From the NCBI GenBank assembly GCA_903926465.1, contig CAIYJE010000021.1, positions 1 to 64,000 on the forward strand: 64,000 nt of DNA, written 5' to 3'. The notes beneath the pieces were generated by a model, which did no database searches, was not told the origin of the DNA, and saw nothing but the letters and a program-made list of their open reading frames with translations. Positions 1-64,000 of the stretch are shown here, one piece after another (the stretch's first letter is position 1; each line of letters opens with the position of its first letter). The stretch comes from an uncultured Planctomycetales bacterium. GTDB taxonomy: Bacteria; Planctomycetota; Planctomycetia; Isosphaerales; Isosphaeraceae. The translations under genes and the position numbers were made by a program.

Positions 1-70
1 GATCGATCAGATGACGCCGAAGGATGGCAACCTTCTCAGCTGCCGTGTAATTTTTGCGGGGCTTTCGCAT
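1..70 (-). CDS. IS3-type transposase OrfA, N-terminal 23 codons (cut by window edge)
   Basis: Reading the minus strand from the ATG at 70-68 gives MRKPRKNYTAAEKVAILRRH followed by LID, and the frame is still open at base 1. This is the usual beginning of the small helix-turn-helix OrfA protein of IS3-like insertion sequences (the TAAEKVAILRRHL block), which binds the element ends and is normally followed by a DDE-type OrfB. Only the N-terminus is in the window, so the catalytic part, the right end and the intactness of the element cannot be judged. A good promoter lies just upstream at 94-121, so this end of the element looks undamaged. Confidence 0.75.
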   Translation of the reverse strand, partial: MRKPRKNYTAAEKVAILRRHLID

Positions 71-93
71 GGGGCAAACTCCTGCCGAGTTGT

Positions 94-121
94 ACTATAA
101 CTCGGGGGTAGGGTTTGTCCA
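94..121 (-). promoter_or_regulatory. Putative promoter of the edge transposase, with hairpin in the leader
   Basis: On the minus strand TGGACA (121-116) and TATAGT (99-94) are separated by 16 bases, a good sigma-70-like pair. An inverted repeat CCGAGTT / AACTCGG (85-91 and 99-105) overlaps the -10 and the start of the leader; such hairpins often damp translation of IS transcripts, but that is inference. The left terminal inverted repeat of the IS should lie near 100-130 and cannot be defined without the other end. Nothing else is recognised between 122 and 349. Confidence 0.45.
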
Positions 122-349
122 TTTTCGTCTGAAGCAAAACAGAGCGAGCTGTAGTATTCTTGACTCGAACACGTGGACTGTGTCGATTTGTTTCAACAAT
201 GTCCTACTCGGATTCCAACCCTGTTGTTTTTTGTGAACTGAAACTTGTACCTCATCCGCACACTCGTCATAAACCATACAACTTGCGCATGCTGCGCGGC
301 ATGCCGAGTTCGGTGACAGGTACCTAATTGAACGTTGTGGAGGTTTTGG

Positions 350-1024
350 ATGCGGATGAAGTCTATGTTTTTAGGGCTGGCTCTCATGGGCCTGGCTCAG
401 CTCGGGCTGGGAGTGGGTAAAGTCCAGGCGGAACTTCTGTTGAACTTTGGTCAGACTGACAACTTCAACACAATCACGGGCACGAAGACTGGTGATACCA
501 GCTTCACGATTCTTGGAACCAACGTTCCGATCCAGATCACCCAGATTGCGCCTGATTCAGGTTTGACCGCCCCAATCGCGGCGTACCTGAATGTCAACAT
601 GAGCTCCACGGCTGCTGCAGGCTCTGTGGATGGCGTGGGCAGCTACCAGGCATTTACTGGAACCGTCACGATTACCAGTGGCCCCGGTGGAAGCGGTATT
701 AATTACCTCAGCACCACCACCCTGAATGGTCTCGTGATTGGCATTAACAACACCGGAAATGTTCAACTGGGCAACATTCCAGGTGGCATCGGATTCTCTT
801 CCGACGTGTTCCCCGGCCTCTCCGAGCCAATGAGCATTGCTCTGCAACTCGGCAACGTAACCCCAACGTTCGGTCTCGACGGCAACAGCCTGGCCAGTTT
901 CACCTCTAGTGTGACCGGCATTGCTTCCGCCGCGATTCCCGAGCCTTCGTCAATCGTTGCCGCAATGATCGGCATCTCGATTCTGGCTCCTGCGGCCCGT
1001 CGCCGGTTCCGCACCCAGAGCTGA
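350..1024 (+). CDS. PEP-CTERM sorting-domain protein, paralogue 1
   Basis: Secreted protein of 224 residues with an N-terminal signal peptide (MRMKSMFLGLALMGLAQLGL) and a classical C-terminal PEP-CTERM tail: an IPEPSS motif, a hydrophobic helix and a basic RRRFR end. In this family the tail is processed by an exosortase and the protein is exported to the surface or extracellular matrix. The body is rich in Gly, Ser, Thr and Asn and probably forms beta structure; I recognise no enzyme motif. The frame is open upstream to a TTG at 335, but the ATG at 350 has GGAGG seven bases before it, and the two paralogues share this leader, so 350 is preferred. Closest relatives are the next two plus-strand genes. 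No exosortase gene is in the window. Confidence 0.9.
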   Translation: MRMKSMFLGLALMGLAQLGLGVGKVQAELLLNFGQTDNFNTITGTKTGDTSFTILGTNVPIQITQIAPDSGLTAPIAAYLNVNMSSTAAAGSVDGVGSYQAFTGTVTITSGPGGSGINYLSTTTLNGLVIGINNTGNVQLGNIPGGIGFSSDVFPGLSEPMSIALQLGNVTPTFGLDGNSLASFTSSVTGIASAAIPEPSSIVAAMIGISILAPAARRRFRTQS

Positions 1025-1077
1025 TCATTCTGGTGATCCACTTCATGGTGGATTGTCAGATCTGAAAGCACCATTCT

Positions 1078-1117
1078 ACGAAGGCCGGTTCTTGGCAGAC
1101 ACTAACCGGTTCTTCGT
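1078..1117 (+). terminator. Hairpin downstream of PEP-CTERM paralogue 1
   Basis: ACGAAGGCCGGTT (1078-1090) pairs with AACCGGTTCTTCGT (1104-1117) apart from one small bulge. It lies 54 bases after the stop and resembles the hairpin after paralogue 2, which also contains an AACC-GGTT core. It has no strong T run, so factor-independent termination is likely but not certain. Confidence 0.5.
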
Positions 1118-1183
1118 GGGGTTGGAACTGATTGTCGACCCGAACGAATAATAAGCCAACCAGCTTTCTTGAGCTAACACAGA

Positions 1184-1236
1184 TTGACCCGCCACCCGGA
1201 TTCACTGGACTCTACCCACACCGAATGGCGGGTCAA
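1184..1236. repeat. 11-base perfect inverted repeat
   Basis: TTGACCCGCCA (1184-1194) is repeated in inverse orientation as TGGCGGGTCAA (1226-1236) with a 31-base loop. It could be a second terminator, an RNA processing site or a protein-binding site; nothing here decides between them. Confidence 0.5.
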
Positions 1237-1663
1237 CACCTCTTGCTATGCCCATTCGGGGTCGATCGTTTCCATTTCAAAAACTCGATCAGGCGCTAAT
1301 CAATGGCTTCCGTTAACTTTATGATCTGACTCGTAAGCTCCGGTCAATCATGAACGTGAAGAGAACCCAGACGGTTAGGTTCGGACGAAGAGTAGCTCAG
1401 AATGGGATCCCAGATTATGGAGTTAGCCGATTCTTCTTGGAGTTATCGGATTCAGCAGGGCGAATGCACTCTATTGGAAACGCGTGTTGCCATAAAGAAT
1501 CATCGGCTCGACCATCTTGGATTTTTCATGCTCCTTTTTGACAACGAAGATTGAAGAGTCATGCTGAGGTGAGAGGATTTGATCGTGCCCTGCATACTGT
1601 AGAGGTGTGCGAGCATTGGTTGCTTGTAGAGTTCGGCGTCTCTCATCTCGTCGGAGGTTTTGA

Positions 1664-2338
1664 ATGCGGCTGAAGTATTTTGCTTTAAGCCTGGCCCTTG
1701 TTGGCCTGGCACACCTTGGTCTAGGTGCCGATAAAGCCAAGGCATCTCTGTTGTTGAATTTTGGACAGACTGACAATTTCAACACGATCACGGGCACGAA
1801 GACGGGTGATACCGGCTTCACGATCAGTGGAACCAATGTTCCAATCCAGATCACGCAGGTTAACCCGGAATCAGGCCTGACGGCACCGCTCACGGCCTAC
1901 CTGAACGTCACCATGAACAGCACCGCAGCCGCTGGTGACGTTGCTGGCATTGGAAGCTACCAGGCATTTGATGGGGTGGTCACGATTACCAGCTCGCCCG
2001 GTGGCGCAGGTATCAATTACCTGAGCACCACCACCCTGAGTGGCCTCGTTATTGGTATCAACAATACCGGCAACGTGACTCTGGGCAGCTCTCCTAGCGG
2101 TGTCAGCTTCACTTCGGACGTGTTCCCCTCGCTGAGCGATCCGATGAGCATCGCCCTTCAGCTCGGCAACGTGACCCCAGGCTTTGGCCTCAACGGTAAC
2201 AGTCTTGCTAGCTTCACGGCCAGCGTCACGGGCACAGCTTCGGCAGCCGTTCCTGAGCCTTCTTCGATCGTTGCAGCAGCAATCGGTCTGATGGTTCTGG
2301 TTCCAGCCGCTCGTCGCCGGTTCCGCACCGCTCAGTAA
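1664..2338 (+). CDS. PEP-CTERM sorting-domain protein, paralogue 2
   Basis: Secreted 224-residue paralogue of the protein at 350, nearly alignable end to end (shared LLLNFGQTDNFNTITGTKTG block, shared NYLSTTTL block, shared C-terminus). Signal peptide at residues 1-30, PEP-CTERM tail with VPEPSS, hydrophobic helix and RRRFRTAQ end. The ATG at 1664 follows CGGAGG with six bases between, in the same leader context as paralogue 1. A strong terminator follows at 2418, so it is probably transcribed alone. Function unknown; surface or matrix localisation is inferred from the tail. Confidence 0.9.
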   Translation: MRLKYFALSLALVGLAHLGLGADKAKASLLLNFGQTDNFNTITGTKTGDTGFTISGTNVPIQITQVNPESGLTAPLTAYLNVTMNSTAAAGDVAGIGSYQAFDGVVTITSSPGGAGINYLSTTTLSGLVIGINNTGNVTLGSSPSGVSFTSDVFPSLSDPMSIALQLGNVTPGFGLNGNSLASFTASVTGTASAAVPEPSSIVAAAIGLMVLVPAARRRFRTAQ

Positions 2339-2417
2339 TTGATTGTCTATTCCCAGTTCCATACCCTACCTCCCCCCCTTGGTCTGGGTACTCGCCATGC
2401 GAAACATGCTTCCCCCC

Positions 2418-2456
2418 AGAGAACTGGTTGGCAACTAGCTAACCAGTTCTCTTTAT
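2418..2456 (+). terminator. Rho-independent terminator after PEP-CTERM paralogue 2
   Basis: AGAGAACTGGTT (2418-2429) and AACCAGTTCTCT (2441-2452) form a perfect 12-bp stem with an 11-base loop, followed by TTTAT. It lies 80 bases after the stop codon. Confidence 0.8.
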
Positions 2457-3927
2457 CACTTCTGGGTATCGCTCGAGATCTCGCTAAGAAAAAAGCTTGG
2501 ATCACAACAACTCTGGCTTATTTCGACCATATTCTTCCGCCACACCAGTTCAATTGGTCTACCCTCTTTCGTAATAGGTCAGATTCTGAGAATGGCTGAA
2601 CTGTTTCTAAAAAGCTGCAAGTGGTGGATGAGGGCCAAAACTTATTGCGGCACCCTTACAGCCGCGTAAGATTCACTCAAACTCAACGCGGTAGACACTG
2701 GAATTCCTAACGAACCTTGATGGCTGCTTATCTTTGGCGAAACGGTTCTTAGCTAGAGAGACTAACTCAAAGTCCGGATCCACACTTCGAGGCTACTCAG
2801 CGGAAGCCAAAGCCAAAGTCTGGCTTTGGTGATCCAGGGCATCGGCCAGGCGTAGAGCGTACGACGTTGTGGTGAACACTGAACGTTTGTCTTTAACCCG
2901 AGCGATCTGAGAGTGATCGTACTTTGGCGATTGTCGCTAATCAACAGTCAGACTCTTGCCCTGGGTTATTCTCGCAGCGATCTGCTCGAACATGATGAAA
3001 CCCTCTCGTTGCTCTCCAAACGAAGTCGTAGGTCAGGTACGCGAACGTGAAGAGGCATCATTTATAGTCAGGCGAAAACAAAGATCTGTAAGAATATTGC
3101 CGTCAATTCAGACATCCTTTCAGTGCTAGCGAATGCCCCCAGGCCGCCCTCACAAAAGGATCGAGAGTCAACAAAGGGCGTCAAGCTCAATCTTGGCATG
3201 ACGAGTTTCATGAGCTTTTGCATGGATGGGCTAAAGGCCGGTGGGCCTTTCAGGAGAACGCCAATAGGCGACAAACAGCAGGAGGTTGCAACGAGGTCAA
3301 GATTGCGTTAGAGGTTCGTGCAGGTCGTCTTCCGTTCCGTGAACTTGGGCGGCCAACGTTCTCAGCTCTTCTTTACCACCTACCCTACGTCTGACCCGAA
3401 AACAGAACCCTGGTGGTTCCCACGCCTTTGGAAGGCGAGACAATTCAAAAGGCAATTCCCATGACCCCCACAGAGGGCTCCCAGAAAAGGATTGCAATTC
3501 GCATGATGAATACGAAAACGGTTACTCGGCCCAGGTGATCATTACCTTAAACGGATACCGATTCGAATGCCGTGACGTTTTTCCACGGATCGAAACCTGG
3601 ATTCACGATTAACCGGGATCTCATCCGCTTGACCCAAGAGCATTGGCTTAACACGCAAACTCTGAGTGTTTGCCTTATCCCTGGTCAATACTTGGGCTGA
3701 TGCGATGAAGAATCCCATGACCAGAAGAGCTGACGCTCCCAGACATCGCAGAACACATTGCTGAGTACATATTACTGCTTTGACCTCTTGTGTATATGTT
3801 GCATTTTGACGCTATCAATTGTGAACGCTTTTGATTGAACCGAAGATCTCAAAGGTTCGTGTGTGTCATGTAGGCTCACACATTCTGGCGGCTAGTCGGC
3901 AATGGAGTTTGCCTCCGGAGGTTATTG
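2457..3927. other. 1.5-kb gap with no recognisable gene
   Basis: No open frame here has a recognisable product. Several short minus-strand frames (2762-2944, 3068-3274, 3297-3497) lie end to end and might be remains of a decayed gene, but I cannot assign them to a family. The gap contains the perfect hairpin at 2807-2829. The final 20 bases hold the TCCGGAGG ribosome-binding site of PEP-CTERM paralogue 3. Confidence 0.5.
2807..2829. repeat. Perfect 9-bp hairpin in the empty stretch
   Basis: CCAAAGCCA (2807-2815) and TGGCTTTGG (2821-2829) flank a five-base loop. There is no T run and no adjacent gene end, so this is not an obvious terminator. It may be a small structured RNA element or a relic. 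Confidence 0.4.
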
Positions 3928-4611
3928 ATGAGGATGAAACAACTGCTATTCGGACTCGTGATTGTCGGCTTGGCTCAGTTTGGGCCCAGCCTACCTAAGG
4001 CAAGCGCTGGACTCATTTTGAACTTTGGTCAGACGAGTAACACCAACACAATTACGGGGACAAAGACGAGCGACACAGGCTTCACAATCAGCGGAACGGA
4101 CGTTGCGATCCAGATCACACAGATCGATCCGACTTCTGGATTAACGCCACCGATTTCCGCATTCCTGAACTTGAACCTGACGAGCACCGCAGCCGCCGGA
4201 AGTTTTGCCGGTATCGCAGTTTTCCAAGCGTTCTCTGGTTCCGTCCAGATTACCAGCGGCGCTGGCGGAAGTGGTGTGAATTACCTGAGCACAACGACGC
4301 TGGCGGGGCTTTTACTGGGCATTAATGGGGGGGCAACCTCCTCGTTCGGTAATACACCTGGAGATGTGACCTTCAGCTCCAGCGTATTCGGGCCACTGGG
4401 CAACCCGATGGACATTTCACTTCAGTTGGGAAACCAGACACCAACCCTTGCGCTCCAGGGAAACAGCTTGCAATCTTTTACCGCGAGTGTCACCGGCACA
4501 GCGTCTGCAACGATTCCAGAACCTTCATCGTTGGTAACCGCGATGATCGGTTTTGCGGCAGTGGCGCCCCTCGTACGAAGGCGGTTCTGCAAAACAGACT
4601 CCCGCACGTAA
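3928..4611 (+). CDS. PEP-CTERM sorting-domain protein, paralogue 3
   Basis: Third copy of the family, 227 residues, more diverged (LILNFGQTSNTNTITGTKTS, then NYLSTTTLAG). Signal peptide MRMKQLLFGLVIVGLAQFGP; C-terminal IPEPSS, hydrophobic helix, RRRFC end. The frame also allows a TTG at 3925, but the ATG at 3928 follows GGAGG with six bases between, as in the paralogues. A gap of 1.6 kb separates it from paralogue 2, so the three genes look independently transcribed rather than operonic. Confidence 0.9.
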   Translation: MRMKQLLFGLVIVGLAQFGPSLPKASAGLILNFGQTSNTNTITGTKTSDTGFTISGTDVAIQITQIDPTSGLTPPISAFLNLNLTSTAAAGSFAGIAVFQAFSGSVQITSGAGGSGVNYLSTTTLAGLLLGINGGATSSFGNTPGDVTFSSSVFGPLGNPMDISLQLGNQTPTLALQGNSLQSFTASVTGTASATIPEPSSLVTAMIGFAAVAPLVRRRFCKTDSRT

Positions 4612-4718
4612 GAGGCAATGCGCCCCCTGACCCAAACGAGACACTCTCGCCCCGAGACTCCAAATCTCAGGGCGACTAGAACACACTCTCGAATTGAACA
4701 ATGTTGACCGTAACAAGA

Positions 4719-4768
4719 GGCTGCCACTTGCGTTGGTAGGACTCATCCAACCGATCAGTGGCGGCTTT
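4719..4768. terminator. Hairpin between convergent PEP-CTERM 3 and RND genes
   Basis: GGCTGCCACT (4719-4728) pairs with AGTGGCGGCT (4757-4766), with a second inner pairing CGTTGG/CCAAC. TTTGTT follows on the plus strand and a pyrimidine-rich CTCTTGTT follows on the minus strand, so it may stop transcription from both sides. Confidence 0.6.
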
Positions 4769-4843
4769 GTTATCGGCTCTTGAACCCGAATTTGGATACA
4801 ACTTCCAACGATTGGACCAACTGGCCAACCGGAAATCCGGAGC

Positions 4844-7800
4844 TCAGGCGTGGATACCTGCCACCGTCTGGTCTTCAGAAATCGGAACGGGATCCACCAA
4901 TACATCAGCGGAACGGAGGTCGCTGATCCATTGAATCACATAGTAAAAGACGGGCGTCAAGAAAATCCCGAAAAGCGTCACCCCAAGCATCCCCGAAAAG
5001 ACTGCCGTCCCCAGCGTCCGGCGCATCTCTGAGCCAGCCCCCTCTGCAAGCACCAGAGGAACAACACCCAGAATAAACGCCAGCGAGGTCATGATAATGG
5101 GCCGAAGTCGCAGACGGCAGGCCTGAAGGGTCGCTTCACGCCGATCCACACCCATCTCTCGACGAGTTTTGGCAAACTCAACAATCAAGATTGCGTTCTT
5201 GCAAGCCAGACCAACCAGCACAATAAATCCGACCTGGCTGAAGACGTTAATATCCATCCCTGCAAGATTCACCCCCACAATCGAGCACAGCAAACACATC
5301 GGAACCACCAGAATTACCGCGAGTGGTAGCGACCAGCTCTCGTACTGTCCAGCCAGCACCAGAAATACCAGGGCGACAGCCAGAGAAAACACCAGCATCG
5401 CCGTATTGCCTGTCTGGAGCTGAAGCAACGCTAGCTCCGTCCACTCAGGCCGCATCGAAGGCGTGAGGTTCCGGTCCACAATCTGATTCATCCGTTCGAT
5501 CGCCTGGCCAGAGCTAACCCCTGGCGCAGCCGAGCTATTGATGGCCGCAGACGGATACAGGTTGTATCGAGAAATCAAGATTGGACCAGGTCTTTGCAGG
5601 ATCCGGCAAATCGAAGCAAGCGGAACCATGCGATTGGAATCGCCCTTGATCTTCAGTTGCTTGAGATCTTCGACGCGACGACGGTACTCGGGCGATCCCT
5701 GAACGTTAACCTGCCAGGTACGGCTGAACCGATTGAAGTCATTCACGTACAAAGAGCCCAGATAGACCTGAAGCGTGGAGAAAACCTGATCCATGGATAA
5801 CCCCATCGAAATCGCCATCGAGCGATCGATGACAAGGTCTAGCCAGGGAGTGTTTGCACGGAAGCTGGTGAACAGGTCCTGCACGCCCGTCTGACTGGGA
5901 TCTGAGTTCCCTTCATCAACAATCGAGTCTGCAACCTGCTGAAGCTCCTCGTCGCCGGCCGAGCCCGTGTCTTTGATAATGACTTTGAATCCACCCGCGG
6001 TACCCAGCCCCTCAACCGGTGGCGCGGGAAATACACCCACGGTTCCTTCAACGATCGACTCTTGAAGGACTTGACGCAGCTTGTCAGCAATCGATTCGCC
6101 GGATAGAGCTTCCGCACGACGCGCATGAAACGGCTGAAGCATCACATACATCGAGGCAAAGTTCGGAGCATTCGCGCTGAGTAACAGAGACTGACCGGCA
6201 ATCGCCACGGTGTGGGCCACCCCCGGAATCTCACGCGCCTGATGCTCAGCATTTTGCAAGACTTCCTGCGCCTGTGCGAGCGAGGAGCCATCGGGTAGCT
6301 GGATGTTGACCAGCAGATATCCCTTATCTTGCAGAGGAATGAATCCCACAGGAGTCCGGGTGAACCCAACGTAGGTAAGGCCAAGCAGGCCACCATATAA
6401 CAGCAGAACGAGCAAGCTCACACGAAGCAGACCGCCCACGATTCCGGTGTAGCGGTCCGTAATCCAGCTAAAGGCGCGGTTGAACAGGTGGAACAACTCG
6501 GCCAGAATCCGATTGCCAGGCCCGCCTAAGAACCAGCCAATCACAGCACCCGCGAGTGCCGATACGGCAAGGGCCGACCATCCTGCAAACCATTGCGCTT
6601 CCAGAATGGGGGCAAGGTAGGTCGAACCGATCCAGCCACCTAAAATTGCATAACCCAAACGAGGCAATGGATCCGGCACCCGACCGCCAGTCGTCTCTTG
6701 AGGCTTTAGTAGCAGCGCACACAGGGCTGGGCTTAGCGTCAGGCTATTGAATGCCGAGATAATGGTCGAAGTTGCGATGGTGAGTGCAAACTGCCGGTAA
6801 AACTGGCCAACGATGCCAGTAACAAAGGCGCAAGGGATGAAGACGGCCGAGAGTACCAACCCAATGGCAATGACAGGACCAGAGACTTCTTGCATGGCAC
6901 GTATGGTTGCGTCTCTGGGCAACATCCCTCGTTCAATATGATGCTGAACCGCTTCGACAACGACGATCGCATCATCAACGACAATACCAATCGCGAGAAC
7001 TAGACCGAAGAGGGTGAGATTGTTCAGGCTGAAACCAATCGCCGTCATCACCGCAAAGGTTCCAATCACGGCAACCGGAACAGCAACAAGCGGGATGATG
7101 GCTGATCGCCAGTTCTGCAGGAAAAGCAGAACCACAAGGGCAACAAGCGCAACGGCATCCCGCAGCGTGATAAATACCTCATGCACAGATTCATCAATGA
7201 ACGGGGTTGTATCATAAACAATCTGGTAGGCCAGACCGTCTGGAAAGCGGGTTGACAGATCTGCCATCTTCGCACGAACCGAGTCAGCCGTTTTCAGAGC
7301 ATTGGAGCCAGGCCGCTGGTAAATCGAAAGTGCAACCGAGGGTTGACCATCCAAGGTGCAGAGCTGGTCGTAATTCATTGCTCCAAGCTGGACAGTGGCA
7401 ACATCTCGAAGTCGAATGATCCGACCTTGGCTGTCGGATCGCAAAATCATGTCCGCGAATTGCTCGACCGTGGTGAGTCGTCCCAGGGTCGTCATTGTGT
7501 ATTGAAAGACCTGGCCCGTTGGAACGGGTGGCTGACCAATTTGACCGGCGGCAACCTGGATGTTCTGCTGGCTGATGGCTGCAACCACATCTATGGACGT
7601 CAGGTTCCGGTGGGCCATCTTCTCTGGGTCAAGCCAAACGCGCATGCTGTAGTCACGCTGACCAAGGTAACTGATGTCACCCACACCCGGCTGCCTCAGC
7701 AGTTCGTCTCGTAGCTGAGTGGTTGCATAGTTACTCAGATACAGGTTATCTCGGGATTCATCGGGTGAGTATAGATTGATGATCATGAGGGTGCCTGGCG

Positions 7801-8200
7801 ATTTTTTCTTGACAGAAACGCCACGCCGCTTGACCAGTTCCGGAAGCTGAGGCTCTGCAAGAGCCACGCGATTCTGCACCATGACCTGCGCGATATTGAG
7901 GTCAACACCGATTTTGAATGTGATCGTTAGCGTGTAACTACCATCGTTGGTGCTCTGAGAAGACATGTAAAGCATGTTCTCTACACCGCTGATTTGCTGT
8001 TCGATTGTTGCGGCAACCGTATCGGCGACAACCTGAGAGTTTGCGCCTGGATAGGTCGCGGAAACCTCAATGGTGGGTGGCGTGATCTCAGGATACTGAG
8101 CAATGGGTAACGCCTGAAGCGCCAGGTAGCCACCGAGCGTGACAACGATCGAGAGGACAGACGCAAAGATGGGTCGATCGATAAAGAAACGGGAGAACAT
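4844..8200 (-). CDS. RND multidrug efflux pump, AcrB/HAE1 type (second of tandem pair)
   Basis: Inner-membrane proton-driven transporter of 1118 residues. It starts with the family signature MFSRFFIDRPIFA, and has the paired proton-relay aspartates D409-D410 in TM4 (GIVVDDAIVVVEA), the TM10 lysine in the ACKNAILIVEFAK motif and the TM11 arginine in RLRPIIMTSLAFILG. It is longer than the usual 1030-1050 residues mainly because about 70 residues (501-569) replace the short cytoplasmic TM6-TM7 linker. This insert holds two hydrophobic segments (about 513-533 and 541-560). ATG start with GAGGA upstream, 16 bases after the stop of the other RND gene, so co-translated. It presumably forms a tripartite pump with the lipoprotein at 11957; no TolC-like gene is in the window. 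Confidence 0.95.
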   Translation of the reverse strand: MFSRFFIDRPIFASVLSIVVTLGGYLALQALPIAQYPEITPPTIEVSATYPGANSQVVADTVAATIEQQISGVENMLYMSSQSTNDGSYTLTITFKIGVDLNIAQVMVQNRVALAEPQLPELVKRRGVSVKKKSPGTLMIINLYSPDESRDNLYLSNYATTQLRDELLRQPGVGDISYLGQRDYSMRVWLDPEKMAHRNLTSIDVVAAISQQNIQVAAGQIGQPPVPTGQVFQYTMTTLGRLTTVEQFADMILRSDSQGRIIRLRDVATVQLGAMNYDQLCTLDGQPSVALSIYQRPGSNALKTADSVRAKMADLSTRFPDGLAYQIVYDTTPFIDESVHEVFITLRDAVALVALVVLLFLQNWRSAIIPLVAVPVAVIGTFAVMTAIGFSLNNLTLFGLVLAIGIVVDDAIVVVEAVQHHIERGMLPRDATIRAMQEVSGPVIAIGLVLSAVFIPCAFVTGIVGQFYRQFALTIATSTIISAFNSLTLSPALCALLLKPQETTGGRVPDPLPRLGYAILGGWIGSTYLAPILEAQWFAGWSALAVSALAGAVIGWFLGGPGNRILAELFHLFNRAFSWITDRYTGIVGGLLRVSLLVLLLYGGLLGLTYVGFTRTPVGFIPLQDKGYLLVNIQLPDGSSLAQAQEVLQNAEHQAREIPGVAHTVAIAGQSLLLSANAPNFASMYVMLQPFHARRAEALSGESIADKLRQVLQESIVEGTVGVFPAPPVEGLGTAGGFKVIIKDTGSAGDEELQQVADSIVDEGNSDPSQTGVQDLFTSFRANTPWLDLVIDRSMAISMGLSMDQVFSTLQVYLGSLYVNDFNRFSRTWQVNVQGSPEYRRRVEDLKQLKIKGDSNRMVPLASICRILQRPGPILISRYNLYPSAAINSSAAPGVSSGQAIERMNQIVDRNLTPSMRPEWTELALLQLQTGNTAMLVFSLAVALVFLVLAGQYESWSLPLAVILVVPMCLLCSIVGVNLAGMDINVFSQVGFIVLVGLACKNAILIVEFAKTRREMGVDRREATLQACRLRLRPIIMTSLAFILGVVPLVLAEGAGSEMRRTLGTAVFSGMLGVTLFGIFLTPVFYYVIQWISDLRSADVLVDPVPISEDQTVAGIHA

Positions 8201-8216
8201 GACGAGTTCCTCAGGT

Positions 8217-11200
8217 CTACTCGACCCCCTCCTGGTTGTGAATGTCTACTCGATCAGGCGAGTCCACACGCGCTAGCTTTGTGGCAGGCACGTGGATATC
8301 AGACCGACGCGCCAGCCGTGCGCCAAACCTGGCGAAAGATTTGACATATCCAAAAGCAAAGATGCCAAGCGTGGCACGGCTGAAACGTTGAATCAGTCTG
8401 GACTGGAAGAGGGTTGTGGACCCTACCCAGTCAATGACATAGAAAAAGACGGGGGTCAGAAAGATTCCGAATAGCGTGACACCAATCATTCCGTAAAGCA
8501 CGGTTGTCCCAAGCGTGCGCCGCATTTCGGCACCAGCGCCTTGGGCGAGGGTAAGCGGAACAACGCCAAGAATAAAAGCCAGCGAGGTCATGATGATGGG
8601 CCGCAACCTGAGGCGGCATGCTTCCAGAACAGCAGCCATACGGGGTGTGCCAGATTGTCGCTTGGACCGGGCGAACTCCACGATTAAAATTGCGTTCTTG
8701 CAAGCCAGCCCCACCAGAACCACGAAGCCGACCTGGGTGAAGATATTGATATCTTGACCGGCCACCTTGATCCCCTGGAGTGACCCAAGCAGGCAGAGGG
8801 GAACGACCAAGATCACGGCCAGCGGCATCGCCCAGCTCTCATACTGCGCGGCCAGGACCAGAAAGACCATCATGACGGCAAATCCAAAAACGATCATGGC
8901 CGTATTACCCGCCTGAAGTTCCAGGTAGGCGAGCTCGGTCCATTCAAAGGCCATCGATTCTGGCAGTCCGAGTTTGGTCTGTTCTTCCACCAATCGGATA
9001 GCCTGCCCTGAGCTGATTCCGGCTGCGGCGCTACCGTTGATGGGTGCGGCGGGATACATATTGTAACGCGTGAGAATGAGCGGTCCTGGCTCTTGTTTAA
9101 GTGTGCAAACGGCGGCAACCGGCACCATGGCACCAGACCGACTCCGCACCTTGAGCCGACTGATATCTTCAATCTGATTGCGTCGGGCTTGCCGGGCTTG
9201 AACAATGACCTGCCAGGTCCGGCTGAAGCGGTTGAAATCATTCACATAGAGTGAGCCGAGGTAGATCTGAAGCGTATCGAAAAGATTCTTGAGCTCAACA
9301 CCGTGCTGCATGGCCAGCTTACGATTGACATCGACAAAGATCTGAGGAACGTTGGCACGAAACACTGAGGAGTTTCCTACGAGCGGCTTGATTGCCGCTG
9401 GTAGGGATTGGCCAGGTGTCGCGACGGCTGACGATCCTGGTGCAGGGCTATTGGGCTGGCCATTTCCATCAATTGTGAGCGAGTTCAGACTTGCGGTGAG
9501 TTCATCGGCCGATTCCTGGAGATTACGGGATCCACTATCTCCACGATCCTCGACCATCAATCGGTAGCCGCCGGCTCGGCCCACCCCGCGTACGGGTGGC
9601 GGCGGAAGAACCTGGACATCCCCCTCGGGAACGAGAGCCGCAAGCTTACCTCTTAGTTTATTGGCAATGGCATCACTGGTGAGGTCCTTGGTCTCAAGCG
9701 GCTCTCGAACACCTGTCTTGGGGTCGACTTTGAGTTGGTCGATGTACAGTTTGGGATCGCGTCGGTGCTCGAATGTGTCAAGCATCACGAACATGGTTCC
9801 GAAATTGGATCCAAATGCACTGAGCAGCAAAGATTGACCAGAAACCGCCTGGGTGTGTTTGACCCCCGGAGTGCGACGACAGAGTTCTTCAACCTGCTTC
9901 ATCACTTCACGAGTGCGCTCGAGTGAGGCCGCATCTGGCAACTGAACGTTCAGAAGGAGATAGCCCATATCCTGAGATGGGATAAATCCCTTGGGGGTAC
10001 TGATGAACTCTTTGTAAGTGAAGTAAGAAAGGGCAAGGTACCCAAGTAGTACCACCAAGCTGCCCTTGAGCAAAAGCCAGACGGTTCCGGTGTAAGCGCG
10101 TGAACTCAGGTAAAAGAAGCGATTAAAGGCCGTGAAGAACAAACTGAGCAGCGTATTGAAAAGACGCCCAAGGGCAGCGCCGGCAAACGCCATGAGTGCA
10201 ATGGTCAGCCATCGGATAAGGTCTGGTGACGCAAAAGCAAGTAGCCCAGGGTCTGCGGCAAGCCGGGGACCAACCATACTGTAACCGAGCCACGCGAAGC
10301 CTATCACAAACGCCAACCGGGGCAGGGGGGCAGCACGCCGAGCTTGGTCCCTGGGTTTGAGCAAGAGGGCCGCAAGCGCAGGGCTAAGCGTGAGACTGTT
10401 AATTGCAGAGATGATGGTTGAGGTTGCAATCGTCAGCGCGAACTGGCGGAAGAACTGGCCAACGATTCCAGAAATAAATGCGCATGGAATGAAGACTGCG
10501 GAGAGCACCAGGCCGATGGCAATAACCGGCCCAGAGACTTCTTCCATGGCCCGAAATGTGGCGTTGCGTGGAGACAATCCCTCTTCGATGTGATGCTCAA
10601 CCGCCTCCACGACCACAATGGAATCATCGACCACAATTCCGATTGCCAGTACAAGCCCGAAGAGCGTGAGGTTATTGATACTGAAACCCATGATGGCCAT
10701 GACACCAAAGGTGCCGATAATTGCCACGGGAACGGCTACAAGAGGAATGATGGCCGATCGCCAGTTCTGGAGAAATAACAAAACCACGAGCGCCACCAGT
10801 ACAATGGCCTCGGTCAGTGTCTTGTAGACTTCGCCAATCGATTCTTCGATGAACGGTGTGGTGTCATAGCGAATCTCGGAACGGACCCCGGCTGGAAACT
10901 CTTTCTCAAGCTCGGCGATTCTGGACTTGATCGCTTTTGCGGTCTCAAGCGCATTGGCGTCAGGAAGTTGAAAGATTGCGAGACTGACCGAGGGAAGGCC
11001 ATTGACCCGGCAAGAGATGTCGAGATTTTTGGCACCCAGTTCCACGGTGGCAACATCTTTGAGCCGAACAACTCGCCCATCCCGCCCCTTCTTGACGATG
11101 ACCTCCCGAAATTGATCCACCTCTTTCAGGCGTCCCAAGGTGCGAATCGTGATCTGATTCGGTTGATCACCCTCAAAGGGGGGCTGGCCGATCTGGCCTG

Positions 11201-11852
11201 TGGCAACCTGGTTGTTCTGCTCGCGTAAGGCGTTCACCACGTCGTAAGCGGTCATTCCCCGGTGCGCAAGTTGGTCGGGATCAATCCAGACTCGCATGCT
11301 GAAATCTTGCTGACCAAGCATGAGCACGTCACTCACACCCGGAACCCTCAAGATTTCATCGCGAATCCGCAAATTCGCGAAGTTACTTAGATAAAACTGG
11401 TCGTAGGCTCCAGACGGGGAATTGAATGCGATCGCCAGTAAGATATCGGGCGACCGCTTCCTGGTGGTCACGCCCGCCTGCTTGATGACCGAAGGCAGCA
11501 TGGGCATGGCCAGAGCGACCCGGTTCTGCACAAGAACCTGCGCCATGTTCAGGTCCATGCCGTTCCGAAACGTGACCGTCAGGTTGTAAGAACCGTCATT
11601 GGTACATTGTGAAGACATGTAAAGCATGCCTTCCACACCGCTCACATACTGCTCGATTGGAGATGCGACGGTCTCGGCAACAACCTGCGCACTGGCGCCA
11701 GGGTAACGGCAATCGACCTGAACCGTGGGCGGTGCGATCTGCGGGTACATCGCCAGGGGGAGATTCTGCAGTCCAATCACCCCGCCAAGCGTGATCAAGA
11801 TCGATACCACAGCGGCCAGGATCGGGCGATCGATAAAATGACGAGAAATCAC
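8217..11852 (-). CDS. RND multidrug efflux pump, AcrB/HAE1 type (first of tandem pair)
   Basis: Paralogue of the downstream pump, 1211 residues from a GTG at 11852. The open frame runs back to a TTG at 11906, but from the GTG (VISRHFIDRPILA) it aligns residue for residue with the other pump through the TM4 aspartates (D409-D410), and GAGG lies just before it. TM10 lysine and TM11 arginine motifs are present. It carries the same kind of hydrophobic insert between TM6 and TM7. It also has extra loops in the second porter region (around LYIDQLKVDPKTG and a Pro/Ser/Ala-rich stretch near PNSPAPGSS) and a C-terminal cytoplasmic tail of about 60 residues absent from the paralogue. Two different RND genes behind one adaptor recall MdtBC/MuxBC, where both subunits build a mixed trimer; that is inference. 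Confidence 0.95.
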   Translation of the reverse strand: MISRHFIDRPILAAVVSILITLGGVIGLQNLPLAMYPQIAPPTVQVDCRYPGASAQVVAETVASPIEQYVSGVEGMLYMSSQCTNDGSYNLTVTFRNGMDLNMAQVLVQNRVALAMPMLPSVIKQAGVTTRKRSPDILLAIAFNSPSGAYDQFYLSNFANLRIRDEILRVPGVSDVLMLGQQDFSMRVWIDPDQLAHRGMTAYDVVNALREQNNQVATGQIGQPPFEGDQPNQITIRTLGRLKEVDQFREVIVKKGRDGRVVRLKDVATVELGAKNLDISCRVNGLPSVSLAIFQLPDANALETAKAIKSRIAELEKEFPAGVRSEIRYDTTPFIEESIGEVYKTLTEAIVLVALVVLLFLQNWRSAIIPLVAVPVAIIGTFGVMAIMGFSINNLTLFGLVLAIGIVVDDSIVVVEAVEHHIEEGLSPRNATFRAMEEVSGPVIAIGLVLSAVFIPCAFISGIVGQFFRQFALTIATSTIISAINSLTLSPALAALLLKPRDQARRAAPLPRLAFVIGFAWLGYSMVGPRLAADPGLLAFASPDLIRWLTIALMAFAGAALGRLFNTLLSLFFTAFNRFFYLSSRAYTGTVWLLLKGSLVVLLGYLALSYFTYKEFISTPKGFIPSQDMGYLLLNVQLPDAASLERTREVMKQVEELCRRTPGVKHTQAVSGQSLLLSAFGSNFGTMFVMLDTFEHRRDPKLYIDQLKVDPKTGVREPLETKDLTSDAIANKLRGKLAALVPEGDVQVLPPPPVRGVGRAGGYRLMVEDRGDSGSRNLQESADELTASLNSLTIDGNGQPNSPAPGSSAVATPGQSLPAAIKPLVGNSSVFRANVPQIFVDVNRKLAMQHGVELKNLFDTLQIYLGSLYVNDFNRFSRTWQVIVQARQARRNQIEDISRLKVRSRSGAMVPVAAVCTLKQEPGPLILTRYNMYPAAPINGSAAAGISSGQAIRLVEEQTKLGLPESMAFEWTELAYLELQAGNTAMIVFGFAVMMVFLVLAAQYESWAMPLAVILVVPLCLLGSLQGIKVAGQDINIFTQVGFVVLVGLACKNAILIVEFARSKRQSGTPRMAAVLEACRLRLRPIIMTSLAFILGVVPLTLAQGAGAEMRRTLGTTVLYGMIGVTLFGIFLTPVFFYVIDWVGSTTLFQSRLIQRFSRATLGIFAFGYVKSFARFGARLARRSDIHVPATKLARVDSPDRVDIHNQEGVE

Positions 11853-11956
11853 GCCTCTGTCCTTTGAACGGAACTCAAATTTCCACCCCCCTCGCAACCG
11901 GTGCAATTGCGTTATCTACAGGAGATAACACGGACTTGGGCGTGAACTTCGGGCCG

Positions 11957-13417
11957 TCAGCGAGGTGATGCCGGTGACAAAGCCGCCGGGGGCGGGGTGG
12001 TTGAGCCGGCAGCAGGCACGCTTTGGGGCAGAACCGCAGGTGCAGGTGCGGCGGAGGCTGCATCCTTGGAGGGAGTAGCTGGAACCACTACGGCGGTTCG
12101 AGCAGGTTTTCCAACCTCATCCATAGGCACCAGGTCGCGAGAAATCGCGAGTTCCTGCCCGCGCCTGACCCTCTGCATCCCTTTCACCACAATGGGCGTG
12201 TTTTCGTCCAGCGTCCAGCTTCCATCTTCGGGTTCCACGGCCACCAGACCTTCGTGGTTCTTGCCCAATTTTATGTAGCGGGCCACTGCGGTCTTCTTGG
12301 GAGTGGACGTTGGATTTCCATCTTTATCCGTTTGAAACACGATCTTGCCCAATTTATCCTTCAGATCGTCGATCACGAATATGAACTTGCGGTCGAGGTC
12401 ATTGTTCACAGCCTGTTCTGCAATCAAGAGTGCGTTATGAGGCTCGCCCACTCTCAGATGCACCTTCATGAACATCCCTGGAGAGAGCAGATATTCACGC
12501 GTGCCCGGAATCCGCTCATTGGCAATCGTACCCCGAACCCGCAGGGTCCCAGAACTCGCATCGAGCGTATTGTCACTGAAGTCGACGCTGGAGGCGATTG
12601 AGAACGAGTCATCGTCGGCCGGGCTCGCTTGAATCTGCACCGGCGATTCGGGTGTTACTTTGAGAGTGCCCGCTTTGATGGCGCGGCGAAGCCTGAGCAC
12701 GGTTGGCTCATCAATGTCAAAAGTGATGTACAGGTTCTCAAGGTCGATGAGCGTTGTCAGCGGTGTGGTATTGGCCTGAACCATGTTCCCAGGATCGACC
12801 ATCCGTTTACTGGCTCGCATGGTCTTGGACAAGCGCGGAGCGTCTGTCAGGCTGTGTGGGGTTGGATCATCAGGGAGCGACGTCACGTCGGTCCATTTCA
12901 GGTTCAGAAGTGCGATCTTGAGGGCGGCTTCGGCAATTTCAACCGAGGCCACACCTTCATCGAGATCTCCTTTGAACTTATCGAATTCTTCACGACTGAT
13001 TGCGCTTTTACGGATATTGGCCTGTGCCCGGCTGTAGTCATACTCAAGGCGACGTTTGTGTGCCTGGGCCTGTTCAAGCATGGCCTCGGATCTTTTGACC
13101 TCGGCCTCGAACGGTTCGGGATCGACCTTGAAAAGAGGCTGAGACGTGTCGACATCCTCGCCATCTTTAAAAAGTTGCCTCAGGAGCAAACCAGAGACTC
13201 GCGGCCGGATCTCGACAAACCGATACCCCTCGGTTCGACCCGGAAACTCTTCGTAATCTACGACCATTCTTTTGACAGGCCGGCCCACTTCGACCTGCGG
13301 AGCCTTGGCGGTAGGAGGTCCGCCTCCCGATCCAGTCGGGGTCCCGCTGGGCCAGCAACCAGGCACAGCCATGGTCAAAAGGGCCACGATCAGCGTGATG
13401 GCACATCGTTGATACAT
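11957..13417 (-). CDS. RND efflux membrane-fusion lipoprotein (AcrA/MexA-like)
   Basis: Periplasmic adaptor of 486 residues joining the inner-membrane pump to an outer-membrane channel. The N-terminus is a lipoprotein signal with cysteine after TMAVPG, so it should be lipid-anchored. A lipoyl half-motif (VEIRPRVSGLLLRQLFKDGE) is followed by a coiled-coil alpha-hairpin (about 110-175), a second lipoyl half, a beta-barrel domain (SSGTLRVRGTIANER) and a membrane-proximal domain. The last 50 residues are Pro/Ala-rich and low complexity, which is unusual. It lies 61 bases after tetR and about 100 before the first RND gene, so it belongs to the operon. Confidence 0.93.
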   Translation of the reverse strand: MYQRCAITLIVALLTMAVPGCWPSGTPTGSGGGPPTAKAPQVEVGRPVKRMVVDYEEFPGRTEGYRFVEIRPRVSGLLLRQLFKDGEDVDTSQPLFKVDPEPFEAEVKRSEAMLEQAQAHKRRLEYDYSRAQANIRKSAISREEFDKFKGDLDEGVASVEIAEAALKIALLNLKWTDVTSLPDDPTPHSLTDAPRLSKTMRASKRMVDPGNMVQANTTPLTTLIDLENLYITFDIDEPTVLRLRRAIKAGTLKVTPESPVQIQASPADDDSFSIASSVDFSDNTLDASSGTLRVRGTIANERIPGTREYLLSPGMFMKVHLRVGEPHNALLIAEQAVNNDLDRKFIFVIDDLKDKLGKIVFQTDKDGNPTSTPKKTAVARYIKLGKNHEGLVAVEPEDGSWTLDENTPIVVKGMQRVRRGQELAISRDLVPMDEVGKPARTAVVVPATPSKDAASAAPAPAVLPQSVPAAGSTTPPPAALSPASPR

Positions 13418-13478
13418 GGTTCAGAAATCTCTGGGGCTCTGCCATCTGCCGAAATCAGGTTCGCCAGATGGGCAAGAT

Positions 13479-14189
13479 TCAAGCTGGGTCAAGGATAGGA
13501 GCAGGCGGGACTTCCGCCTGGAGGCTGCGTTCAATACCCGAGTGACCAGGCGTCTGTTCGTGCTCACGTGCAGATCGTTCGGATTGACTCAGAATTCCGG
13601 AGAGAACCACATCCAGAATGTTGGCCGCCTGGACCTCTGGGCTGGATTCTCGAACGGCGAAGTAATTCAGGAAGATGGTTCCATACAACAAATCTCCCAC
13701 CACGTCGGTAATTCGATCAGGCGCAATGTCTCGGATGCGACCGGCTGAAATCAGGGATTTGAAGATTTCGCGCCAGCGCTGAATGTTTCGTTCACGGTGC
13801 TCAAAGTAGGACGGCCTCGAACGATTCTTGAACTGGGCCCGCTCTTGGATGAGCAACTCCACGTATTCCGGGTGTTCCGCGAAAAACTGGAGGAAGCACC
13901 GCACGGCCTCGCACCACTGGTCGATTGGATCTTGAAGCTTTGAAACAGACTCTTCGATCCGCGTCCCAAGCCGAACCATCACCCGGTCTGCCGCTGCCAG
14001 GAAAAGGTCACGCTTGCTGGGAAAGTGACGATAAATCGTCCCCTTACCGATCCCAAGCTTCTCTGCGACCACCTGCGTGAGACACTCGGTATACCCATGC
14101 TCAGCAAAAAGCTCGGTAGCGGCATCGAGAATCTCTTCTCGACGACTTTGAGCAACTGCCCTACGTACATTGGTGTCAGGATGATCCAT
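13479..14189 (-). CDS. TetR/AcrR-family transcriptional regulator of the efflux operon
   Basis: Protein of 236 residues. Its N-terminal TetR helix-turn-helix (RREEILDAATELFAEHGYTE, then GIGKGTIYRHFPSKRDLFLA) is typical; the C-terminal ligand domain is variable as expected. The open frame reaches 14288, but the ATG at 14189 (MDHPDTN) gives a normal family length and keeps the operator palindrome outside the gene. It heads an operon with the membrane-fusion protein and two RND pumps, the classical arrangement for a drug-responsive repressor. There is no recognisable Shine-Dalgarno before 14189, so the start is likely but not proven. Confidence 0.9.
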   Translation of the reverse strand: MDHPDTNVRRAVAQSRREEILDAATELFAEHGYTECLTQVVAEKLGIGKGTIYRHFPSKRDLFLAAADRVMVRLGTRIEESVSKLQDPIDQWCEAVRCFLQFFAEHPEYVELLIQERAQFKNRSRPSYFEHRERNIQRWREIFKSLISAGRIRDIAPDRITDVVGDLLYGTIFLNYFAVRESSPEVQAANILDVVLSGILSQSERSAREHEQTPGHSGIERSLQAEVPPAPILDPA

Positions 14190-14232
14190 TGCAGAGAAGC
14201 ACGAGCTTGGAGTGGAGCAGGCGAAAGTTTCA

Positions 14233-14248
14233 GACTGACCAGTCAGTC
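14233..14248. promoter_or_regulatory. TetR-type operator palindrome
   Basis: GACTGAC-CA-GTCAGTC on the plus strand: perfect 7-base arms around a 2-base centre. It is placed 44 bases before the tetR ATG and just downstream of the -10 element, so a bound dimer would block initiation. Tight palindromes of this TGAC-type core are common TetR-family sites. No second copy is visible before the membrane-fusion gene, so one operator probably controls all four genes. Confidence 0.7.
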
Positions 14249-14252
14249 CTAA

Positions 14253-14281
14253 GCGTAACGACGGTCGAATCGTCTTGTCAA
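14253..14281 (-). promoter_or_regulatory. Promoter of the tetR-efflux operon
   Basis: On the minus strand TTGACA (14281-14276), a 17-base spacer and TTACGC (14258-14253). The -35 is perfect, the -10 weak. The operator follows within five bases. Confidence 0.55.
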
Positions 14282-15104
14282 GTTGCAAAGCTGAACAGAG
14301 TTTAACGACTAATGGCCCAATATCGGCTTACAAAGGCGGCTATCCGCAAGTATTAAAGCTCAAAGCGTTCCCCGATGCGGCATTCGCCCTGTTTCAAGCA
14401 GCCTTGCCCGCACATTGGGCACAAGATCGGCAAGCTCTCACTCTCGCTCCAAGGCTCTGAAAGGAGAACCCTGCCAATAGACAGACGGATTACGTTTTTT
14501 TGGGGATCTAATCAACCCAGGCACAAGAACTGCTCATACGCTGGGAAACTGATCATTGAGAAAAGCAATTACGGGCGGCCAAAACGATTTCAGCCAGGTT
14601 GTGCAGGAGATTTGAGCCATGAGATGGGAATGCGAGCGGTTCGGAGCCGTCACGGTAGGAGTGCAGGCGATTCCCAATTCGAAATCCGGTCACTCTGAAC
14701 TTCAGGTGGTTCCGTGGGGCTCGTGGTGTTCTTCGGGCTGTTCTCGCGCGTACCGTCTTTGAGTCAGACTGGTATCATTCGATTCAGTCTCAATCTCAAA
14801 GTGTTTGAAGGCTCTGGGTCGTGTAACCAAGACAATTGCTTTCTCACTCAAGTTTTTGTGATGTTTAAACTTCAATGCTTGAAGATTTCATCCCTACTTG
14901 GGTTCACTCCTAGCTTGGTTACTTTAGCAATCGGTTGGGAATTGCGACCGCAGCCTACGGATGTCGCGACTGTTGATGAATTTTCGGTTCGAGTTTCACC
15001 TCTTGTTCCCCGTACACATTATCGCTGGTCAGAGAAAGGCCATGGCATGATCGTTCGGAAGGAATCTCTCACAACTTCTAAACCAGCGCTCGGGGGAGCA
15101 GTTC
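14282..15104. other. Divergent gap between efflux operon and amidoligase cluster
   Basis: About 820 bases without a convincing gene. The plus-strand frames here (14375-14698, 14714-15112) have no family resemblance, no ribosome-binding site and unusual composition. A small palindrome CTTCAA-TGC-TTGAAG lies at 14870-14884. GGGGGAG at the end of the stretch is the ribosome-binding site for the ATP-grasp gene. The promoter of that operon must be here but I cannot point to a good pair. Confidence 0.5.
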
Positions 15105-16586
15105 ATGTCTAATGACGGCTCTCTCTCTCAGGATGACGCTTTTCTTTTTGGATCTTACGAGTGCCACGAACGATCGTGGGATGAAATATTCCAGACGGAC
15201 GGTCGTCCGCAACCACACTCCAAGGTCCTACTCGATTGCCTCTCGGATTTGACGACATCAACGTTTTTTGAACGACGAGCTCTCGCCGATCTGGTTTTCA
15301 TCAACCAGGGAATTACCTTTTCGGTTTACTCAGACCGACGGGGTGTTGAGAAGATCTTTCCGTTCGACCTCGTCCCACGACCGGTTGGCGGTGAACAGTG
15401 GGATCGAATTGAGGCGGGTCTCAACCAAAGAATTCACGCGCTCAACCTTTTCCTTCACGATATCTACCACGATCAGCGAATTCTCAAAGAGGGAGTAGTT
15501 CCCAGCGATCTGGTGCTGGAATCCAAGGGATATCGCCCAGAGATGGAAGGGTTCACGCCGCCTGGAGGTCAGTACCTTCATGTGGTGGGAACCGATCTGA
15601 TCCGGGATCCGTCTGGGGAATTCCTGGTTCTGGAGGATAATGGCCGAACTCCCTCGGGCGTAAGCTACGTTCTAGAAAACCGCGTGGTGATGAAGAAGGT
15701 TTACCCTCAACTGTTTCAGCAGTGCAGGGTGAGGCGGGTAGAGGACTATCCGCTTCAGTTGAGAAACGCTCTCAGTTCCGTTGCGCCTGAAGGGGCCTCG
15801 GAACCACCGTGCATTGTGTTGCTTTCTCCTGGCCCCTACAACTCTGCGTACTTTGAGCACAGCTTCCTGGCCCGCCACATGGGAATTGAGCTGGTGTTCG
15901 GCCGAGACCTGTTTGTTCATAACAACCGGGTCTTCCTGGGAACCACCAGGGGACCGCAGCAAGTGGATGTCATCTACCGGCGGCTGGACGATGACTTTCT
16001 CGACCCAAATGCGTTCCGCGCAGACTCGGTTCTGGGTGTTCCTGACCTGATGAAAGCGTATCGAGCGGGCAACGTTACCCTTGCCAACGCCGTTGGAACC
16101 GGGGTGGCCGACGATAAGGCGATTTATCCGTTTGTTGAAGACATGATTCGCTTTTATCTGTCAGAGAATGCAATCCTTCATAACGTACCCACCTACATCT
16201 GTGCCCGTCCCAAGGATCTCGCTTACGTTCTGGAGCATCTCGACAGTCTCGTCGTCAAAGCGGTGAACGAATCGGGCGGCTATGGCATGTTGATGGGCCC
16301 TTCCTCTACCAAAGAACAACAACAGGAGTTCGCGGAAAAGTTACGGGCGAACCCCAGAAATTATATCGCACAGCCTGTCGTTAGCCTGTCCACATGCCCA
16401 ACCTGGACAGACGAGGGGCTTGCTCCCCGGCATGTGGATTTACGCCCCTACATCGTGAGTGGCAAGGACCGCTGGGTTCTGCCTGGCGGCCTCACACGCA
16501 CGGCACTTGTCAAGGGTTCGCTCGTCGTGAACTCAAGCCAGGGCGGTGGAAGTAAAGACACCTGGGTTATGGAGACACGTCCTTGA
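15105..16586 (+). CDS. Circularly permuted type-2 ATP-grasp protein (stand-alone)
   Basis: Predicted ATP-dependent carboxylate-amine ligase of 493 residues, the family known as CP_ATPgrasp_2 (old DUF404/DUF407, COG2308). Diagnostic stretches are GRTPSGVSYVLENR, YNSAYFEHSFLARHMG, VIYRRLDDDFLDP, NVTLANAVGTGVADDK, the nucleotide-loop region VVKAVNESGGYGMLMG near residue 385 and the conserved end SSQGGGSKDTWV. Enzymes of this class would join a carboxylate to an amine using ATP; the substrate is unknown. ATG preceded by GGGGGAG. It shares a TTGA stop-start overlap with the alpha-E gene, showing translational coupling. The fused gene at 21203 repeats the same two domains in one chain. Confidence 0.93.
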   Translation: MSNDGSLSQDDAFLFGSYECHERSWDEIFQTDGRPQPHSKVLLDCLSDLTTSTFFERRALADLVFINQGITFSVYSDRRGVEKIFPFDLVPRPVGGEQWDRIEAGLNQRIHALNLFLHDIYHDQRILKEGVVPSDLVLESKGYRPEMEGFTPPGGQYLHVVGTDLIRDPSGEFLVLEDNGRTPSGVSYVLENRVVMKKVYPQLFQQCRVRRVEDYPLQLRNALSSVAPEGASEPPCIVLLSPGPYNSAYFEHSFLARHMGIELVFGRDLFVHNNRVFLGTTRGPQQVDVIYRRLDDDFLDPNAFRADSVLGVPDLMKAYRAGNVTLANAVGTGVADDKAIYPFVEDMIRFYLSENAILHNVPTYICARPKDLAYVLEHLDSLVVKAVNESGGYGMLMGPSSTKEQQQEFAEKLRANPRNYIAQPVVSLSTCPTWTDEGLAPRHVDLRPYIVSGKDRWVLPGGLTRTALVKGSLVVNSSQGGGSKDTWVMETRP

Positions 16587-17584
16587 TTTCACGGGTTGCA
16601 GAACACTGTTACTGGATGAGCCGGTACCTGGAACGGGCCGAGAACACCGCGCGTGTTCTTGAGGTGAACCAGACCCTTCTACTCGACTTTCCCATTCCTA
16701 TGGAACAGCAATGGGTTCCGCTGCTGATTATCAGCGGTATTCATGACTATACCGGCGATCCAGATGGGGAAGCGGTTCAGAACCACATGACCTGGGATCT
16801 GGACAATCCCAGCAGTATCATCTCATCAATTAGCGCAGCTCGGGAGAATGCCAGAAACATCCGGGAAGTGATCAGCGCTGACGCCTGGGAGCGATTGAAT
16901 TACTACTACCTGTGGATTAACAGCCCGGGGGCACTTGAGCTTTATTCTTACAATCGAAGTGAGTTCTACAACCGCATCAAACGAATCAACCAAGTGATTT
17001 ATGGGATCTCCGAAGGAACGATGTCTCACGGAGAGGCGTGGGAGTTTTATTTGCTTGGTAAATACCTGGAACGCGGGTGTCAGACCGCACGCATTCTGGA
17101 TGTCAAATATCACATGTTGCTTCCCAGGACCGAGCAGATTGGCACCCCCATTGATAATGCGCACTGGGTGGCTATTTTGATGAGTTGCTCAGGTTATGAG
17201 CCATTCCACAAACAGCGGCCTGGTACAGATCCTGGAATCTCGGTTGCCGACTTCTTGATCTTTGACTCGATCTTTCCACGCTCTGTTCGCTTTTGTCTGA
17301 ACAAGTGCCTTTTGGCGGCACATGCCATTTCTGGTCGGCCGTTGAATCGACCAGGTAACGAACCAGAGCAACAGCTCAACATGCTGGTGAGCTGGCTCAA
17401 TCTCATAAGGATCGAAGAGGTTGTCCAGTCCGGGCTCCACGAAGCCCTGACCGATGTCATTGATCGTACGCACGCCATTGGCAAGGCGATCCATGGTGCC
17501 TACTTCACTTTGGGAATGCGCCAAAGCCTTGGGTTAGCGTCAATCTCGACCCAATCATCGGCAACTCTGGTGAGTTTAGCCTGA
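16583..17584 (+). CDS. Alpha-E domain protein (DUF403)
   Basis: All-helical protein of 333 residues with the characteristic N-terminus ISRVAEHCYWMSRYLERAEN, Pfam Alpha-E (COG2307). The family has no established biochemistry; it nearly always sits beside or is fused to the circularly permuted ATP-grasp ligase and is thought to be its partner. The start is a TTG overlapping the TGA of the ATP-grasp gene by four bases; no ATG fits the conserved N-terminus. A terminator-like hairpin follows at 17612, before the next gene of the cluster. Confidence 0.92.
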   Translation: MISRVAEHCYWMSRYLERAENTARVLEVNQTLLLDFPIPMEQQWVPLLIISGIHDYTGDPDGEAVQNHMTWDLDNPSSIISSISAARENARNIREVISADAWERLNYYYLWINSPGALELYSYNRSEFYNRIKRINQVIYGISEGTMSHGEAWEFYLLGKYLERGCQTARILDVKYHMLLPRTEQIGTPIDNAHWVAILMSCSGYEPFHKQRPGTDPGISVADFLIFDSIFPRSVRFCLNKCLLAAHAISGRPLNRPGNEPEQQLNMLVSWLNLIRIEEVVQSGLHEALTDVIDRTHAIGKAIHGAYFTLGMRQSLGLASISTQSSATLVSLA

Positions 17585-17611
17585 TTGCAACAACGATCCG
17601 TTTGGAGGTCT

Positions 17612-17662
17612 GGGGTGCATTCGTTTGCGCGTAAAATCCGAATTCAGCACCCCTGAGTTTTT
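17612..17662 (+). terminator. Intrinsic terminator or attenuator inside the amidoligase cluster
   Basis: GGGGTGC-ATTCG (17612-17623) pairs with CGAAT-tca-GCACCCC (17639-17653), a 7-bp plus 5-bp stem with a three-base bulge and a 15-base loop. TGAGTTTTTC follows. It is placed 28 bases after the alpha-E stop and about 55 before the transglutaminase-DUF2126 start, so it either ends the first transcription unit or partly reduces read-through. Confidence 0.65.
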
Positions 17663-17716
17663 CAAGAATCTGTTCGGGTTGGTCCCAATCTGGTCTGAAT
17701 CGAAAGTCGATCGTAC

Positions 17717-20700
17717 ATGCCTATTCGCGTTGCTTTGACACACAAAACGTCCTATCGATATGACCGCCTTGTCCAGTTCGCGCCACATGTGATCAGACTC
17801 AGGCCCGCACCGCACTGTCGAACTCAGATTCTGAGCTACTCGTTGCGCGTTGAGCCTCATCCCCACTATTTGAACTGGCAACTGGATCCTTACAACAATC
17901 AGCTTGCTCGAATTGTATTCCCTGAACCTGCCAGGGAACTCCGTGTTGAGGTAGATCTGGTTGCCGAACTTCATGTTATTAACCCGTTCGATTTCTTTCT
18001 GGAAGACTACGCGCAGCAGTACCCCTTCACGTATGAGCCGACGCTTGCCCGGGAACTGATTCCCTACATGGACCTGGAACCAGCCGGGCCACAGCTTCAG
18101 GGTTTGGTTCGGAGCCTTCAGGATCGTGGTATTCGGACCATTGATTACATCGTGAAGCTGAATCAGGCGATTCACGATAGGGTTCAGTACCTTGTGCGAC
18201 TGGAGCCAGGCGTACAGACGTGCGAAGAAACGCTCACTCTTGGAAGCGGTTCATGCAGAGATTCTGGCTGGTTGCTGGTCCAGGTCTTAAGGCACCTGGG
18301 GCTCGCGGCCCGCTTTGCCTCTGGTTATCTGATCCAACTCAAGGCTGACCAACGCTCGATTGATGGACCATCGGGACCCGAGGCCGATTTCACCGACCTT
18401 CACGCCTGGGCCGAAGTTTATCTGCCTGGCGCAGGCTGGGTTGGCCTGGATCCCACATCTGGATTACTAGCCGGCGAGGGGCATATTCCGCTGGCCTCGG
18501 TTGCAGACCCGAGCATGGCGGCCCCAATCTCTGGCTCCTACAATTGGTTCAAGGACCCGACCCAGGGAGAGCATGACACCGTTAGTTCCGAGTTCGATTA
18601 TCAAATGACGGTGCAAAGGATCTATGAAGATCCTCGATCCACCAAGCCTTACACGGATACTCAGTGGAGTGAGATTGAATCACTTGGGCACGCCATTGAC
18701 GACAGGCTGCGCCGTGGTGATGTCAGGCTGACGATGGGCGGTGAGCCGACATTCGTCTCAATTGACGATCGCGATGGCGAGGAATGGAATTTCACAGCGC
18801 TTGGACCAACTAAACGGCCACTGAGCCTGGATCTCTTGAAAAGGCTGAAGGACCGCTACTCGTCCGGGGCATTGATTCACCTCGGGCAGGGCAAGTGGTA
18901 CCCTGGCGAGTCTCTGCCTCGATGGTCTTTGAATTGTTACTGGAGGTCGGACGGCGAGCCGATCTGGAGTGACCCTTCACTTCTCGGCGATGAATCTTCG
19001 GACTATGGCGCAACCGAGGACGATGCTCGACGGTTTGTTCAAACACTCGCCAAAAACCTGGGTGTTCAGGCGGAATATGCCTTGCCCGCTTATGAAGACG
19101 TCTGGTACCTGCTCTGGCAAGAGCAACGGCTTCCCGTCAATGTCACCCCGCTTGATAACAAGCTCACCGACCCCGAGGAGCGTTCCAGGCTCTCCAAATC
19201 GTTTGAGCGTGGTCTGGGCCGCGTTGTTGGTTTTATCCTGCCACTCCAACCCCAGGCAAACGCCCAGCGCCCCCAGTGGCGCAGTGCCAACTGGAACATC
19301 CGACGCACCGAGCTTTTTCTGGTACCGGGAGACTCGCCAATCGGCCTTCGTTTACCGGTGAACTCTCTTCCCTGGCTCTCGCCCGAACAGCAAGACCCAG
19401 CGCTTGAACGAGACCCCTTTGCCGCCAGGTCCGAACTCCCGGCACGCACGGAAATGGCCCGCCCTCGGCCAGCAACGTCTGAGGCCAGCCCGCGCCAAAA
19501 GCCATCCACTCCTCGCCCACGCGTTGCCCAGAATGCCCCTTTTGACCCGGCGGCTCTGGGCGGGGACGGAAGTTCCGCAGTCAAAACCGCGCTTTGCGTG
19601 GAGCCGAGGTACGGGCGGCTGTACGTCTTCATGCCGCCCATCCGCTTGATCGAACATTATCTCGACCTGGTTGCCGCCATTGAGGCAACCGCCAAGGAAC
19701 TGGGGACGAAGATCTTGATTGAGGGGTACCCGCCACCAAGCGATCCCCGGATTCTCAACTTTGGCATCACCCCGGACCCTGGGGTGATCGAAGTGAATAT
19801 TCATCCGTCCCATAACTGGTCGGAACTGGTCGACCGAACCACCACGCTTTATGAAGAGGCTCGACAATCTCGGCTGGGCACTGAGAAATTTATGATGGAT
19901 GGCCGTCATACCGGCACCGGTGGTGGGAACCACGTGGTGCTGGGTGGTCTAACCGCAGCCGATAGCCCGTTTTTGCGGCGGCCCGACCTGCTTCGTAGCC
20001 TGGTGGGGTTCTGGCTGAACCATCCCTCGCTTTCCTACCTCTTCTCTGGGTTATTCGTTGGACCGCATAGCCAGGCTCCGCGGATTGACGAAGCACGCCA
20101 GGACGCGATTTATGAGATGGAAATTGCCTTCCGTCAGATCCGGACTGGGGAAGAATGTCCGCCTTGGATCGTCGATCGAATTTTCCGACACTTGCTTGCC
20201 GATGTGACCGGAAATACGCACCGGACCGAGTTTTGCATTGATAAGCTATTCTCGCCAGACGGCCCTTCCGGTCGACGAGGATTGCTGGAGATGAGAGGCC
20301 TTGAAATGCCTCCTCATCCCCAGATGAGTCTTGCTCAGCAACTCTTGGTCCGAGGTCTGATTGCACGTTTCTGGGAAACGCCCTATGAGCACCCGCTGAC
20401 CTACTGGGGCACCCGTCTTCATGATCAATTCCTGCTACCCCATTTCGTAAAACAAGACTTTGGCGATGTGATTCAGGACCTTCAGCGGCACGGCTACCCG
20501 TTCCGTCCGGATTGGTTCAACTCACATTTCGAATTTCGGTTTCCGAAATTGGGTGAGGCAACGGTGGACGGAATTTCGATTGAGCTACGCCAGGCGATCG
20601 AGCCCTGGCTTGCCTTGGGTGAGGAAGCCACAACCAGCGGAACGGTGAGGAGCGTCGATTCGTCGGTCGAACGGGTCCAGATCCGGGTTGAAGGACTGAC

Positions 20701-21139
20701 CGAAAGTCGCCACCTGATCACCTGTAATGGTCGGCGAGTTCCCTTGCATCCGGCCGGGGCACCTGGTGAGTTCGTGGCCGGGGTCCGGTATCGAGCATGG
20801 CAACCCCCCTCGTGCCTGCACCCGACCTTGCCGATCAATTCCCCCTTGGTCTTTGACATCCTGGATACCTGGAATGAGCGATCGTTGGGCGGCTGCACTT
20901 ATCACGTGGTTCACCCAGGGGGGCGCTCTTTTGACGTGCTTCCGGTCAATGCCAGCGAGGCCGAGGGGCGCAGGCATGCCAGATTTTTTGCGTTCGGCCA
21001 CACGCCAGGCTGGCAGGATCCGCCGCAGTCAGAGCGTAACCCTGTGTTCCCGTTCACGTTGGACCTACGCCGGTCCGCGCCGGTTTTCAGAACACCCCGG
21101 CCAGGCGAGTTTGAGTCGCAGGTTTGTACGGGCAGTTGA
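17717..21139 (+). CDS. Transglutaminase-like protein fused to DUF2126 (putative amidoligase)
   Basis: Large cytoplasmic protein of 1140 residues with no signal peptide. Residues 1-80 are the bacterial transglutaminase N-terminal domain. Residues 150-255 are the transglutaminase core with complete triad C180 (GSGSCRDSG), H229 (DLHAWAEVY) and D245 (GLDPTSG). From about residue 330 the DUF2126 region follows (LTMGGEPTFVSIDD, GQGKWYPGE, then GTGGGNHVVLGG), a family described in Pfam as a putative amidoligase. A linker rich in Pro, Ala and Arg (about 570-625) divides it. Transglutaminase-fold enzymes cleave or form amide bonds through a thioester; the pairing suggests that an amide bond is made and trimmed in one pathway. 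The ATG gives the family-typical N-terminus although no clear Shine-Dalgarno is visible. Confidence 0.93.
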   Translation: MPIRVALTHKTSYRYDRLVQFAPHVIRLRPAPHCRTQILSYSLRVEPHPHYLNWQLDPYNNQLARIVFPEPARELRVEVDLVAELHVINPFDFFLEDYAQQYPFTYEPTLARELIPYMDLEPAGPQLQGLVRSLQDRGIRTIDYIVKLNQAIHDRVQYLVRLEPGVQTCEETLTLGSGSCRDSGWLLVQVLRHLGLAARFASGYLIQLKADQRSIDGPSGPEADFTDLHAWAEVYLPGAGWVGLDPTSGLLAGEGHIPLASVADPSMAAPISGSYNWFKDPTQGEHDTVSSEFDYQMTVQRIYEDPRSTKPYTDTQWSEIESLGHAIDDRLRRGDVRLTMGGEPTFVSIDDRDGEEWNFTALGPTKRPLSLDLLKRLKDRYSSGALIHLGQGKWYPGESLPRWSLNCYWRSDGEPIWSDPSLLGDESSDYGATEDDARRFVQTLAKNLGVQAEYALPAYEDVWYLLWQEQRLPVNVTPLDNKLTDPEERSRLSKSFERGLGRVVGFILPLQPQANAQRPQWRSANWNIRRTELFLVPGDSPIGLRLPVNSLPWLSPEQQDPALERDPFAARSELPARTEMARPRPATSEASPRQKPSTPRPRVAQNAPFDPAALGGDGSSAVKTALCVEPRYGRLYVFMPPIRLIEHYLDLVAAIEATAKELGTKILIEGYPPPSDPRILNFGITPDPGVIEVNIHPSHNWSELVDRTTTLYEEARQSRLGTEKFMMDGRHTGTGGGNHVVLGGLTAADSPFLRRPDLLRSLVGFWLNHPSLSYLFSGLFVGPHSQAPRIDEARQDAIYEMEIAFRQIRTGEECPPWIVDRIFRHLLADVTGNTHRTEFCIDKLFSPDGPSGRRGLLEMRGLEMPPHPQMSLAQQLLVRGLIARFWETPYEHPLTYWGTRLHDQFLLPHFVKQDFGDVIQDLQRHGYPFRPDWFNSHFEFRFPKLGEATVDGISIELRQAIEPWLALGEEATTSGTVRSVDSSVERVQIRVEGLTESRHLITCNGRRVPLHPAGAPGEFVAGVRYRAWQPPSCLHPTLPINSPLVFDILDTWNERSLGGCTYHVVHPGGRSFDVLPVNASEAEGRRHARFFAFGHTPGWQDPPQSERNPVFPFTLDLRRSAPVFRTPRPGEFESQVCTGS

Positions 21140-21202
21140 TATCATGTTGAACTCTCTCCAACTCACCGGTTTTGCGCCCCTCTCCAGCGACCGTGTATTT
21201 CC

Positions 21203-23833
21203 ATGAGCTTTCCTGCCGACACACATCAGACGCAGAGTTCCGTCGATGAGACGGAATGTGGCTGGTGGCAATACCCGGTACTCGCAGAGGGGCTGGATGA
21301 AGCGGTTTATGACTCCGACGAACTTCGTGATTCGTGGAAGCCGTTTGTTGGTGCGCTGAATAGCCTGGGGAAAGATCGGCTTGAACGTCGATGGCGTGAT
21401 GCCCAGGCCCTGATTCGGCAGAACGGGGTCACCTACAACGTTTATGGTGACCCGCGTGGAATGGAACGCCCCTGGCAGCTTGACCCGATTCCCTTGCTGC
21501 TTTCAGCGGTGGAATGGGACCTGATTGAGCGAGGACTGACGCAACGGGCCCGGGTCTTTGACTTGCTGCTTGCGGACCTCTACGGCCCACAGCGGCTTGT
21601 GAATGAGGGCAAGCTTCCTCCCGAGGTGTTGTTCGGAAATCCGGGCTATTTAAGAGCGTGTCACGGACTCAGGCTGCCGGGAGATCGGTACCTGCATTTT
21701 TATGCCGCCGACCTGGGTCGGTGCAGCGATGGGTCCTACAAGGTGCTGGGAGATCGGGCTCAGGCCCCGTCTGGGGCGGGTTACGCGCTTCAGAACCGCC
21801 TGGTTCTTGCCAGAATGTGGCCGGATGTTTTCCGTGAGTGTGGTGTTCAGAGACTGGCAAGATACTTCCAATCGGTCAGGGAAGGGCTGCAAGCGCTTGC
21901 CCCGCACAATCGTGATACCCCCTCCATTGTTCTGCTTACTCCCGGACCTTACAACGAGACCTATTTTGAGCAAGCATTCCTGGCGCGTTATCTGGGTTAC
22001 ACGCTGGTGGAAGGGGCAGACCTCACGGTTCGAGACAACCGGGTTTACCTCAAGCAACTGGGCGGCTTGCAACAGGTCGATGTGATCTTCAGACGCCTTG
22101 ATGATGACTATTGCGACCCACTGGAGTTGCGTGAAGATTCGTTCCTGGGCGTTCCGGGTCTGTTGCAGGCGGTTTCCTCGGGTAACGTGGCGGTAGCAAA
22201 TTCGCTTGGATCCGGCCTGGTGGAGTCTGCCGCCTTCTATCCGTTCCTTCCCGAGATCTGCCGGAGTTTGCTGGGAGAGGAGCTCATCCTCAACGCCGCC
22301 CAGACCTGGTGGTGTGGTGATCCTCAGTCCCGCCAGCACGTGCTCCAAAATCTCTCAAATCTGGTCATCAAGCCTGCGTTTTCCGGCAAACGCTTCGACG
22401 CCATTTTTCCTGAATTCCTGAGCAGCAGCCAGCGGAGTCGACTGATCGAGCGGGTGCAGGCCCGGCCCAGTGATTATGTTGGGCAAGAGCGGATCTCACT
22501 CTCAACGGTGCCCGTTCTAACCGATGGAAAACTGAGGCCACGCCGTCACTCGCTCCGGGTTTATGTTGCAGGACGCCCCGGAGGTTATGCGGTCATGCCG
22601 GGCGGGCTCACACGCACCTCGAACGCAGACACCTCGCCCATTGTCTCGATGCAGCAAGGGGGTGGCAGCAAAGACACCTGGGTTCTTGCCTCGGGCGTGG
22701 TCAGTCCGTTCAGCTTGCTGCCGCCTGCGGATCAGTCTGTAGAACTCAGCCGCGCAGGTAGCGACCTCCCATCCAGAATCGCAGACAACCTGTTCTGGAT
22801 GGGTCGTTACGTTGAGCGGGCAGAAGGGCTCTTCAGGCTGCTCAGGGTCGTGATTGAGCGGATGACGGAACAGACCGGGTATGGTGATGTTCCTGAACTA
22901 CCGATCTTGCTCAGAGCGCTGGCGCATGCCGTCCATTCGGAGTCTGAACCGCCGCCCTCCGAAATCAAAGACCCGATCGAGTGGTTTGAGGCATCCCTGG
23001 TGCCTCTCCTGTTCGACCCCGAACGGGATTGCTCGGTGGCCAACACTCTTGGAGCCGTCCAGCGCATCGCTTCCATGGTCCGAGATCGAATTTCTCTGGA
23101 CCTTTGGAGAACATTGCGCAAGCTACACCTTTCGATGCGAGACACTGGTGAAGACCGATCCTTCCGCACCCTGCAGCCAGACGAAAAGCAGGGGGTCGAA
23201 GGTGCAAGCCGTCCCAACCTGAATGACGTGCTAGAGCAACTCAACGATGGAATCTCAACCCTTGCGGCCTTCAGCGGGCTGGTTGCCGAAAATATGACTC
23301 GCGGGCCAGGCTGGACCTTCCTGGATATGGGTCGAAGAGTGGAACGGACCTACAATCTGGCACACCTGCTCAAGAATACCCTTTGCAAGAAGTCTGTGGC
23401 GGAGAGCCGATTACTCGAAGACGTGCTTTCAATTGCCGATAGCTCCATGACGTACCGAAGGCGCTATCTTGCCGGCCTGGTGACAGCGCCCGTGATCGAC
23501 CTTCTGCTTGTGGATGAGTCTAACCCCCGGTCGATGGCGTTCCAGATTTCGGCGTTGATGTTAAGCCTGGATAGCCTGCCGCGTGAAAATTCAGGCCCGG
23601 GTCGTAGCCCAGAGCAGCGCATTGCGTTATCGCTGCTAACTGACCTTCGGCTCCTGGAAATTGATCGCCTGACGCACGTTGATGAAACCGGCCGACGCGC
23701 CAAATTTGAAGAGTTTCTTACCAGAATCGTGGCAGACCTACCGGCCCTCTCCAATGCGCTCGCCGGCCGATTCTTCAACCATCTCCAGGTCTCGCGGCAC
23801 CTGGCTCGGTCTACGGGACAACCCCCACAATGA
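21203..23833 (+). CDS. Fused circularly permuted ATP-grasp and alpha-E protein
   Basis: 876 residues. Residues 1 to about 515 are a second CP_ATPgrasp_2 ligase domain (RAQAPSGAGYALQNR, VIFRRLDDDYCDP, NVAVANSLGSGLVES, QQGGGSKDTWVLAS). Residues from about 520 on are an alpha-E domain (LPSRIADNLFWMGRYVERAE). It is the one-chain equivalent of the gene pair at 15105-17584, but clearly a different subfamily: the region equivalent to the Gly-rich VNESGGYGM loop reads VIKPAFSGKRFDAIF. It lies 63 bases after the DUF2126 gene and overlaps the next gene by four bases (ATGA). No good Shine-Dalgarno is visible at 21203; the conserved domain begins soon after, so the start is plausible. Confidence 0.92.
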   Translation: MSFPADTHQTQSSVDETECGWWQYPVLAEGLDEAVYDSDELRDSWKPFVGALNSLGKDRLERRWRDAQALIRQNGVTYNVYGDPRGMERPWQLDPIPLLLSAVEWDLIERGLTQRARVFDLLLADLYGPQRLVNEGKLPPEVLFGNPGYLRACHGLRLPGDRYLHFYAADLGRCSDGSYKVLGDRAQAPSGAGYALQNRLVLARMWPDVFRECGVQRLARYFQSVREGLQALAPHNRDTPSIVLLTPGPYNETYFEQAFLARYLGYTLVEGADLTVRDNRVYLKQLGGLQQVDVIFRRLDDDYCDPLELREDSFLGVPGLLQAVSSGNVAVANSLGSGLVESAAFYPFLPEICRSLLGEELILNAAQTWWCGDPQSRQHVLQNLSNLVIKPAFSGKRFDAIFPEFLSSSQRSRLIERVQARPSDYVGQERISLSTVPVLTDGKLRPRRHSLRVYVAGRPGGYAVMPGGLTRTSNADTSPIVSMQQGGGSKDTWVLASGVVSPFSLLPPADQSVELSRAGSDLPSRIADNLFWMGRYVERAEGLFRLLRVVIERMTEQTGYGDVPELPILLRALAHAVHSESEPPPSEIKDPIEWFEASLVPLLFDPERDCSVANTLGAVQRIASMVRDRISLDLWRTLRKLHLSMRDTGEDRSFRTLQPDEKQGVEGASRPNLNDVLEQLNDGISTLAAFSGLVAENMTRGPGWTFLDMGRRVERTYNLAHLLKNTLCKKSVAESRLLEDVLSIADSSMTYRRRYLAGLVTAPVIDLLLVDESNPRSMAFQISALMLSLDSLPRENSGPGRSPEQRIALSLLTDLRLLEIDRLTHVDETGRRAKFEEFLTRIVADLPALSNALAGRFFNHLQVSRHLARSTGQPPQ

Positions 23834-24723
23834 TCCTCCGCTCACGCCACAAGACCACGTATTGCTACTCAGACCCAGTCTCGTTGTGCCACAACCTGTT
23901 GCACCTCACCACACGCAACACTCACAGCCAGTTCTGCCTGTCTTCACAGGTTCAGATTGATCCGGAGCCGGCGGCGCAGGTAGAGCGCATGGACTGCTTT
24001 GGGAATAGCACGGTTTTTGTCACCATCCAGTCTCCACACAAGCAACTGGAATTCACGGCCATCAACCTGGTTGAACTTACCCCCGGGCCACCCATAGACC
24101 TGAGCCAAAGCCCCGCCTGGGACCTTCCACGCGGGCAGACAGGGCCACCCTACGACGCGGCCACCATGGAATCTTGGCAATTTCTGTACGATTCTCCCTA
24201 CGTCTCCAGAGACGCTGAGCTGGCCAACTACGCCGCGGATTGCTTCCCTCCGGGCAGACCACTGCTGCAGGCCGTGATGGACCTGACCAGCCGAATTCAT
24301 TCCGAGTTCGCGTATGATCCCAAGGCCACAACCGTTGCAACGCCCCTGAAACATGTGCTCGACTCCCGTCGTGGCGTTTGCCAAGACTTTGCACATCTTC
24401 AGATTGGCTGCCTCCGCTCTCTTGGGATACCCGCGCGTTATGTGAGCGGCTACCTTTTGACCACGCCGCCTCCAGGCCAACCCAGGCTTGTGGGAATTGA
24501 TGCGTCTCATGCCTGGATCTCTGCATACTGCCCCCGATTTGGCTGGGTCGATTTTGATCCCACCAATAACATTATCCCCAGCGATCGCCACGTGGTGCTT
24601 GCCTGGGGCCGAGACTATTACGACGTGAGCCCGATCAAGGGGGTAATCTTGGGCGGCGGAAAACACTCCGTCAGCGTCAGTGTGGATCTGGTGGAAAATG
24701 ATGAGTTCTTGCAGCCGATCTGA
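23830..24723 (+). CDS. Transglutaminase-like cysteine peptidase/amidase
   Basis: 297 residues: bacterial transglutaminase N-terminal domain (1-85, MILRSRHKTTYCYSDPVSLC) and core domain with complete triad C184 (GVCQDFAHL), H227 (DASHAWISA) and D242 (VDFDPTNN). No signal peptide, so it acts in the cytoplasm. Its ATG overlaps the stop of the fused ATP-grasp/alpha-E gene (ATGA), so the two products are made together. It is much shorter than the transglutaminase at 17717 and has no DUF2126 part. Known homologues are annotated only by fold; hydrolysis or transfer at amide bonds is inferred. Confidence 0.92.
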   Translation: MILRSRHKTTYCYSDPVSLCHNLLHLTTRNTHSQFCLSSQVQIDPEPAAQVERMDCFGNSTVFVTIQSPHKQLEFTAINLVELTPGPPIDLSQSPAWDLPRGQTGPPYDAATMESWQFLYDSPYVSRDAELANYAADCFPPGRPLLQAVMDLTSRIHSEFAYDPKATTVATPLKHVLDSRRGVCQDFAHLQIGCLRSLGIPARYVSGYLLTTPPPGQPRLVGIDASHAWISAYCPRFGWVDFDPTNNIIPSDRHVVLAWGRDYYDVSPIKGVILGGGKHSVSVSVDLVENDEFLQPI

Positions 24724-25099
24724 GGGGCCCACTCTCGTCCACACCCACCAAGAGTTCCCAGGCCGGCACGCATGCTAGGCATTTTGAAGTAAGCGATTGC
24801 AAATCCAGGCCTTCGCTCGCTCGCGAATTGGAAGCCTGAAAGCCAACCTTCTCACGGTAGGCGATGATGGCGCAGATGGTCGTCGGGCAGATTCAGCCCA
24901 CAGCCTGAACACAGGCGAACCAGGAACCTTCTCGGCTTCCTGTGTGCCACTCCGCCAAGCAACCACAACCGGTCCCATGACCGGGCCGGCGGTTGCCATT
25001 TGCAGAAAGCCCGCCACTGAGCCAGAATGATCTTGGTCGTTCGAATGCTGCCTGCCACCGCTCTCTGCTCACTCGCACCCCACCGCCACGTGCGCCATC
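24724..25099. other. Gap after the amidoligase cluster
   Basis: About 375 bases with no supported gene. A 77-codon plus-strand frame (24797-25030) exists but has no recognisable motif. No clear intrinsic terminator is visible. Confidence 0.45.
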
Positions 25100-28084
25100 A
25101 TGAATACATCATCGCAGGTGAACCAACACGACCGGGTGACCCACCTATTGCCTGGCGGAACCAGCCGATCTTGCCTGGGGTTTGGCTTGGCGATTCCCCT
25201 GCTGGTCGCCACCGTCTATTCGGCTGCCACGGCACGCCAATCTGAGAAACCAGCGGCCACAGGAGAGCGAATCTCCTTCAACCAGACCATCCGCCCGCTC
25301 TTGCAACAGCACTGTAGCGCGTGCCACGGTGGCGTGAAGGCTGCCGGCGGCATCTCTTTTGTCTACAAAGATCGGGCGTTTGGCAAAGGGGACTCAGGGG
25401 AACCGATCATCGTTGCCGGGCATCCAGAAGAGTCGGAATTGATCAGACGCGTGACGGCACACGATGAAGAGGAACGAATGCCGCCCGCCAAGCATGGCGT
25501 TAAACTCTCAGCAGCTCAAATTCAAACGCTGGAAAGCTGGATCTCTCAGGGGGCACCCTGGGACGAACTCTGGTCCATTCAGCAACTCCAGGAACCGCCG
25601 GCACCAGCCCTGGAGCGGCCGACAACCTGGGGCATACAGCCACTCGATGCGTTTGTGGCTGCAGGCTGGGAACAGGCAGGGCTCTCCCCCTCACCACCAG
25701 CCAAACCCGCCGAATGGTTGCGGCGCGTGAGTTTTGACCTGATCGGGCTGCCCCCAACCCTCGAAGAATATCGCACCTTCCAGGATGCCGTCACCCAGGG
25801 CGAACCGCAGGCCAAGGAACAGGTGATCGACCGGCTTTTGCAATCTCCTCAATTCGGAGAACGATGGGCATCACTCTGGATGGACCTGGCTCGCTACTCA
25901 GACACCTACGGATTTGAGCAAGACCCCGCTCGTACGATCTGGCCCTGGCGAGATTGGGTGGTTCGTGCGTTCAACTGCGATATGCCGTATGACCAGTTCA
26001 CGATTCGACAGATTGCTGGCGACCTGCTCGATGAGCCTTCAACCGACGACGTGCTGGCAACGGCGTTCCATCGCAATACCCAGAATAACGCCGAGGGCGG
26101 AACCGATGATGAAGAGTTCCGACTGGCCGCGGTTATTGACCGGGTTGATACGCTGTGGACAACCTGGCAAGGGACCACGTTCGGATGCGCTCGGTGCCAC
26201 GCCCATCCCTACGACCCCTACCCACAAGCCGATTACTTCCGGATGCTGGCCTTCTTCAACAACACCGAAGATGCCGACCTGAACGACGACTTTCCTGTTT
26301 TCACGGTTCCAGATGCCCCGGAAGCCCGCGCTCAAGCCGTCAAACTCAGAGAGACGATGAACCGGGAACGGAATGCGGTTCTTAACTCCGGGCACAAGGT
26401 TCTAACCGCAACCAGCGACTGGGCGGTGCTAACCCCCCTGAGTGCCAGCGCCTCTGCCGGAAGCTTGGATTCAGATGAGCAAGGCACAATTCGAGCCAGT
26501 GGCACCTTACCGGTGGGGGTCTCCTATTCGATCTCGTTCCCGGTGAATCGACCGCTCACCGCGCTCCAGTTGTTCATCTTGCCGGATGATCCTTCACCCG
26601 ATCGGAACCCGGAACGGGCCGCCGTGCTCTCTCATCTGGTGGCCACCCAGATCTTGAAATCGGGCGAGCGCAAGCCGTTGAGTTTCGGCGATGTTGTGGC
26701 CGACTACCTGGCTGGCCCGTTTGACCCGCGTGAAAGCCTGAATGAGAATGCGGCGGGGTTTGGTGAATTCCCCGTGACGACCTCGGATCGAATGGCGGTG
26801 TTCGTCCTTAATGAACCGCTGTCAACCGAGGCGGTTACCATCGAACTGGTGATGCACCAGAAGGCCGGTGCAAATAGTGGTTTCCAGGCCGCGCCTGTTC
26901 GCCAGTTCCAATGGCAGGGTACCGCCGACCCGAAATGGACTGACTGGCTCAACGGTGCTGAACGGGCTGAGTTTGAGAACGCCTTCACAACAGCCAGGCA
27001 AGCCTACCAGGCGGCAGCTGGTCCCCGGGTACCTGTTCTGAGGGAACGAAGGCCAGAAGCGGCTCGACGAACCCGGATTCTGGCCCGTGGCAATCGGATG
27101 GCGCCTGGGGCCGAGGTGAAGCCCGGCCTTCCTGGTCCCTTTCGTGCCCCTGGTTCCAATCCTGAGCCGGTACCAACAATGTCCCGGCTCGATCTGGCCA
27201 ACTGGCTCGTGAGCCATCAGAACCCACTCACGGCACGCACGCTGGCCAACCGCTTGTGGGCTGAGCTCTTTGGGACCGGGATCGTTGAAACGCTTGAGGA
27301 TCTCGGCACCTCTGGAGCCGAGCCAAGCAACGCAAAACTGCTCGACCACCTTGCGTTCCGCCTGTCTCATGAACATCGCTGGTCCTTGAAGGCGTTTCTC
27401 AAGGAAGTGACCCTCTCTGCAACCTATGGACAAACAGCGACCTCCACGGACACGACACCGTTGCCCGATCCCCGCAACCGGATGGTGGCCCGCGGTCCGC
27501 GTAAACGGCTGAGTGCGGAGATGATCAGAGATCAGGCCCTGGCCATGTCTGGCCTGCTCTCGGCCAAGATGTACGGGCCGCCTGTTTTCCCTCCTCAGCC
27601 CGACGGTGTTTGGAACACGGTTTACAGCGGGGCCACCTGGAAAACCTCTGAGGGAGAAGACCGGTACCGACGGGCCCTTTATACCTACCAGAAACGGACC
27701 AGCGGATATCCGGCGTTTCTCACGTTCGACGCCCCAACTCGCGACGTTTGCACAGCCAGGCGAATACCCACCAACACTCCGCTCCAAGCCCTTCTCACAC
27801 TCAATGACCCTGCGCTCCTGGAGTGCGCCCAGGCGCTGGCGACACGTGCGGCTAGCCAGTCTCCAGATCCCAAGCAACAGATCTCGTATGCGGCTCAACT
27901 TTGGACCCTGGAATCACCGGCCGCAGGGATGATCGAACGCCTGATACAACTTCGGGAAGAAGCGCTGATGGAGTATTCCCGCGATCCGGAAGCTTCCAGA
28001 GCGATTGCTGACTCGCCCGAACGGGCGGCGCTGGTGCTGGTATGCCACGCGTTGTTCAACCTCGACCTGGCGCTGAACCGCTAA
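25100..28084 (+). CDS. Planctomycete PSCyt1-DUF1549-DUF1553 (PSD1-type) protein
   Basis: 994-residue exported protein of the family expanded in planctomycetes. After a long N-region and hydrophobic segment (about 24-44) comes a cytochrome-c-like PSCyt1 domain with a haem-binding CSACH motif (C72, C75, H76) and a candidate axial methionine in ERMPPAKHG. Then DUF1549/PSCyt2 (from about 180, RRVSFDLIGLPPTLEEY, with GERWASLWMDLARYSD) and DUF1553 (from about 690, LANWLVSHQNPLTARTLANR, and later RRALYTYQKRTSGYPAFLTF). The function of these proteins is not established; electron transfer linked to degradation of complex polymers has been suggested for the family. The next gene, a DUF1501 protein, is its usual partner. 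Confidence 0.93.
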   Translation: MNTSSQVNQHDRVTHLLPGGTSRSCLGFGLAIPLLVATVYSAATARQSEKPAATGERISFNQTIRPLLQQHCSACHGGVKAAGGISFVYKDRAFGKGDSGEPIIVAGHPEESELIRRVTAHDEEERMPPAKHGVKLSAAQIQTLESWISQGAPWDELWSIQQLQEPPAPALERPTTWGIQPLDAFVAAGWEQAGLSPSPPAKPAEWLRRVSFDLIGLPPTLEEYRTFQDAVTQGEPQAKEQVIDRLLQSPQFGERWASLWMDLARYSDTYGFEQDPARTIWPWRDWVVRAFNCDMPYDQFTIRQIAGDLLDEPSTDDVLATAFHRNTQNNAEGGTDDEEFRLAAVIDRVDTLWTTWQGTTFGCARCHAHPYDPYPQADYFRMLAFFNNTEDADLNDDFPVFTVPDAPEARAQAVKLRETMNRERNAVLNSGHKVLTATSDWAVLTPLSASASAGSLDSDEQGTIRASGTLPVGVSYSISFPVNRPLTALQLFILPDDPSPDRNPERAAVLSHLVATQILKSGERKPLSFGDVVADYLAGPFDPRESLNENAAGFGEFPVTTSDRMAVFVLNEPLSTEAVTIELVMHQKAGANSGFQAAPVRQFQWQGTADPKWTDWLNGAERAEFENAFTTARQAYQAAAGPRVPVLRERRPEAARRTRILARGNRMAPGAEVKPGLPGPFRAPGSNPEPVPTMSRLDLANWLVSHQNPLTARTLANRLWAELFGTGIVETLEDLGTSGAEPSNAKLLDHLAFRLSHEHRWSLKAFLKEVTLSATYGQTATSTDTTPLPDPRNRMVARGPRKRLSAEMIRDQALAMSGLLSAKMYGPPVFPPQPDGVWNTVYSGATWKTSEGEDRYRRALYTYQKRTSGYPAFLTFDAPTRDVCTARRIPTNTPLQALLTLNDPALLECAQALATRAASQSPDPKQQISYAAQLWTLESPAAGMIERLIQLREEALMEYSRDPEASRAIADSPERAALVLVCHALFNLDLALNR

Positions 28085-28190
28085 GTGGATTAGCCGGCAG
28101 CCTAACGACCAGCCAGAGCTGCAATCCATCACGGCCTGCATCTGCGTTTTCCACAATTCAATATCCCTGACAAACGTACGCGATTTTCCC

Positions 28191-29705
28191 ATGAAGACAC
28201 ACGAACAGATGCTGCGACAGATTCTGCACCAGGAAACGCGTCGGCATTTCCTCAGGCAGGGATCGCTGGCGCTCGGCTCGATCTGGTTAGCGTCACAGGC
28301 GCGAGCAGGCGAACAGCCTGCGGTTGCGCTGGATCTGGCTCATCCCATGCGTCCTCGTGCGCCGCTATTTGCCCCACGGGCCAGACGCGTGATTTACCTG
28401 CATATGGCCGGCTCGCCCAGCCAGCTAGAGTTGTTTGACTACAAGCCCGAGCTCGCTCGATTCGATGGCAAAGACTGCCCGGCGTCCTTCCTGGAGGGTA
28501 AGACGTTCGCCTTCATTCAGGGGATTCCCAAGATGCTCGGGCCGGTCTACCCGTTCCAGCAGCAGGGCCAGTCTGGAACTTGGATGTCTGACCGCTGGAA
28601 ATACTTGCCCGAGGTTGCGGACGAACTCTGTGTTGTGAAATCGCTGACCACCGATCAGTTCAACCACGGTCCTGCGCAACTGATGATGCACAGTGGATCG
28701 GCCAACGCGGGCGCTCCCTCGTTTGGCGCATGGACCACCTATGGCCTGGGCTCTGAGAACGATAACCTGCCGGGCTTCATTGTTCTGAACAGCGGCGGAA
28801 AGAACCCAGACGCCGGCAAATCGGTCTGGGGGGCCGGCTACCTCCCTTCTGTTTTCCAGGGGGTGCAGTGCCGGACTCGGGGCGAGCCGGTTCTGTTCTT
28901 ATCCAACCCCAAGGGAATCTCTAGCCAGCTCCGCAGGAAAACCCTGGACGCCCTGGCCGAAATCAATCACCAAACAGCCAGTGAGATCGGTGATCCGGAA
29001 ACACTCTCACGCATTGCGCAATATGAACTGGCTTTCCGGATGCAGACCTCTGCTGCCGAGGTTTTTGATATCTCAAAAGAAACCCCAGGAACGCTCGAAG
29101 CTTACGGGGCGGCTCCTGGACAGGAATCATTCGCCAATAACTGCCTGCTGGCGCGACGGCTGGCCGAGAACGGCGTCCGCTTCATTCAGCTCTTTGACTG
29201 GGGCTGGGATCATCATGGTGCCTCGGAACCTGAGTCGCTATCGGTTGGCCTTACCAACAAGGTAAACGCGGTCGATCGACCGATCACAGCTCTGATCAAA
29301 GACCTGAGGCAGCGCGGCCTGCTGGAAGACACCCTGATTCTTTGGGGTGGCGAATTTGGCCGCACGCCGATGCAAGAAAACCGAAACGGCCTGCCGATGG
29401 CTTTTCCAGGCCGCGACCATAACCCTGGTGCCTTTACCATGTGGATGGCTGGCGGCGGAGTACGAGCCGGCACATCGTTTGGCGAGACCGATGATCTGGG
29501 ATACCAGGCAGTCATCGACAAGATCAGTGTGCATGACCTACACGCCACGCTGCTGCACCTGCTCGGATTTGATCACCTACGGTTGACCTACCCGGTTTCT
29601 GGCGTACCGCAGCGGCTCACAAATGTGACCAAGCCTGGCAGCCAGGTTGTGAGTAAGCTCCTGGATTCCGTGAATGGGACCTCAAGCGAGCCGCGCCAGA
29701 CGTAA
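28191..29705 (+). CDS. DUF1501 Tat-exported protein
   Basis: 504 residues. The N-terminus carries a twin-arginine signal (TRRHFLRQGSLALGSIWLA). The rest matches DUF1501, a family structurally related to sulfatases and phosphatases (HMAGSPSQLELFDYKP, LWGGEFGRTPMQ, and a metal-ligand-like GRDHNPGAFTMW). It lies 106 bases after the PSCyt1-DUF1549-DUF1553 gene, the standard pairing in planctomycetes. It acts outside the cytoplasm. Substrate unknown. Confidence 0.92.
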   Translation: MKTHEQMLRQILHQETRRHFLRQGSLALGSIWLASQARAGEQPAVALDLAHPMRPRAPLFAPRARRVIYLHMAGSPSQLELFDYKPELARFDGKDCPASFLEGKTFAFIQGIPKMLGPVYPFQQQGQSGTWMSDRWKYLPEVADELCVVKSLTTDQFNHGPAQLMMHSGSANAGAPSFGAWTTYGLGSENDNLPGFIVLNSGGKNPDAGKSVWGAGYLPSVFQGVQCRTRGEPVLFLSNPKGISSQLRRKTLDALAEINHQTASEIGDPETLSRIAQYELAFRMQTSAAEVFDISKETPGTLEAYGAAPGQESFANNCLLARRLAENGVRFIQLFDWGWDHHGASEPESLSVGLTNKVNAVDRPITALIKDLRQRGLLEDTLILWGGEFGRTPMQENRNGLPMAFPGRDHNPGAFTMWMAGGGVRAGTSFGETDDLGYQAVIDKISVHDLHATLLHLLGFDHLRLTYPVSGVPQRLTNVTKPGSQVVSKLLDSVNGTSSEPRQT

Positions 29706-30390
29706 CCCACAAGAGTCCATTCAGGCACGGATGGCGGCCACCAACTCACAGCAAACCGATTCAGGAAGAGCCATCCGCTTGGTGGATGAGCGATTCGTAC
29801 CGGTCGGGTGGTTCCTGGCCGATCGAACCTCAACAGAGCGAACTCTTGCGCACTGCGGAGCACGCCACGGAACAGAATCGCTCGGGTTCGCTCAATGTCC
29901 TTCGAATCTCATCGAGAATTGTTTCGATTGGGAGATAAATCGAATCGACGTAACCATTCCGCCAAATTCCGTAAAATCCTTGGGGTCGGGTTGTTTTGGG
30001 CCATGTCGGAGCGTTTCAAGATCGCCCGGGTTGTGCAGCCCTGGGCAACCGGAATCCAACGCAATACGTCTTGTTTTTCGAGTCCTGAGCCCGGTAAAGG
30101 TAAGGTGTTTCTGGGGATGTCGCCTGTCTCACCGACTGCAGTCTTGAAACGGGCCTTCTGCCCTTAAAACAAGACCTTTTGTTTGCTTCAGGGAATTGGG
30201 ATCAAGGGTTAAGGATCTCCCAGTGCTTTCAGGGTTTCTCTCAAGGATCTGTTGAAATGGCAACTGTGGCATGCCATTCGCATTGATGAGTAGCAACCTC
30301 GAAGTGCTTCGGGGTCGGGTCGAGGATCGATCGCCCGATGGAGGCGATGACCAGCAGACCCTGAGAGATCGCAAGATTTCAGGATTTTTC
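29706..30390. other. Gap upstream of the KGG-motif gene
   Basis: About 685 bases without a supported gene. A 157-codon plus-strand frame (29674-30147) begins inside the DUF1501 gene and has no motif, so it is rejected. A short inverted repeat ATCGCC / GGCGAT lies at 30330-30348. The promoter of the KGG gene is probably here but no clear pair was found. Confidence 0.4.
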
Positions 30391-30416
30391 GGAGCAGCCC
30401 TGTTATTGGGCGCTCC
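30391..30416 (+). promoter_or_regulatory. Leader hairpin just before the KGG-gene ribosome-binding site
   Basis: GGAGC-ag-CCC (30391-30400) pairs with GGG-c-GCTCC (30408-30416), with loop TGTTATT. The AAGGAG ribosome-binding site starts four bases later (30421). It may regulate translation or stabilise the message of a stress protein; inference only. Confidence 0.4.
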
Positions 30417-30434
30417 ATCTAAGGAGTGGCACAC

Positions 30435-30683
30435 GTGGCAACCAACAAGCTTCGCCGAGGATTTGCCGCCATGGACCCCGACCGAGTCCGCGAGATCGCT
30501 CGCAAGGGGGGCCAGGCCGCCCATCGCAAGGGCACTGCGCACCGTTGGGATGAGAAAGAAGCGATTGAAGCTGGCCGCAAGGGCGGCTTTGCTCGTCAGC
30601 GGCTTCGCCAAAGCAAAGAACAAACTCAAATGGCTGGACAGCCTGCGACCTCAGGCGGAACGACCCAGTCTAGCCTCAGCTAA
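30435..30683 (+). CDS. Small KGG-motif (stress-induced repeat) protein
   Basis: 82-residue basic hydrophilic protein with two copies of the KGG repeat: FAAMDPDRVREIARKGGQAA and WDEKEAIEAGRKGGFA. The family (Pfam KGG) includes YciG-type general-stress proteins of unknown mechanism. The frame is open from a GTG at 30426, but that codon overlaps the AAGGAG sequence; the GTG at 30435 has AAGGAG eight bases before it and is preferred. The end is Gln/Ser/Thr-rich. The gene stands alone and is followed by a G/C-rich inverted repeat. Confidence 0.85.
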   Translation: MATNKLRRGFAAMDPDRVREIARKGGQAAHRKGTAHRWDEKEAIEAGRKGGFARQRLRQSKEQTQMAGQPATSGGTTQSSLS

Positions 30684-30734
30684 CGAGTCTGGGCCAACGA
30701 GCCTGTGATCCTCATGGGCAACACCCGAATCGAG

Positions 30735-30759
30735 ATTCCCCCCTGGGGGGGTGGGGAAT
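30735..30759 (+). terminator. GC-rich inverted repeat after the KGG gene
   Basis: ATTCCCCCC (30735-30743) can pair with the G-rich segment ending GGGGAAT (30753-30759). It is 50 bases past the stop. No T run follows, so it is a weak terminator at best; it may also end the convergent minus-strand gene at 30811. Confidence 0.4.
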
Positions 30760-30810
30760 TGGGGTTCGCCGTCCGAGCTTCAGCCTTTGACCTCAACCAC
30801 TGAAGCAGCA

Positions 30811-33141
30811 TCAGGGTTCGAGTTCCAGAACGACCATGGCGTGCACATCGAGATTCGGCACCCGAATCCGGTATCCGCTGTCGGTTCTATCCACCGGCAG
30901 ATCGTGCCCGGCCGGCTCAAAATGCGCAGAGGTTATTTGATAATCTGGGCGAATGGTCAGAACTATATCATGCACGGGCAGCGTTTCTTCCCTCAAAGGA
31001 ACATCCTCATTGGGTAACGCGTGGAAGGCCGTCGTATTGGCATCGTTATACAAGTGAATGATCAGCCGATCATGACCTTCCTGCGATGGCTGCCGCATGA
31101 CGGTGCTATGGACGCACATGGGGGCCTGAATCGCGATTGGTGGAGGCCGCCGAGCGGCCCAGCCCACGGCATCGGCCAGCAAAACTCGCTGATATGGATA
31201 GGGATAAAGGTAATACGCAGCATCCAGTCCAGCCGGTAGATAAACGACACGCCCTTTTCCTTGCGTGCGAGTGATCAGGCCAGGATTCTTTGGGGACTCT
31301 GGTTGCTGATCGGCAATCCGCACGGTGGCGTCGATACTGGCCCGGGCATCTGGATCCACACGCACGGCAACGGAAGGACCTTTGAAGGTCACGGCGGCCC
31401 CGCCCAGCAGCCCCGCCAGGCGATCTGAGCCGAATGCAGCTTTCTCAGCACGTTCGAACAGGAAGGTATTTTTGCGCCTGGACCAGTAGTTGTCGTCTAG
31501 GGCCAGGGCAAAGTTTGCATCAATGTCGGGCTTGGTCTTGGAACTGTTCGCCTGAATGGTTCCCTGATGACTTGCTCCGAAGACACTGGCCAGGCCAAAG
31601 TCTGGCCGGGGCGTTCCGAATTCATCACAAAGCGAAGTATCCAGGCTCGCCAGCAGTCCGCCGCCATGGTTCACGAACCGGGTCACGGCCTCAATTTGAG
31701 CGTTATCCAGGCAAGCGGTGTTGGGCATGAGCAGGACGTCATACCGGCTAAGATCCTCATCATTCAGATTCCAGTCGTTGATGACGGCAATAGGAAGATG
31801 CGCTTCAATGGCAACCCGGAACATTCCGAGCACGGAGGCCAGGTACCGCTCTTCCACCACGCCAGGACGGCGACCGTAAAAATTCCGGGTATTGTCACTC
31901 ATCACAAGGGCAGCCCAGGGCTCGGGGCTCTTGTGGGTTAACCAAGGCAGCCGCTTCTGAACCTCGTCCATGGAGTTGTAAACAGCCTGCTGGAGGTGAG
32001 CCGGCTGCGCAACCGCGATACTCGGCGATGCCCCGTATGTGAGGGCAAGCATCATGCGATGGAAGACCTCAAGAGCCGGAAAACTATCCTTGGAATAAGG
32101 GTTTCCGTGGGTCATCAAGTAAGGCTCACTGAACGCCACCCGATGATTGGTGGTTGCCCAGATGTAAGCGTTGGCAAACGCCGGAACCACGGTGGCTCCC
32201 CGATTCGATTCATCTAGCCAGAACTCCTGATCTGGGGCGTCTAGCAGCAAGTTCATTCGCGAAGGCATATTTCGCGGAATACTCAGAAAGTGACCGAATC
32301 GGCCAGCATTCGTGCTCCAGGTCACCAGCGCAACTTCGGGCTTGATCCCTTTCAGTCGGGTCTGCATCCGCCGCACCAGATCCTCCATCCGGCGATCGGC
32401 CCAGTGCTGGTAACGCCTGAACTCCGCATTCTCCAGGTCGACAGGCGGGATCGCCTGCCCACCGCTCGCCTGCCGATACCCCTCTCGGCAGAACTGGCAA
32501 TAACAGACACCGCCATAATGCAGTCCGTCAAAACTGAAGGCGTCGACCTCGGGAAACTGGGTGAGAATCTCCGCGAGGACCTCGATCATGAAATCTCCGT
32601 AAGGACCTAGCAGGCAAAGCATCCCGCCGTGAGGAGCCTTGGAGAGATCCACCGAGGGGATCTCGGTGGTGTCATGATCAATCCGTCTCCATTCCGGACG
32701 CGTTTCGTACACCTCACTTTGGAGGCATGGGGGATAAACGCCCAGCACGCGAACGCCAAGTCGCTGATACTCGGCAATCTGCTGCTTGATTCCATCGGCC
32801 GCGACATGGGGAGACCGCCGATGGAGGAGCTTGCTGTCATAATAGGCGAAGAATGGATCAACAAATCCAACCTCGCTAATCTTCACGCCGTGCGCGGCGG
32901 CCCGCTGGCGAGCCACCGAATCCATGACAGATAGCGTGTAGCCGCAACCCACCGTTCCCTCAACCCATGCCGGTACTTTGATAGCATAAAAAGGTTCCGT
33001 ATCAAACGGCTGAGAAGCAATGCGCGGCCCCCAGATTGTTGACGACTGGGTTTGCCCTTCGCTGTTACCAGACGCCAGTGCAAGCAAAGCGAAAGCGAGC
33101 GCAGTCCAAACCCGAAAGTGAGAAATTTTGCTGTAAATCAT
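30811..33141 (-). CDS. Secreted glycoside-hydrolase-like protein with beta-galactosidase trimerisation-type domain
   Basis: 776 residues with signal peptide (MIYSKISHFRVWTALAFALL and following Ala/Ser). The first half resembles a TIM-barrel of the hypothetical glycosidase type: FVDPFFAYYDSK, VRVLGVYPPC, then VDAFSFDGLHYGGVCYCQFC with the barrel-strand Asp and a CYCQFC cluster often seen in these enzymes. Residues from about 430 look like the glutamine-amidotransferase-like fold used for trimerisation in GH42 enzymes (YDVLLMPNTACLDNAQIEAV, FVNHGGGLLASLD). A beta-rich C-terminal domain follows. It probably acts on a polysaccharide outside the cell; the substrate is unknown. It begins 62 bases after the amidohydrolase gene and is likely in the same operon. 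Confidence 0.75.
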   Translation of the reverse strand: MIYSKISHFRVWTALAFALLALASGNSEGQTQSSTIWGPRIASQPFDTEPFYAIKVPAWVEGTVGCGYTLSVMDSVARQRAAAHGVKISEVGFVDPFFAYYDSKLLHRRSPHVAADGIKQQIAEYQRLGVRVLGVYPPCLQSEVYETRPEWRRIDHDTTEIPSVDLSKAPHGGMLCLLGPYGDFMIEVLAEILTQFPEVDAFSFDGLHYGGVCYCQFCREGYRQASGGQAIPPVDLENAEFRRYQHWADRRMEDLVRRMQTRLKGIKPEVALVTWSTNAGRFGHFLSIPRNMPSRMNLLLDAPDQEFWLDESNRGATVVPAFANAYIWATTNHRVAFSEPYLMTHGNPYSKDSFPALEVFHRMMLALTYGASPSIAVAQPAHLQQAVYNSMDEVQKRLPWLTHKSPEPWAALVMSDNTRNFYGRRPGVVEERYLASVLGMFRVAIEAHLPIAVINDWNLNDEDLSRYDVLLMPNTACLDNAQIEAVTRFVNHGGGLLASLDTSLCDEFGTPRPDFGLASVFGASHQGTIQANSSKTKPDIDANFALALDDNYWSRRKNTFLFERAEKAAFGSDRLAGLLGGAAVTFKGPSVAVRVDPDARASIDATVRIADQQPESPKNPGLITRTQGKGRVVYLPAGLDAAYYLYPYPYQRVLLADAVGWAARRPPPIAIQAPMCVHSTVMRQPSQEGHDRLIIHLYNDANTTAFHALPNEDVPLREETLPVHDIVLTIRPDYQITSAHFEPAGHDLPVDRTDSGYRIRVPNLDVHAMVVLELEP

Positions 33142-33203
33142 GGCCTGTCCATTCGAGCTTGGAGTTTTGAAAAGCGTTGCAATCTCAGCAAGAACGGCAC
33201 CAC

Positions 33204-34499
33204 TTATTCAGACTTCTTGTGGCTTGCGCCTCGATCAAGGACAAGCTGTCCTTGTTTCAGAACCAGTCGAATCTTTCGAATGGCGGAGATCTGCTGAACC
33301 GGGTCCCCCTCGACCGCAATCAGGTCGGCCTGAAGTCCTGGTCGTATTGAGCCGGTCCGGGTTTCAAGACCGAGCGCTTTGGCGGCCTCCGAAGTGGCGG
33401 CCTGCAGCGCCTTGGCGGCCGGCATGCCGTATTCCACCATCAACTCCAGTTCGCGCGCTCCGGTACCGTGTGCAAAAACCCCCATATCACTTCCGTTCAC
33501 AATCCGCACGCCTGCATCCATGGCTGCCTTGAAGCTCTTCCGCTTCAACGTCAAACCCGCAGGTTCAGGGGTCTGTCCAATCTTGTACCCTTTGTAAAGC
33601 TCCATGGCTTCAGCCGCCGCCAGGGTGGGGCAGAGGGCCACATCTTTCTGCTTCATCAGGGCGAAGATCTCGGCGTCTCCCTGATCACCATGCTCAATGG
33701 TTCTTACTCCGGCCTCGGCCGCTCGCCTCATTCCCTCACGAGTCATGGCGTGCGCGACCACGGGGCACCCCAACGCGGTTGCAGTTTCAACCACGGTGCG
33801 AAGCTCTGCAATTGAGAAGGTCGCCTTACCTCCTGTCACCGGGTCCCACTGATCGGCATAAATCTTGACCCAGTCAGCGCCTCGACCAATCTGGTCGCGA
33901 ACCACGCGCGGGAGGTCAACTCCATCGGCTTCCTCTGCACCCTGGGGAATCTTCAACTCAGGCGCAAATCCGCGAGGGGCATAGCTACCAGTCGCCACAA
34001 TGGCGCGTGTGGTCACAATCATTCGTGGGCCCGGAATGATCTTTTGCTCAACGGCCTGTTTCAGCCCCACATCAGCGTATCCGGCCCCCTCGGTTCCCAG
34101 ATCACGGATGGTGGTGAAACCGGAATCCAAAATCGCACGCAGGTGATTGTTCGCTCGGCTCACACGCAAGGCCAAGGGTTCTTTGAGAACCTGATCGTCC
34201 CAAAGGGTCTCGTTATACGGGTGCAGCAGAACATGCGTGTGGGCATCAATCAGACCAGGCAATAGTGTTGTGTCTGGCAGATCAATGGTTCGGGTGTTCT
34301 CTGGAACGACCACGGCATGGGCCGGGCCAACTGCTTCAATTTTTGCGCCTCGAACCAGCACCACCCAGCCGGTACGCAACTCCGAATCCACACCATCTAT
34401 CAACCTGGCCGGACGCAACAGGATGGGCTGATCCGTTGCCTCTTCCAACCCTGGAACGAACGAGGACACGACCAGGGCCAGACTCAAGCACAAACTCAT
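33204..34499 (-). CDS. Secreted amidohydrolase (imidazolonepropionase-like metal hydrolase)
   Basis: 431 residues. Amidohydrolase superfamily with all usual metal ligands: the HxH pair in LIDAHTHV, the carbamylatable lysine in DWVKIYAD, histidines in VAHAMT and IEHGD, and the aspartate in NGSDMGVFAHG. A composite beta-sandwich surrounds the barrel (RLIDG at the N-terminus, GSIRPGLQADLIAVEGDP at the C-terminus). The longest frame starts at 34538, but the ATG at 34499 follows AGGAGG by eight bases and gives a signal peptide (MSLCLSLALVVSSFVPG). Relatives include Xaa-Pro dipeptidases and aryldialkylphosphatases; the substrate cannot be told. Confidence 0.88.
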   Translation of the reverse strand: MSLCLSLALVVSSFVPGLEEATDQPILLRPARLIDGVDSELRTGWVVLVRGAKIEAVGPAHAVVVPENTRTIDLPDTTLLPGLIDAHTHVLLHPYNETLWDDQVLKEPLALRVSRANNHLRAILDSGFTTIRDLGTEGAGYADVGLKQAVEQKIIPGPRMIVTTRAIVATGSYAPRGFAPELKIPQGAEEADGVDLPRVVRDQIGRGADWVKIYADQWDPVTGGKATFSIAELRTVVETATALGCPVVAHAMTREGMRRAAEAGVRTIEHGDQGDAEIFALMKQKDVALCPTLAAAEAMELYKGYKIGQTPEPAGLTLKRKSFKAAMDAGVRIVNGSDMGVFAHGTGARELELMVEYGMPAAKALQAATSEAAKALGLETRTGSIRPGLQADLIAVEGDPVQQISAIRKIRLVLKQGQLVLDRGASHKKSE

Positions 34500-34653
34500 T
34501 GTTGACGCCTCCTGGAAATCAAGGACTGCAATGATCACAGGCTAACGGATCAAGCCAGGCGATACCAGTAACCGCGCGGGGCCTCAGCCGCAGAAACGAG
34601 TCATCCCAAAGCCCCCATTTTCTCCAGTAATCCAGAGTGAAACGGCTCTGAAC

Positions 34654-34682
34654 TTGACAGTCCAGAGGGTCTGTCCTAATTT
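34654..34682 (+). promoter_or_regulatory. Promoter of the acyl-CoA dehydrogenase gene
   Basis: TTGACA (34654-34659), a 17-base spacer and TAATTT (34677-34682): a near-consensus sigma-70 pair 89 bases before the ATG at 34771. Confidence 0.65.
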
Positions 34683-34770
34683 TGCTGCCTGTCTATCATC
34701 AAGGTCATGCACACGTTGAATCGCGGCCCTCAGTTCGCGTTACGGGGCCGAACCGCCAGGAGTCGCCACC

Positions 34771-35916
34771 ATGGATGGTCTTCTTACCGACCCGGAAAAA
34801 GCCTGGCGTGATCGAGCAATTACGTTTGCAAAGGCGGAACTGGCTGAAGATCTCAGTGAGCGCGAAGCGAACGGGACATTTTGGCGTACGGGCTATGAGC
34901 GTTGCGGACGTGGTGGGTTTCTGGGTTTGCCTGTGCCTTCAGAGTTTGGCGGCCAGGGTCTATCGCTTCCAGAGACGGTGGCAGCCATGGAGGGGCTTGG
35001 CTATATCTGCCCCGATACCAGCCTGATTTTTGCGATGAATGCCGCACTTTGGACGGTGACGATGCCCATTCTGGAGTTCGGCACGGAACTCCAGAAGCAA
35101 ACCTGGCTCCCAGCACTCTGTAATGGAAGCCTGGTCGGAAGCAACGCCGCAAGCGAGCCAGAGGCCGGTTCCGACATCTTCAGCCTGAAAACCCGTGCAG
35201 AGCGTGATGGCGAGACATGGGTTCTCAATGGACAGAAGATCTGGATCACGGCCGCTCCGGTTGCCGATCTATTTCTGGTTTTTGCATCGACCGACCCTCA
35301 ACGCGGTGCGCTTGGGATTTCTTGCTTCTTGATTCCCAAGGACACACCGGGGCTGAAAGTGCTCAGAGAGATTCCCAAAATGGGACTCCGCACGGTACCG
35401 ATGGGAGAGATCCAGCTTGAGAATTGCCGGATTCCTGCAGACGCTCTACTCGGCCGAGTAGGGCGTGGGGCACAGCTTTTCCAATCCGCGCTGGACTACG
35501 AGCGAGGCGCCATTCTGGCCCCAATTGTAGGAACAATGCAAAGACAACTGGAAAAATGTCTCCAATTTGCCAGAAAACGGAAACAGTTCGGACAGGCTAT
35601 TTCGAAGTTCCAGGCCGTGTCTCATCGCCTTGTGGACATGGCCATGAGAGTGGAAACTTCCAGAGCGTTTGTCTATGCGTACGCCAGGGCCAAGGCCCAG
35701 AAGCGAGACGCCACAATCGAGGCCTCCATGGCCAAGATCCAGGTCTCTGAATGTTTTGTTCAGAATAGCCTGGATGCCATCCGGACCTTTGGAGCGGCTG
35801 GCTATGTGGTAGAGACCGGTATCGAGCGAGACCTGCGTGATAGCGTGGGCGGGTTGCTCTTTTCCGGAACCAATGACATCCAGAAGAATATCATTGCTCA
35901 ACACCTGATCCGGTAA
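34771..35916 (+). CDS. Acyl-CoA (or acyl-ACP) dehydrogenase
   Basis: FAD-dependent dehydrogenase of 381 residues. N-terminal helical domain, middle beta domain with the flavin and substrate motif GSNAASEPEAGSD and WVLNGQKIWIT, and C-terminal helical domain with RKRKQFGQAISKFQAVSHRL. The catalytic glutamate of short- and medium-chain enzymes lies in an EGT motif near the end; here it is FSGTNDIQ (S365). A glutamate at E244 (LDYERGAIL) sits where isovaleryl- and long-chain-type enzymes carry their base, so activity is likely. The ERG...GTMQRQLE pattern recalls dehydrogenases of polyketide extender-unit pathways. ATG with AGGAG eight bases upstream. Confidence 0.92.
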   Translation: MDGLLTDPEKAWRDRAITFAKAELAEDLSEREANGTFWRTGYERCGRGGFLGLPVPSEFGGQGLSLPETVAAMEGLGYICPDTSLIFAMNAALWTVTMPILEFGTELQKQTWLPALCNGSLVGSNAASEPEAGSDIFSLKTRAERDGETWVLNGQKIWITAAPVADLFLVFASTDPQRGALGISCFLIPKDTPGLKVLREIPKMGLRTVPMGEIQLENCRIPADALLGRVGRGAQLFQSALDYERGAILAPIVGTMQRQLEKCLQFARKRKQFGQAISKFQAVSHRLVDMAMRVETSRAFVYAYARAKAQKRDATIEASMAKIQVSECFVQNSLDAIRTFGAAGYVVETGIERDLRDSVGGLLFSGTNDIQKNIIAQHLIR

Positions 35917-36017
35917 GACAGCATTCGACATTCTTGCCTGCGGTCAGACCTGGCCTTACGCTGGGCAGCCAAGCCCGCGTGAAGCCAGACTCGCTCCAGT
36001 TGACTCCAGGTACCCTC

Positions 36018-37706
36018 ATGCACCGAATGTTGAGCTACGCAACACTGCTGACCATCCTGGTGCTATCGGCCCAACCGTCCAGGGGCTGGGCCATTCAGGA
36101 TTCTCCGCGTCCCCTGAAGCCCCGGCAGGAGCAGGCAACGGCCGCTGGTTGGCATGCCGAGGGAACCCGCGGGGCCGTGAGCGCAGGTGGCGCAGAGGCC
36201 GTTCATGCCGGGATGCTGATCCTGAAAAACGGCGGTAATGCCGCCGATGCGGCCGTGGCGACCATTCTGGCTCTGAGCGTGACCGATGCCGGCCTGTTCT
36301 GCTTTGGTGGCGAAGTACCGATCATGGTCTATAACGCCAAACGAGGCGTGACGGAAGTGATCGCCGGTCAGGGAGTTGCCCCTCGGCTGGCAACCCGTGA
36401 GCACTTCGCACCTCATGGCCCAATTCCGGTGCGCGGTATTGAAGTGGCCACGGTGCCGGCGGTTCTGGATGCATGTTTGGTGGCCCTTGAACGCCACGGA
36501 TCTCGCCGCTTCAGTGAAGTGGCGGCACCGGCTCTGATGCTGCTTGAACGAGACCAGGAACCATGGCACTCGCAGTTACGCGCGACACTGTTTGATCTGA
36601 TTACCACTGAAAACAGCACCAGCGATCGAAGCCTGGGCTATCAGCGCGTGGCAGACTACTTCTACCGCGGCCCAATCGCACGACGAATCGACACCTGGGC
36701 ACGCGCCAGCGGCGCGCTCATCCGATACGACGACCTGGCCACTCATGTCACCCGAGTCGAAGAACCGGTACGGGCAGACTTCCGCGGTTTTACGGTGTTG
36801 AAGTGTGGCCCCTGGACCCAGGGGCTGGCATTACTCCAGTCTTTCCAGATCCTCGATCCGGTCGAAATGCTTACCGGCAACCCCTGTGATCCAAAGACCA
36901 TTCACACCGTAACCGAATCACTCAAACTCGCTTTCGCGGATCGAGATCAATACTATGCCGATCCGTTGTTCTCGGAGGTCCCGATTGCTCAACTGCTCGA
37001 TCCCGCTTATGCAAAACTGCGACGAACGCTGGTAGACCCGGAGCACGCGTCTTGGGAGCTGCGCCCTGGAGATCCGGTAACACACCAGGTGGTGGTACCC
37101 GTCAAACCCCGGCTTCAGACTCACCCCAATCAGCCGAGCGATACCACGACCTGCCTGGTGGCTGATGCCTGGGGGAACGTGGTAGCCGCCACGCCCAGCG
37201 GATGGTCGGGCGTGCCGGCTGGCGACACCGGGGTCTGGCTTGGTTCCAGGCTGCAGAGCTTCCGGATTGATGCTGACCACCCCAACGTCATCCAGCCTGG
37301 CAAAAGACCTCGGATCACCCTCACACCCACTCTGGTGCTGAAGAACAGCAAACCGATTCTGGCTGTGAGCGTGGCCGGCGCAGACCTGCAAGATCAGGTT
37401 TCACTTCAGATCCTGCTCGACCACCTGGTTTTTGAAAAAAACGCAAGCGAGAGTGTGACCTTGCCACGCTACAGCACCGGGCACTATATCGGCTCGTTTG
37501 CCCAAACCCCTCCCCAGCTCGGAACCCTGACGCTACAATCAATGATCGCAGAAAGCACGGGTGCCGAACTGAGCCAGCGAGGGCACACGGTTCAGCGTAC
37601 CGAGGGGATTATCGGCGCACCCAGCGTGCTGGTGATCGACCCTGTTTCCCGAAAGTTCGAGGCGGCCGGAGATCCCAGGGCAGGGCGACACGCCGCCGCA
37701 TACTGA
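36018..37706 (+). CDS. Gamma-glutamyltransferase-family protein, copy 1 (intact)
   Basis: Ntn-hydrolase precursor of 562 residues, normally self-cleaved into two subunits, acting on gamma-glutamyl bonds such as glutathione in the periplasm. The frame opens at a TTG (35934), but the ATG at 36018 begins a clean signal peptide (MHRMLSYATLLTILVLSAQP). The large-subunit start AGWHAEGTRGAVSAGGAEA and AILKNGGNAADA-type block are present. The cleavage site and nucleophile are T376 in DTTTCLVADAWGN, equivalent to the TTH of E. coli. The C-terminus AAGDPRAGRHAAAY is typical. The next gene is a tandem duplicate. Confidence 0.88.
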   Translation: MHRMLSYATLLTILVLSAQPSRGWAIQDSPRPLKPRQEQATAAGWHAEGTRGAVSAGGAEAVHAGMLILKNGGNAADAAVATILALSVTDAGLFCFGGEVPIMVYNAKRGVTEVIAGQGVAPRLATREHFAPHGPIPVRGIEVATVPAVLDACLVALERHGSRRFSEVAAPALMLLERDQEPWHSQLRATLFDLITTENSTSDRSLGYQRVADYFYRGPIARRIDTWARASGALIRYDDLATHVTRVEEPVRADFRGFTVLKCGPWTQGLALLQSFQILDPVEMLTGNPCDPKTIHTVTESLKLAFADRDQYYADPLFSEVPIAQLLDPAYAKLRRTLVDPEHASWELRPGDPVTHQVVVPVKPRLQTHPNQPSDTTTCLVADAWGNVVAATPSGWSGVPAGDTGVWLGSRLQSFRIDADHPNVIQPGKRPRITLTPTLVLKNSKPILAVSVAGADLQDQVSLQILLDHLVFEKNASESVTLPRYSTGHYIGSFAQTPPQLGTLTLQSMIAESTGAELSQRGHTVQRTEGIIGAPSVLVIDPVSRKFEAAGDPRAGRHAAAY

Positions 37707-37798
37707 GCATAACCTTTCCAAGCGGTTGATTTCGGATATGTTTTAACAAGCGGTGGTGAAACGAAGGAGGATCCAGGCTCTGGTCCTGGCCCCGATTG

Positions 37799-39515
37799 AT
37801 GAGCCTCAGTTTCAATGGATGGTTATTCATGCGACGAATGCGTGAACAGGTGGGTTTACTCACGCTCATTGCAATTTTTCCACTGGCTTGTTCGCCGTTG
37901 AATCAGGAAACTCCACGCCGCATGAAGCCCAGGCAGAACCAGGCAACGGCCACGGGCTGGCATGCCGAGGGAACCCACGGGGCCGTGAGCGGAGGTGGCG
38001 CAGAGGCCGTTGAAGCCGGGATGCTGATCCTGAAAAACGGCGGCAATGCCGCTGACGCGGCCGTGGCGACCATCCTGGCTCTGAGCGTGACCGACGCCGA
38101 TCGTTTTTCCTTCGGCGGCGAGGTTCCCATCATGGCCTACAACGCGGCGCAAGCTGTCACGGAGGTCATCGCCGGTCAGGGAGTTGCCCCTCGCCTGGCG
38201 ACCCAAGAATACTTCGCATCCAAAGGCTCCATTCCGACCAAAGGAATCGAAGTTGCCGCCGTTCCGGCAGTACTCGATGCCTGTCTGGTTACTCTGGAGC
38301 GACACGGCACCCAACGATTTGGTGAGGTCGCACTTCCAACCCTGGTACTTCTGGAACGGAACGAGCAGGCCTGGCACTCAAGACTGCGTACCACGCTGCT
38401 GGAACTCATCGATGTTGAGAGTCGTAGTAAGGACCGAAGCGCAGGCCTGAAACGAGTGGCCGACCATTTCTATCGTGGCCCGATCGCCCATCGTATCGAC
38501 GCCTGGTCACGCGCTCATGGCGGGCTCCTTCGGTACGAGGATCTGGCGGCTCAGGGCACCCGGGTCGAGAAACCAGTCGAGACCGAGTTTCGCGGTTACA
38601 CCATCCAGAAATGTGGTCCCTGGACACAGGGACCAAGCCTGCTTCAGGCGCTTCAAATTCTTGAGCCAGCAGAGATGCTGAAGCACGGGCCAGACGAGCC
38701 CGAGACCATTCATACCATCGCGGAAACCATCAAATTAGCACTCGCCGACCGCGACCAGTATTACGCTGATCCCCTCTTTGCAGACGTACCTCTCAGGCAA
38801 TTGCTTGATCCCGAATACGCAGCAATTCGGCGAACCCTGATCGATCCGGACCACTCTTCACTCGAACTACGGCCAGGCGACCCGCAGACTCGAACGGCCG
38901 TCGTTCCTGTCCGGCCCAGGATTCAGACACCCGCTTACAAGCCAACCGATACCACGACGTGCCTGGTGGCCGACCGGTGGGGAAATGTTGTGGCAGCCAC
39001 TCCTAAGTGGTTGGGGAGGCGTACTTTCACGCGATACCGGGATCTGGCTCGGATCCCGACTGCAGAGTTTTCGGATCGACCCCAACCACCCGAATGCCAT
39101 CACGCCTGGCAAACGCCCACGAATTACCCCAAGCCCAACACTCGTTCTCAAGGCCGGCAAACCCGTGCTGGCAGTCAGCGTGGTCGGAGGTGACTCTTCA
39201 GACCAGGTTTCGCTGCAACTCGTGCTTGATCACCTGGTCTTTGGCAGAGGTGCAACAGAAAGCGTTTCCGCACCGCACTGCAGCACCCAGCATTGCATCA
39301 GTTCATTCGCCCAGGCTCCTCCCAAACTTGGAAGTCTCACAATCGAGGCTGGCGTCGGGCAAAGGGCCGTTTCAGAACTGAGGCGGCTGGGACACTTGGT
39401 CGAAGTAATCGACGGAACCCTCGTAGGGCAAAGCGTGCTGGTTTTTAACCCCGTGTCCGGGGTCATTGAGGCCGCAGGAGATCCCAGGACGGGACGACAC
39501 GCCGCCGCCTATTGA
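37799..39515 (+). pseudogene. Gamma-glutamyltransferase-family protein, copy 2, broken by +1 frameshift
   Basis: Tandem duplicate of the preceding gene. The first frame runs from ATG 37799 (or 37829, MRRMREQVGLLTLIAIFPLA) through the nucleophile block TDTTTCLVADRWGNVVAATP, then reads nonsense to a stop at 39193. The rest of the protein continues in the next frame (SGWGGVLSRDTGIWLGSRL to the AAGDPRTGRHAAAY end at 39515). The break is at 39005-39006, where CCTAAGTGG has one extra A compared with the CCCAGCGGA of copy 1. Without that base the product would be complete. As it stands it lacks most of the small subunit and should be inactive. A real decay, a sequencing error or programmed slippage are all possible; there is no classical slippery run. 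Confidence 0.85.
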
Positions 39516-39571
39516 GCATGACCGCTTTACACGGTTGATCTCGGACCTGCTCAGACCCTCTTCGCCAACAA

Positions 39572-39602
39572 CAAAGCCCAGGGCGAACCGCCCTGGGCTT
39601 TG
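39572..39602. terminator. Strong bidirectional terminator
   Basis: CAAAGCCCAGGGCG (39572-39585) and CGCCCTGGGCTTTG (39589-39602) form a perfect 14-bp stem with a three-base AAC loop. T-rich bases follow on both strands (TTTGTCTGTC on plus, TTTGTTGTT on minus). It separates the convergent gamma-glutamyltransferase and LTxxQ genes. Confidence 0.85.
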
Positions 39603-39641
39603 TCTGTCTGGATCGTACATGAGCAAGAGCTTCGTTGCAGC

Positions 39642-40337
39642 TCAGTTGGCCGGTCGGCGACGAGGGCCACCCTGAGGCATCTGGAACGGCTTGCCAACCA
39701 TCTCTTCCCACGTGACCTTCTGCTCAGCGGTTAGCAGGGTCTTGGCCTTTTCCATCGATTTGTTCCGAATCTCAGTCATGGCCTTCATGGCGGCTTCGCG
39801 ATCCCCCTGGTTGGACTGGAACGCGTCTCGCATCATCTCCATGTTCTCTTCCTGAATTTTTTCGAACTGCTCTTTCTGAGCATCGGTCACTTTCAGCGCT
39901 TTCTGAATTTCTGGCTGGCTGAATGCCGAGAAGCCCATCGCCTGGGTCGCAATTTGCTCATAACGCTTGAATTGATCGGCATCGAGGATCGACTTGATGT
40001 CCTTCTTCATCCCCTCGCCAACTTCCTTCATCACCGATTCCATCTTCCCACGCCGCTCGTCCTCGGGAACGTCCTGGATGGCCTGGAAACGCTCCATCAT
40101 GCTGGATCGCATGTTTTCCTGAAGGCCCTGGAGCTTGGTCACTTGCTCAGGTGTAATCTTCAGCTCGGCCTGTCCCTCGGTTGTCCCAAGAACCGCCAGA
40201 CCCGCCATCGGGCCCATCATCCCGCCACCCATCATGCCCTGACCGCCGCGACCGCCGGGCTGTGCCTGGGCAGAATTCACCGAGCACACAGTCACAAGAG
40301 CCGCCGCCATCACCACGCTGAATGAGGTCAAACGCAT
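39642..40337 (-). CDS. Periplasmic LTxxQ-motif protein (Spy/CpxP-like)
   Basis: 231-residue secreted helical protein. The ATG at 40337 has AAGGAG nine bases upstream and starts a signal peptide (MRLTSFSVVMAAALVTVCSV, cleavage near AQA-QPGG); the longer frame from 40421 is rejected. A Met/Gly-rich stretch (GMMGGGMMG) follows the cleavage site. Three LTxxQ-like repeats (KITPEQVTKLQ, KVTDAQKEQFEKIQ, LLTAEQKVTW) and heptad-rich helices resemble Spy/CpxP-type proteins, which sense or chaperone in the envelope. The exact role here is unknown. Confidence 0.75.
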   Translation of the reverse strand: MRLTSFSVVMAAALVTVCSVNSAQAQPGGRGGQGMMGGGMMGPMAGLAVLGTTEGQAELKITPEQVTKLQGLQENMRSSMMERFQAIQDVPEDERRGKMESVMKEVGEGMKKDIKSILDADQFKRYEQIATQAMGFSAFSQPEIQKALKVTDAQKEQFEKIQEENMEMMRDAFQSNQGDREAAMKAMTEIRNKSMEKAKTLLTAEQKVTWEEMVGKPFQMPQGGPRRRPAN

Positions 40338-40447
40338 GAAGCCCACTCCTTGATCAATCAGAGCTTTACCCGATCTTGGGTCGTCGATCACTTCCGCCAA
40401 GGCGCTCGCCACGGTGCTCACGCCAGTCTGGCCAAATCGGGACCCCT

Positions 40448-40464
40448 CTACGGCACCGCCGTAG
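40448..40464. repeat. 7-bp hairpin between MBL and LTxxQ genes
   Basis: CTACGGC-ACC-GCCGTAG forms a perfect small hairpin. It lies in the 192-base gap between two minus-strand genes, about 65 bases after the end of the MBL gene and 110 before the LTxxQ start. Its T run is missing, so its role is unclear. Confidence 0.35.
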
Positions 40465-40529
40465 GTCTATCCATTAGAGCGACAGGACGCGCGCAATGGG
40501 ACCATGCCGTTAAAAAATGCGTAAGAGAA

Positions 40530-41315
40530 TCAGGTGGGCAGGGTTCCTGATGCCAGCTCGTCCTCCCACTGATCCAGCAACGGCCAATCCACCGCACACG
40601 TGCCAAAGTCTGCCATGTGGGAATAAGACTCCAGCCTGGCAATGGTCGAATCCAGGAGCCGGTCATCCTTGCGAAAAATGGGGCCGTGCGAAGGTAAAAG
40701 CCAGGCCACATTACTGGCCCGAATTCGCTTCAGGCTCCTGATAAAATCTGGCAAGCTGGAACCATGGTGAGCGTCGATCACGCCCACGCAACCATCGCGA
40801 AAAATATTGTCGCCGGAAAAAAGCAGATCCCCCATCCGAAAGGCGAGCTGGCCGGCCGTGTGCCCCGGCGTACTCCAGACCTCAAGTTTACGGTCGCCAA
40901 TTTCCAGAACGTCCCCTTCATTCACCGTCACGTCAACCTTACATGGGGGCATCGGAATATGGATGTTCTGAGCATCAATCCGGGCATAGGTCAGGATTTC
41001 ATCACCCGATTCCAGAGGCGCAACGCTTTTGGGATGCGCAACCACCTTACACTTGAGCAGTTCACGCGCACGTGCCAGACCCTGGGCATGATCGGCGTCG
41101 GCATGAGTGGCAATAATCATCTTGCAGGCAGAGAGCGGAAACCCGAGCCGACGGATCAGCTCTAGCACATCCCCAAGTTCGTCCAGGAATCCCACATCAA
41201 TCAGGGCGTATTCACTGCCGCCATCGATGAGGTAGATATTCACGCCCAGGCGACGCTGAGCCTGGTAGTTCATCTCGATCACGCCGGGAAAGAGATAGCG
41301 GCGCTGGTCAACCAT
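40530..41315 (-). CDS. MBL-fold metallo-hydrolase with variant HxDxDH motif
   Basis: 261 residues, cytoplasmic, metallo-beta-lactamase fold. The metal motif is THADADH (H71, D73, D75, H76), so the second histidine of the usual HxHxDH is an aspartate. The other ligands are present: H152 in PGHTAG, D169 in FSGDN and H210 in LPSHGP. Overall it resembles glyoxalase-II-like hydrolases. It is 85 bases downstream of recJ and is probably the last gene of the six-gene operon. Substrate unknown. Confidence 0.85.
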
Positions 41316-41399
41316 CGTGATCAGTTCCTTGTGGGTAGACAGCGACCGGTAAGCTAGGGTCCAAGATTTTACGAACTCGTTAAAAACTCAGCAACGGAT

Positions 41400-43169
41400 T
41401 CAAGCCTGCACAACCGTTCCTGGGTTCTTGCCATCCAGCACCTGGACGTCCCTGAGTTCAAGTTTCAAGACATTCCGGCCGTTCCATGTGTCAATCATGG
41501 GGTAGAAGGCAATGGCACACGGGGTACCCGGCAAAAGGTTGCCAATCTTCTTGGCCATGTTCCAGCCAATGGCGGGAATCGTTTTTCCACCCTGCTCAAA
41601 CTTGATCTGAACGTGAAGGCCACCTTCGCCAACCGTCCGAGGCTCGCTGGCCACACGAACCGGCTCGGCCATGAGTACAGGTTTTGGGTTGGCGGACCCA
41701 AACGGCTCTAGAGCCTCAATGGCTTCCACCATTTGATACGAGAGCAACCCCAGCGCCACCTGGGCGTCAATATGAAGGACCTTGGTTCGTTGCTCGGCGG
41801 TGAGTGCTTCGCGGCAGTGGGTATCAAAACTGGCGGCAAAGGCCTCCAAAGACCCGGCCTGAAGCTTGAGGCCGGCGGCAGCCTTGTGGCCACCGAACTT
41901 GGTCAGGTGACCGGAACAAGCAGAAAGCGCCGCATGAAGGTCAAAGCCAGGGACCGACCTGCCCGAACCCTGGCCCAAGTCTCCATCCAGAGCAATGACC
42001 ACGGCGGGGCGGTGGTACGTATCCACCAGGCGGCTGGCCACAATTCCAATCACGCCAGGATGCCAGGAAGGGTGCCCCAGAACAATCGCCCCTCGATCAC
42101 CAATACCCCCCTGGGCATCAATCATCTCATGGGCCTGCCCAACCATTTCTCGCTCAATCAGTTGCCGTTCCTTGTTGCAAACCTCCAGGCTCTGCGCAAG
42201 ATCTGCAGCTCGCAGATGGTCCATGGTGGTCATCAATTCCACGGCCGACATGGCGCGATCCATCCTGCCAGCCGCATTGATCCGCGGCGCAAGCCCAAAG
42301 CCAATCGTTCCTGTGTTAAGAATCTTCTTGTCCGCGCATCCGCTGACCAGCATCAACGCCCGCAACCCAACCGATGGCTCCAGCGCCAGCCCTCGTAGGC
42401 CATGCCTGACAAAAATCCGGTTCTCATCTTCAAGCGGTACCACGTCGGCCACCGTTGCCAGCGCCACCAGATTCATCGCCTTGATCAAATACTGACGGAG
42501 CTGAGGTGACGCCCGCTGGCCATCCCCCATCTGCTTGCAAATTTGCCAGGCCAGCTTGAATGCCACCCCAGCCCCACAGAGGTCGGGAAACGGATACCGG
42601 CCGCCAGGGGCCCGGGGATGGACAACCGCGGCGGCGTCTGGCCACTCAGGCCCCGGAGTATGGTGATCGGTGATGATCAGCTCAAGCCCCAGGCTGCGTG
42701 CCAGCTTGGCCTCTGAGACCGCGGTCACGCCGCAATCCACCGTGACCACCACCGAGGCTCCCAATTCCTTGGCAATCCGCTCCAAGGCGGCGGCGTTCAG
42801 TCCATAACCCTCATCCACACGATGCGGAATGTAATATTCCGCGTCACTCGCCCCGGCCAACCGCAAGCACTCCCAAAGAATGCTCGTACCGCAAACTCCA
42901 TCCACGTCATAGTCGCCGTAGACCACAATCTTGCGATTATCCCGGATGGCCCGGGTGAGCAAGTCTGCCGCCTCGGGCAAGCCAGGAAGAAGTGATGGCT
43001 CATGAAGGCCGTCTCGGCGAACTTCAAGATACTTGGCCACGGCCGCGCGATCGCGAACACCCCGCTGGATCAGCAACTGCGCAATCAACGGATGAAGCGA
43101 TGCGTCTCGGCTCAGGATTTGAACCAGACGCTCGTCAAACGGCCGAAGCTTCCAGAGGGGCTGAACCAT
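41400..43169 (-). CDS. recJ: Single-strand-DNA-specific exonuclease RecJ
   Basis: 5'-3' exonuclease of 589 residues used in recombination and repair. DHH phosphoesterase domain with IVVYGDYDVDGVCGTS (residues 81-96), VDCGVTA and ITDHHTPGP (DHH at 168-170); DHHA1 domain with the GGHKAAAGLKLQAG loop; C-terminal OB-like domain (QIKFEQGGKTIPAIGWNMA). Normal length for the family. It starts about 107 bases after the end of corA in the same direction. Confidence 0.95.
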   Translation of the reverse strand: MVQPLWKLRPFDERLVQILSRDASLHPLIAQLLIQRGVRDRAAVAKYLEVRRDGLHEPSLLPGLPEAADLLTRAIRDNRKIVVYGDYDVDGVCGTSILWECLRLAGASDAEYYIPHRVDEGYGLNAAALERIAKELGASVVVTVDCGVTAVSEAKLARSLGLELIITDHHTPGPEWPDAAAVVHPRAPGGRYPFPDLCGAGVAFKLAWQICKQMGDGQRASPQLRQYLIKAMNLVALATVADVVPLEDENRIFVRHGLRGLALEPSVGLRALMLVSGCADKKILNTGTIGFGLAPRINAAGRMDRAMSAVELMTTMDHLRAADLAQSLEVCNKERQLIEREMVGQAHEMIDAQGGIGDRGAIVLGHPSWHPGVIGIVASRLVDTYHRPAVVIALDGDLGQGSGRSVPGFDLHAALSACSGHLTKFGGHKAAAGLKLQAGSLEAFAASFDTHCREALTAEQRTKVLHIDAQVALGLLSYQMVEAIEALEPFGSANPKPVLMAEPVRVASEPRTVGEGGLHVQIKFEQGGKTIPAIGWNMAKKIGNLLPGTPCAIAFYPMIDTWNGRNVLKLELRDVQVLDGKNPGTVVQA

Positions 43170-43276
43170 CAGGGTTGATCAATCTTGATTTTGTGTGGTC
43201 CGGCCGCTGTGTACAGATAACACCATGGAACAGTAAACGACCTGCCAATGACAACGCAATCCAGATTCCTGAAACC

Positions 43277-44347
43277 TCAATACCAGCCCCGCTTCCGGCC
43301 CCACCACCAGAAGGCCGAGGCCGAGCCAAGCATGCAGGCGCAGGTTAAAACGAAGAGTAGAATTTTGCCAGGAGCCCAGCTATCAATGGCAATATTGTCT
43401 GCAAAAAAGTTCATCCCGAAGAAGCCGGCCAGAAAGTTCAAGGGCAGGAACAAGACGGTCACAATGGTGAGCGTCTTCATGACATCGTTCGTTCGATTGG
43501 CGGAAATGGAGAGGTAGGTCTCAATGGCGCCAGACACCAGATCGCGGTTCCCTTCCACCAGCCCGTGCAACCGCACCAGGCCATCGTAAACATCACGGAA
43601 ATAGATCCGGTCTCGGGTACCAACCTGGGCATACTGATCCCTGGCCAACCGGTTGGCAACCTCTCGCTGGGGCACAATGATCCTGTAGACCCGGGCAACC
43701 GATCGTTTGATCTGATAGATCCGCCCCATCAGCTCGAAACTCGGCTTTTCAAGGATCAGGTCCATGAGCGTTTCGATGGCCTCATCCAGGTGCTCAATAG
43801 CCGCCAGATGTTCGTCGACACCGCGGTCCATCAGCAAATAAAGCACGTGGTCTGGGCGTCTTTTCAGCCGGTTCTCGGAATCTCGTTGAATCACTTGCCG
43901 CACCTTATCCACAACCGAGAGCGGCTCTGTGTGGTAGGTCACCAGGTAATTGCGGCCCAGGAACGCATCGAGTTCGTGAAGTCGGAGTTCATCGGTATCG
44001 GGGTCAAAGTCGATCGCGTGAAACACCGTGTAAAGGTAGCGGTCCCAGTCATCCAGTTTGGGGTGATTGCTCTCCTGCAGGGCATCTTCGATGGAGAGCG
44101 GATGAAACTGAAAAACATCACGAAAAAGCCGTTCAACCTGGGAGGAATACTTTCCATCGGGGTCATGAATGTCTAGCCAGAGGGTTGCTTCCTGATCCTG
44201 AAGTACGTCCTGAATTTGGCTGATGGGAAAGTCAAAAATGTTTTCCCCAGTGCCCCAGCGACAGACGCAGAAATAGTCTGGCTGACCATCGTTCGAGGCT
44301 GGAATTTCTTGAATGTCCGACATGACAGGGCTCGCTTCCGAAGTCAC
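43277..44347 (-). CDS. corA: CorA-family magnesium/divalent-cation transporter
   Basis: 356 residues. Large N-terminal cytoplasmic domain, then the two C-terminal membrane helices (LFLPLNFLAGFFGMNFFADN and ILLFVLTCACMLGSASAFWW) with the GMN selectivity motif. Pentameric inner-membrane channel for Mg2+ or Co2+. The GTG at 44347 overlaps the TGA of the upstream lipoprotein gene (GTGA), supporting that start over the ATG at 44323. The C-terminal tail is short and basic (GRKRGWY). Confidence 0.93.
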   Translation of the reverse strand: MTSEASPVMSDIQEIPASNDGQPDYFCVCRWGTGENIFDFPISQIQDVLQDQEATLWLDIHDPDGKYSSQVERLFRDVFQFHPLSIEDALQESNHPKLDDWDRYLYTVFHAIDFDPDTDELRLHELDAFLGRNYLVTYHTEPLSVVDKVRQVIQRDSENRLKRRPDHVLYLLMDRGVDEHLAAIEHLDEAIETLMDLILEKPSFELMGRIYQIKRSVARVYRIIVPQREVANRLARDQYAQVGTRDRIYFRDVYDGLVRLHGLVEGNRDLVSGAIETYLSISANRTNDVMKTLTIVTVLFLPLNFLAGFFGMNFFADNIAIDSWAPGKILLFVLTCACMLGSASAFWWWGRKRGWY

Positions 44348-44814
44348 TTCGGTTCCTTGAAATTCGCGCGGGAAGGACCTGGGTTTGGTGGCTTGGTGCC
44401 AGTCCAGGTTGGTGGCCGGAGCAGGTCAATTTCCAGCGGCTGATCCGGTCGAATTTCTGGGCGGACGGGTGTCTGAAACGTTTGAAACCTGGTTTCTACT
44501 CGGGAACTTTCGGGTGGATGCACGATTCTGAGCACATTTCGGCCACGGGCCACCCCCTCAGCCACAAACGAACCATCGGCTTGGATTGGGGCCGACCGAA
44601 TCCGTCCTGTTGCTCCATCGATCGGAATGAACTCGACCCAACCACCTGCTACCGGCGTCCGACCAAGCAGGATATGTCCACGGACCGTTTCTTGCCCCAG
44701 CGGAGTGGGGCGCCAGGCTTCAGTGCAGCCCAGGGGAACGAACATCAACCCGATGAAAAGCGAGCGCGAGAGCCTTTGAATGCGCATCGATTGTGCGATG
44801 TTGCGTAGACTCAT
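44344..44814 (-). CDS. Lipoprotein with carboxypeptidase-regulatory-like fold
   Basis: 156 residues from the ATG at 44814 (another ATG at 44787 gives MRIQRLSRSLF). The hydrophobic N-terminus ends in FVPLGC, a lipoprotein-like signal. The body (VRGHILLGRTPVAGGWVEFI, ADGSFVAEGVARGRNVLRI) is the small beta-sandwich found in many planctomycete lipoproteins of unknown function. The C-terminus is Pro-rich. Its stop overlaps the corA start by four bases, so the two are co-translated; whether they work together is unknown. Confidence 0.75.
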   Translation of the reverse strand: MSLRNIAQSMRIQRLSRSLFIGLMFVPLGCTEAWRPTPLGQETVRGHILLGRTPVAGGWVEFIPIDGATGRIRSAPIQADGSFVAEGVARGRNVLRIVHPPESSRVETRFQTFQTPVRPEIRPDQPLEIDLLRPPTWTGTKPPNPGPSRANFKEPK

Positions 44815-44883
44815 GGAACATCCGGTCAACGTCGAGACCTGGGGAAGATCCGCTCATGGCCTGCAAGGGCAGAGCCTGCGGAC

Positions 44884-45561
44884 TTACCGGCTGTGTTGAG
44901 TTTCAATTTCAGGGCGCGATCCCAGATGCGCCGAGGCGACCTTTGACAGGTACTTCACGACCATCTGACTCTCGTTGGAAATAGAGGTGGTGCCGGCAAT
45001 TCGTCCGTCAGGGCTCTCACGTCTTCCACCGCTGCGAGCGTAGCCAAAGCCACGCGGTTCAACCTCACCCAGCAATACCAGCGAGCCGCCCCGCTGGCGT
45101 TCGCCACACAGAGGCCCACTTCTGCCCGAAATGATGAGAGTTCCACCTTGCTGTTCGAGCCCGGCACGCCCAGCCACGGCACCCGCCAGCAGAATGACCC
45201 CGCCCTGCTGGGCGTATCCAGGGCAATGACCGACCTCTCCGCTCAGAATCAGCGAGCCTGCCTTGAGCCGGGAACCCACACCGTCGGCAGCCGAACTTGC
45301 CAGTACCAACAGATTGGGTGCGTCGAGTTGCGCACCGAGTTCAGGACCAGCCACCCCCTCGACCACAATGGTGGCAGCCCAGATGCCTTTCAGGCCCGAA
45401 ATGAGCAATCGCTGTTTCTCGACACCGACGAGCCGGATCTGCGAAACTCCGGCATCAAGCAACTGGGTCAGTCGCCGATTGATCTGAAGATAATCACGAA
45501 TCTCTGGAACCGAGACAATCGCCGGATCGCGGGATTGGAGCCCCGCGCCGTCACCGGGCAC
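44884..45561 (-). CDS. Stand-alone GXGXG (glutamate-synthase C-terminal-like) domain protein
   Basis: 225 residues. After about 60 residues the chain becomes a right-handed beta-helix of the glutamate-synthase/FwdC C-terminal type: repeated units such as LKAGSLILSGEVGHCPGYAQ, GGVILLAGAVAGRAGLEQ and GGTLIISGRSGPLCGERQ. The catalytic domains of glutamate synthase are absent. The frame stays open to 45744, but GTG 45561 has GGGGAGG six bases upstream; that start overlaps the stop of the HEAT-like gene by 11 bases. Function unknown; in FwdC-like proteins the fold is structural. Confidence 0.7.
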   Translation of the reverse strand: MPGDGAGLQSRDPAIVSVPEIRDYLQINRRLTQLLDAGVSQIRLVGVEKQRLLISGLKGIWAATIVVEGVAGPELGAQLDAPNLLVLASSAADGVGSRLKAGSLILSGEVGHCPGYAQQGGVILLAGAVAGRAGLEQQGGTLIISGRSGPLCGERQRGGSLVLLGEVEPRGFGYARSGGRRESPDGRIAGTTSISNESQMVVKYLSKVASAHLGSRPEIETQHSR

Positions 45562-47047
45562 CCGCAACCTCCCCATCAGGGGCGGAAGGAGCTTTCTCGG
45601 TCCCCGCCTCAGCATCGAAAATCGCCATCTCTGGGCCACCTGCGTAGAACAGATGCCCCTTGGGAGGATTCTGCTGAAGATAGGTGCGAAGCTGCAAAGC
45701 AGACTCGGCCAGCGCTTTTCGGGTGGGTTCGGCCTGGGTGCCAACAGCCTGGCTCAGGTCTAGGCAGTTGGAGGCCACGGCCCTGACCCGTTGCTCAAGG
45801 GCTCGTACATAAGCACTTTCCCGAGAAAGTGGCGTGAGGCCCGAACCGCGAATCTCGGAAGTGCCGGTGAATGACTCCAGAATTCGCAACAGAGATTCAG
45901 CAACCCTGGCAACCAGGCGTTGGTTCCTTGCCAGGTTCCCACCTTTGAGGGGAATCTGAGTCGCCTGCTCGGAAAGGTAAACCGCCGTCTCACTCAGCAG
46001 GTACGCAACCGTGTCCAGGTTCAGGTCACGAACGGTGGCAGGATACTGGAGCCGAGAAAGAGCCCAGCCGGCCCAAATTCGAACCTGGGGATCAACATCG
46101 CGACGGCTCAAGAGTTCAAACGCAACGTCGGCAATATCAGCCTGACCGCTCAACGGGTTGCCGGCCGACTGACGGAGGGAACCGAGTGCCTCAAGATTTC
46201 GACAAACAACCGGCCAAGGGGCGTCGGGCGGAGCCACTCGCAGAAAATCGGCAATGGCCTTGGCGGCAGGAATGGCTCGACTCGATGCCTCGGGGGGCTT
46301 ACGACCATTCTGAGAGATATTGGTGAGTCCAACGGCCGCCAGCAGCTTCACCATGTAAGTCTGCTCAGGATCGCGAACCTGCTCAATCAAGAGCGGTACC
46401 AGATCCTCGGAACCAGCTCGGCTCAGCACCACCATGTAGAAGGTCCGAGTGAGCATATGGCCCTGAAGGAGAGCAGGGGCCTGTGCTAGCAAGGCGTTGG
46501 CATACTCGCGCCGGAACGTGGCATTGGCAGCGGTGGCGGGTTCCAGCAGCGGCTGAAGCAGGCGACCTGCCGCCTCATCCATGGCTTTCTGATTTCTGGC
46601 CGTGGAATCGGTTCCTAGCATGGCGGCAATGTTGACGTGCTTGGTCAGTTCGGCGGCATAGGAGTTCACATACTTGCGAATCAGGGCCGCATCAAACGCG
46701 CCTTGGCCACGTGCCATCTCCACAAGGGCCGTACGCTCGCGATCGACCAGCAGAGTTGTCGGCAACTCCTTGAACTCATTACGAAGCAACTCTTGTCGCC
46801 GCGGTTCAGGCCACTGCAGCTTATCAACCAGGGATGAGCCAGATTCCGCCTGCTTGGAATCCTCCGCAGCCCCAGCATCTCCCTCGGCAATCCGAGAGGC
46901 GGCCGGAGCCTGTGCGGTTTCAGGAGCACCTGCACCAGGGTTTTGGCCATAAGCAAAGGATGAAGCGGCAGCGACGATCACAGAAGACCGCAAGCTCACA
47001 AAACCTGCGACGCGTCGCATCCGGAGCGAGCCCAGCAACAATGCCAT
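45551..47047 (-). CDS. Secreted HEAT-like helical-repeat protein of unknown function
   Basis: 498 residues from the ATG at 47047; the open frame back to 47242 crosses the promoter and is rejected. N-terminal export signal (MRRVAGFVSLRSSVIVAAAS and AYGQNP), an Ala/Gly-rich low-complexity linker, then alpha-helical repeats (LVPLLIEQVRDPEQTYMVKL, LLAAVGLTNISQNG, WPVVCRNLEALGSLRQSAG, VRIWAGWALSRLQYP) reminiscent of HEAT/PBS repeats. No enzyme motif. First gene of an operon with the GXGXG protein, lipoprotein, CorA, RecJ and MBL hydrolase. Confidence 0.75.
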   Translation of the reverse strand: MALLLGSLRMRRVAGFVSLRSSVIVAAASSFAYGQNPGAGAPETAQAPAASRIAEGDAGAAEDSKQAESGSSLVDKLQWPEPRRQELLRNEFKELPTTLLVDRERTALVEMARGQGAFDAALIRKYVNSYAAELTKHVNIAAMLGTDSTARNQKAMDEAAGRLLQPLLEPATAANATFRREYANALLAQAPALLQGHMLTRTFYMVVLSRAGSEDLVPLLIEQVRDPEQTYMVKLLAAVGLTNISQNGRKPPEASSRAIPAAKAIADFLRVAPPDAPWPVVCRNLEALGSLRQSAGNPLSGQADIADVAFELLSRRDVDPQVRIWAGWALSRLQYPATVRDLNLDTVAYLLSETAVYLSEQATQIPLKGGNLARNQRLVARVAESLLRILESFTGTSEIRGSGLTPLSRESAYVRALEQRVRAVASNCLDLSQAVGTQAEPTRKALAESALQLRTYLQQNPPKGHLFYAGGPEMAIFDAEAGTEKAPSAPDGEVAGAR

Positions 47048-47214
47048 GAGTCTCGACCTATCTCGTATGTGGTATGCCCGGATAATTTTGTGGGTGGGCC
47101 ACACGTATGTGCGATGCCGTAATCCGCGTACGATCGCAGAGTTGAGATCGGCCGAGACGCAGACGACCCGCCGGAGCAGCGTGAACCCAATCAACGCGGA
47201 AAAAAACCATTCCA

Positions 47215-47242
47215 ACCATACTCTCTCCTGGCCAATTGTCAA
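47215..47242 (-). promoter_or_regulatory. Promoter of the HEAT-GXGXG-lipoprotein-corA-recJ-MBL operon
   Basis: Minus strand: TTGACA (47242-47237), 16 bases, TATGGT (47220-47215), about 165 bases before the ATG at 47047. This is the best promoter in the 335-base gap 47048-47382, which holds no gene. Confidence 0.6.
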
Positions 47243-47382
47243 GCGGCCCGAGACTCTGGAGAAGCTGGGCCGAGTTCAATTGCCAGATCCGCCCGCAATC
47301 CCTCGTCTTGCTTGAGAAGCTTTGCTGTTCAAAGCCAACCACACAAGAACAGAACCGGGGCGGAAATGCAGCGTCGCCTGAC

Positions 47383-48816
47383 TCACTGAGGCGTGTTCAG
47401 GGAACCCGCTCCCGATCGTGGGTCCGTGGCCTGAAGGATGGCACTGATCGAGTGCTGGTTGAAACCTTTGAACCCCTCTCGACGCTCAAGATTCTCAAGA
47501 TGGCTCCCGATCGCCCCTTCAGTAAGGAATTTCTGATGTTGAGCCTGATCAATCGAGCCGGACTCCCGTAGCCGGTCCGCTCGACGACGATCAACAGTCC
47601 ATCGCTCGCCCTCGGTGAAAGCCTGTTTCAAAAAGGGGAAGTCGGAAAACGGAGGCATGGTTCGAATTGCAAATTCCGACTCAAGTTGTGAACGAAGCGC
47701 TGCAAAATCAAACTGAGCCTCCAGGTGGTGCATTCCGGCCTCAAGAATCGACTCTCCGTGCAATCCGACCCAAAGCCCGATAGTGCTGGGCTGACGAAGA
47801 TCCTGGAGCGCCACTCGGCTGAAATCAATTCCAGCTTCGGCCGTTGCAAGATCAAGATCCGCAAAGATCACGATCCCCGTCGTTGGGTGCTCAAGAATCT
47901 GCGCTCCCCAACCGGCATCGTCCCCGGCCTGAAACCGTTCACGAAACTGGAATCCCAGTTTCTGGAACAGCTTCATCGTCTGAGAAAAGAATTTCCGAGA
48001 ACAACGGAACGTGTGGTGATCATGGTTGGACCACCCCAGCCCAAGCCGATCCTGTCTCTGCTTCTGAATTTGAGCCGCCCGATTCCTGGATTCCCAGTAG
48101 GCCCGTTCCGCTTCAAACACCAGGTGGCAAGCAAGGTCAGTGGAGTCATGACACAACTCCAGTACCCGCTCAAGAATGGAAAACGTGACGTCGAATCCTT
48201 CAGAATCATCTTCGAACCGCCTGCGCCTGCCTGCCCAAAGGTCACGCGCGGCCAGTGCGTCTCTGGCGGCATGGGGAGCCAGGCGACCCTCACGAGCCAT
48301 TTCGCCGTCATAGGCTTCAAACCCTCGGTAGCCACGGCGTTCCACCACGGCCAGGCTAACCTCGGAACCGATCACCCGACCCACACGGTAAGGCCCGTAG
48401 GCATAACCCTGGATATCTAGTCCCAGATCATGAGCCCTGGAGAACTCGGCAACCGAGTCCACCTTGATTGCCACCTCGCGAACCTCGGGGCCCGACGCAG
48501 ACTCAACGACCAGCCTTGGAAAATGTCCACCGTCGTGCCGGAAGACCAGGGCACTCAGCCCGTACCGCACCTGCCAGTCGCGGGTATAGCCCAGCTGCTC
48601 CAGCGTGGACGTAAGACCCGGTCGGTCAGAAAGCACCAGGTGATCCACCCAGTCCAAAAACCGCGTACCCGTTTCTTGCGTCATGCGCTCAGACAGCGTT
48701 GCGCAAAACGAGTTCCCATTCAGGACCAGATGAATCATCCGGTCCAGAAATTTCTCGGTCTCGGGAAAACGCTTCCAGTCAAAGGGGCGGGTGTTCACGG
48801 AGGTAGAGACGGACAT
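47383..48816 (-). CDS. Conserved hypothetical protein with two VOC/glyoxalase-like modules
   Basis: 477 residues from the ATG at 48816 (MSVSTSVNTRPFDWKRFPET), with AAGGA upstream; the frame open to 49194 adds an improbable low-complexity extension. Two stretches look like vicinal-oxygen-chelate modules: WVDHLVLSDRPGLTSTLEQLG with DGGHFPRLVVES, and NHDHHTFRCSRKFFSQTMKL with LGFQFRERF and GWGAQILEHPTTGIVIFADL. Histidines (WVDHL, NHDHH) and acidic residues (ILEHP) could bind a metal. No signal peptide. I do not know a named enzyme with this layout. Confidence 0.55.
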   Translation of the reverse strand: MSVSTSVNTRPFDWKRFPETEKFLDRMIHLVLNGNSFCATLSERMTQETGTRFLDWVDHLVLSDRPGLTSTLEQLGYTRDWQVRYGLSALVFRHDGGHFPRLVVESASGPEVREVAIKVDSVAEFSRAHDLGLDIQGYAYGPYRVGRVIGSEVSLAVVERRGYRGFEAYDGEMAREGRLAPHAARDALAARDLWAGRRRRFEDDSEGFDVTFSILERVLELCHDSTDLACHLVFEAERAYWESRNRAAQIQKQRQDRLGLGWSNHDHHTFRCSRKFFSQTMKLFQKLGFQFRERFQAGDDAGWGAQILEHPTTGIVIFADLDLATAEAGIDFSRVALQDLRQPSTIGLWVGLHGESILEAGMHHLEAQFDFAALRSQLESEFAIRTMPPFSDFPFLKQAFTEGERWTVDRRRADRLRESGSIDQAQHQKFLTEGAIGSHLENLERREGFKGFNQHSISAILQATDPRSGAGSLNTPQ

Positions 48817-49367
48817 CCTGAAATGATCCTTGGTGATACAAGAGAACCCCGAAAGCGATGATCCGGGAATTCTGGCCAACCTGATCGCTCGACACACTAT
48901 TGAAGCCGAATGTCTGCCTGAAACGAAAGGGGGCGGGCTCATCAGGCTCCTTCCCAAGGCTCCCCTCCCCGCCAAGTGACGGAGCATTTTCCGTGATGGA
49001 ATCCTCTGATTCCTGGTGAGCTTTCCAGGAAATCCAAGCCAGATCGGCCGTCCCTCCCGCCCAGAGTTGCCACCGGGGCAGCCTGGGAGAATCTCACCGA
49101 AACCTGCGGCCGCCAGCCGCTGGAAGAGCCCACGAGAACCCTGCGTCATCGCTCTTTGAGTGCCAGAATTCCCACCAGCCGCCTGACCGCCCAAACCTGG
49201 GTCAACCGATTTTCTTGACGGTTACGGGAACTGCCGATAGGATAAGTCGGTCATTTTTGCCTGAAAAGGCATGAAATTGACGGGTCGTGATCAAGACAGG
49301 ATGGATTCCTGTTTTTGGATTTCAAGTTTTATTGCCGCGTGGTGCTCACCCGCGGAGCTCGGATGTT
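48817..49367. other. Divergent regulatory gap between VOC-like gene and murB
   Basis: About 550 bases with no supported gene. It holds the murB promoter (49215-49243) and, just after the expected transcription start, a GNRA-tetraloop hairpin TGCCT-GAAA-AGGCA at 49258-49271. No clear promoter for the VOC-like gene was found on the minus strand. Confidence 0.5.
49215..49243 (+). promoter_or_regulatory. Promoter of the murB-ftsQ-secA region
   Basis: TTGACG (49215-49220), 17-base spacer, TAGGAT (49238-49243). A transcript would begin near 49250 and carry the small hairpin at 49258-49271 in its leader. Confidence 0.55.
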
Positions 49368-50249
49368 ATGCACCCACTCGACGAGTTTCGCGGGTTCGTC
49401 AAGGCGGATGAACCACTCGCACCATTGACCTGGTTTCGCCTGGGCGGGGTCGCCGATTTCCTGGCCAGGCCACAGACGATCGATGAACTTCGATCGCTGG
49501 TTCTTTGCTGCCACAAGGAAGCGATTCCGTTTCGAGTTCTCAGCAGCGGTTCCAATGTTCTTGTCGGTGATAAGGGCGTTCGAGGCGTTGTGATCCAGCT
49601 TGAAAGTCCAGCGTTCTCCGATGTTCGCATCGACGGCCGGACTGTTGAGGCGGGAGCCGCAGTACCACTGAACGCCCTCATCTCCCAGACGGCCCGGGCC
49701 GGGTTGGCAGGGCTGGAACTTCTGACCGGCATTCCTGGAAGCGTGGGTGGTGCCCTCAGAGGCAATGCCGGCAGCCGACAGACAGCGCTCGGACAATTTG
49801 TCCAGTCGGTCACGGTTCTGGATCGCCATGGCGATACGGTTACCCGTGAGCGAGATGACCTCAGCTTCTCTTACCGCTGGTCCAACCTGGATGACCCGAT
49901 CATCCTCGCCGCGCGGTTTTCTCTGGAACTTGAAGATCCAGAGGCCGTGGTCCGCCGCATGCGCAGAATCTGGATCGTCAAGAAAGAAAACCAGCCCTAC
50001 GGGCATCAACTTTCCGGGCTCATTTTCAAAGACCCGGCAACCGATATTGCTGCTCGAATGTTGATCGATCAGTCAGGCCTGAAAGGGGCGCGGGTTGGGG
50101 GCGCCGAGGTTTCCGACCGTGATTCCAACTACATCGTGGCTCAGTCTGGGGCTTCTGCCGCCGATGTTATGGGTCTGATCGATTTGATCCGGGAAACCGT
50201 GAAAACTCAGACCGGACATAATCTGGAGTTACAGATCCAGATCTGGTAA
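49368..50249 (+). CDS. murB: MurB homologue (UDP-N-acetylenolpyruvoylglucosamine reductase-like), catalytic residues substituted
   Basis: 293 residues from ATG 49368 (MHPLDEFRG); a longer GTG start at 49287 is possible. MurB reduces the enolpyruvyl group in peptidoglycan precursor synthesis. FAD-binding blocks are clear: WFRLGGVADFLARP, SSGSNVLVGDKGVRG, TGIPGSVGGALRGNAGS. The substrate arginine is present (R170, SYRWS). However, the proton-donating Ser of the GSxFKNP motif is Leu (L218 in SGLIFKDP), and the C-terminal Glu of LExEV is Gln (Q289 in LELQIQIW). The usual HANFIV is DSNYIV. So it is a MurB fold whose activity is doubtful. It is followed by an FtsQ-like gene as in dcw clusters. Confidence 0.85.
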   Translation: MHPLDEFRGFVKADEPLAPLTWFRLGGVADFLARPQTIDELRSLVLCCHKEAIPFRVLSSGSNVLVGDKGVRGVVIQLESPAFSDVRIDGRTVEAGAAVPLNALISQTARAGLAGLELLTGIPGSVGGALRGNAGSRQTALGQFVQSVTVLDRHGDTVTRERDDLSFSYRWSNLDDPIILAARFSLELEDPEAVVRRMRRIWIVKKENQPYGHQLSGLIFKDPATDIAARMLIDQSGLKGARVGGAEVSDRDSNYIVAQSGASAADVMGLIDLIRETVKTQTGHNLELQIQIW

Positions 50250-50419
50250 CCGGCCGGACTGCGGCTTGACACGACGAAGCCGGTCGGGAGAATCTGAATG
50301 CGATCGGTATCAACCTGAGTGGTCAGGGGCAGATCTCGATCGTGCTGTTGTTTGTATGCCGGTGTACGTAGGAATTGTGAGATCCGGCCGTCCTTTCAGG
50401 ACGACGGAGGGACCCACCG

Positions 50420-51475
50420 GTGAACCAGGGACGTGATCCGTCGATCTTCTTGACATCGGAGAAGGCCCCGCCCTCGGCGACAAGTCCGACGGAGGTTGGC
50501 CACTCCTCTTGGATTGGAAGATCTCGGTCCGGCGACCAAACCCGAATTGACCGGGGGAATTCAGGGCGTCGGGGCTGGCTGTTCGCCCTGGGGATTTGCC
50601 TCTCATTAGCGGCCGTGGTTGCGGCCACTGGATGGCTAGGCACAGCCAGAAAGTGGCTAGCAGACCGCCCAGACTACCAGATTCCGTGGAACCAGATTCA
50701 GCTCGAACCGGCCCCCCCCGCCTACATTCGTGCTGGGACAACAACGGTACTGGCCGGGGTCAAGAAACGACTGGGTGGCCCCGATTCGATCTCTACTCTG
50801 GCCCAAGACTGGGCCGAACTGGCCCGAGCCCTCTCGCTGGGCTCTCCCTGGGTTGAGGAAGTTCACAAAATTGCCGTAAGCGGATATCCAAACAAGCTCG
50901 TGATCAACCTGTCTTACAGACACCCGATTGCGATGCTGAATGCCGGCGGAAATGCCGGGTCCAAAATCATTCTGGACAAGAACGGGGTCGTTCTTCCCTC
51001 CGACGATATCGACCTCAAAGAGGCAGGCAGCCTGATCCGAATTGACGGCCTAAGCGGCGCACTGGAGCCACGCCCAGGGCTGGCGCTCACGACTGCGGGA
51101 AGCCAGGACGAAACAAAACTTCAGGCGGCCATCGGGCTCGCCAATTTTGTCAGGGCTCAAACGGAAGCCCAGAGTCCGAATTCTGCCAAGCCCTTACTCC
51201 AGGCCGTGAATCTTCGGTACGGAGACCACCATCTGTTTGCGCAAACACGGGATGGTCTCTGGGTGCTCTGGGGCGATGCCCCAGAACAAGAGCCGGCCGG
51301 ACAGCTTAGAGCACAGCAGAAGTGGAGCTTTCTCAAAGACTGGCTCGCCAACCATGCTCCGGTAGCCGACCGGCCCGGTAGCTATCTGGTTTTCACCCCC
51401 ACGGGGGCAACGCTTCAGGCTGCAAAATCTCCAGGAACCGGCCGGAAGGCCGACGCTTCCGACTCTGGTGGATAA
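50420..51475 (+). CDS. FtsQ/DivIB-like single-pass membrane protein
   Basis: 351 residues. Basic, Ser/Pro-rich cytoplasmic N-terminus (1-50), one membrane helix (about 53-73), then an extracytoplasmic part. That part looks like the POTRA and beta domains of FtsQ: SPWVEEVHKIAVSGYPNKLV, then INLSYRHPIAMLN and IILDKNGVVLPSDDID, matching the family pattern of P-W-V, an ERRPVA-like strand and an L-x-D-x-x-G-V-V-(F/L) strand. GTG start at 50420 with GGAGG ten bases upstream. Position after murB is the usual place of ftsQ. Sequence similarity is weak, so the call rests on layout, motif pattern and context. Confidence 0.65.
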   Translation: MNQGRDPSIFLTSEKAPPSATSPTEVGHSSWIGRSRSGDQTRIDRGNSGRRGWLFALGICLSLAAVVAATGWLGTARKWLADRPDYQIPWNQIQLEPAPPAYIRAGTTTVLAGVKKRLGGPDSISTLAQDWAELARALSLGSPWVEEVHKIAVSGYPNKLVINLSYRHPIAMLNAGGNAGSKIILDKNGVVLPSDDIDLKEAGSLIRIDGLSGALEPRPGLALTTAGSQDETKLQAAIGLANFVRAQTEAQSPNSAKPLLQAVNLRYGDHHLFAQTRDGLWVLWGDAPEQEPAGQLRAQQKWSFLKDWLANHAPVADRPGSYLVFTPTGATLQAAKSPGTGRKADASDSGG

Positions 51476-51590
51476 AAATCGCGGGACATTTGACCGGGTC
51501 GCTGTCCGTTTAAGGTGAGAGCGGTCCTGTTCCCACCTGGTTCACGGTCTGCGGCCGTGGCTTGTCCACCAGCGACCCGGAGAAACACCC

Positions 51591-53543
51591 ATGGCAAATT
51601 CCGTTGGATCTCAGTGGTTTCACCAGGTTGCCCAGATTGCAGGGACCTCTCACACTGGCCGGCTCTCCCGGTTCTCATTGCTGGCCCAGAAGGTGAATGC
51701 CCTGGAGCCGGAACTTGAAGCGCTTTCCGACCACGACCTCAAACAGCGCAGCTATGCCATGCGCATGCGGGGCCGCCAGGGTGAACCCCTGAGTGAGCTG
51801 CTGGTTGAGGCATTTGCCCTGGTCCGCGAGTCTGCTAAACGAACCGTCAAGCAAAGACACTATGACGTTCAGTTGATTGGTGGCGCGGCCATCTTTTACC
51901 GGTCGATCGCGGAAATGGAAACCGGTGAAGGAAAAACGCTGGTGGCAACCTTGCCAACCTATCTGAATGCTCTGGCCGGCAAAGGGGTTCACGTGGTCAC
52001 CGTGAATGACTACCTGGCCAAGCGAGACGCAGACTGGATGGGCGAAATTTACCGGTTCCTGGGAATGACGGTTGGCTGCATCCAAACCGGGCAGCCCGAC
52101 GAGTCTCGTCGGGCTGCCTACGCCGCCGACATCACCTACGGCACATCCAAGGAACTGGGTTTTGACTATCTTCGCGACGAACTCAAACGCTATCAGCTTG
52201 GCGGAGACGGCAAACGCAAAACCTACGAGCAGGTGTACCTGGGACAGGGCGAGAGCAGCGTCTCCGCCATGCCCGTTCAACGCGGCCACCACTACTGTGT
52301 GGTCGACGAGGCCGACAGCATCCTGATCGACGAGGCCAGAACCCCCTTGATCATCGGGGCAAACAACCAGCCCAGCCCCGAGGAGGCCATGGCCTACTAC
52401 GGGGCCGATGAGGTTGCAGCCACACTGGTCCGAGGCAAAGAGTTCAAGTACGACCCGGCCGAAAAGAAAGCCGAACTCAATGCCGCAGGACGCCGAAAAG
52501 TACAGATGAAAGCCGGCCAGTCGGCCTTCACCTGCCTGACGGTTGACCAGCTTTATGAATACGTTGAACGCGCCCTGCGCGCACAAATTGCGTACCTGAA
52601 AGATCGAGAATACGCGATTCAAGATGGCGAAATTGTGATTGTCGATGAATTCACGGGCCGTCTGATGCCCGGCCGCCAATGGCAAGATGGTCTCCACCAG
52701 GCTATCCAGGCCAAGGAACGGCTTGAGATTACCCTGGAGTCAATCACGGCCGCCCGGATCACGGTCCAAGACTTCTTCAAGCTCTATAAGAAGCTGGCCG
52801 GTATGACCGGCACGGCGTGGAGCGATCGCAAGGAAATGTCCAGGATCTACAAGGTCCAGGTGTTTCCGGTCCCAACGAATCGGAAGAGCTGCCGGGTTTG
52901 GGAGCAAGACCGCATCTTCTCCAACGAGGCCGAAAAATTCAGAGCGGTTGCAGACCGGATCATTGAACTGAACAAGCAAGAGGTACCTGTACTGGTTGGT
53001 ACCCGCTCCATTGAGAAGTCGGAAAAGCTAAGTGCGTTGCTGCAGGAAGCAGGAATTCCCCACCAGATTTTGAACGCCAAGCACCACGCCATTGAAGCCG
53101 AGATTGTGGCCCAAGCCGGTCAGTCTTGCAGGGTGACCGTGGCCACCAACATGGCTGGACGTGGTACCGACATCAAAATTGCACCAGACATGGCGGCCAA
53201 AGGCGGCCTGCACGTCATTGGTACCGAACGCCATGAAAGCCTGCGAATTGACCGACAGCTCGTGGGCCGATCGGCTCGCCAGGGAGACCCTGGGCACGCC
53301 CAGTTCTTTGTTTCTTGCGACGACGACATTCTGGAGGCGTACGGTGAGAAGTGGGCCAACCGGCTCCGTGCACGCCACAAGAACCGGGGCGAACTCACCA
53401 ATGCAGCCTGGCGCAGGCTCTTCCTGAAGTCCCAGCAAAAGAAAGAACATCAGCATCGCAAGGACCGCCGATTACTGATGCACTATGAAAAACAACGGGC
53501 CGAGATGCGCAAGAATATGGGGCTGAACCCAGTACTCGGCTGA
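51591..53543 (+). CDS. secA: Short SecA-type translocase ATPase
   Basis: 650 residues against 800-900 for typical SecA. Walker A METGEGKT (K115), VNDYLAKRDADWM, DEAD box VVDEADSILIDEARTPLI, preprotein-binding insert, VDEFTGRLMPGRQWQDGLHQ, MTGTAWSD, and the NBD2 motifs TNMAGRGTDIKI and GRSARQGDPG are all present. The chain ends soon after NBD2 (KKEHQHRKDRRLLMHYEKQR and a few residues), so most of the helical scaffold and wing domains, the C-terminal linker and the zinc tail are missing. The main SecA is therefore probably elsewhere and this is an accessory or divergent form. ATG with GGAG upstream; 115 bases after the FtsQ-like gene. Confidence 0.9.
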   Translation: MANSVGSQWFHQVAQIAGTSHTGRLSRFSLLAQKVNALEPELEALSDHDLKQRSYAMRMRGRQGEPLSELLVEAFALVRESAKRTVKQRHYDVQLIGGAAIFYRSIAEMETGEGKTLVATLPTYLNALAGKGVHVVTVNDYLAKRDADWMGEIYRFLGMTVGCIQTGQPDESRRAAYAADITYGTSKELGFDYLRDELKRYQLGGDGKRKTYEQVYLGQGESSVSAMPVQRGHHYCVVDEADSILIDEARTPLIIGANNQPSPEEAMAYYGADEVAATLVRGKEFKYDPAEKKAELNAAGRRKVQMKAGQSAFTCLTVDQLYEYVERALRAQIAYLKDREYAIQDGEIVIVDEFTGRLMPGRQWQDGLHQAIQAKERLEITLESITAARITVQDFFKLYKKLAGMTGTAWSDRKEMSRIYKVQVFPVPTNRKSCRVWEQDRIFSNEAEKFRAVADRIIELNKQEVPVLVGTRSIEKSEKLSALLQEAGIPHQILNAKHHAIEAEIVAQAGQSCRVTVATNMAGRGTDIKIAPDMAAKGGLHVIGTERHESLRIDRQLVGRSARQGDPGHAQFFVSCDDDILEAYGEKWANRLRARHKNRGELTNAAWRRLFLKSQQKKEHQHRKDRRLLMHYEKQRAEMRKNMGLNPVLG

Positions 53544-53604
53544 TCAAACCGGCACCGGCAATCTCTGCAATGCCAGGTGCCTCTCAGCTATCGTTCCCTT
53601 AAAT

Positions 53605-53641
53605 AACAAGGGCCGGCATGCTTGGCATGCCGGCCCTTGTT
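53605..53641. terminator. Strong bidirectional terminator after secA
   Basis: AACAAGGGCCGGCATGC (53605-53621) and its exact complement (53625-53641) form a 17-bp stem with a TTG loop. It separates secA from the convergent thioredoxin gene. Confidence 0.85.
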
Positions 53642-53675
53642 GATCGATACCAGAACCTTGAGCATCGCTCAGCAA

Positions 53676-54764
53676 TTACTTGCCTGCGTCCTTACGAAAC
53701 TTTTCAAGACGCTCCTTCATTTCCGAGATCTGAGCTGGAGGAAGCTGGTCTTCGCCCAGCTTGATGGCCTTTTCCTGCACCTCAAGTGCCTTGGCCTTAT
53801 CGCCAGAGAGCGAAAGTGCCAGGGCATAGGTGTCGAGAATGGCAGGGTTTTCCCCCTTGGTGTTCTCACTGGCCAGACCTGAGGCTTTGAGGGCGAGTTC
53901 GAGCTGGGCTGCGGTTGGCTTGCCCCCCTTGCGATCGGGGTCAATGAGCGGCCAGGCGATTGCGTTCAGGGCCATGGCATTCTCAGAGAAATTGGCAATC
54001 AGCTTCTCGGCCGTGGCGGTGATCCGATCCTGATCGCCAGTCTGCACGAGCAGGTTGTATCGAGCCATGCCAATGGTGGCTTCAAGACCAGGATCGTCGG
54101 CAAGCGCCTCATCAAGAACCTTGAGCTGAGCTTCTGGACCCTTGGCGGCGGCTTCACGGAATTTTCCGATCAGAGCCTGAAGCTTCTGTTGGCGAGCTTT
54201 TTCTTCGAGGCGATCACTGACAGCCTTGTCCAGGTCGTAGGTACCATCAACAATCTGAGCCAGCGGCTTTTCCATCTCCATCGGGTGCCCAACCCAGGCA
54301 ATTTTCCCGTCCTTGTTCACGACGAAGGCGGCAGGAATACCCCCCTCACCGGCTGCTGTCATCCAGTTTTCGGCCATCTTGCCTTTGTCAGGCTTGCCGC
54401 CGTCGCCAACATCGTCCATGGCCACGGTGTAATTCATCTTGTCGCCCATTTCCTGGACGAATGGCTCAACCAGTTCAGGGTCGTTTTCCCAAACGCTCAC
54501 ACCGATGAACGTGACGTCCTTGTGCTTTTCCTGAAGCTCTGTCAGGTGCGGGATGCTGACCTTACAGGGGCCACACCAGGTCGCCCAGAACTCAACCACG
54601 TAGATCTTTCCGGGTTCGAACTTGTCGACCTTGGTCCCCTTCACGAACTTGGAAACGGTCAGTGGTGGGGCGGGATCACCCAGGCCAAGCCCTTCGGCTT
54701 GGGCGCGGGGCTCTGACCCCGCAAACATCGCAAAGGCGGCCAGTGCAAACAAACTCTTTCGCAT
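53676..54764 (-). CDS. Exported thioredoxin-fold protein with helical C-terminal domain
   Basis: 362 residues. The ATG at 54764 (MRKSLFALAAFAMFAG) has GGAG eight bases upstream and starts a signal peptide; the frame to 54830 is rejected. Residues 30-180 are a TlpA/ResA-type thioredoxin domain with the active site FWATWCGPCKVSIP and the cis-proline loop GGIPAAFVVNKDGKIAWVGHP. The C-terminal half (LEATIGMARYNLLVQTGDQ, PAILDTYALALSLSGDKAKA) is TPR-like. Reductase or disulphide exchange outside the cytoplasm is expected; partners are unknown. Confidence 0.88.
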   Translation of the reverse strand: MRKSLFALAAFAMFAGSEPRAQAEGLGLGDPAPPLTVSKFVKGTKVDKFEPGKIYVVEFWATWCGPCKVSIPHLTELQEKHKDVTFIGVSVWENDPELVEPFVQEMGDKMNYTVAMDDVGDGGKPDKGKMAENWMTAAGEGGIPAAFVVNKDGKIAWVGHPMEMEKPLAQIVDGTYDLDKAVSDRLEEKARQQKLQALIGKFREAAAKGPEAQLKVLDEALADDPGLEATIGMARYNLLVQTGDQDRITATAEKLIANFSENAMALNAIAWPLIDPDRKGGKPTAAQLELALKASGLASENTKGENPAILDTYALALSLSGDKAKALEVQEKAIKLGEDQLPPAQISEMKERLEKFRKDAGK

Positions 54765-54941
54765 GAACAGGCTCCAGAAACAGAGATATGATCTCAACGC
54801 AATAAGTAGCACGCTTCGGCACGGGAACATCAGAAAACCGATGGTCCATCCGTGGAATTTTCAGACGTTAGACTAACAGAGATTGACAATGCTCGGCAAA
54901 GAAGAAATCAACCAAAACCAACGATTAGCCGAGCCACGCGG

Positions 54942-55901
54942 TCAGGATTTTCTCATCAGTCGATTCACGTGTTTCTTCAGCTCGGCATCCAGGGTGGCAA
55001 GCGGCCCCAGGGCATCTTGAAAGTCGGCGAGCCGAGACCTGGCATCTCGACGCGTATTGACCTTCTCCAGATACGCTTGAAATTTCGGTGTCCAGGCAGG
55101 CTGCATCAGCAGATGGATGAGTGCCCAAGCCTGAGCGTATGCAAGCTGCTCGGTCCTTGGTAATTCAAATAATTCATCATCGTTCACCAGTTCACCCAGC
55201 GTGAACAGGCTAAGGCCGTCCCGTGCGGCAGCCCCCAGAACCTGAAGCCGTTCGTGATTCAGAGCCCCCACACGCGTACGGCCGTCAGGTCGTCGCACTT
55301 CCCCATAAGTGCCCAATCCTTCCACAATGGCCAGCGGAATATTGGCCTCGGAATGGAGAAGGCGTGTTTCATAAGAAAGCTGATGGGTCGCTTCATGAAA
55401 CAGGGCGATGGAGTTGGCGCGTTCGCCTTGGTTCGCTTGCTTTCCACGATGATCACGCACCACCAGCCATCCAGACCGCACCTCATAGATTCCAGCAACC
55501 GTGCCTGGCTCATCCGGCACCCCCAGGAATGCCGCAAAGTCTTTCGGATTCGCAAGAATCACCAGCGGCAATTTTCTGGCCAGTTTTTGAATTGAGAACT
55601 TACGTTCGGAAAAATGGGTTACAAAATCGACAGCAAGCCCTTCGCACAGGCCGATGGCCGTTTGCTGAAACTGTTCGCTGGCATTACCAATCGCCACATA
55701 ACGGTCACCCGACTGAACCCTCAATGGGGGCAAGCCAGCCTTCTTGGCCCGCGCTTGCACCTCTTCCGGAGCACCCTCGATCTCAGTGGCCGCGGCCGGC
55801 TCTTGCCCTTGGCCCCGCTCCGAATGCGAGAAAGCGGCAAGCCCAACCCAGGCGGTCTGACGGAGCCAGAGCCTACGGGAGGGAAGCCGACCGAACACCA
55901 T
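54942..55901 (-). CDS. DUF1570-like putative HExxH metallopeptidase
   Basis: 319 residues from ATG 55901 (MVFGRLPSRRLWLRQTAWVG); a longer frame from 56003 is open, so the start is uncertain. An N-terminal hydrophobic stretch suggests export. The core carries the zinc motif LFHEATHQLSYETRLL followed by the family pattern IPLAIVEGLGTYGEV, in which the glutamate can be the third ligand. Such DUF1570 proteins are common in planctomycetes and uncharacterised. It lies 177 bases upstream of the thioredoxin gene in the same direction. Confidence 0.75.
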   Translation of the reverse strand: MVFGRLPSRRLWLRQTAWVGLAAFSHSERGQGQEPAAATEIEGAPEEVQARAKKAGLPPLRVQSGDRYVAIGNASEQFQQTAIGLCEGLAVDFVTHFSERKFSIQKLARKLPLVILANPKDFAAFLGVPDEPGTVAGIYEVRSGWLVVRDHRGKQANQGERANSIALFHEATHQLSYETRLLHSEANIPLAIVEGLGTYGEVRRPDGRTRVGALNHERLQVLGAAARDGLSLFTLGELVNDDELFELPRTEQLAYAQAWALIHLLMQPAWTPKFQAYLEKVNTRRDARSRLADFQDALGPLATLDAELKKHVNRLMRKS

Positions 55902-56128
55902 TTCCGGCCATTTGAACCGGCCTGGCAGCGATTTTGGAGGTGTCACTGTTTGGGGCTCAATAGAAGGAAGCTTTGCAAATCTCAGTGAAACGGCTCCCAC
56001 CAAGATCCCTCATCCGTTCACCGACCAATTGACCTGAACCAAGGGCGCGGGCTAGAACAGAAGCATACGCGGGACAGTGTTTCCGCGGACACTTCATTTC
56101 CAGCCTGGCACGAATTGCGAGACCGATC

Positions 56129-57115
56129 ATGAGTCTGGAGGGTTTCCGTCCACCATTCTATCTTGGTGTCGACCTGGGTGGGACCAATATCAAGAGCGGG
56201 GTGGTTGACAACGACGGCCTTCCACTTTCATCCGTGAGTCGCCCGACCGAGGCCGACCGCGGTCCAGAGGTTGGGCTGTCTCATCTGGTGGATGCCGCTG
56301 AACGCGCGGTGGACGCAAGTGGGATTGGCTGGAATCAAATTCGAGGCGTTGGGCTTGGCTCTCCAGGCACCATGGATATTCACAAAGGGTTGCTGCTTGA
56401 TCCTCCCAACCTTCCTGGATGGACCAACTGGCCAATCCGCGACAAGCTTGCCGAACGTCTGAAATGTTCGACGATCCTGGAAAATGATGCGAACGCCGCA
56501 GCCTACGGCGAATACTGGGTGGGCGCTGGCCGAGGAACCTCTTCTCTGGTCATGTTCACACTGGGAACCGGCATCGGCTGCGGAATTGTGGAAAACGGGA
56601 AAATTGTTCAGGGACGCCACTCGCACGGTGGAGAATGCGGCCACCTGATCATTCAGATGGAAGATGGTCGGCTTTGCTCGTGCGGCCAGTATGGGCACCT
56701 GGAGGCGTACGCCTCGGCAACGGCGTTGGTGAAGCGGGCCCTAGAGGCGCTCGAGGAGCACGAACCGTCGTCACTCAGAGCCAACCTCGCCAACGGTTCT
56801 CTGACCGCCCATGCCATTAACCTGGCGGCCTCTGAGGGGGATCTCTTGGCCCTGCGGCTCATGAGAGAAACCGCACGCTACCTGGGTGTTGGGGCCACCA
56901 GCCTGATGCACACCATTGACCCAGATATCATCGTTTTCGGCGGCGGTATGATTGGGGCAGGACTCCCATTCCTGGAGCAAATCCGGTCGGTCGTCCAGCA
57001 GATCGCCTTCCCACTCCCTTCCAAGGAAACGCGAATCGAGTTCGCTCAGCTTGGCGGAGATGCCGGCTTCATTGGCGCGGCTGGCTGTGCCCGAATGTCG
57101 TTCGGAAAGAGCTGA
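56129..57115 (+). CDS. ROK-family sugar kinase (glucokinase-like)
   Basis: 328 residues. ATP-binding and catalytic signatures of the ROK family: YLGVDLGGTNIKSGVV, GSPGTMD, the catalytic ENDANAAAYGE, FTLGTGIGCGI, HSHGGECGHLI and the zinc-binding CSCGQYGHLEAYAS. It phosphorylates glucose or a related hexose. ROK repressors carry an N-terminal helix-turn-helix, which is absent here, so it is an enzyme. It is transcribed divergently from the DUF1570 gene and closed by its own terminator. Confidence 0.92.
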   Translation: MSLEGFRPPFYLGVDLGGTNIKSGVVDNDGLPLSSVSRPTEADRGPEVGLSHLVDAAERAVDASGIGWNQIRGVGLGSPGTMDIHKGLLLDPPNLPGWTNWPIRDKLAERLKCSTILENDANAAAYGEYWVGAGRGTSSLVMFTLGTGIGCGIVENGKIVQGRHSHGGECGHLIIQMEDGRLCSCGQYGHLEAYASATALVKRALEALEEHEPSSLRANLANGSLTAHAINLAASEGDLLALRLMRETARYLGVGATSLMHTIDPDIIVFGGGMIGAGLPFLEQIRSVVQQIAFPLPSKETRIEFAQLGGDAGFIGAAGCARMSFGKS

Positions 57116-57176
57116 ACCCCAACCGTTGACAATCCAGGGCCTGACTCGGTGGGCCCAACTTGAAATTCACGAATTT

Positions 57177-57213
57177 ACCCGCCGGCACTCGCAACTTGTG
57201 AGTGCTGGCGGGT
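57177..57213 (+). terminator. Terminator after the ROK kinase gene
   Basis: ACCCGCCGGCACTC (57177-57190) pairs with GAGTGCTGGCGGGT (57200-57213) with one G-T wobble and a nine-base loop, followed by TTCTTC. Confidence 0.8.
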
Positions 57214-57761
57214 TTCTTCATGCGCATCAAATCCGGGACGCAAGGGGCAGACCGGAAACCGCCAACCTGCAACCGCCATAGATAGCGGTAGATCTGCCAT
57301 CAAATTGGCTGTTGCCCCAGCACCTCAAACTTGACAGCGAATACGCAAAGCCCAATCATGATACGAATCTTGCATGCGTGCACCCATTTACGCTAGGACT
57401 GAGGGTGTGATTTCTCGGGGTGCACTCAATGGAACCATGGGGAATTCTGGCAAGCTGTCACACTGGCAACGATTGCTCGTTTACTACGGCCTGCGTTCTT
57501 CGCGACGGTGACTCTTTTGCAGACTATGCTTCAGCACAACCGGCCAGCGCGTGTTGATTCCGGTCCTCGGCTCAACCTGCGAGCTCAAAGTGCAAGTTAT
57601 GCTTTGTCCAAGTCTGCAAAGAATTCACGGCACGACGCCTCTTACGATCGCCTTGGATCTGGACGGGCTGTTCCGTCGGCATGGACAGCGATTACCCCAC
57701 ATAAACGACACTATTCGATCAATCACCCACTGAGCATCGAAGTTTTGGAGTATTCCGCACC
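57214..57761. other. Upstream region of the ELWxxDGT giant gene
   Basis: About 550 bases with no supported gene. A TTGACA occurs near 57330 but without a matching -10 at normal spacing. The 85-codon frame 57508-57765 has no motif and is rejected. Confidence 0.4.
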
Positions 57762-60700
57762 ATGATTCCCCAACGAATCACGCGTTTGATGTTCAGTAAA
57801 CCAGATCGCTTGAAAATGAAAAAAACGACACGCGTGAAGCGCTCGATCCGCCTGGATCTGGAGTCGATGGAGCGTCGTGAACTGCTTACGGCCACATTGC
57901 TCCAGGATATTGGCCAGGCGGCCGGCTCGGTGCTTCAGGTCTTACCGACCTCGCACGGAACGTATTTCACCTCGCTCAACTCCCAGGGAGATGAAAACCT
58001 GGCGTTTATACCGGTAGGGGCCGTCAAAGCGGTGACCCTTGGCACGTTCGACGTGGCCAGCTCGACCAGCTCAACACGCGGGATCTCACTGAGCAATGCC
58101 ACCCTGTTTGGCTCGAACATTGTCTTTTCGGCGGATGGGAATACCGGTGATGGCCGTCAGGCTTGGGTCGCCACCCCAACCGGAACTTCGGAACTGAAGA
58201 ACCTGAGCGGCGGTGCGGCTTCATCGGATCCCACCAATTTCACCCGCCTCGGTTCTTATATTTTCTTCACTGCCACTACTCAGGTTGGCCCCGGCATTCA
58301 GCAAACAAGGCTGTTTCGTACCGATGGAACCTCGAACGGAACCACCCAGGTTACAGCGCTCGGCGGCGAACAGACCGGCCTCAGCGTTAGCTCCGGACTG
58401 ACAGTTCTGGGTACAGAACTCCTCTTTTCCGGGACCAGCTTCGCCGGCAACACTCCACTTTCCACGGGAGTCTGGGAACTGCAGGCGACCGACCTGGGGG
58501 CCACCGAACTGCAAGCGGTTGCCACCGGGGCAAGCTCGGCACTGACCAGCACCGGTGGCTATCCCGTGGCTGGCGGCATGGCGTATTTCCCCGTCGCTTC
58601 AGGCGCTCAGGCCGGACTCTGGCAAACCAACGGAACGGCGGCCGGTACCAAACCGGTGACCACGGCCAATCTCCAGCCAATCTCAGCTCCAACATCGTTG
58701 ACCCCGGTCGGCAGTAGCTTATTCCTGGCCTCGACGACCGGCAGCACGTCGTTGCTCAAAATCACGAACAACGGCTCCGCAAGCTCCGTCACTCAGCTCG
58801 GTGGCATTCCCGTAGGATCGGCGCTGGTTGGCTCCTATGGCACCAGCACCGATTTCTTCTACCTGCTCAGCAGCGTGAATGGCCTTGAGCTTCGCCATAT
58901 TGCAGCGTCGGGCATAACCTCAAACTCGCTGGGGGTAATCTCATCAAACCCCAACGCAACGGTCATCAGTTCTGCAGTGGTTAGTGGTCATCTGTTTCTG
59001 GAAGTTCTGAATCCGAACTCCTTGCAAATTACGCTCTGGTCAACCGATGGGAGCACCCTGACAAAGCTGATTGACCGGCTACAACCCGCCACCGGTTCCG
59101 ATCTCGCCCCTCAAAATCGGCTGATTGCCGGCGCCAAGCTGGTGTTCTTTGATCACGCCTCCGCAGCAAGCGGAGACGAACTCTGGGCCAGTGATGGATT
59201 AACCGCCTGGCAGGTCAAAGATATCAACCCAGGCAGTCAGGGCTCATTCCCCAGAGGATTCAAGGGCCTGTCAACGGCCGGTGGAAACTCCGTTGTCTAC
59301 TTTGCCGCCAATGCCGGACCCGATGGCGTGAGCCAACTCTGGAAGTCAGACGGGTCAGCCACAGCCCCCGGTACAGATTCGGTGGTAACCGGTCTGTCCA
59401 ATTCAAGCCTTGGGTCCAACCCCAACAATGCCGTGGCCATGGGCAATAAGACCTTGTTCTTTGCCAATGATTCGCTGACGGGTCAGGCCCTCTGGCAAAC
59501 CGATGGAACCCCCACCGGCACCAGCCTTTTGAAACATCTCGATCCCGTCTTCGGGGTGACCCCGCTCTGGGGGACGACCTCGAACGGTACCGGCTATTAC
59601 CTGGTCCAGGGCGATCATGGGTCGAGTGGCCTCTGGCAGACCGACGGAACCGCCAGCGGAACCACCCAGGTTCAGTCTCTGCCGGTCACCGCCGCCAGGG
59701 GCGCTCCTGTAACATTCAAGGGCCAGCTCTACTTTGCGATCCAGAACGGGGCTGCCAATAACCCCAATGCCACTATCCAGCTCTGGCGAACATCCGCCAG
59801 CCAGCAGGCTGCGGAACTGGTTCTCTCGGTGCCATTCTCAAACTCCTCGCTCAGCCAGCTTGCCATTACCAAAGACGCAAACGGCAACGACGCGAAACTT
59901 TTCTTCATCTCCGACTCGGCCAGCCCCAACCCCCAGCGCATCCTTTGGGCCACCGATTCGGGTGCCGCATTCCAGCAAATCGCCAAGAACGGCATCAGCC
60001 TCCAAGGCTTGGCCTCCAATCCCCAGGCTAGCTCGACCCTTGGCGTACTCGGCTCCCAGGTCGTCTTCACGTTCACAGACGCCGCTCATGGTGCAGAGCC
60101 CTGGATCAGTGATGGCACCACTCTGGGAACCCACCTGCTCACCGATCTTCTGAGTGGTTCGGCCAACGCCTTGCCTACCAGTTTCACCGAGGCTGGCACA
60201 AAGGTTGTCTTCTTCGCGTCCACGGGCTCGGGCGGCTCGGCCCTGTACGCAACCGATGGCACACCCGCCGGAACCCAGGTGCTGGGAAATGTTGCGCCTG
60301 GATCCGGGTCGGCAGGGTTCACGAAACTTGCCTCCACCACGTTCTTCACCGGCGATGATGGAATTCATGGCGCAGAGCTCTGGCGAACCAACGGAACGGC
60401 GGCCGGCACCTTCATGGTAAAAGACCTTAACCCAGGGGTTGGCTCGGCGTTCAATTCCGCCCAGACCCAGCTTCTGGCCAGCGGATCCAACCTGTTCTTC
60501 ACCGCCAATGACGGACAGAGCGGAACTCAGGTCTGGAAAACCGACGGGACAGCCGGTAACGCCCAGGTTGCAGATCAGTTCCCGGCCGGATTGGTTGTTA
60601 CCACCCCTCGACTGCTGAGCAGCGGGGCGGGCGGAATCTTGCTCTCCGCCAGAACCACCACAACTGGCTTCGAGCCATTTTTCTTGAGTGTCCAAGGTAG

Positions 60701-61652
60701 CAATCGGGTGCCCACAATTTCGGTTCCCGGCTCGGTAATAACCAATCCCGGCGTGCCTGTTCAGTTCACCGCCATTGGGTCTGACCCCGATCCAGGCCAG
60801 AAGATCACCTATACCCTCGACGCGGGCACGGCCCCTCTTGGTGCGACGATTGATGCCAGTTCCGGGGCCTTCCTCTGGATGCCGAATGCTGCAAACGCGG
60901 GCGCAACTTACAACGTTGCAATCCACGTGACAGACAACGGCGTGCCCCCGCTCTCATCAACCGCCATTGAGAGAATTGTGGTCAACGCCGGCCCCGGCAT
61001 CACCAACAACCCACCACTCGGTAGCAAGAGCGTTTCCGCCGGTACCAATCTGTCGTTCACCGTTTCCGCCACCGATCCGCAGGGGGTGATTTACTCGCTG
61101 GACCCCTCGTCCAACGCGCCTGGAGCCACGGTTGACTCCAAAACGGGAGCTTTCTCCTGGACGCCGCCAGCCAACCTGGTTGGCACCTACAAGGCCGTGA
61201 TCAAAGCCACTGAGTCGACTTCCGCTGCCCCTGGGCTGAGCACCCTCTCTACCCTGGTCTCGGTTCCAATCAATGTGCAAGGGCCGCTGGTCACGGTGGT
61301 TTCTTCTCAGTTGCTGTTCAACCCCAAGAACAAGAGCCAGATCAGCACCATCCAGGTCAAGCTCTCCAGCTCGGTGCTGGCCTCCACGGCCACCAGCCTC
61401 AGCAATTACAGCCTCGTTTTGCTGGGAACGAAGAACAAGGTCACGCCCGTGGCTGTCACTCTCAAGTACACCGCCGGCGGCACTCAGATCACCATCACAC
61501 CCAAAAAGCCTCTGAGCAAGACCTCAAGCTATCGCCTGGTCATGAGCGGTCTACTTGATGTCCAGGGGCGGGCTTTTGATGGCGACCAGAACGGAACGCC
61601 CGGCGGCAATTACACCGTCTTCATCCGTAAGGGAGTTCTCAAGTCTTCCTGA
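57762..61652 (+). CDS. Giant surface protein with ELWxxDGT repeats and Ig-like domains
   Basis: 1296 residues. The N-terminus is not a standard signal peptide but the planctomycete type: a basic leader (KKTTRVKRSIRLDLESMERR) and the ERRELLTA motif. Residues about 50-970 are a beta-propeller-like array of ELWxxDGT repeats, for example LFRTDGTSNGTTQVT, ALWQTDGTPTGTSLL, EPWISDGTTLGTHLL, ALYATDGTPAGTQVL and ELWRTNGTAAGTFMV. Then two putative Ig/cadherin-like domains (SDPDPGQKITYTL, ATDPQGVIYSL) and a C-terminal domain ending SYRLVMSGLLDVQGRAFDGD, common at the end of large planctomycete exoproteins. Adhesion or matrix function is inferred. No PEP-CTERM tail. Confidence 0.88.
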   Translation: MIPQRITRLMFSKPDRLKMKKTTRVKRSIRLDLESMERRELLTATLLQDIGQAAGSVLQVLPTSHGTYFTSLNSQGDENLAFIPVGAVKAVTLGTFDVASSTSSTRGISLSNATLFGSNIVFSADGNTGDGRQAWVATPTGTSELKNLSGGAASSDPTNFTRLGSYIFFTATTQVGPGIQQTRLFRTDGTSNGTTQVTALGGEQTGLSVSSGLTVLGTELLFSGTSFAGNTPLSTGVWELQATDLGATELQAVATGASSALTSTGGYPVAGGMAYFPVASGAQAGLWQTNGTAAGTKPVTTANLQPISAPTSLTPVGSSLFLASTTGSTSLLKITNNGSASSVTQLGGIPVGSALVGSYGTSTDFFYLLSSVNGLELRHIAASGITSNSLGVISSNPNATVISSAVVSGHLFLEVLNPNSLQITLWSTDGSTLTKLIDRLQPATGSDLAPQNRLIAGAKLVFFDHASAASGDELWASDGLTAWQVKDINPGSQGSFPRGFKGLSTAGGNSVVYFAANAGPDGVSQLWKSDGSATAPGTDSVVTGLSNSSLGSNPNNAVAMGNKTLFFANDSLTGQALWQTDGTPTGTSLLKHLDPVFGVTPLWGTTSNGTGYYLVQGDHGSSGLWQTDGTASGTTQVQSLPVTAARGAPVTFKGQLYFAIQNGAANNPNATIQLWRTSASQQAAELVLSVPFSNSSLSQLAITKDANGNDAKLFFISDSASPNPQRILWATDSGAAFQQIAKNGISLQGLASNPQASSTLGVLGSQVVFTFTDAAHGAEPWISDGTTLGTHLLTDLLSGSANALPTSFTEAGTKVVFFASTGSGGSALYATDGTPAGTQVLGNVAPGSGSAGFTKLASTTFFTGDDGIHGAELWRTNGTAAGTFMVKDLNPGVGSAFNSAQTQLLASGSNLFFTANDGQSGTQVWKTDGTAGNAQVADQFPAGLVVTTPRLLSSGAGGILLSARTTTTGFEPFFLSVQGSNRVPTISVPGSVITNPGVPVQFTAIGSDPDPGQKITYTLDAGTAPLGATIDASSGAFLWMPNAANAGATYNVAIHVTDNGVPPLSSTAIERIVVNAGPGITNNPPLGSKSVSAGTNLSFTVSATDPQGVIYSLDPSSNAPGATVDSKTGAFSWTPPANLVGTYKAVIKATESTSAAPGLSTLSTLVSVPINVQGPLVTVVSSQLLFNPKNKSQISTIQVKLSSSVLASTATSLSNYSLVLLGTKNKVTPVAVTLKYTAGGTQITITPKKPLSKTSSYRLVMSGLLDVQGRAFDGDQNGTPGGNYTVFIRKGVLKSS

Positions 61653-61681
61653 GATCGGTTCCCTGAACACGGTTTTAGCCA

Positions 61682-61723
61682 ACAGCCAGGCGGGTGGGCC
61701 TCTCCCCAGCGCCTGGCTGTTTC
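61682..61723 (+). terminator. Terminator after the ELWxxDGT gene
   Basis: AACAGCCAGGCG (61682-61693) and CGCCTGGCTGTT (61711-61722) form a perfect 12-bp stem with a 17-base loop, followed by TCTG. A weaker AT-rich hairpin, TGATA-GAT-TATCA (61875-61887), lies in the following lepA leader. Confidence 0.75.
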
Positions 61724-61945
61724 TGCTGCCGAAAAACCAGTGACAGCCTTCCCAGCCCGTGGCTTCAATCCCGTACCGCCGGGTCCCAGGTCCTGATCGC
61801 CTCCTTTTTTTCAGGCCATCCCAACAGAGATGGGCGGTCGGGCGACGAATCGACTCCCGGAACGCCAAGGTTTCTGATAGATTATCAGGAAATTACCCAC
61901 TGCCGTTGTTCGCGACGGCCGCCGCTGAGCTGAACCCGACCGACC

Positions 61946-63751
61946 ATGGCGATCGACCCCAAGTTCATCCGAAATTTCTCGATCATCGCTCACATTGACC
62001 ACGGCAAGAGCACCCTTGCCGATCAACTCCTGCTTCAGTCAGGGGCGATCAGCCAGCGCGAATTTCGCGAGCAATTGCTCGACGATATGGACCTGGAACG
62101 GGAACGCGGCATCACAATCAAAGCCCGCGCCGTCGCAATTAACTACCTGCTCGACGGTCAGACCTACGAACTCAACCTGATCGATACCCCCGGGCACGTC
62201 GATTTCCACTACGAGGTCTCCCGCAGCCTGGCTGCCTGCGAAGGGGCTATCTTGCTGGTGGACTCTACCCAGGGCGTGCAAGCGCAAACCGTGGCCAATG
62301 CCTACGCGGCCATTGGCGCGGATCTGACCATCGTTCCCGCGCTCAATAAAATTGACATGCAGGCCTCTCGGCCTGAGGAAGTCAAGGACGAGATCGAGCA
62401 AACCCTTGGGCTCGACCGCCACGAAGTTCTGGCCGTGAGTGGCAAAACCGGACAGGGAGTTCCTGAGCTCTTCAAAGCGATCATTGATCGAATCCCTGCG
62501 CCAGCCGGCAAGGTTGATGCCCCACTTCGCGCCCTGATCTTTGACTCAAAGTTTGATGACTACCAGGGCGTGGTGGTTTATTGCCGAGTGGTGGATGGCA
62601 CCCTACGGACCGGCCAAAAGATTCGCCTGATGGCCGGAGACACTGAGCACGAAGTGACCGGGCTCGGCCGGTTCCGGCCGCACGCCGTGGCCTGCGATGA
62701 ACTCTCCGTTGGCCAGGTCGGCTACGTCATCGCCAACATCAAATTGCTCTCTGAAGTTCGCATCGGCGATACAATTACCACGGCGATCAGGCCGGCCACC
62801 GACGCACTTCCCGGCTACCAGGAACCCAGGCAGGTTGTGTACTGCGGACTCTTTCCCGCCACCCATAACCAGTTTGATGATCTGCGAACCGCCCTCCAAA
62901 AACTCTCGCTCAACGACGCCAGCTTCACCTTTGAGCCTGAGACCTCAGACGCCCTTGGGTTCGGTTTCCGCTGCGGATTCCTGGGCATGCTCCACATGGA
63001 GATCGTCCAGCAACGGCTTGAGCGGGAAAGCAATCTGGCGCTGGTGCAAACGGCACCCAACGTCACTTATGAAATTCTCACGCGCCAGGGTGAGGTTCTG
63101 CACGTCTCAAATCCCACCAGAATTCCTGAACCGGGCGACATCGAAGAGTTTCGTGAGCCGATCGCCAAGGTCCAGTTCATCATTCCAGCCGATGCAATTG
63201 GCCAGCTCATGCAGCTTTGCACCGACCGACGCGGGATTTATCTCAAAACCGAATACATCACTCCAACCCGGGTCATTCTTGCTTATGAGCTACCCCTGGC
63301 TGAGATGATCTATGACCTCTATGACAAGCTGAAAAGCACCACCCGTGGCTACGGGACCATGGATTACGATCTTATTGGCTACCGCGCAGCCGACCTCGTG
63401 CGGCTGGACGTACTGGTTGCCGGTGATAAGGTCGATGCCCTGTCCGTGGTGGTGCACCGCGATCAGGCCTACCGACGTGGCTTGCGGCTGGTGAAAAAAC
63501 TCAAGGCCGAAATTGATAAGCATCAATTCGAAATCGCGATCCAGGCAGCTATCGGCAGCAAGATCGTGGCCCGAGAAACGATTTCCGCCATGCGAAAGAA
63601 CGTCACCGCCAAGTGCTATGGTGGCGACATCACACGAAAACGAAAACTGCTCGAAAAACAAAAAGAAGGCAAGAAGCGTATGAAACAGGTGGGGAACGTC
63701 GAGATCTCTCAAGACGCGTTCCTCTCTGTTCTGGATTCCTCCGAGGAATAA
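61946..63751 (+). CDS. lepA: Elongation factor 4 (LepA) GTPase
   Basis: 601 residues, the normal length. GTPase motifs: FSIIAHIDHGKSTLADQ, ERGITIKARAV, LIDTPGHVDFHYEVSRSLAA, PALNKIDM and the SGKTGQG loop. Characteristic LepA-specific segments follow: FGFRCGFLGMLHMEIVQQRL and the C-terminal GGDITRKRKLLEKQKEGKKR. It binds the ribosome and can promote back-translocation. It is followed closely by the start of signal peptidase I, the classical lepA-lepB order. Confidence 0.97.
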   Translation: MAIDPKFIRNFSIIAHIDHGKSTLADQLLLQSGAISQREFREQLLDDMDLERERGITIKARAVAINYLLDGQTYELNLIDTPGHVDFHYEVSRSLAACEGAILLVDSTQGVQAQTVANAYAAIGADLTIVPALNKIDMQASRPEEVKDEIEQTLGLDRHEVLAVSGKTGQGVPELFKAIIDRIPAPAGKVDAPLRALIFDSKFDDYQGVVVYCRVVDGTLRTGQKIRLMAGDTEHEVTGLGRFRPHAVACDELSVGQVGYVIANIKLLSEVRIGDTITTAIRPATDALPGYQEPRQVVYCGLFPATHNQFDDLRTALQKLSLNDASFTFEPETSDALGFGFRCGFLGMLHMEIVQQRLERESNLALVQTAPNVTYEILTRQGEVLHVSNPTRIPEPGDIEEFREPIAKVQFIIPADAIGQLMQLCTDRRGIYLKTEYITPTRVILAYELPLAEMIYDLYDKLKSTTRGYGTMDYDLIGYRAADLVRLDVLVAGDKVDALSVVVHRDQAYRRGLRLVKKLKAEIDKHQFEIAIQAAIGSKIVARETISAMRKNVTAKCYGGDITRKRKLLEKQKEGKKRMKQVGNVEISQDAFLSVLDSSEE

Positions 63752-63808
63752 GGCGCACCCTCTGCCTTTCTTCAGAGGCTTGGTGCGTTACTCGGTTCAG
63801 GGGCTCCG

Positions 63809-64000
63809 ATGGCCGACTTCGCGTCTCCTTACCGGGTACAAAACCGATGCCGGGAAGCTGATCAGGTGGCTGGCTCTACCCAGCTTGGTCAAACGCATCT
63901 CAGGCGGCCAAGAACTTCCGCGATCGTGCGGAAGTTCGTTGAGTCGTTCGTTCTGCTGGGTATTGGCCTGGCCCTGGTGCGGGTCTTTCTGGCCGAAGCG
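63809..64000 (+). CDS. lepB: Signal peptidase I, N-terminal part (cut by window edge)
   Basis: From the ATG at 63809 the frame stays open to the last base. After a basic 40-residue N-terminus it reads IVRKFVESFVLLGIGLALVR followed by VFLAEA, the membrane anchor and the conserved lead-in to the catalytic serine region (usually FVIPTGSM) expected immediately beyond the window. AGGGG stands a few bases upstream. Placement 57 bases after lepA supports the call. Catalytic Ser and Lys are outside the window and cannot be checked. Confidence 0.8.
   Translation, partial: MADFASPYRVQNRCREADQVAGSTQLGQTHLRRPRTSAIVRKFVESFVLLGIGLALVRVFLAEA

Follow-up and report, generated by a model that had tools for sequence, protein, structure and literature searches.

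MurB in Bacteria with and without a Peptidoglycan Pathway

MurB, the UDP-N-acetylmuramate dehydrogenase, is known in several types, represented by the enzymes of E. coli (type I), S. aureus (type IIa) and T. caldophilus (type IIb). According to the available sections of PMC3689657, the proton donor is a Ser in type IIa and a Cys in type IIb. The protein described here is encoded in a stretch of 64,000 nucleotides (the window) from an uncultured planctomycete of the family Isosphaeraceae. It resembles the known types in its whole-length fold, its scores above the HMM cut-offs, and its retention of Arg159, the Lys217 column and most FAD-loop residues (E. coli numbering). In contrast to them, it has both the donor Ser/Cys and the active-site Glu replaced and Asn233 changed to Asp, and its genome has no detected MurA, MurD or transpeptidase. 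A conserved fold with altered catalytic residues is a likeness to pseudoenzymes as a general class.

Retention of murB in planctomycetes has already been published. The accessible text of PMC12283558 describes the loss of murA, murC, murD, murF, murG, murJ and ftsW from Pirellulales, Isosphaerales and Gemmatales, while across the whole PVC superphylum the only members of the dcw cluster retained by all are murB, mraW and ftsK. The MurBs treated below are, by order, the same set, kept despite those losses. As far as the accessible text goes, that work covers presence and essentiality, and not the catalytic residues of MurB, a pairing with ftsQ or a planctomycete MurC without a P-loop. The losses conflict with Jeske et al. 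2015 (PMC4432640, in part), where MurNAc and DAP were reported in Gemmata obscuriglobus and Rhodopirellula baltica, members of the same orders, and peptidoglycan genes in all species analysed. Other species add variety. For example, the portions available report that P. limnophila, which is walled, can do without murB (PMC10632474), list murB, murE and mraY for Paludisphaera borealis where FtsZ is absent (PMC5352709), and give Kolteria a murA together with murB1 and murB2 (PMC12288469).

Coupling of MurC and MurB is known from the fusion protein of Verrucomicrobium spinosum (PMC4803751, in part), in which MurC was active in vitro while MurB activity was not demonstrated in vitro; the fusion complements E. 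coli murB and murC mutants (PMC5539593, in part). Unlike the case presented here, that protein is essential and belongs to a walled bacterium (PMC12283558, in part). A literature search, with subscription journals mostly outside its scope, found no report on the catalytic residues of these planctomycete MurBs or on a change in their active site. A search for MurB together with pseudoenzymes returned work on insect symbionts and no planctomycete case.

The Orphan MurB Homologue

The gene occupies 49368..50249 on the + strand, starts with ATG and encodes 293 amino acids. A longer frame from a GTG at 49287 exists, and the alignment of relatives begins at 49368. The protein passes the NCBIfam models NF010480 (275.8 bits, cut-off 259) and TIGR00179 (167.5 bits, cut-off 144.5), and both MurB_C and FAD_binding_4 of Pfam are above their cut-offs. 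It is 61-68% identical to 11 named relatives from Singulisphaera, Tautonia, Paludisphaera and Isosphaeraceae MAGs.

A structure model built from 12 close sequences has a mean pLDDT of 77, with values below 50 at residues 207-217 and 290-293, which adjoin both of the changed sites discussed below. Solved MurB structures rank first among its PDB fold matches. The top match is 3tx1 (Z 24.5 over 278 residues, 3.8 Å), other whole-length matches are 1hsk (Z 24.4) and 2gqt (Z 20.8), and the MurB structures extend down to 1uxy (Z 18.8); the next fold follows only at Z 14.0. By family and by its three-domain fold the protein is thus a MurB.

Active-Site Residues

Residues were read against E. coli K-12 MurB translated from NC_000913. 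The original prediction had aligned Ser229 with Leu218 and Glu325 with Gln289 by motif, and this assignment is borne out, with the same letters in two alignments. The codon at 50019..50021 (+) specifies Leu218 at the proton-donor position, where most relatives carry Cys, and that at 50232..50234 (+) specifies Gln289 at the Glu325 position. The second alignment, to a profile of walled rows plus E. coli, agreed with the first at both the Ser and the Glu position in 200 of 200 MurB rows; its profile was derived from the first alignment, and it is not fully independent of it. The active-site residues described in the literature are equated here, by our own reading, with Ser229, Glu325 and Asn233 of E. 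coli.

Other parts of the site are conserved. Arg170 (49875..49877, +) aligns with Arg159, as had been claimed. The FAD site, also claimed to be intact, is largely but not wholly so: the GXG-S-N loop reads S-S-G-S-N, with Ser59 in place of the first Gly (G47 in E. coli) and the remainder kept. A noted change of HANFIV to DSNYIV was seen again on comparison with several relatives, whose DRHANFIV is DRDSNYIV in this protein.

Two candidates for a replacement donor lie nearby. Ser216, suggested earlier as a substitute, is indeed Ser in all seven full-length Isosphaeraceae rows without the donor Cys, but Ser is also found there in 20 of the 30 rows with Cys, and it is therefore not a specific replacement, though it might still substitute. 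The second candidate, Asp222 (50031..50033, +), stands at the position of Asn233 and was put aside, since the equivalent Asn-243 of P. aeruginosa MurB (equated with Asn233 by us) contacts the phosphoribose of NADP (PMC3689657, sections available). This Asp more likely reflects altered ligand binding. Asn233 is changed to Asp in 30 of 71 donor-less MurB rows of genomes lacking MurA, against 4 of 39 that keep the donor (Fisher p 0.0005, a value that ignores relatedness and is confounded by kinship).

These residues bear on one alternative, that the protein is still a normal MurB in which Ser216, another residue or water acts as the donor, Gln serves for Glu, and a MurA analogue supplies the substrate. 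The retained fold, the conserved Arg159 and a mostly unchanged FAD loop are compatible with it, as is Ser216 in the donor-less rows, and the occurrence of Ser216 beside Cys counts against it. Its likelihood depends further on the pathway and on the relatives.

The Peptidoglycan Pathway in the Same Genome

A search with PF02873, proposed as a check with the original prediction, found a single MurB in this draft genome (207 contigs, 99.66% complete), and a second copy was accordingly rejected. MurA was not found, the sole EPSP-family protein being AroA, so that no supply of substrate by MurA is evident. MurC, MurD and MurE were likewise not found among the Mur_ligase_M proteins, which are a MurF-like protein, a cyanophycin synthetase and FolC. 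No PBP transpeptidase domain was found in the genome, while the walled relative G058 has two. Because MurA, MurC, MurD, MurE and a transpeptidase are all absent from what was detected, this MurB is left with no known substrate supply and no known pathway. The earlier suggestion of an inactive or re-purposed MurB gains from these results.

The MurF-like ligase (440 amino acids, contig 70, 1363-2685) scores 159 bits, where the cut-off is 288.6; it is a possible second repurposed Mur enzyme. The cyanophycin synthetase (contig 119, 910-3579) is above its own cut-off.

In a draft of 207 contigs a true MurA or a second, canonical MurB might simply be missing from the assembly. The completeness of the genome argues against such a gap, as do two single-contig genomes of the class (G011 and G047) that also lack MurA, the 102 of 148 class genomes lacking both MurA and MurD (see below), and the published loss in three orders (PMC12283558, in part). 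Contradicted by the single-contig relatives, this explanation is rejected and is the most improbable of those considered.

Distribution across the Planctomycetia

The class was sampled with 148 genomes, drawn evenly, at least 90% complete and including the genome under study. MurA is present in 46 of these at E ≤ 1e-60 (43 above the curated cut-off) and MurD in exactly the same 46, which leaves 102 genomes without both. MurB_C was detected in 147; in the remaining genome, G018, MurB is cut by a contig end, so that MurB occurs in 148 of 148. The genome under study and similar members of the class have neither MurA nor MurD, and UDP-GlcNAc-enolpyruvate therefore has no known maker or use in them. 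In a separate set of the same genome and 58 relatives, some of them incomplete, MurA scores of at least 385 bits were seen in nine genomes (eight above the curated cut-off). The same nine have the highest MurC scores, eight above cut-off, and the remaining weak matches to the MurA model were taken for AroA.

Active-site letters were read in 200 MurB rows, 159 from Planctomycetia and 41 of about 135 from other classes of the phylum (the 20 best-scoring and 21 picked across families). Each gene was represented by one locus only, and the set leaves out L032-L046 (named copies, partial copies and two Deltaproteobacteria), L195 (identical with L228), L230, and the MurB of G270, which lies in two pieces on separate contigs. 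The tree, the conservation comparison and dN/dS leave out six partial rows; four partial rows were unreadable in the residue count. The family of the window's genome, f1, was taken as Isosphaeraceae because L033, the Singulisphaera acidiphila match, has the coordinates of G026, an f1 member.

Genomes with MurA keep the pair of Ser/Cys and Glu in all 45 cases read (of 46). Among the 98 readable MurBs from the 102 genomes lacking MurA, four keep both residues. In the other 94 one or both are lost: Ser/Cys alone survives in 28 and Glu alone in 33, and a further 33 have neither. The four that keep the pair (G214, G250, G272 and G296) also lack MurD and a transpeptidase; loss of the pair is thus not automatic, and the role that retains MurB does not require it. 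In the other classes the pair is kept in 41 of 41 MurBs read, including four from genomes without a detected MurA. Comparison with other planctomycete MurBs, recommended at the outset, thus places this protein in a pattern, seen over the whole class, in which the residues change along with loss of the pathway.

The replacements differ with family. Isosphaeraceae mostly combine Cys with Gln (27 of 41 rows), Gln at the Glu325 position being the rule, and Leu with Gln is found in four rows, that of the window among them. Family f3 has mostly Arg and Glu, f4 has Tyr and Gln, and f5 has Tyr and Gln, Ile and Gly, and others. Some lineages also show changes in the FAD loop; for example, the column of E. 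coli Ser50 is Phe in 34% of f3.

A tree made with the trait columns removed gave at least 26 letter changes in the Ser229 column and at least 21 in the Glu325 column; MurA presence changed 6 times and the residue pair 7 times. Phylogenetic contrasts between MurA and the pair number four on supported branches, with none in the opposite direction (sign test median p 0.25). With so few independent contrasts, the association of MurA with the pair rests on the pattern and not on the sign test.

These distributions weigh on the possibility of a still normal MurB. It can draw on the donor Cys kept by most Isosphaeraceae and on the MurNAc and DAP reported from Gemmata and Rhodopirellula (PMC4432640, in part), and another route to muramic acid is conceivable. 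However, the chemistry seems to need the pair, since none of the 45 walled genomes read, and none of the 41 MurBs read from other classes, has lost it. Different families replace different residues, and the other enzymes of the pathway were not found. Normal MurB activity is judged unlikely.

Two genomes carry more than one MurB. G039 has MurA and two MurBs, a canonical copy with Cys and Glu near MurA and a copy with Tyr and Gln elsewhere (L056 and L067), and offers a natural test case for the function of the paralogue. The walled G050 has, besides its usual copy, a second and distant MurB (L069, G050:C12:338227-339075) that adjoins MurA. This MurB is 34% identical to that of the window and has Ser and Glu; it was perhaps acquired.

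Selection and Conservation

The orphan murB is under purifying selection. In comparisons of genes whose proteins are at least 85% identical, dN/dS was 0.014-0.145 in f1 (14 listed of 17 pairs), 0.031-0.132 in f3 (10 pairs) and 0.031-0.085 in f5 (13 computable of 14). Medians over all computable pairs, blurred by saturation, were 0.21 in f1, 0.26 in f2, 0.32 in f3 and 0.08 in f5. MurB is also better conserved than the product of the gene that follows it, with identities to the window's proteins of 61-68% for MurB and 24-39% for the neighbour.

Neutral decay, in which MurB would be a remnant disappearing after loss of the wall, has in its favour that the Ser229 and Glu325 columns drift to many letters. 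Retention in all 148 genomes, low dN/dS in close pairs and the better conservation of MurB than of its neighbour run against it. Retention and dN/dS contradict this explanation, which is rejected as highly improbable.

In Isosphaeraceae, 15 positions are nearly fixed for residues that are rare in walled relatives, and the window's protein has 14 of them. Three lie in the loop preceding the donor position, K205-Q214 (KKENQPYGHQ; 49980..50009, +): E207 and Y211 occur in 100% of 37 Isosphaeraceae rows and G212 in 95%. The newly fixed positions speak for a changed use of the site over mere erosion, with shared ancestry explaining part of the signal.

A changed use could mean the same flavoenzyme chemistry with a new substrate, the FAD/NADPH half-reaction being kept and some other small molecule or a protein being reduced. 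The newly fixed positions are consistent with this, and residues peculiar to single families, namely E207 and Y211 of Isosphaeraceae and the Arg that f3 has in place of the donor, fit substrates that differ between families. The greater frequency of Asp at the Asn233 position in donor-less rows agrees as well. However, the sites (Leu/Gln, Arg/Glu, Tyr/Gln, Ile/Gly) are so diverse that one shared substrate is difficult to envisage, and FAD-loop residues are altered in some lineages, as in the Ser50 column of f3. A new substrate is a doubtful explanation, although a better one than normal MurB activity.

Neighbouring Genes

Downstream of murB, at 50420..51475 (+), lies a gene for a protein of 351 amino acids described originally as FtsQ-like. 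Its model (m7446c8f3fda6, pLDDT 78) has FtsQ chains as its six top PDB matches (Z 10.2 to 8.2), a fold match that agrees with the description. The model predicts a long N-terminal helix at residues 51-81, followed by a POTRA-like and a beta domain. This would be the architecture of FtsQ (N-terminal membrane helix, POTRA and beta domain), with the helix read from the model. In sequence searches, none of the Pfam or NCBIfam families matched the protein at E 0.001, and a profile of the FtsQ alignment run against the PDB reached FtsQ only at E 0.42. POTRA_1 is above cut-off in two of five orthologues (L033 and L035) and just under it in L034, and is absent from L037, L042 and the window's protein. 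Like FtsQ/DivIB by its predicted fold, the protein differs in its setting, in a genome where no transpeptidase was detected and a family in which Paludisphaera borealis has no FtsZ (PMC5352709, in part).

The pairing recurs in lineages without MurA. An FtsQ-like frame directly follows murB in 85 of 112 such rows (103 have a frame there); the other 27 have no FtsQ-like frame in that place, nine of them no frame at all. In walled Planctomycetia an FtsQ-like frame follows murB in one of 47 rows (38 with a frame there), and a MurC-like frame lies upstream of murB in 44 of 47. The proximity of FtsQ may be inherited dcw gene order. The MurB text available in PMC10269673 holds nothing on MurB binding division proteins.

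A MurC-like frame overlaps murB in 10 of 41 Isosphaeraceae rows, a lower bound, since the search for upstream frames covered just those loci that extended far enough. The P-loop GxxGK[ST] is present in none of these ten (L005, L007, L009, L010, L011, L013, L014, L015, L023 and L072), compared with 22 of 22 MurC-like frames from walled relatives that are 450 amino acids or longer. The P-loop-less MurC appears to be another Mur enzyme, repurposed or dead, that shares the gene row with murB. Outside f1, one MurC-like frame was seen in Planctomycetia lacking MurA, in G278 (f68); it has the P-loop, is not among the ten, and by eye appears MurE/MurF-like.

Further downstream of the FtsQ-like gene, at 51591-53543 (+), the window encodes a SecA homologue of only 650 amino acids. 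At 734 bits it falls short of the NCBIfam SecA cut-offs (814 bits) and is perhaps an accessory copy.

A Possible Second Role for MurB

The observation on the active site is confirmed and proves to be part of a pattern that spans the class, and the re-purposing reading is supported by the association of residue change with pathway loss, the FtsQ fold match and the recurrence of the pairing. The MurB of the window has probably been repurposed, with its original reaction lost. Going by its residues, UDP-N-acetylmuramate dehydrogenase function would be gone from the orphan protein, and FAD would still be bound.

The MurB fold would then have outlived its pathway, kept for a second role that may be older than wall loss or may have arisen at it. 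As a cytoplasmic FAD-binding protein, MurB could be a scaffold or an NADPH/redox-sensing protein. Gene order points to FtsQ, a membrane protein often encoded just downstream, as a possible partner in division or envelope assembly that would proceed without FtsZ and peptidoglycan. Such a role as FtsQ partner, scaffold or redox sensor is put forward tentatively. We think that among the detailed proposals an FtsQ partner is the most likely, a flavoenzyme with a new substrate the next, and a hidden normal MurB less so.

A broader form of the repurposed-MurB reading is offered with more reserve than the role for MurB itself. In Planctomycetia without peptidoglycan, enzymes that once made wall precursors may now serve, without catalysis, in the machinery of division or of the envelope. 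MurB would work there with FtsQ, joined in some species by a MurC that lacks the P-loop, and it would be for this role and not for catalysis that murB is kept everywhere sampled, though MurA and MurD are lost from two thirds of the genomes.

The protein is filed as a MurB homologue and not as a working UDP-N-acetylmuramate dehydrogenase, because the two defining residues and a substrate supply were looked for and not found. Family models still give it the name of the enzyme, though residues and pathway are gone. The presence of murB must not count as evidence for peptidoglycan. For the division of FtsZ-less planctomycetes without peptidoglycan genes, the orphan MurB is a testable pointer to the machinery.
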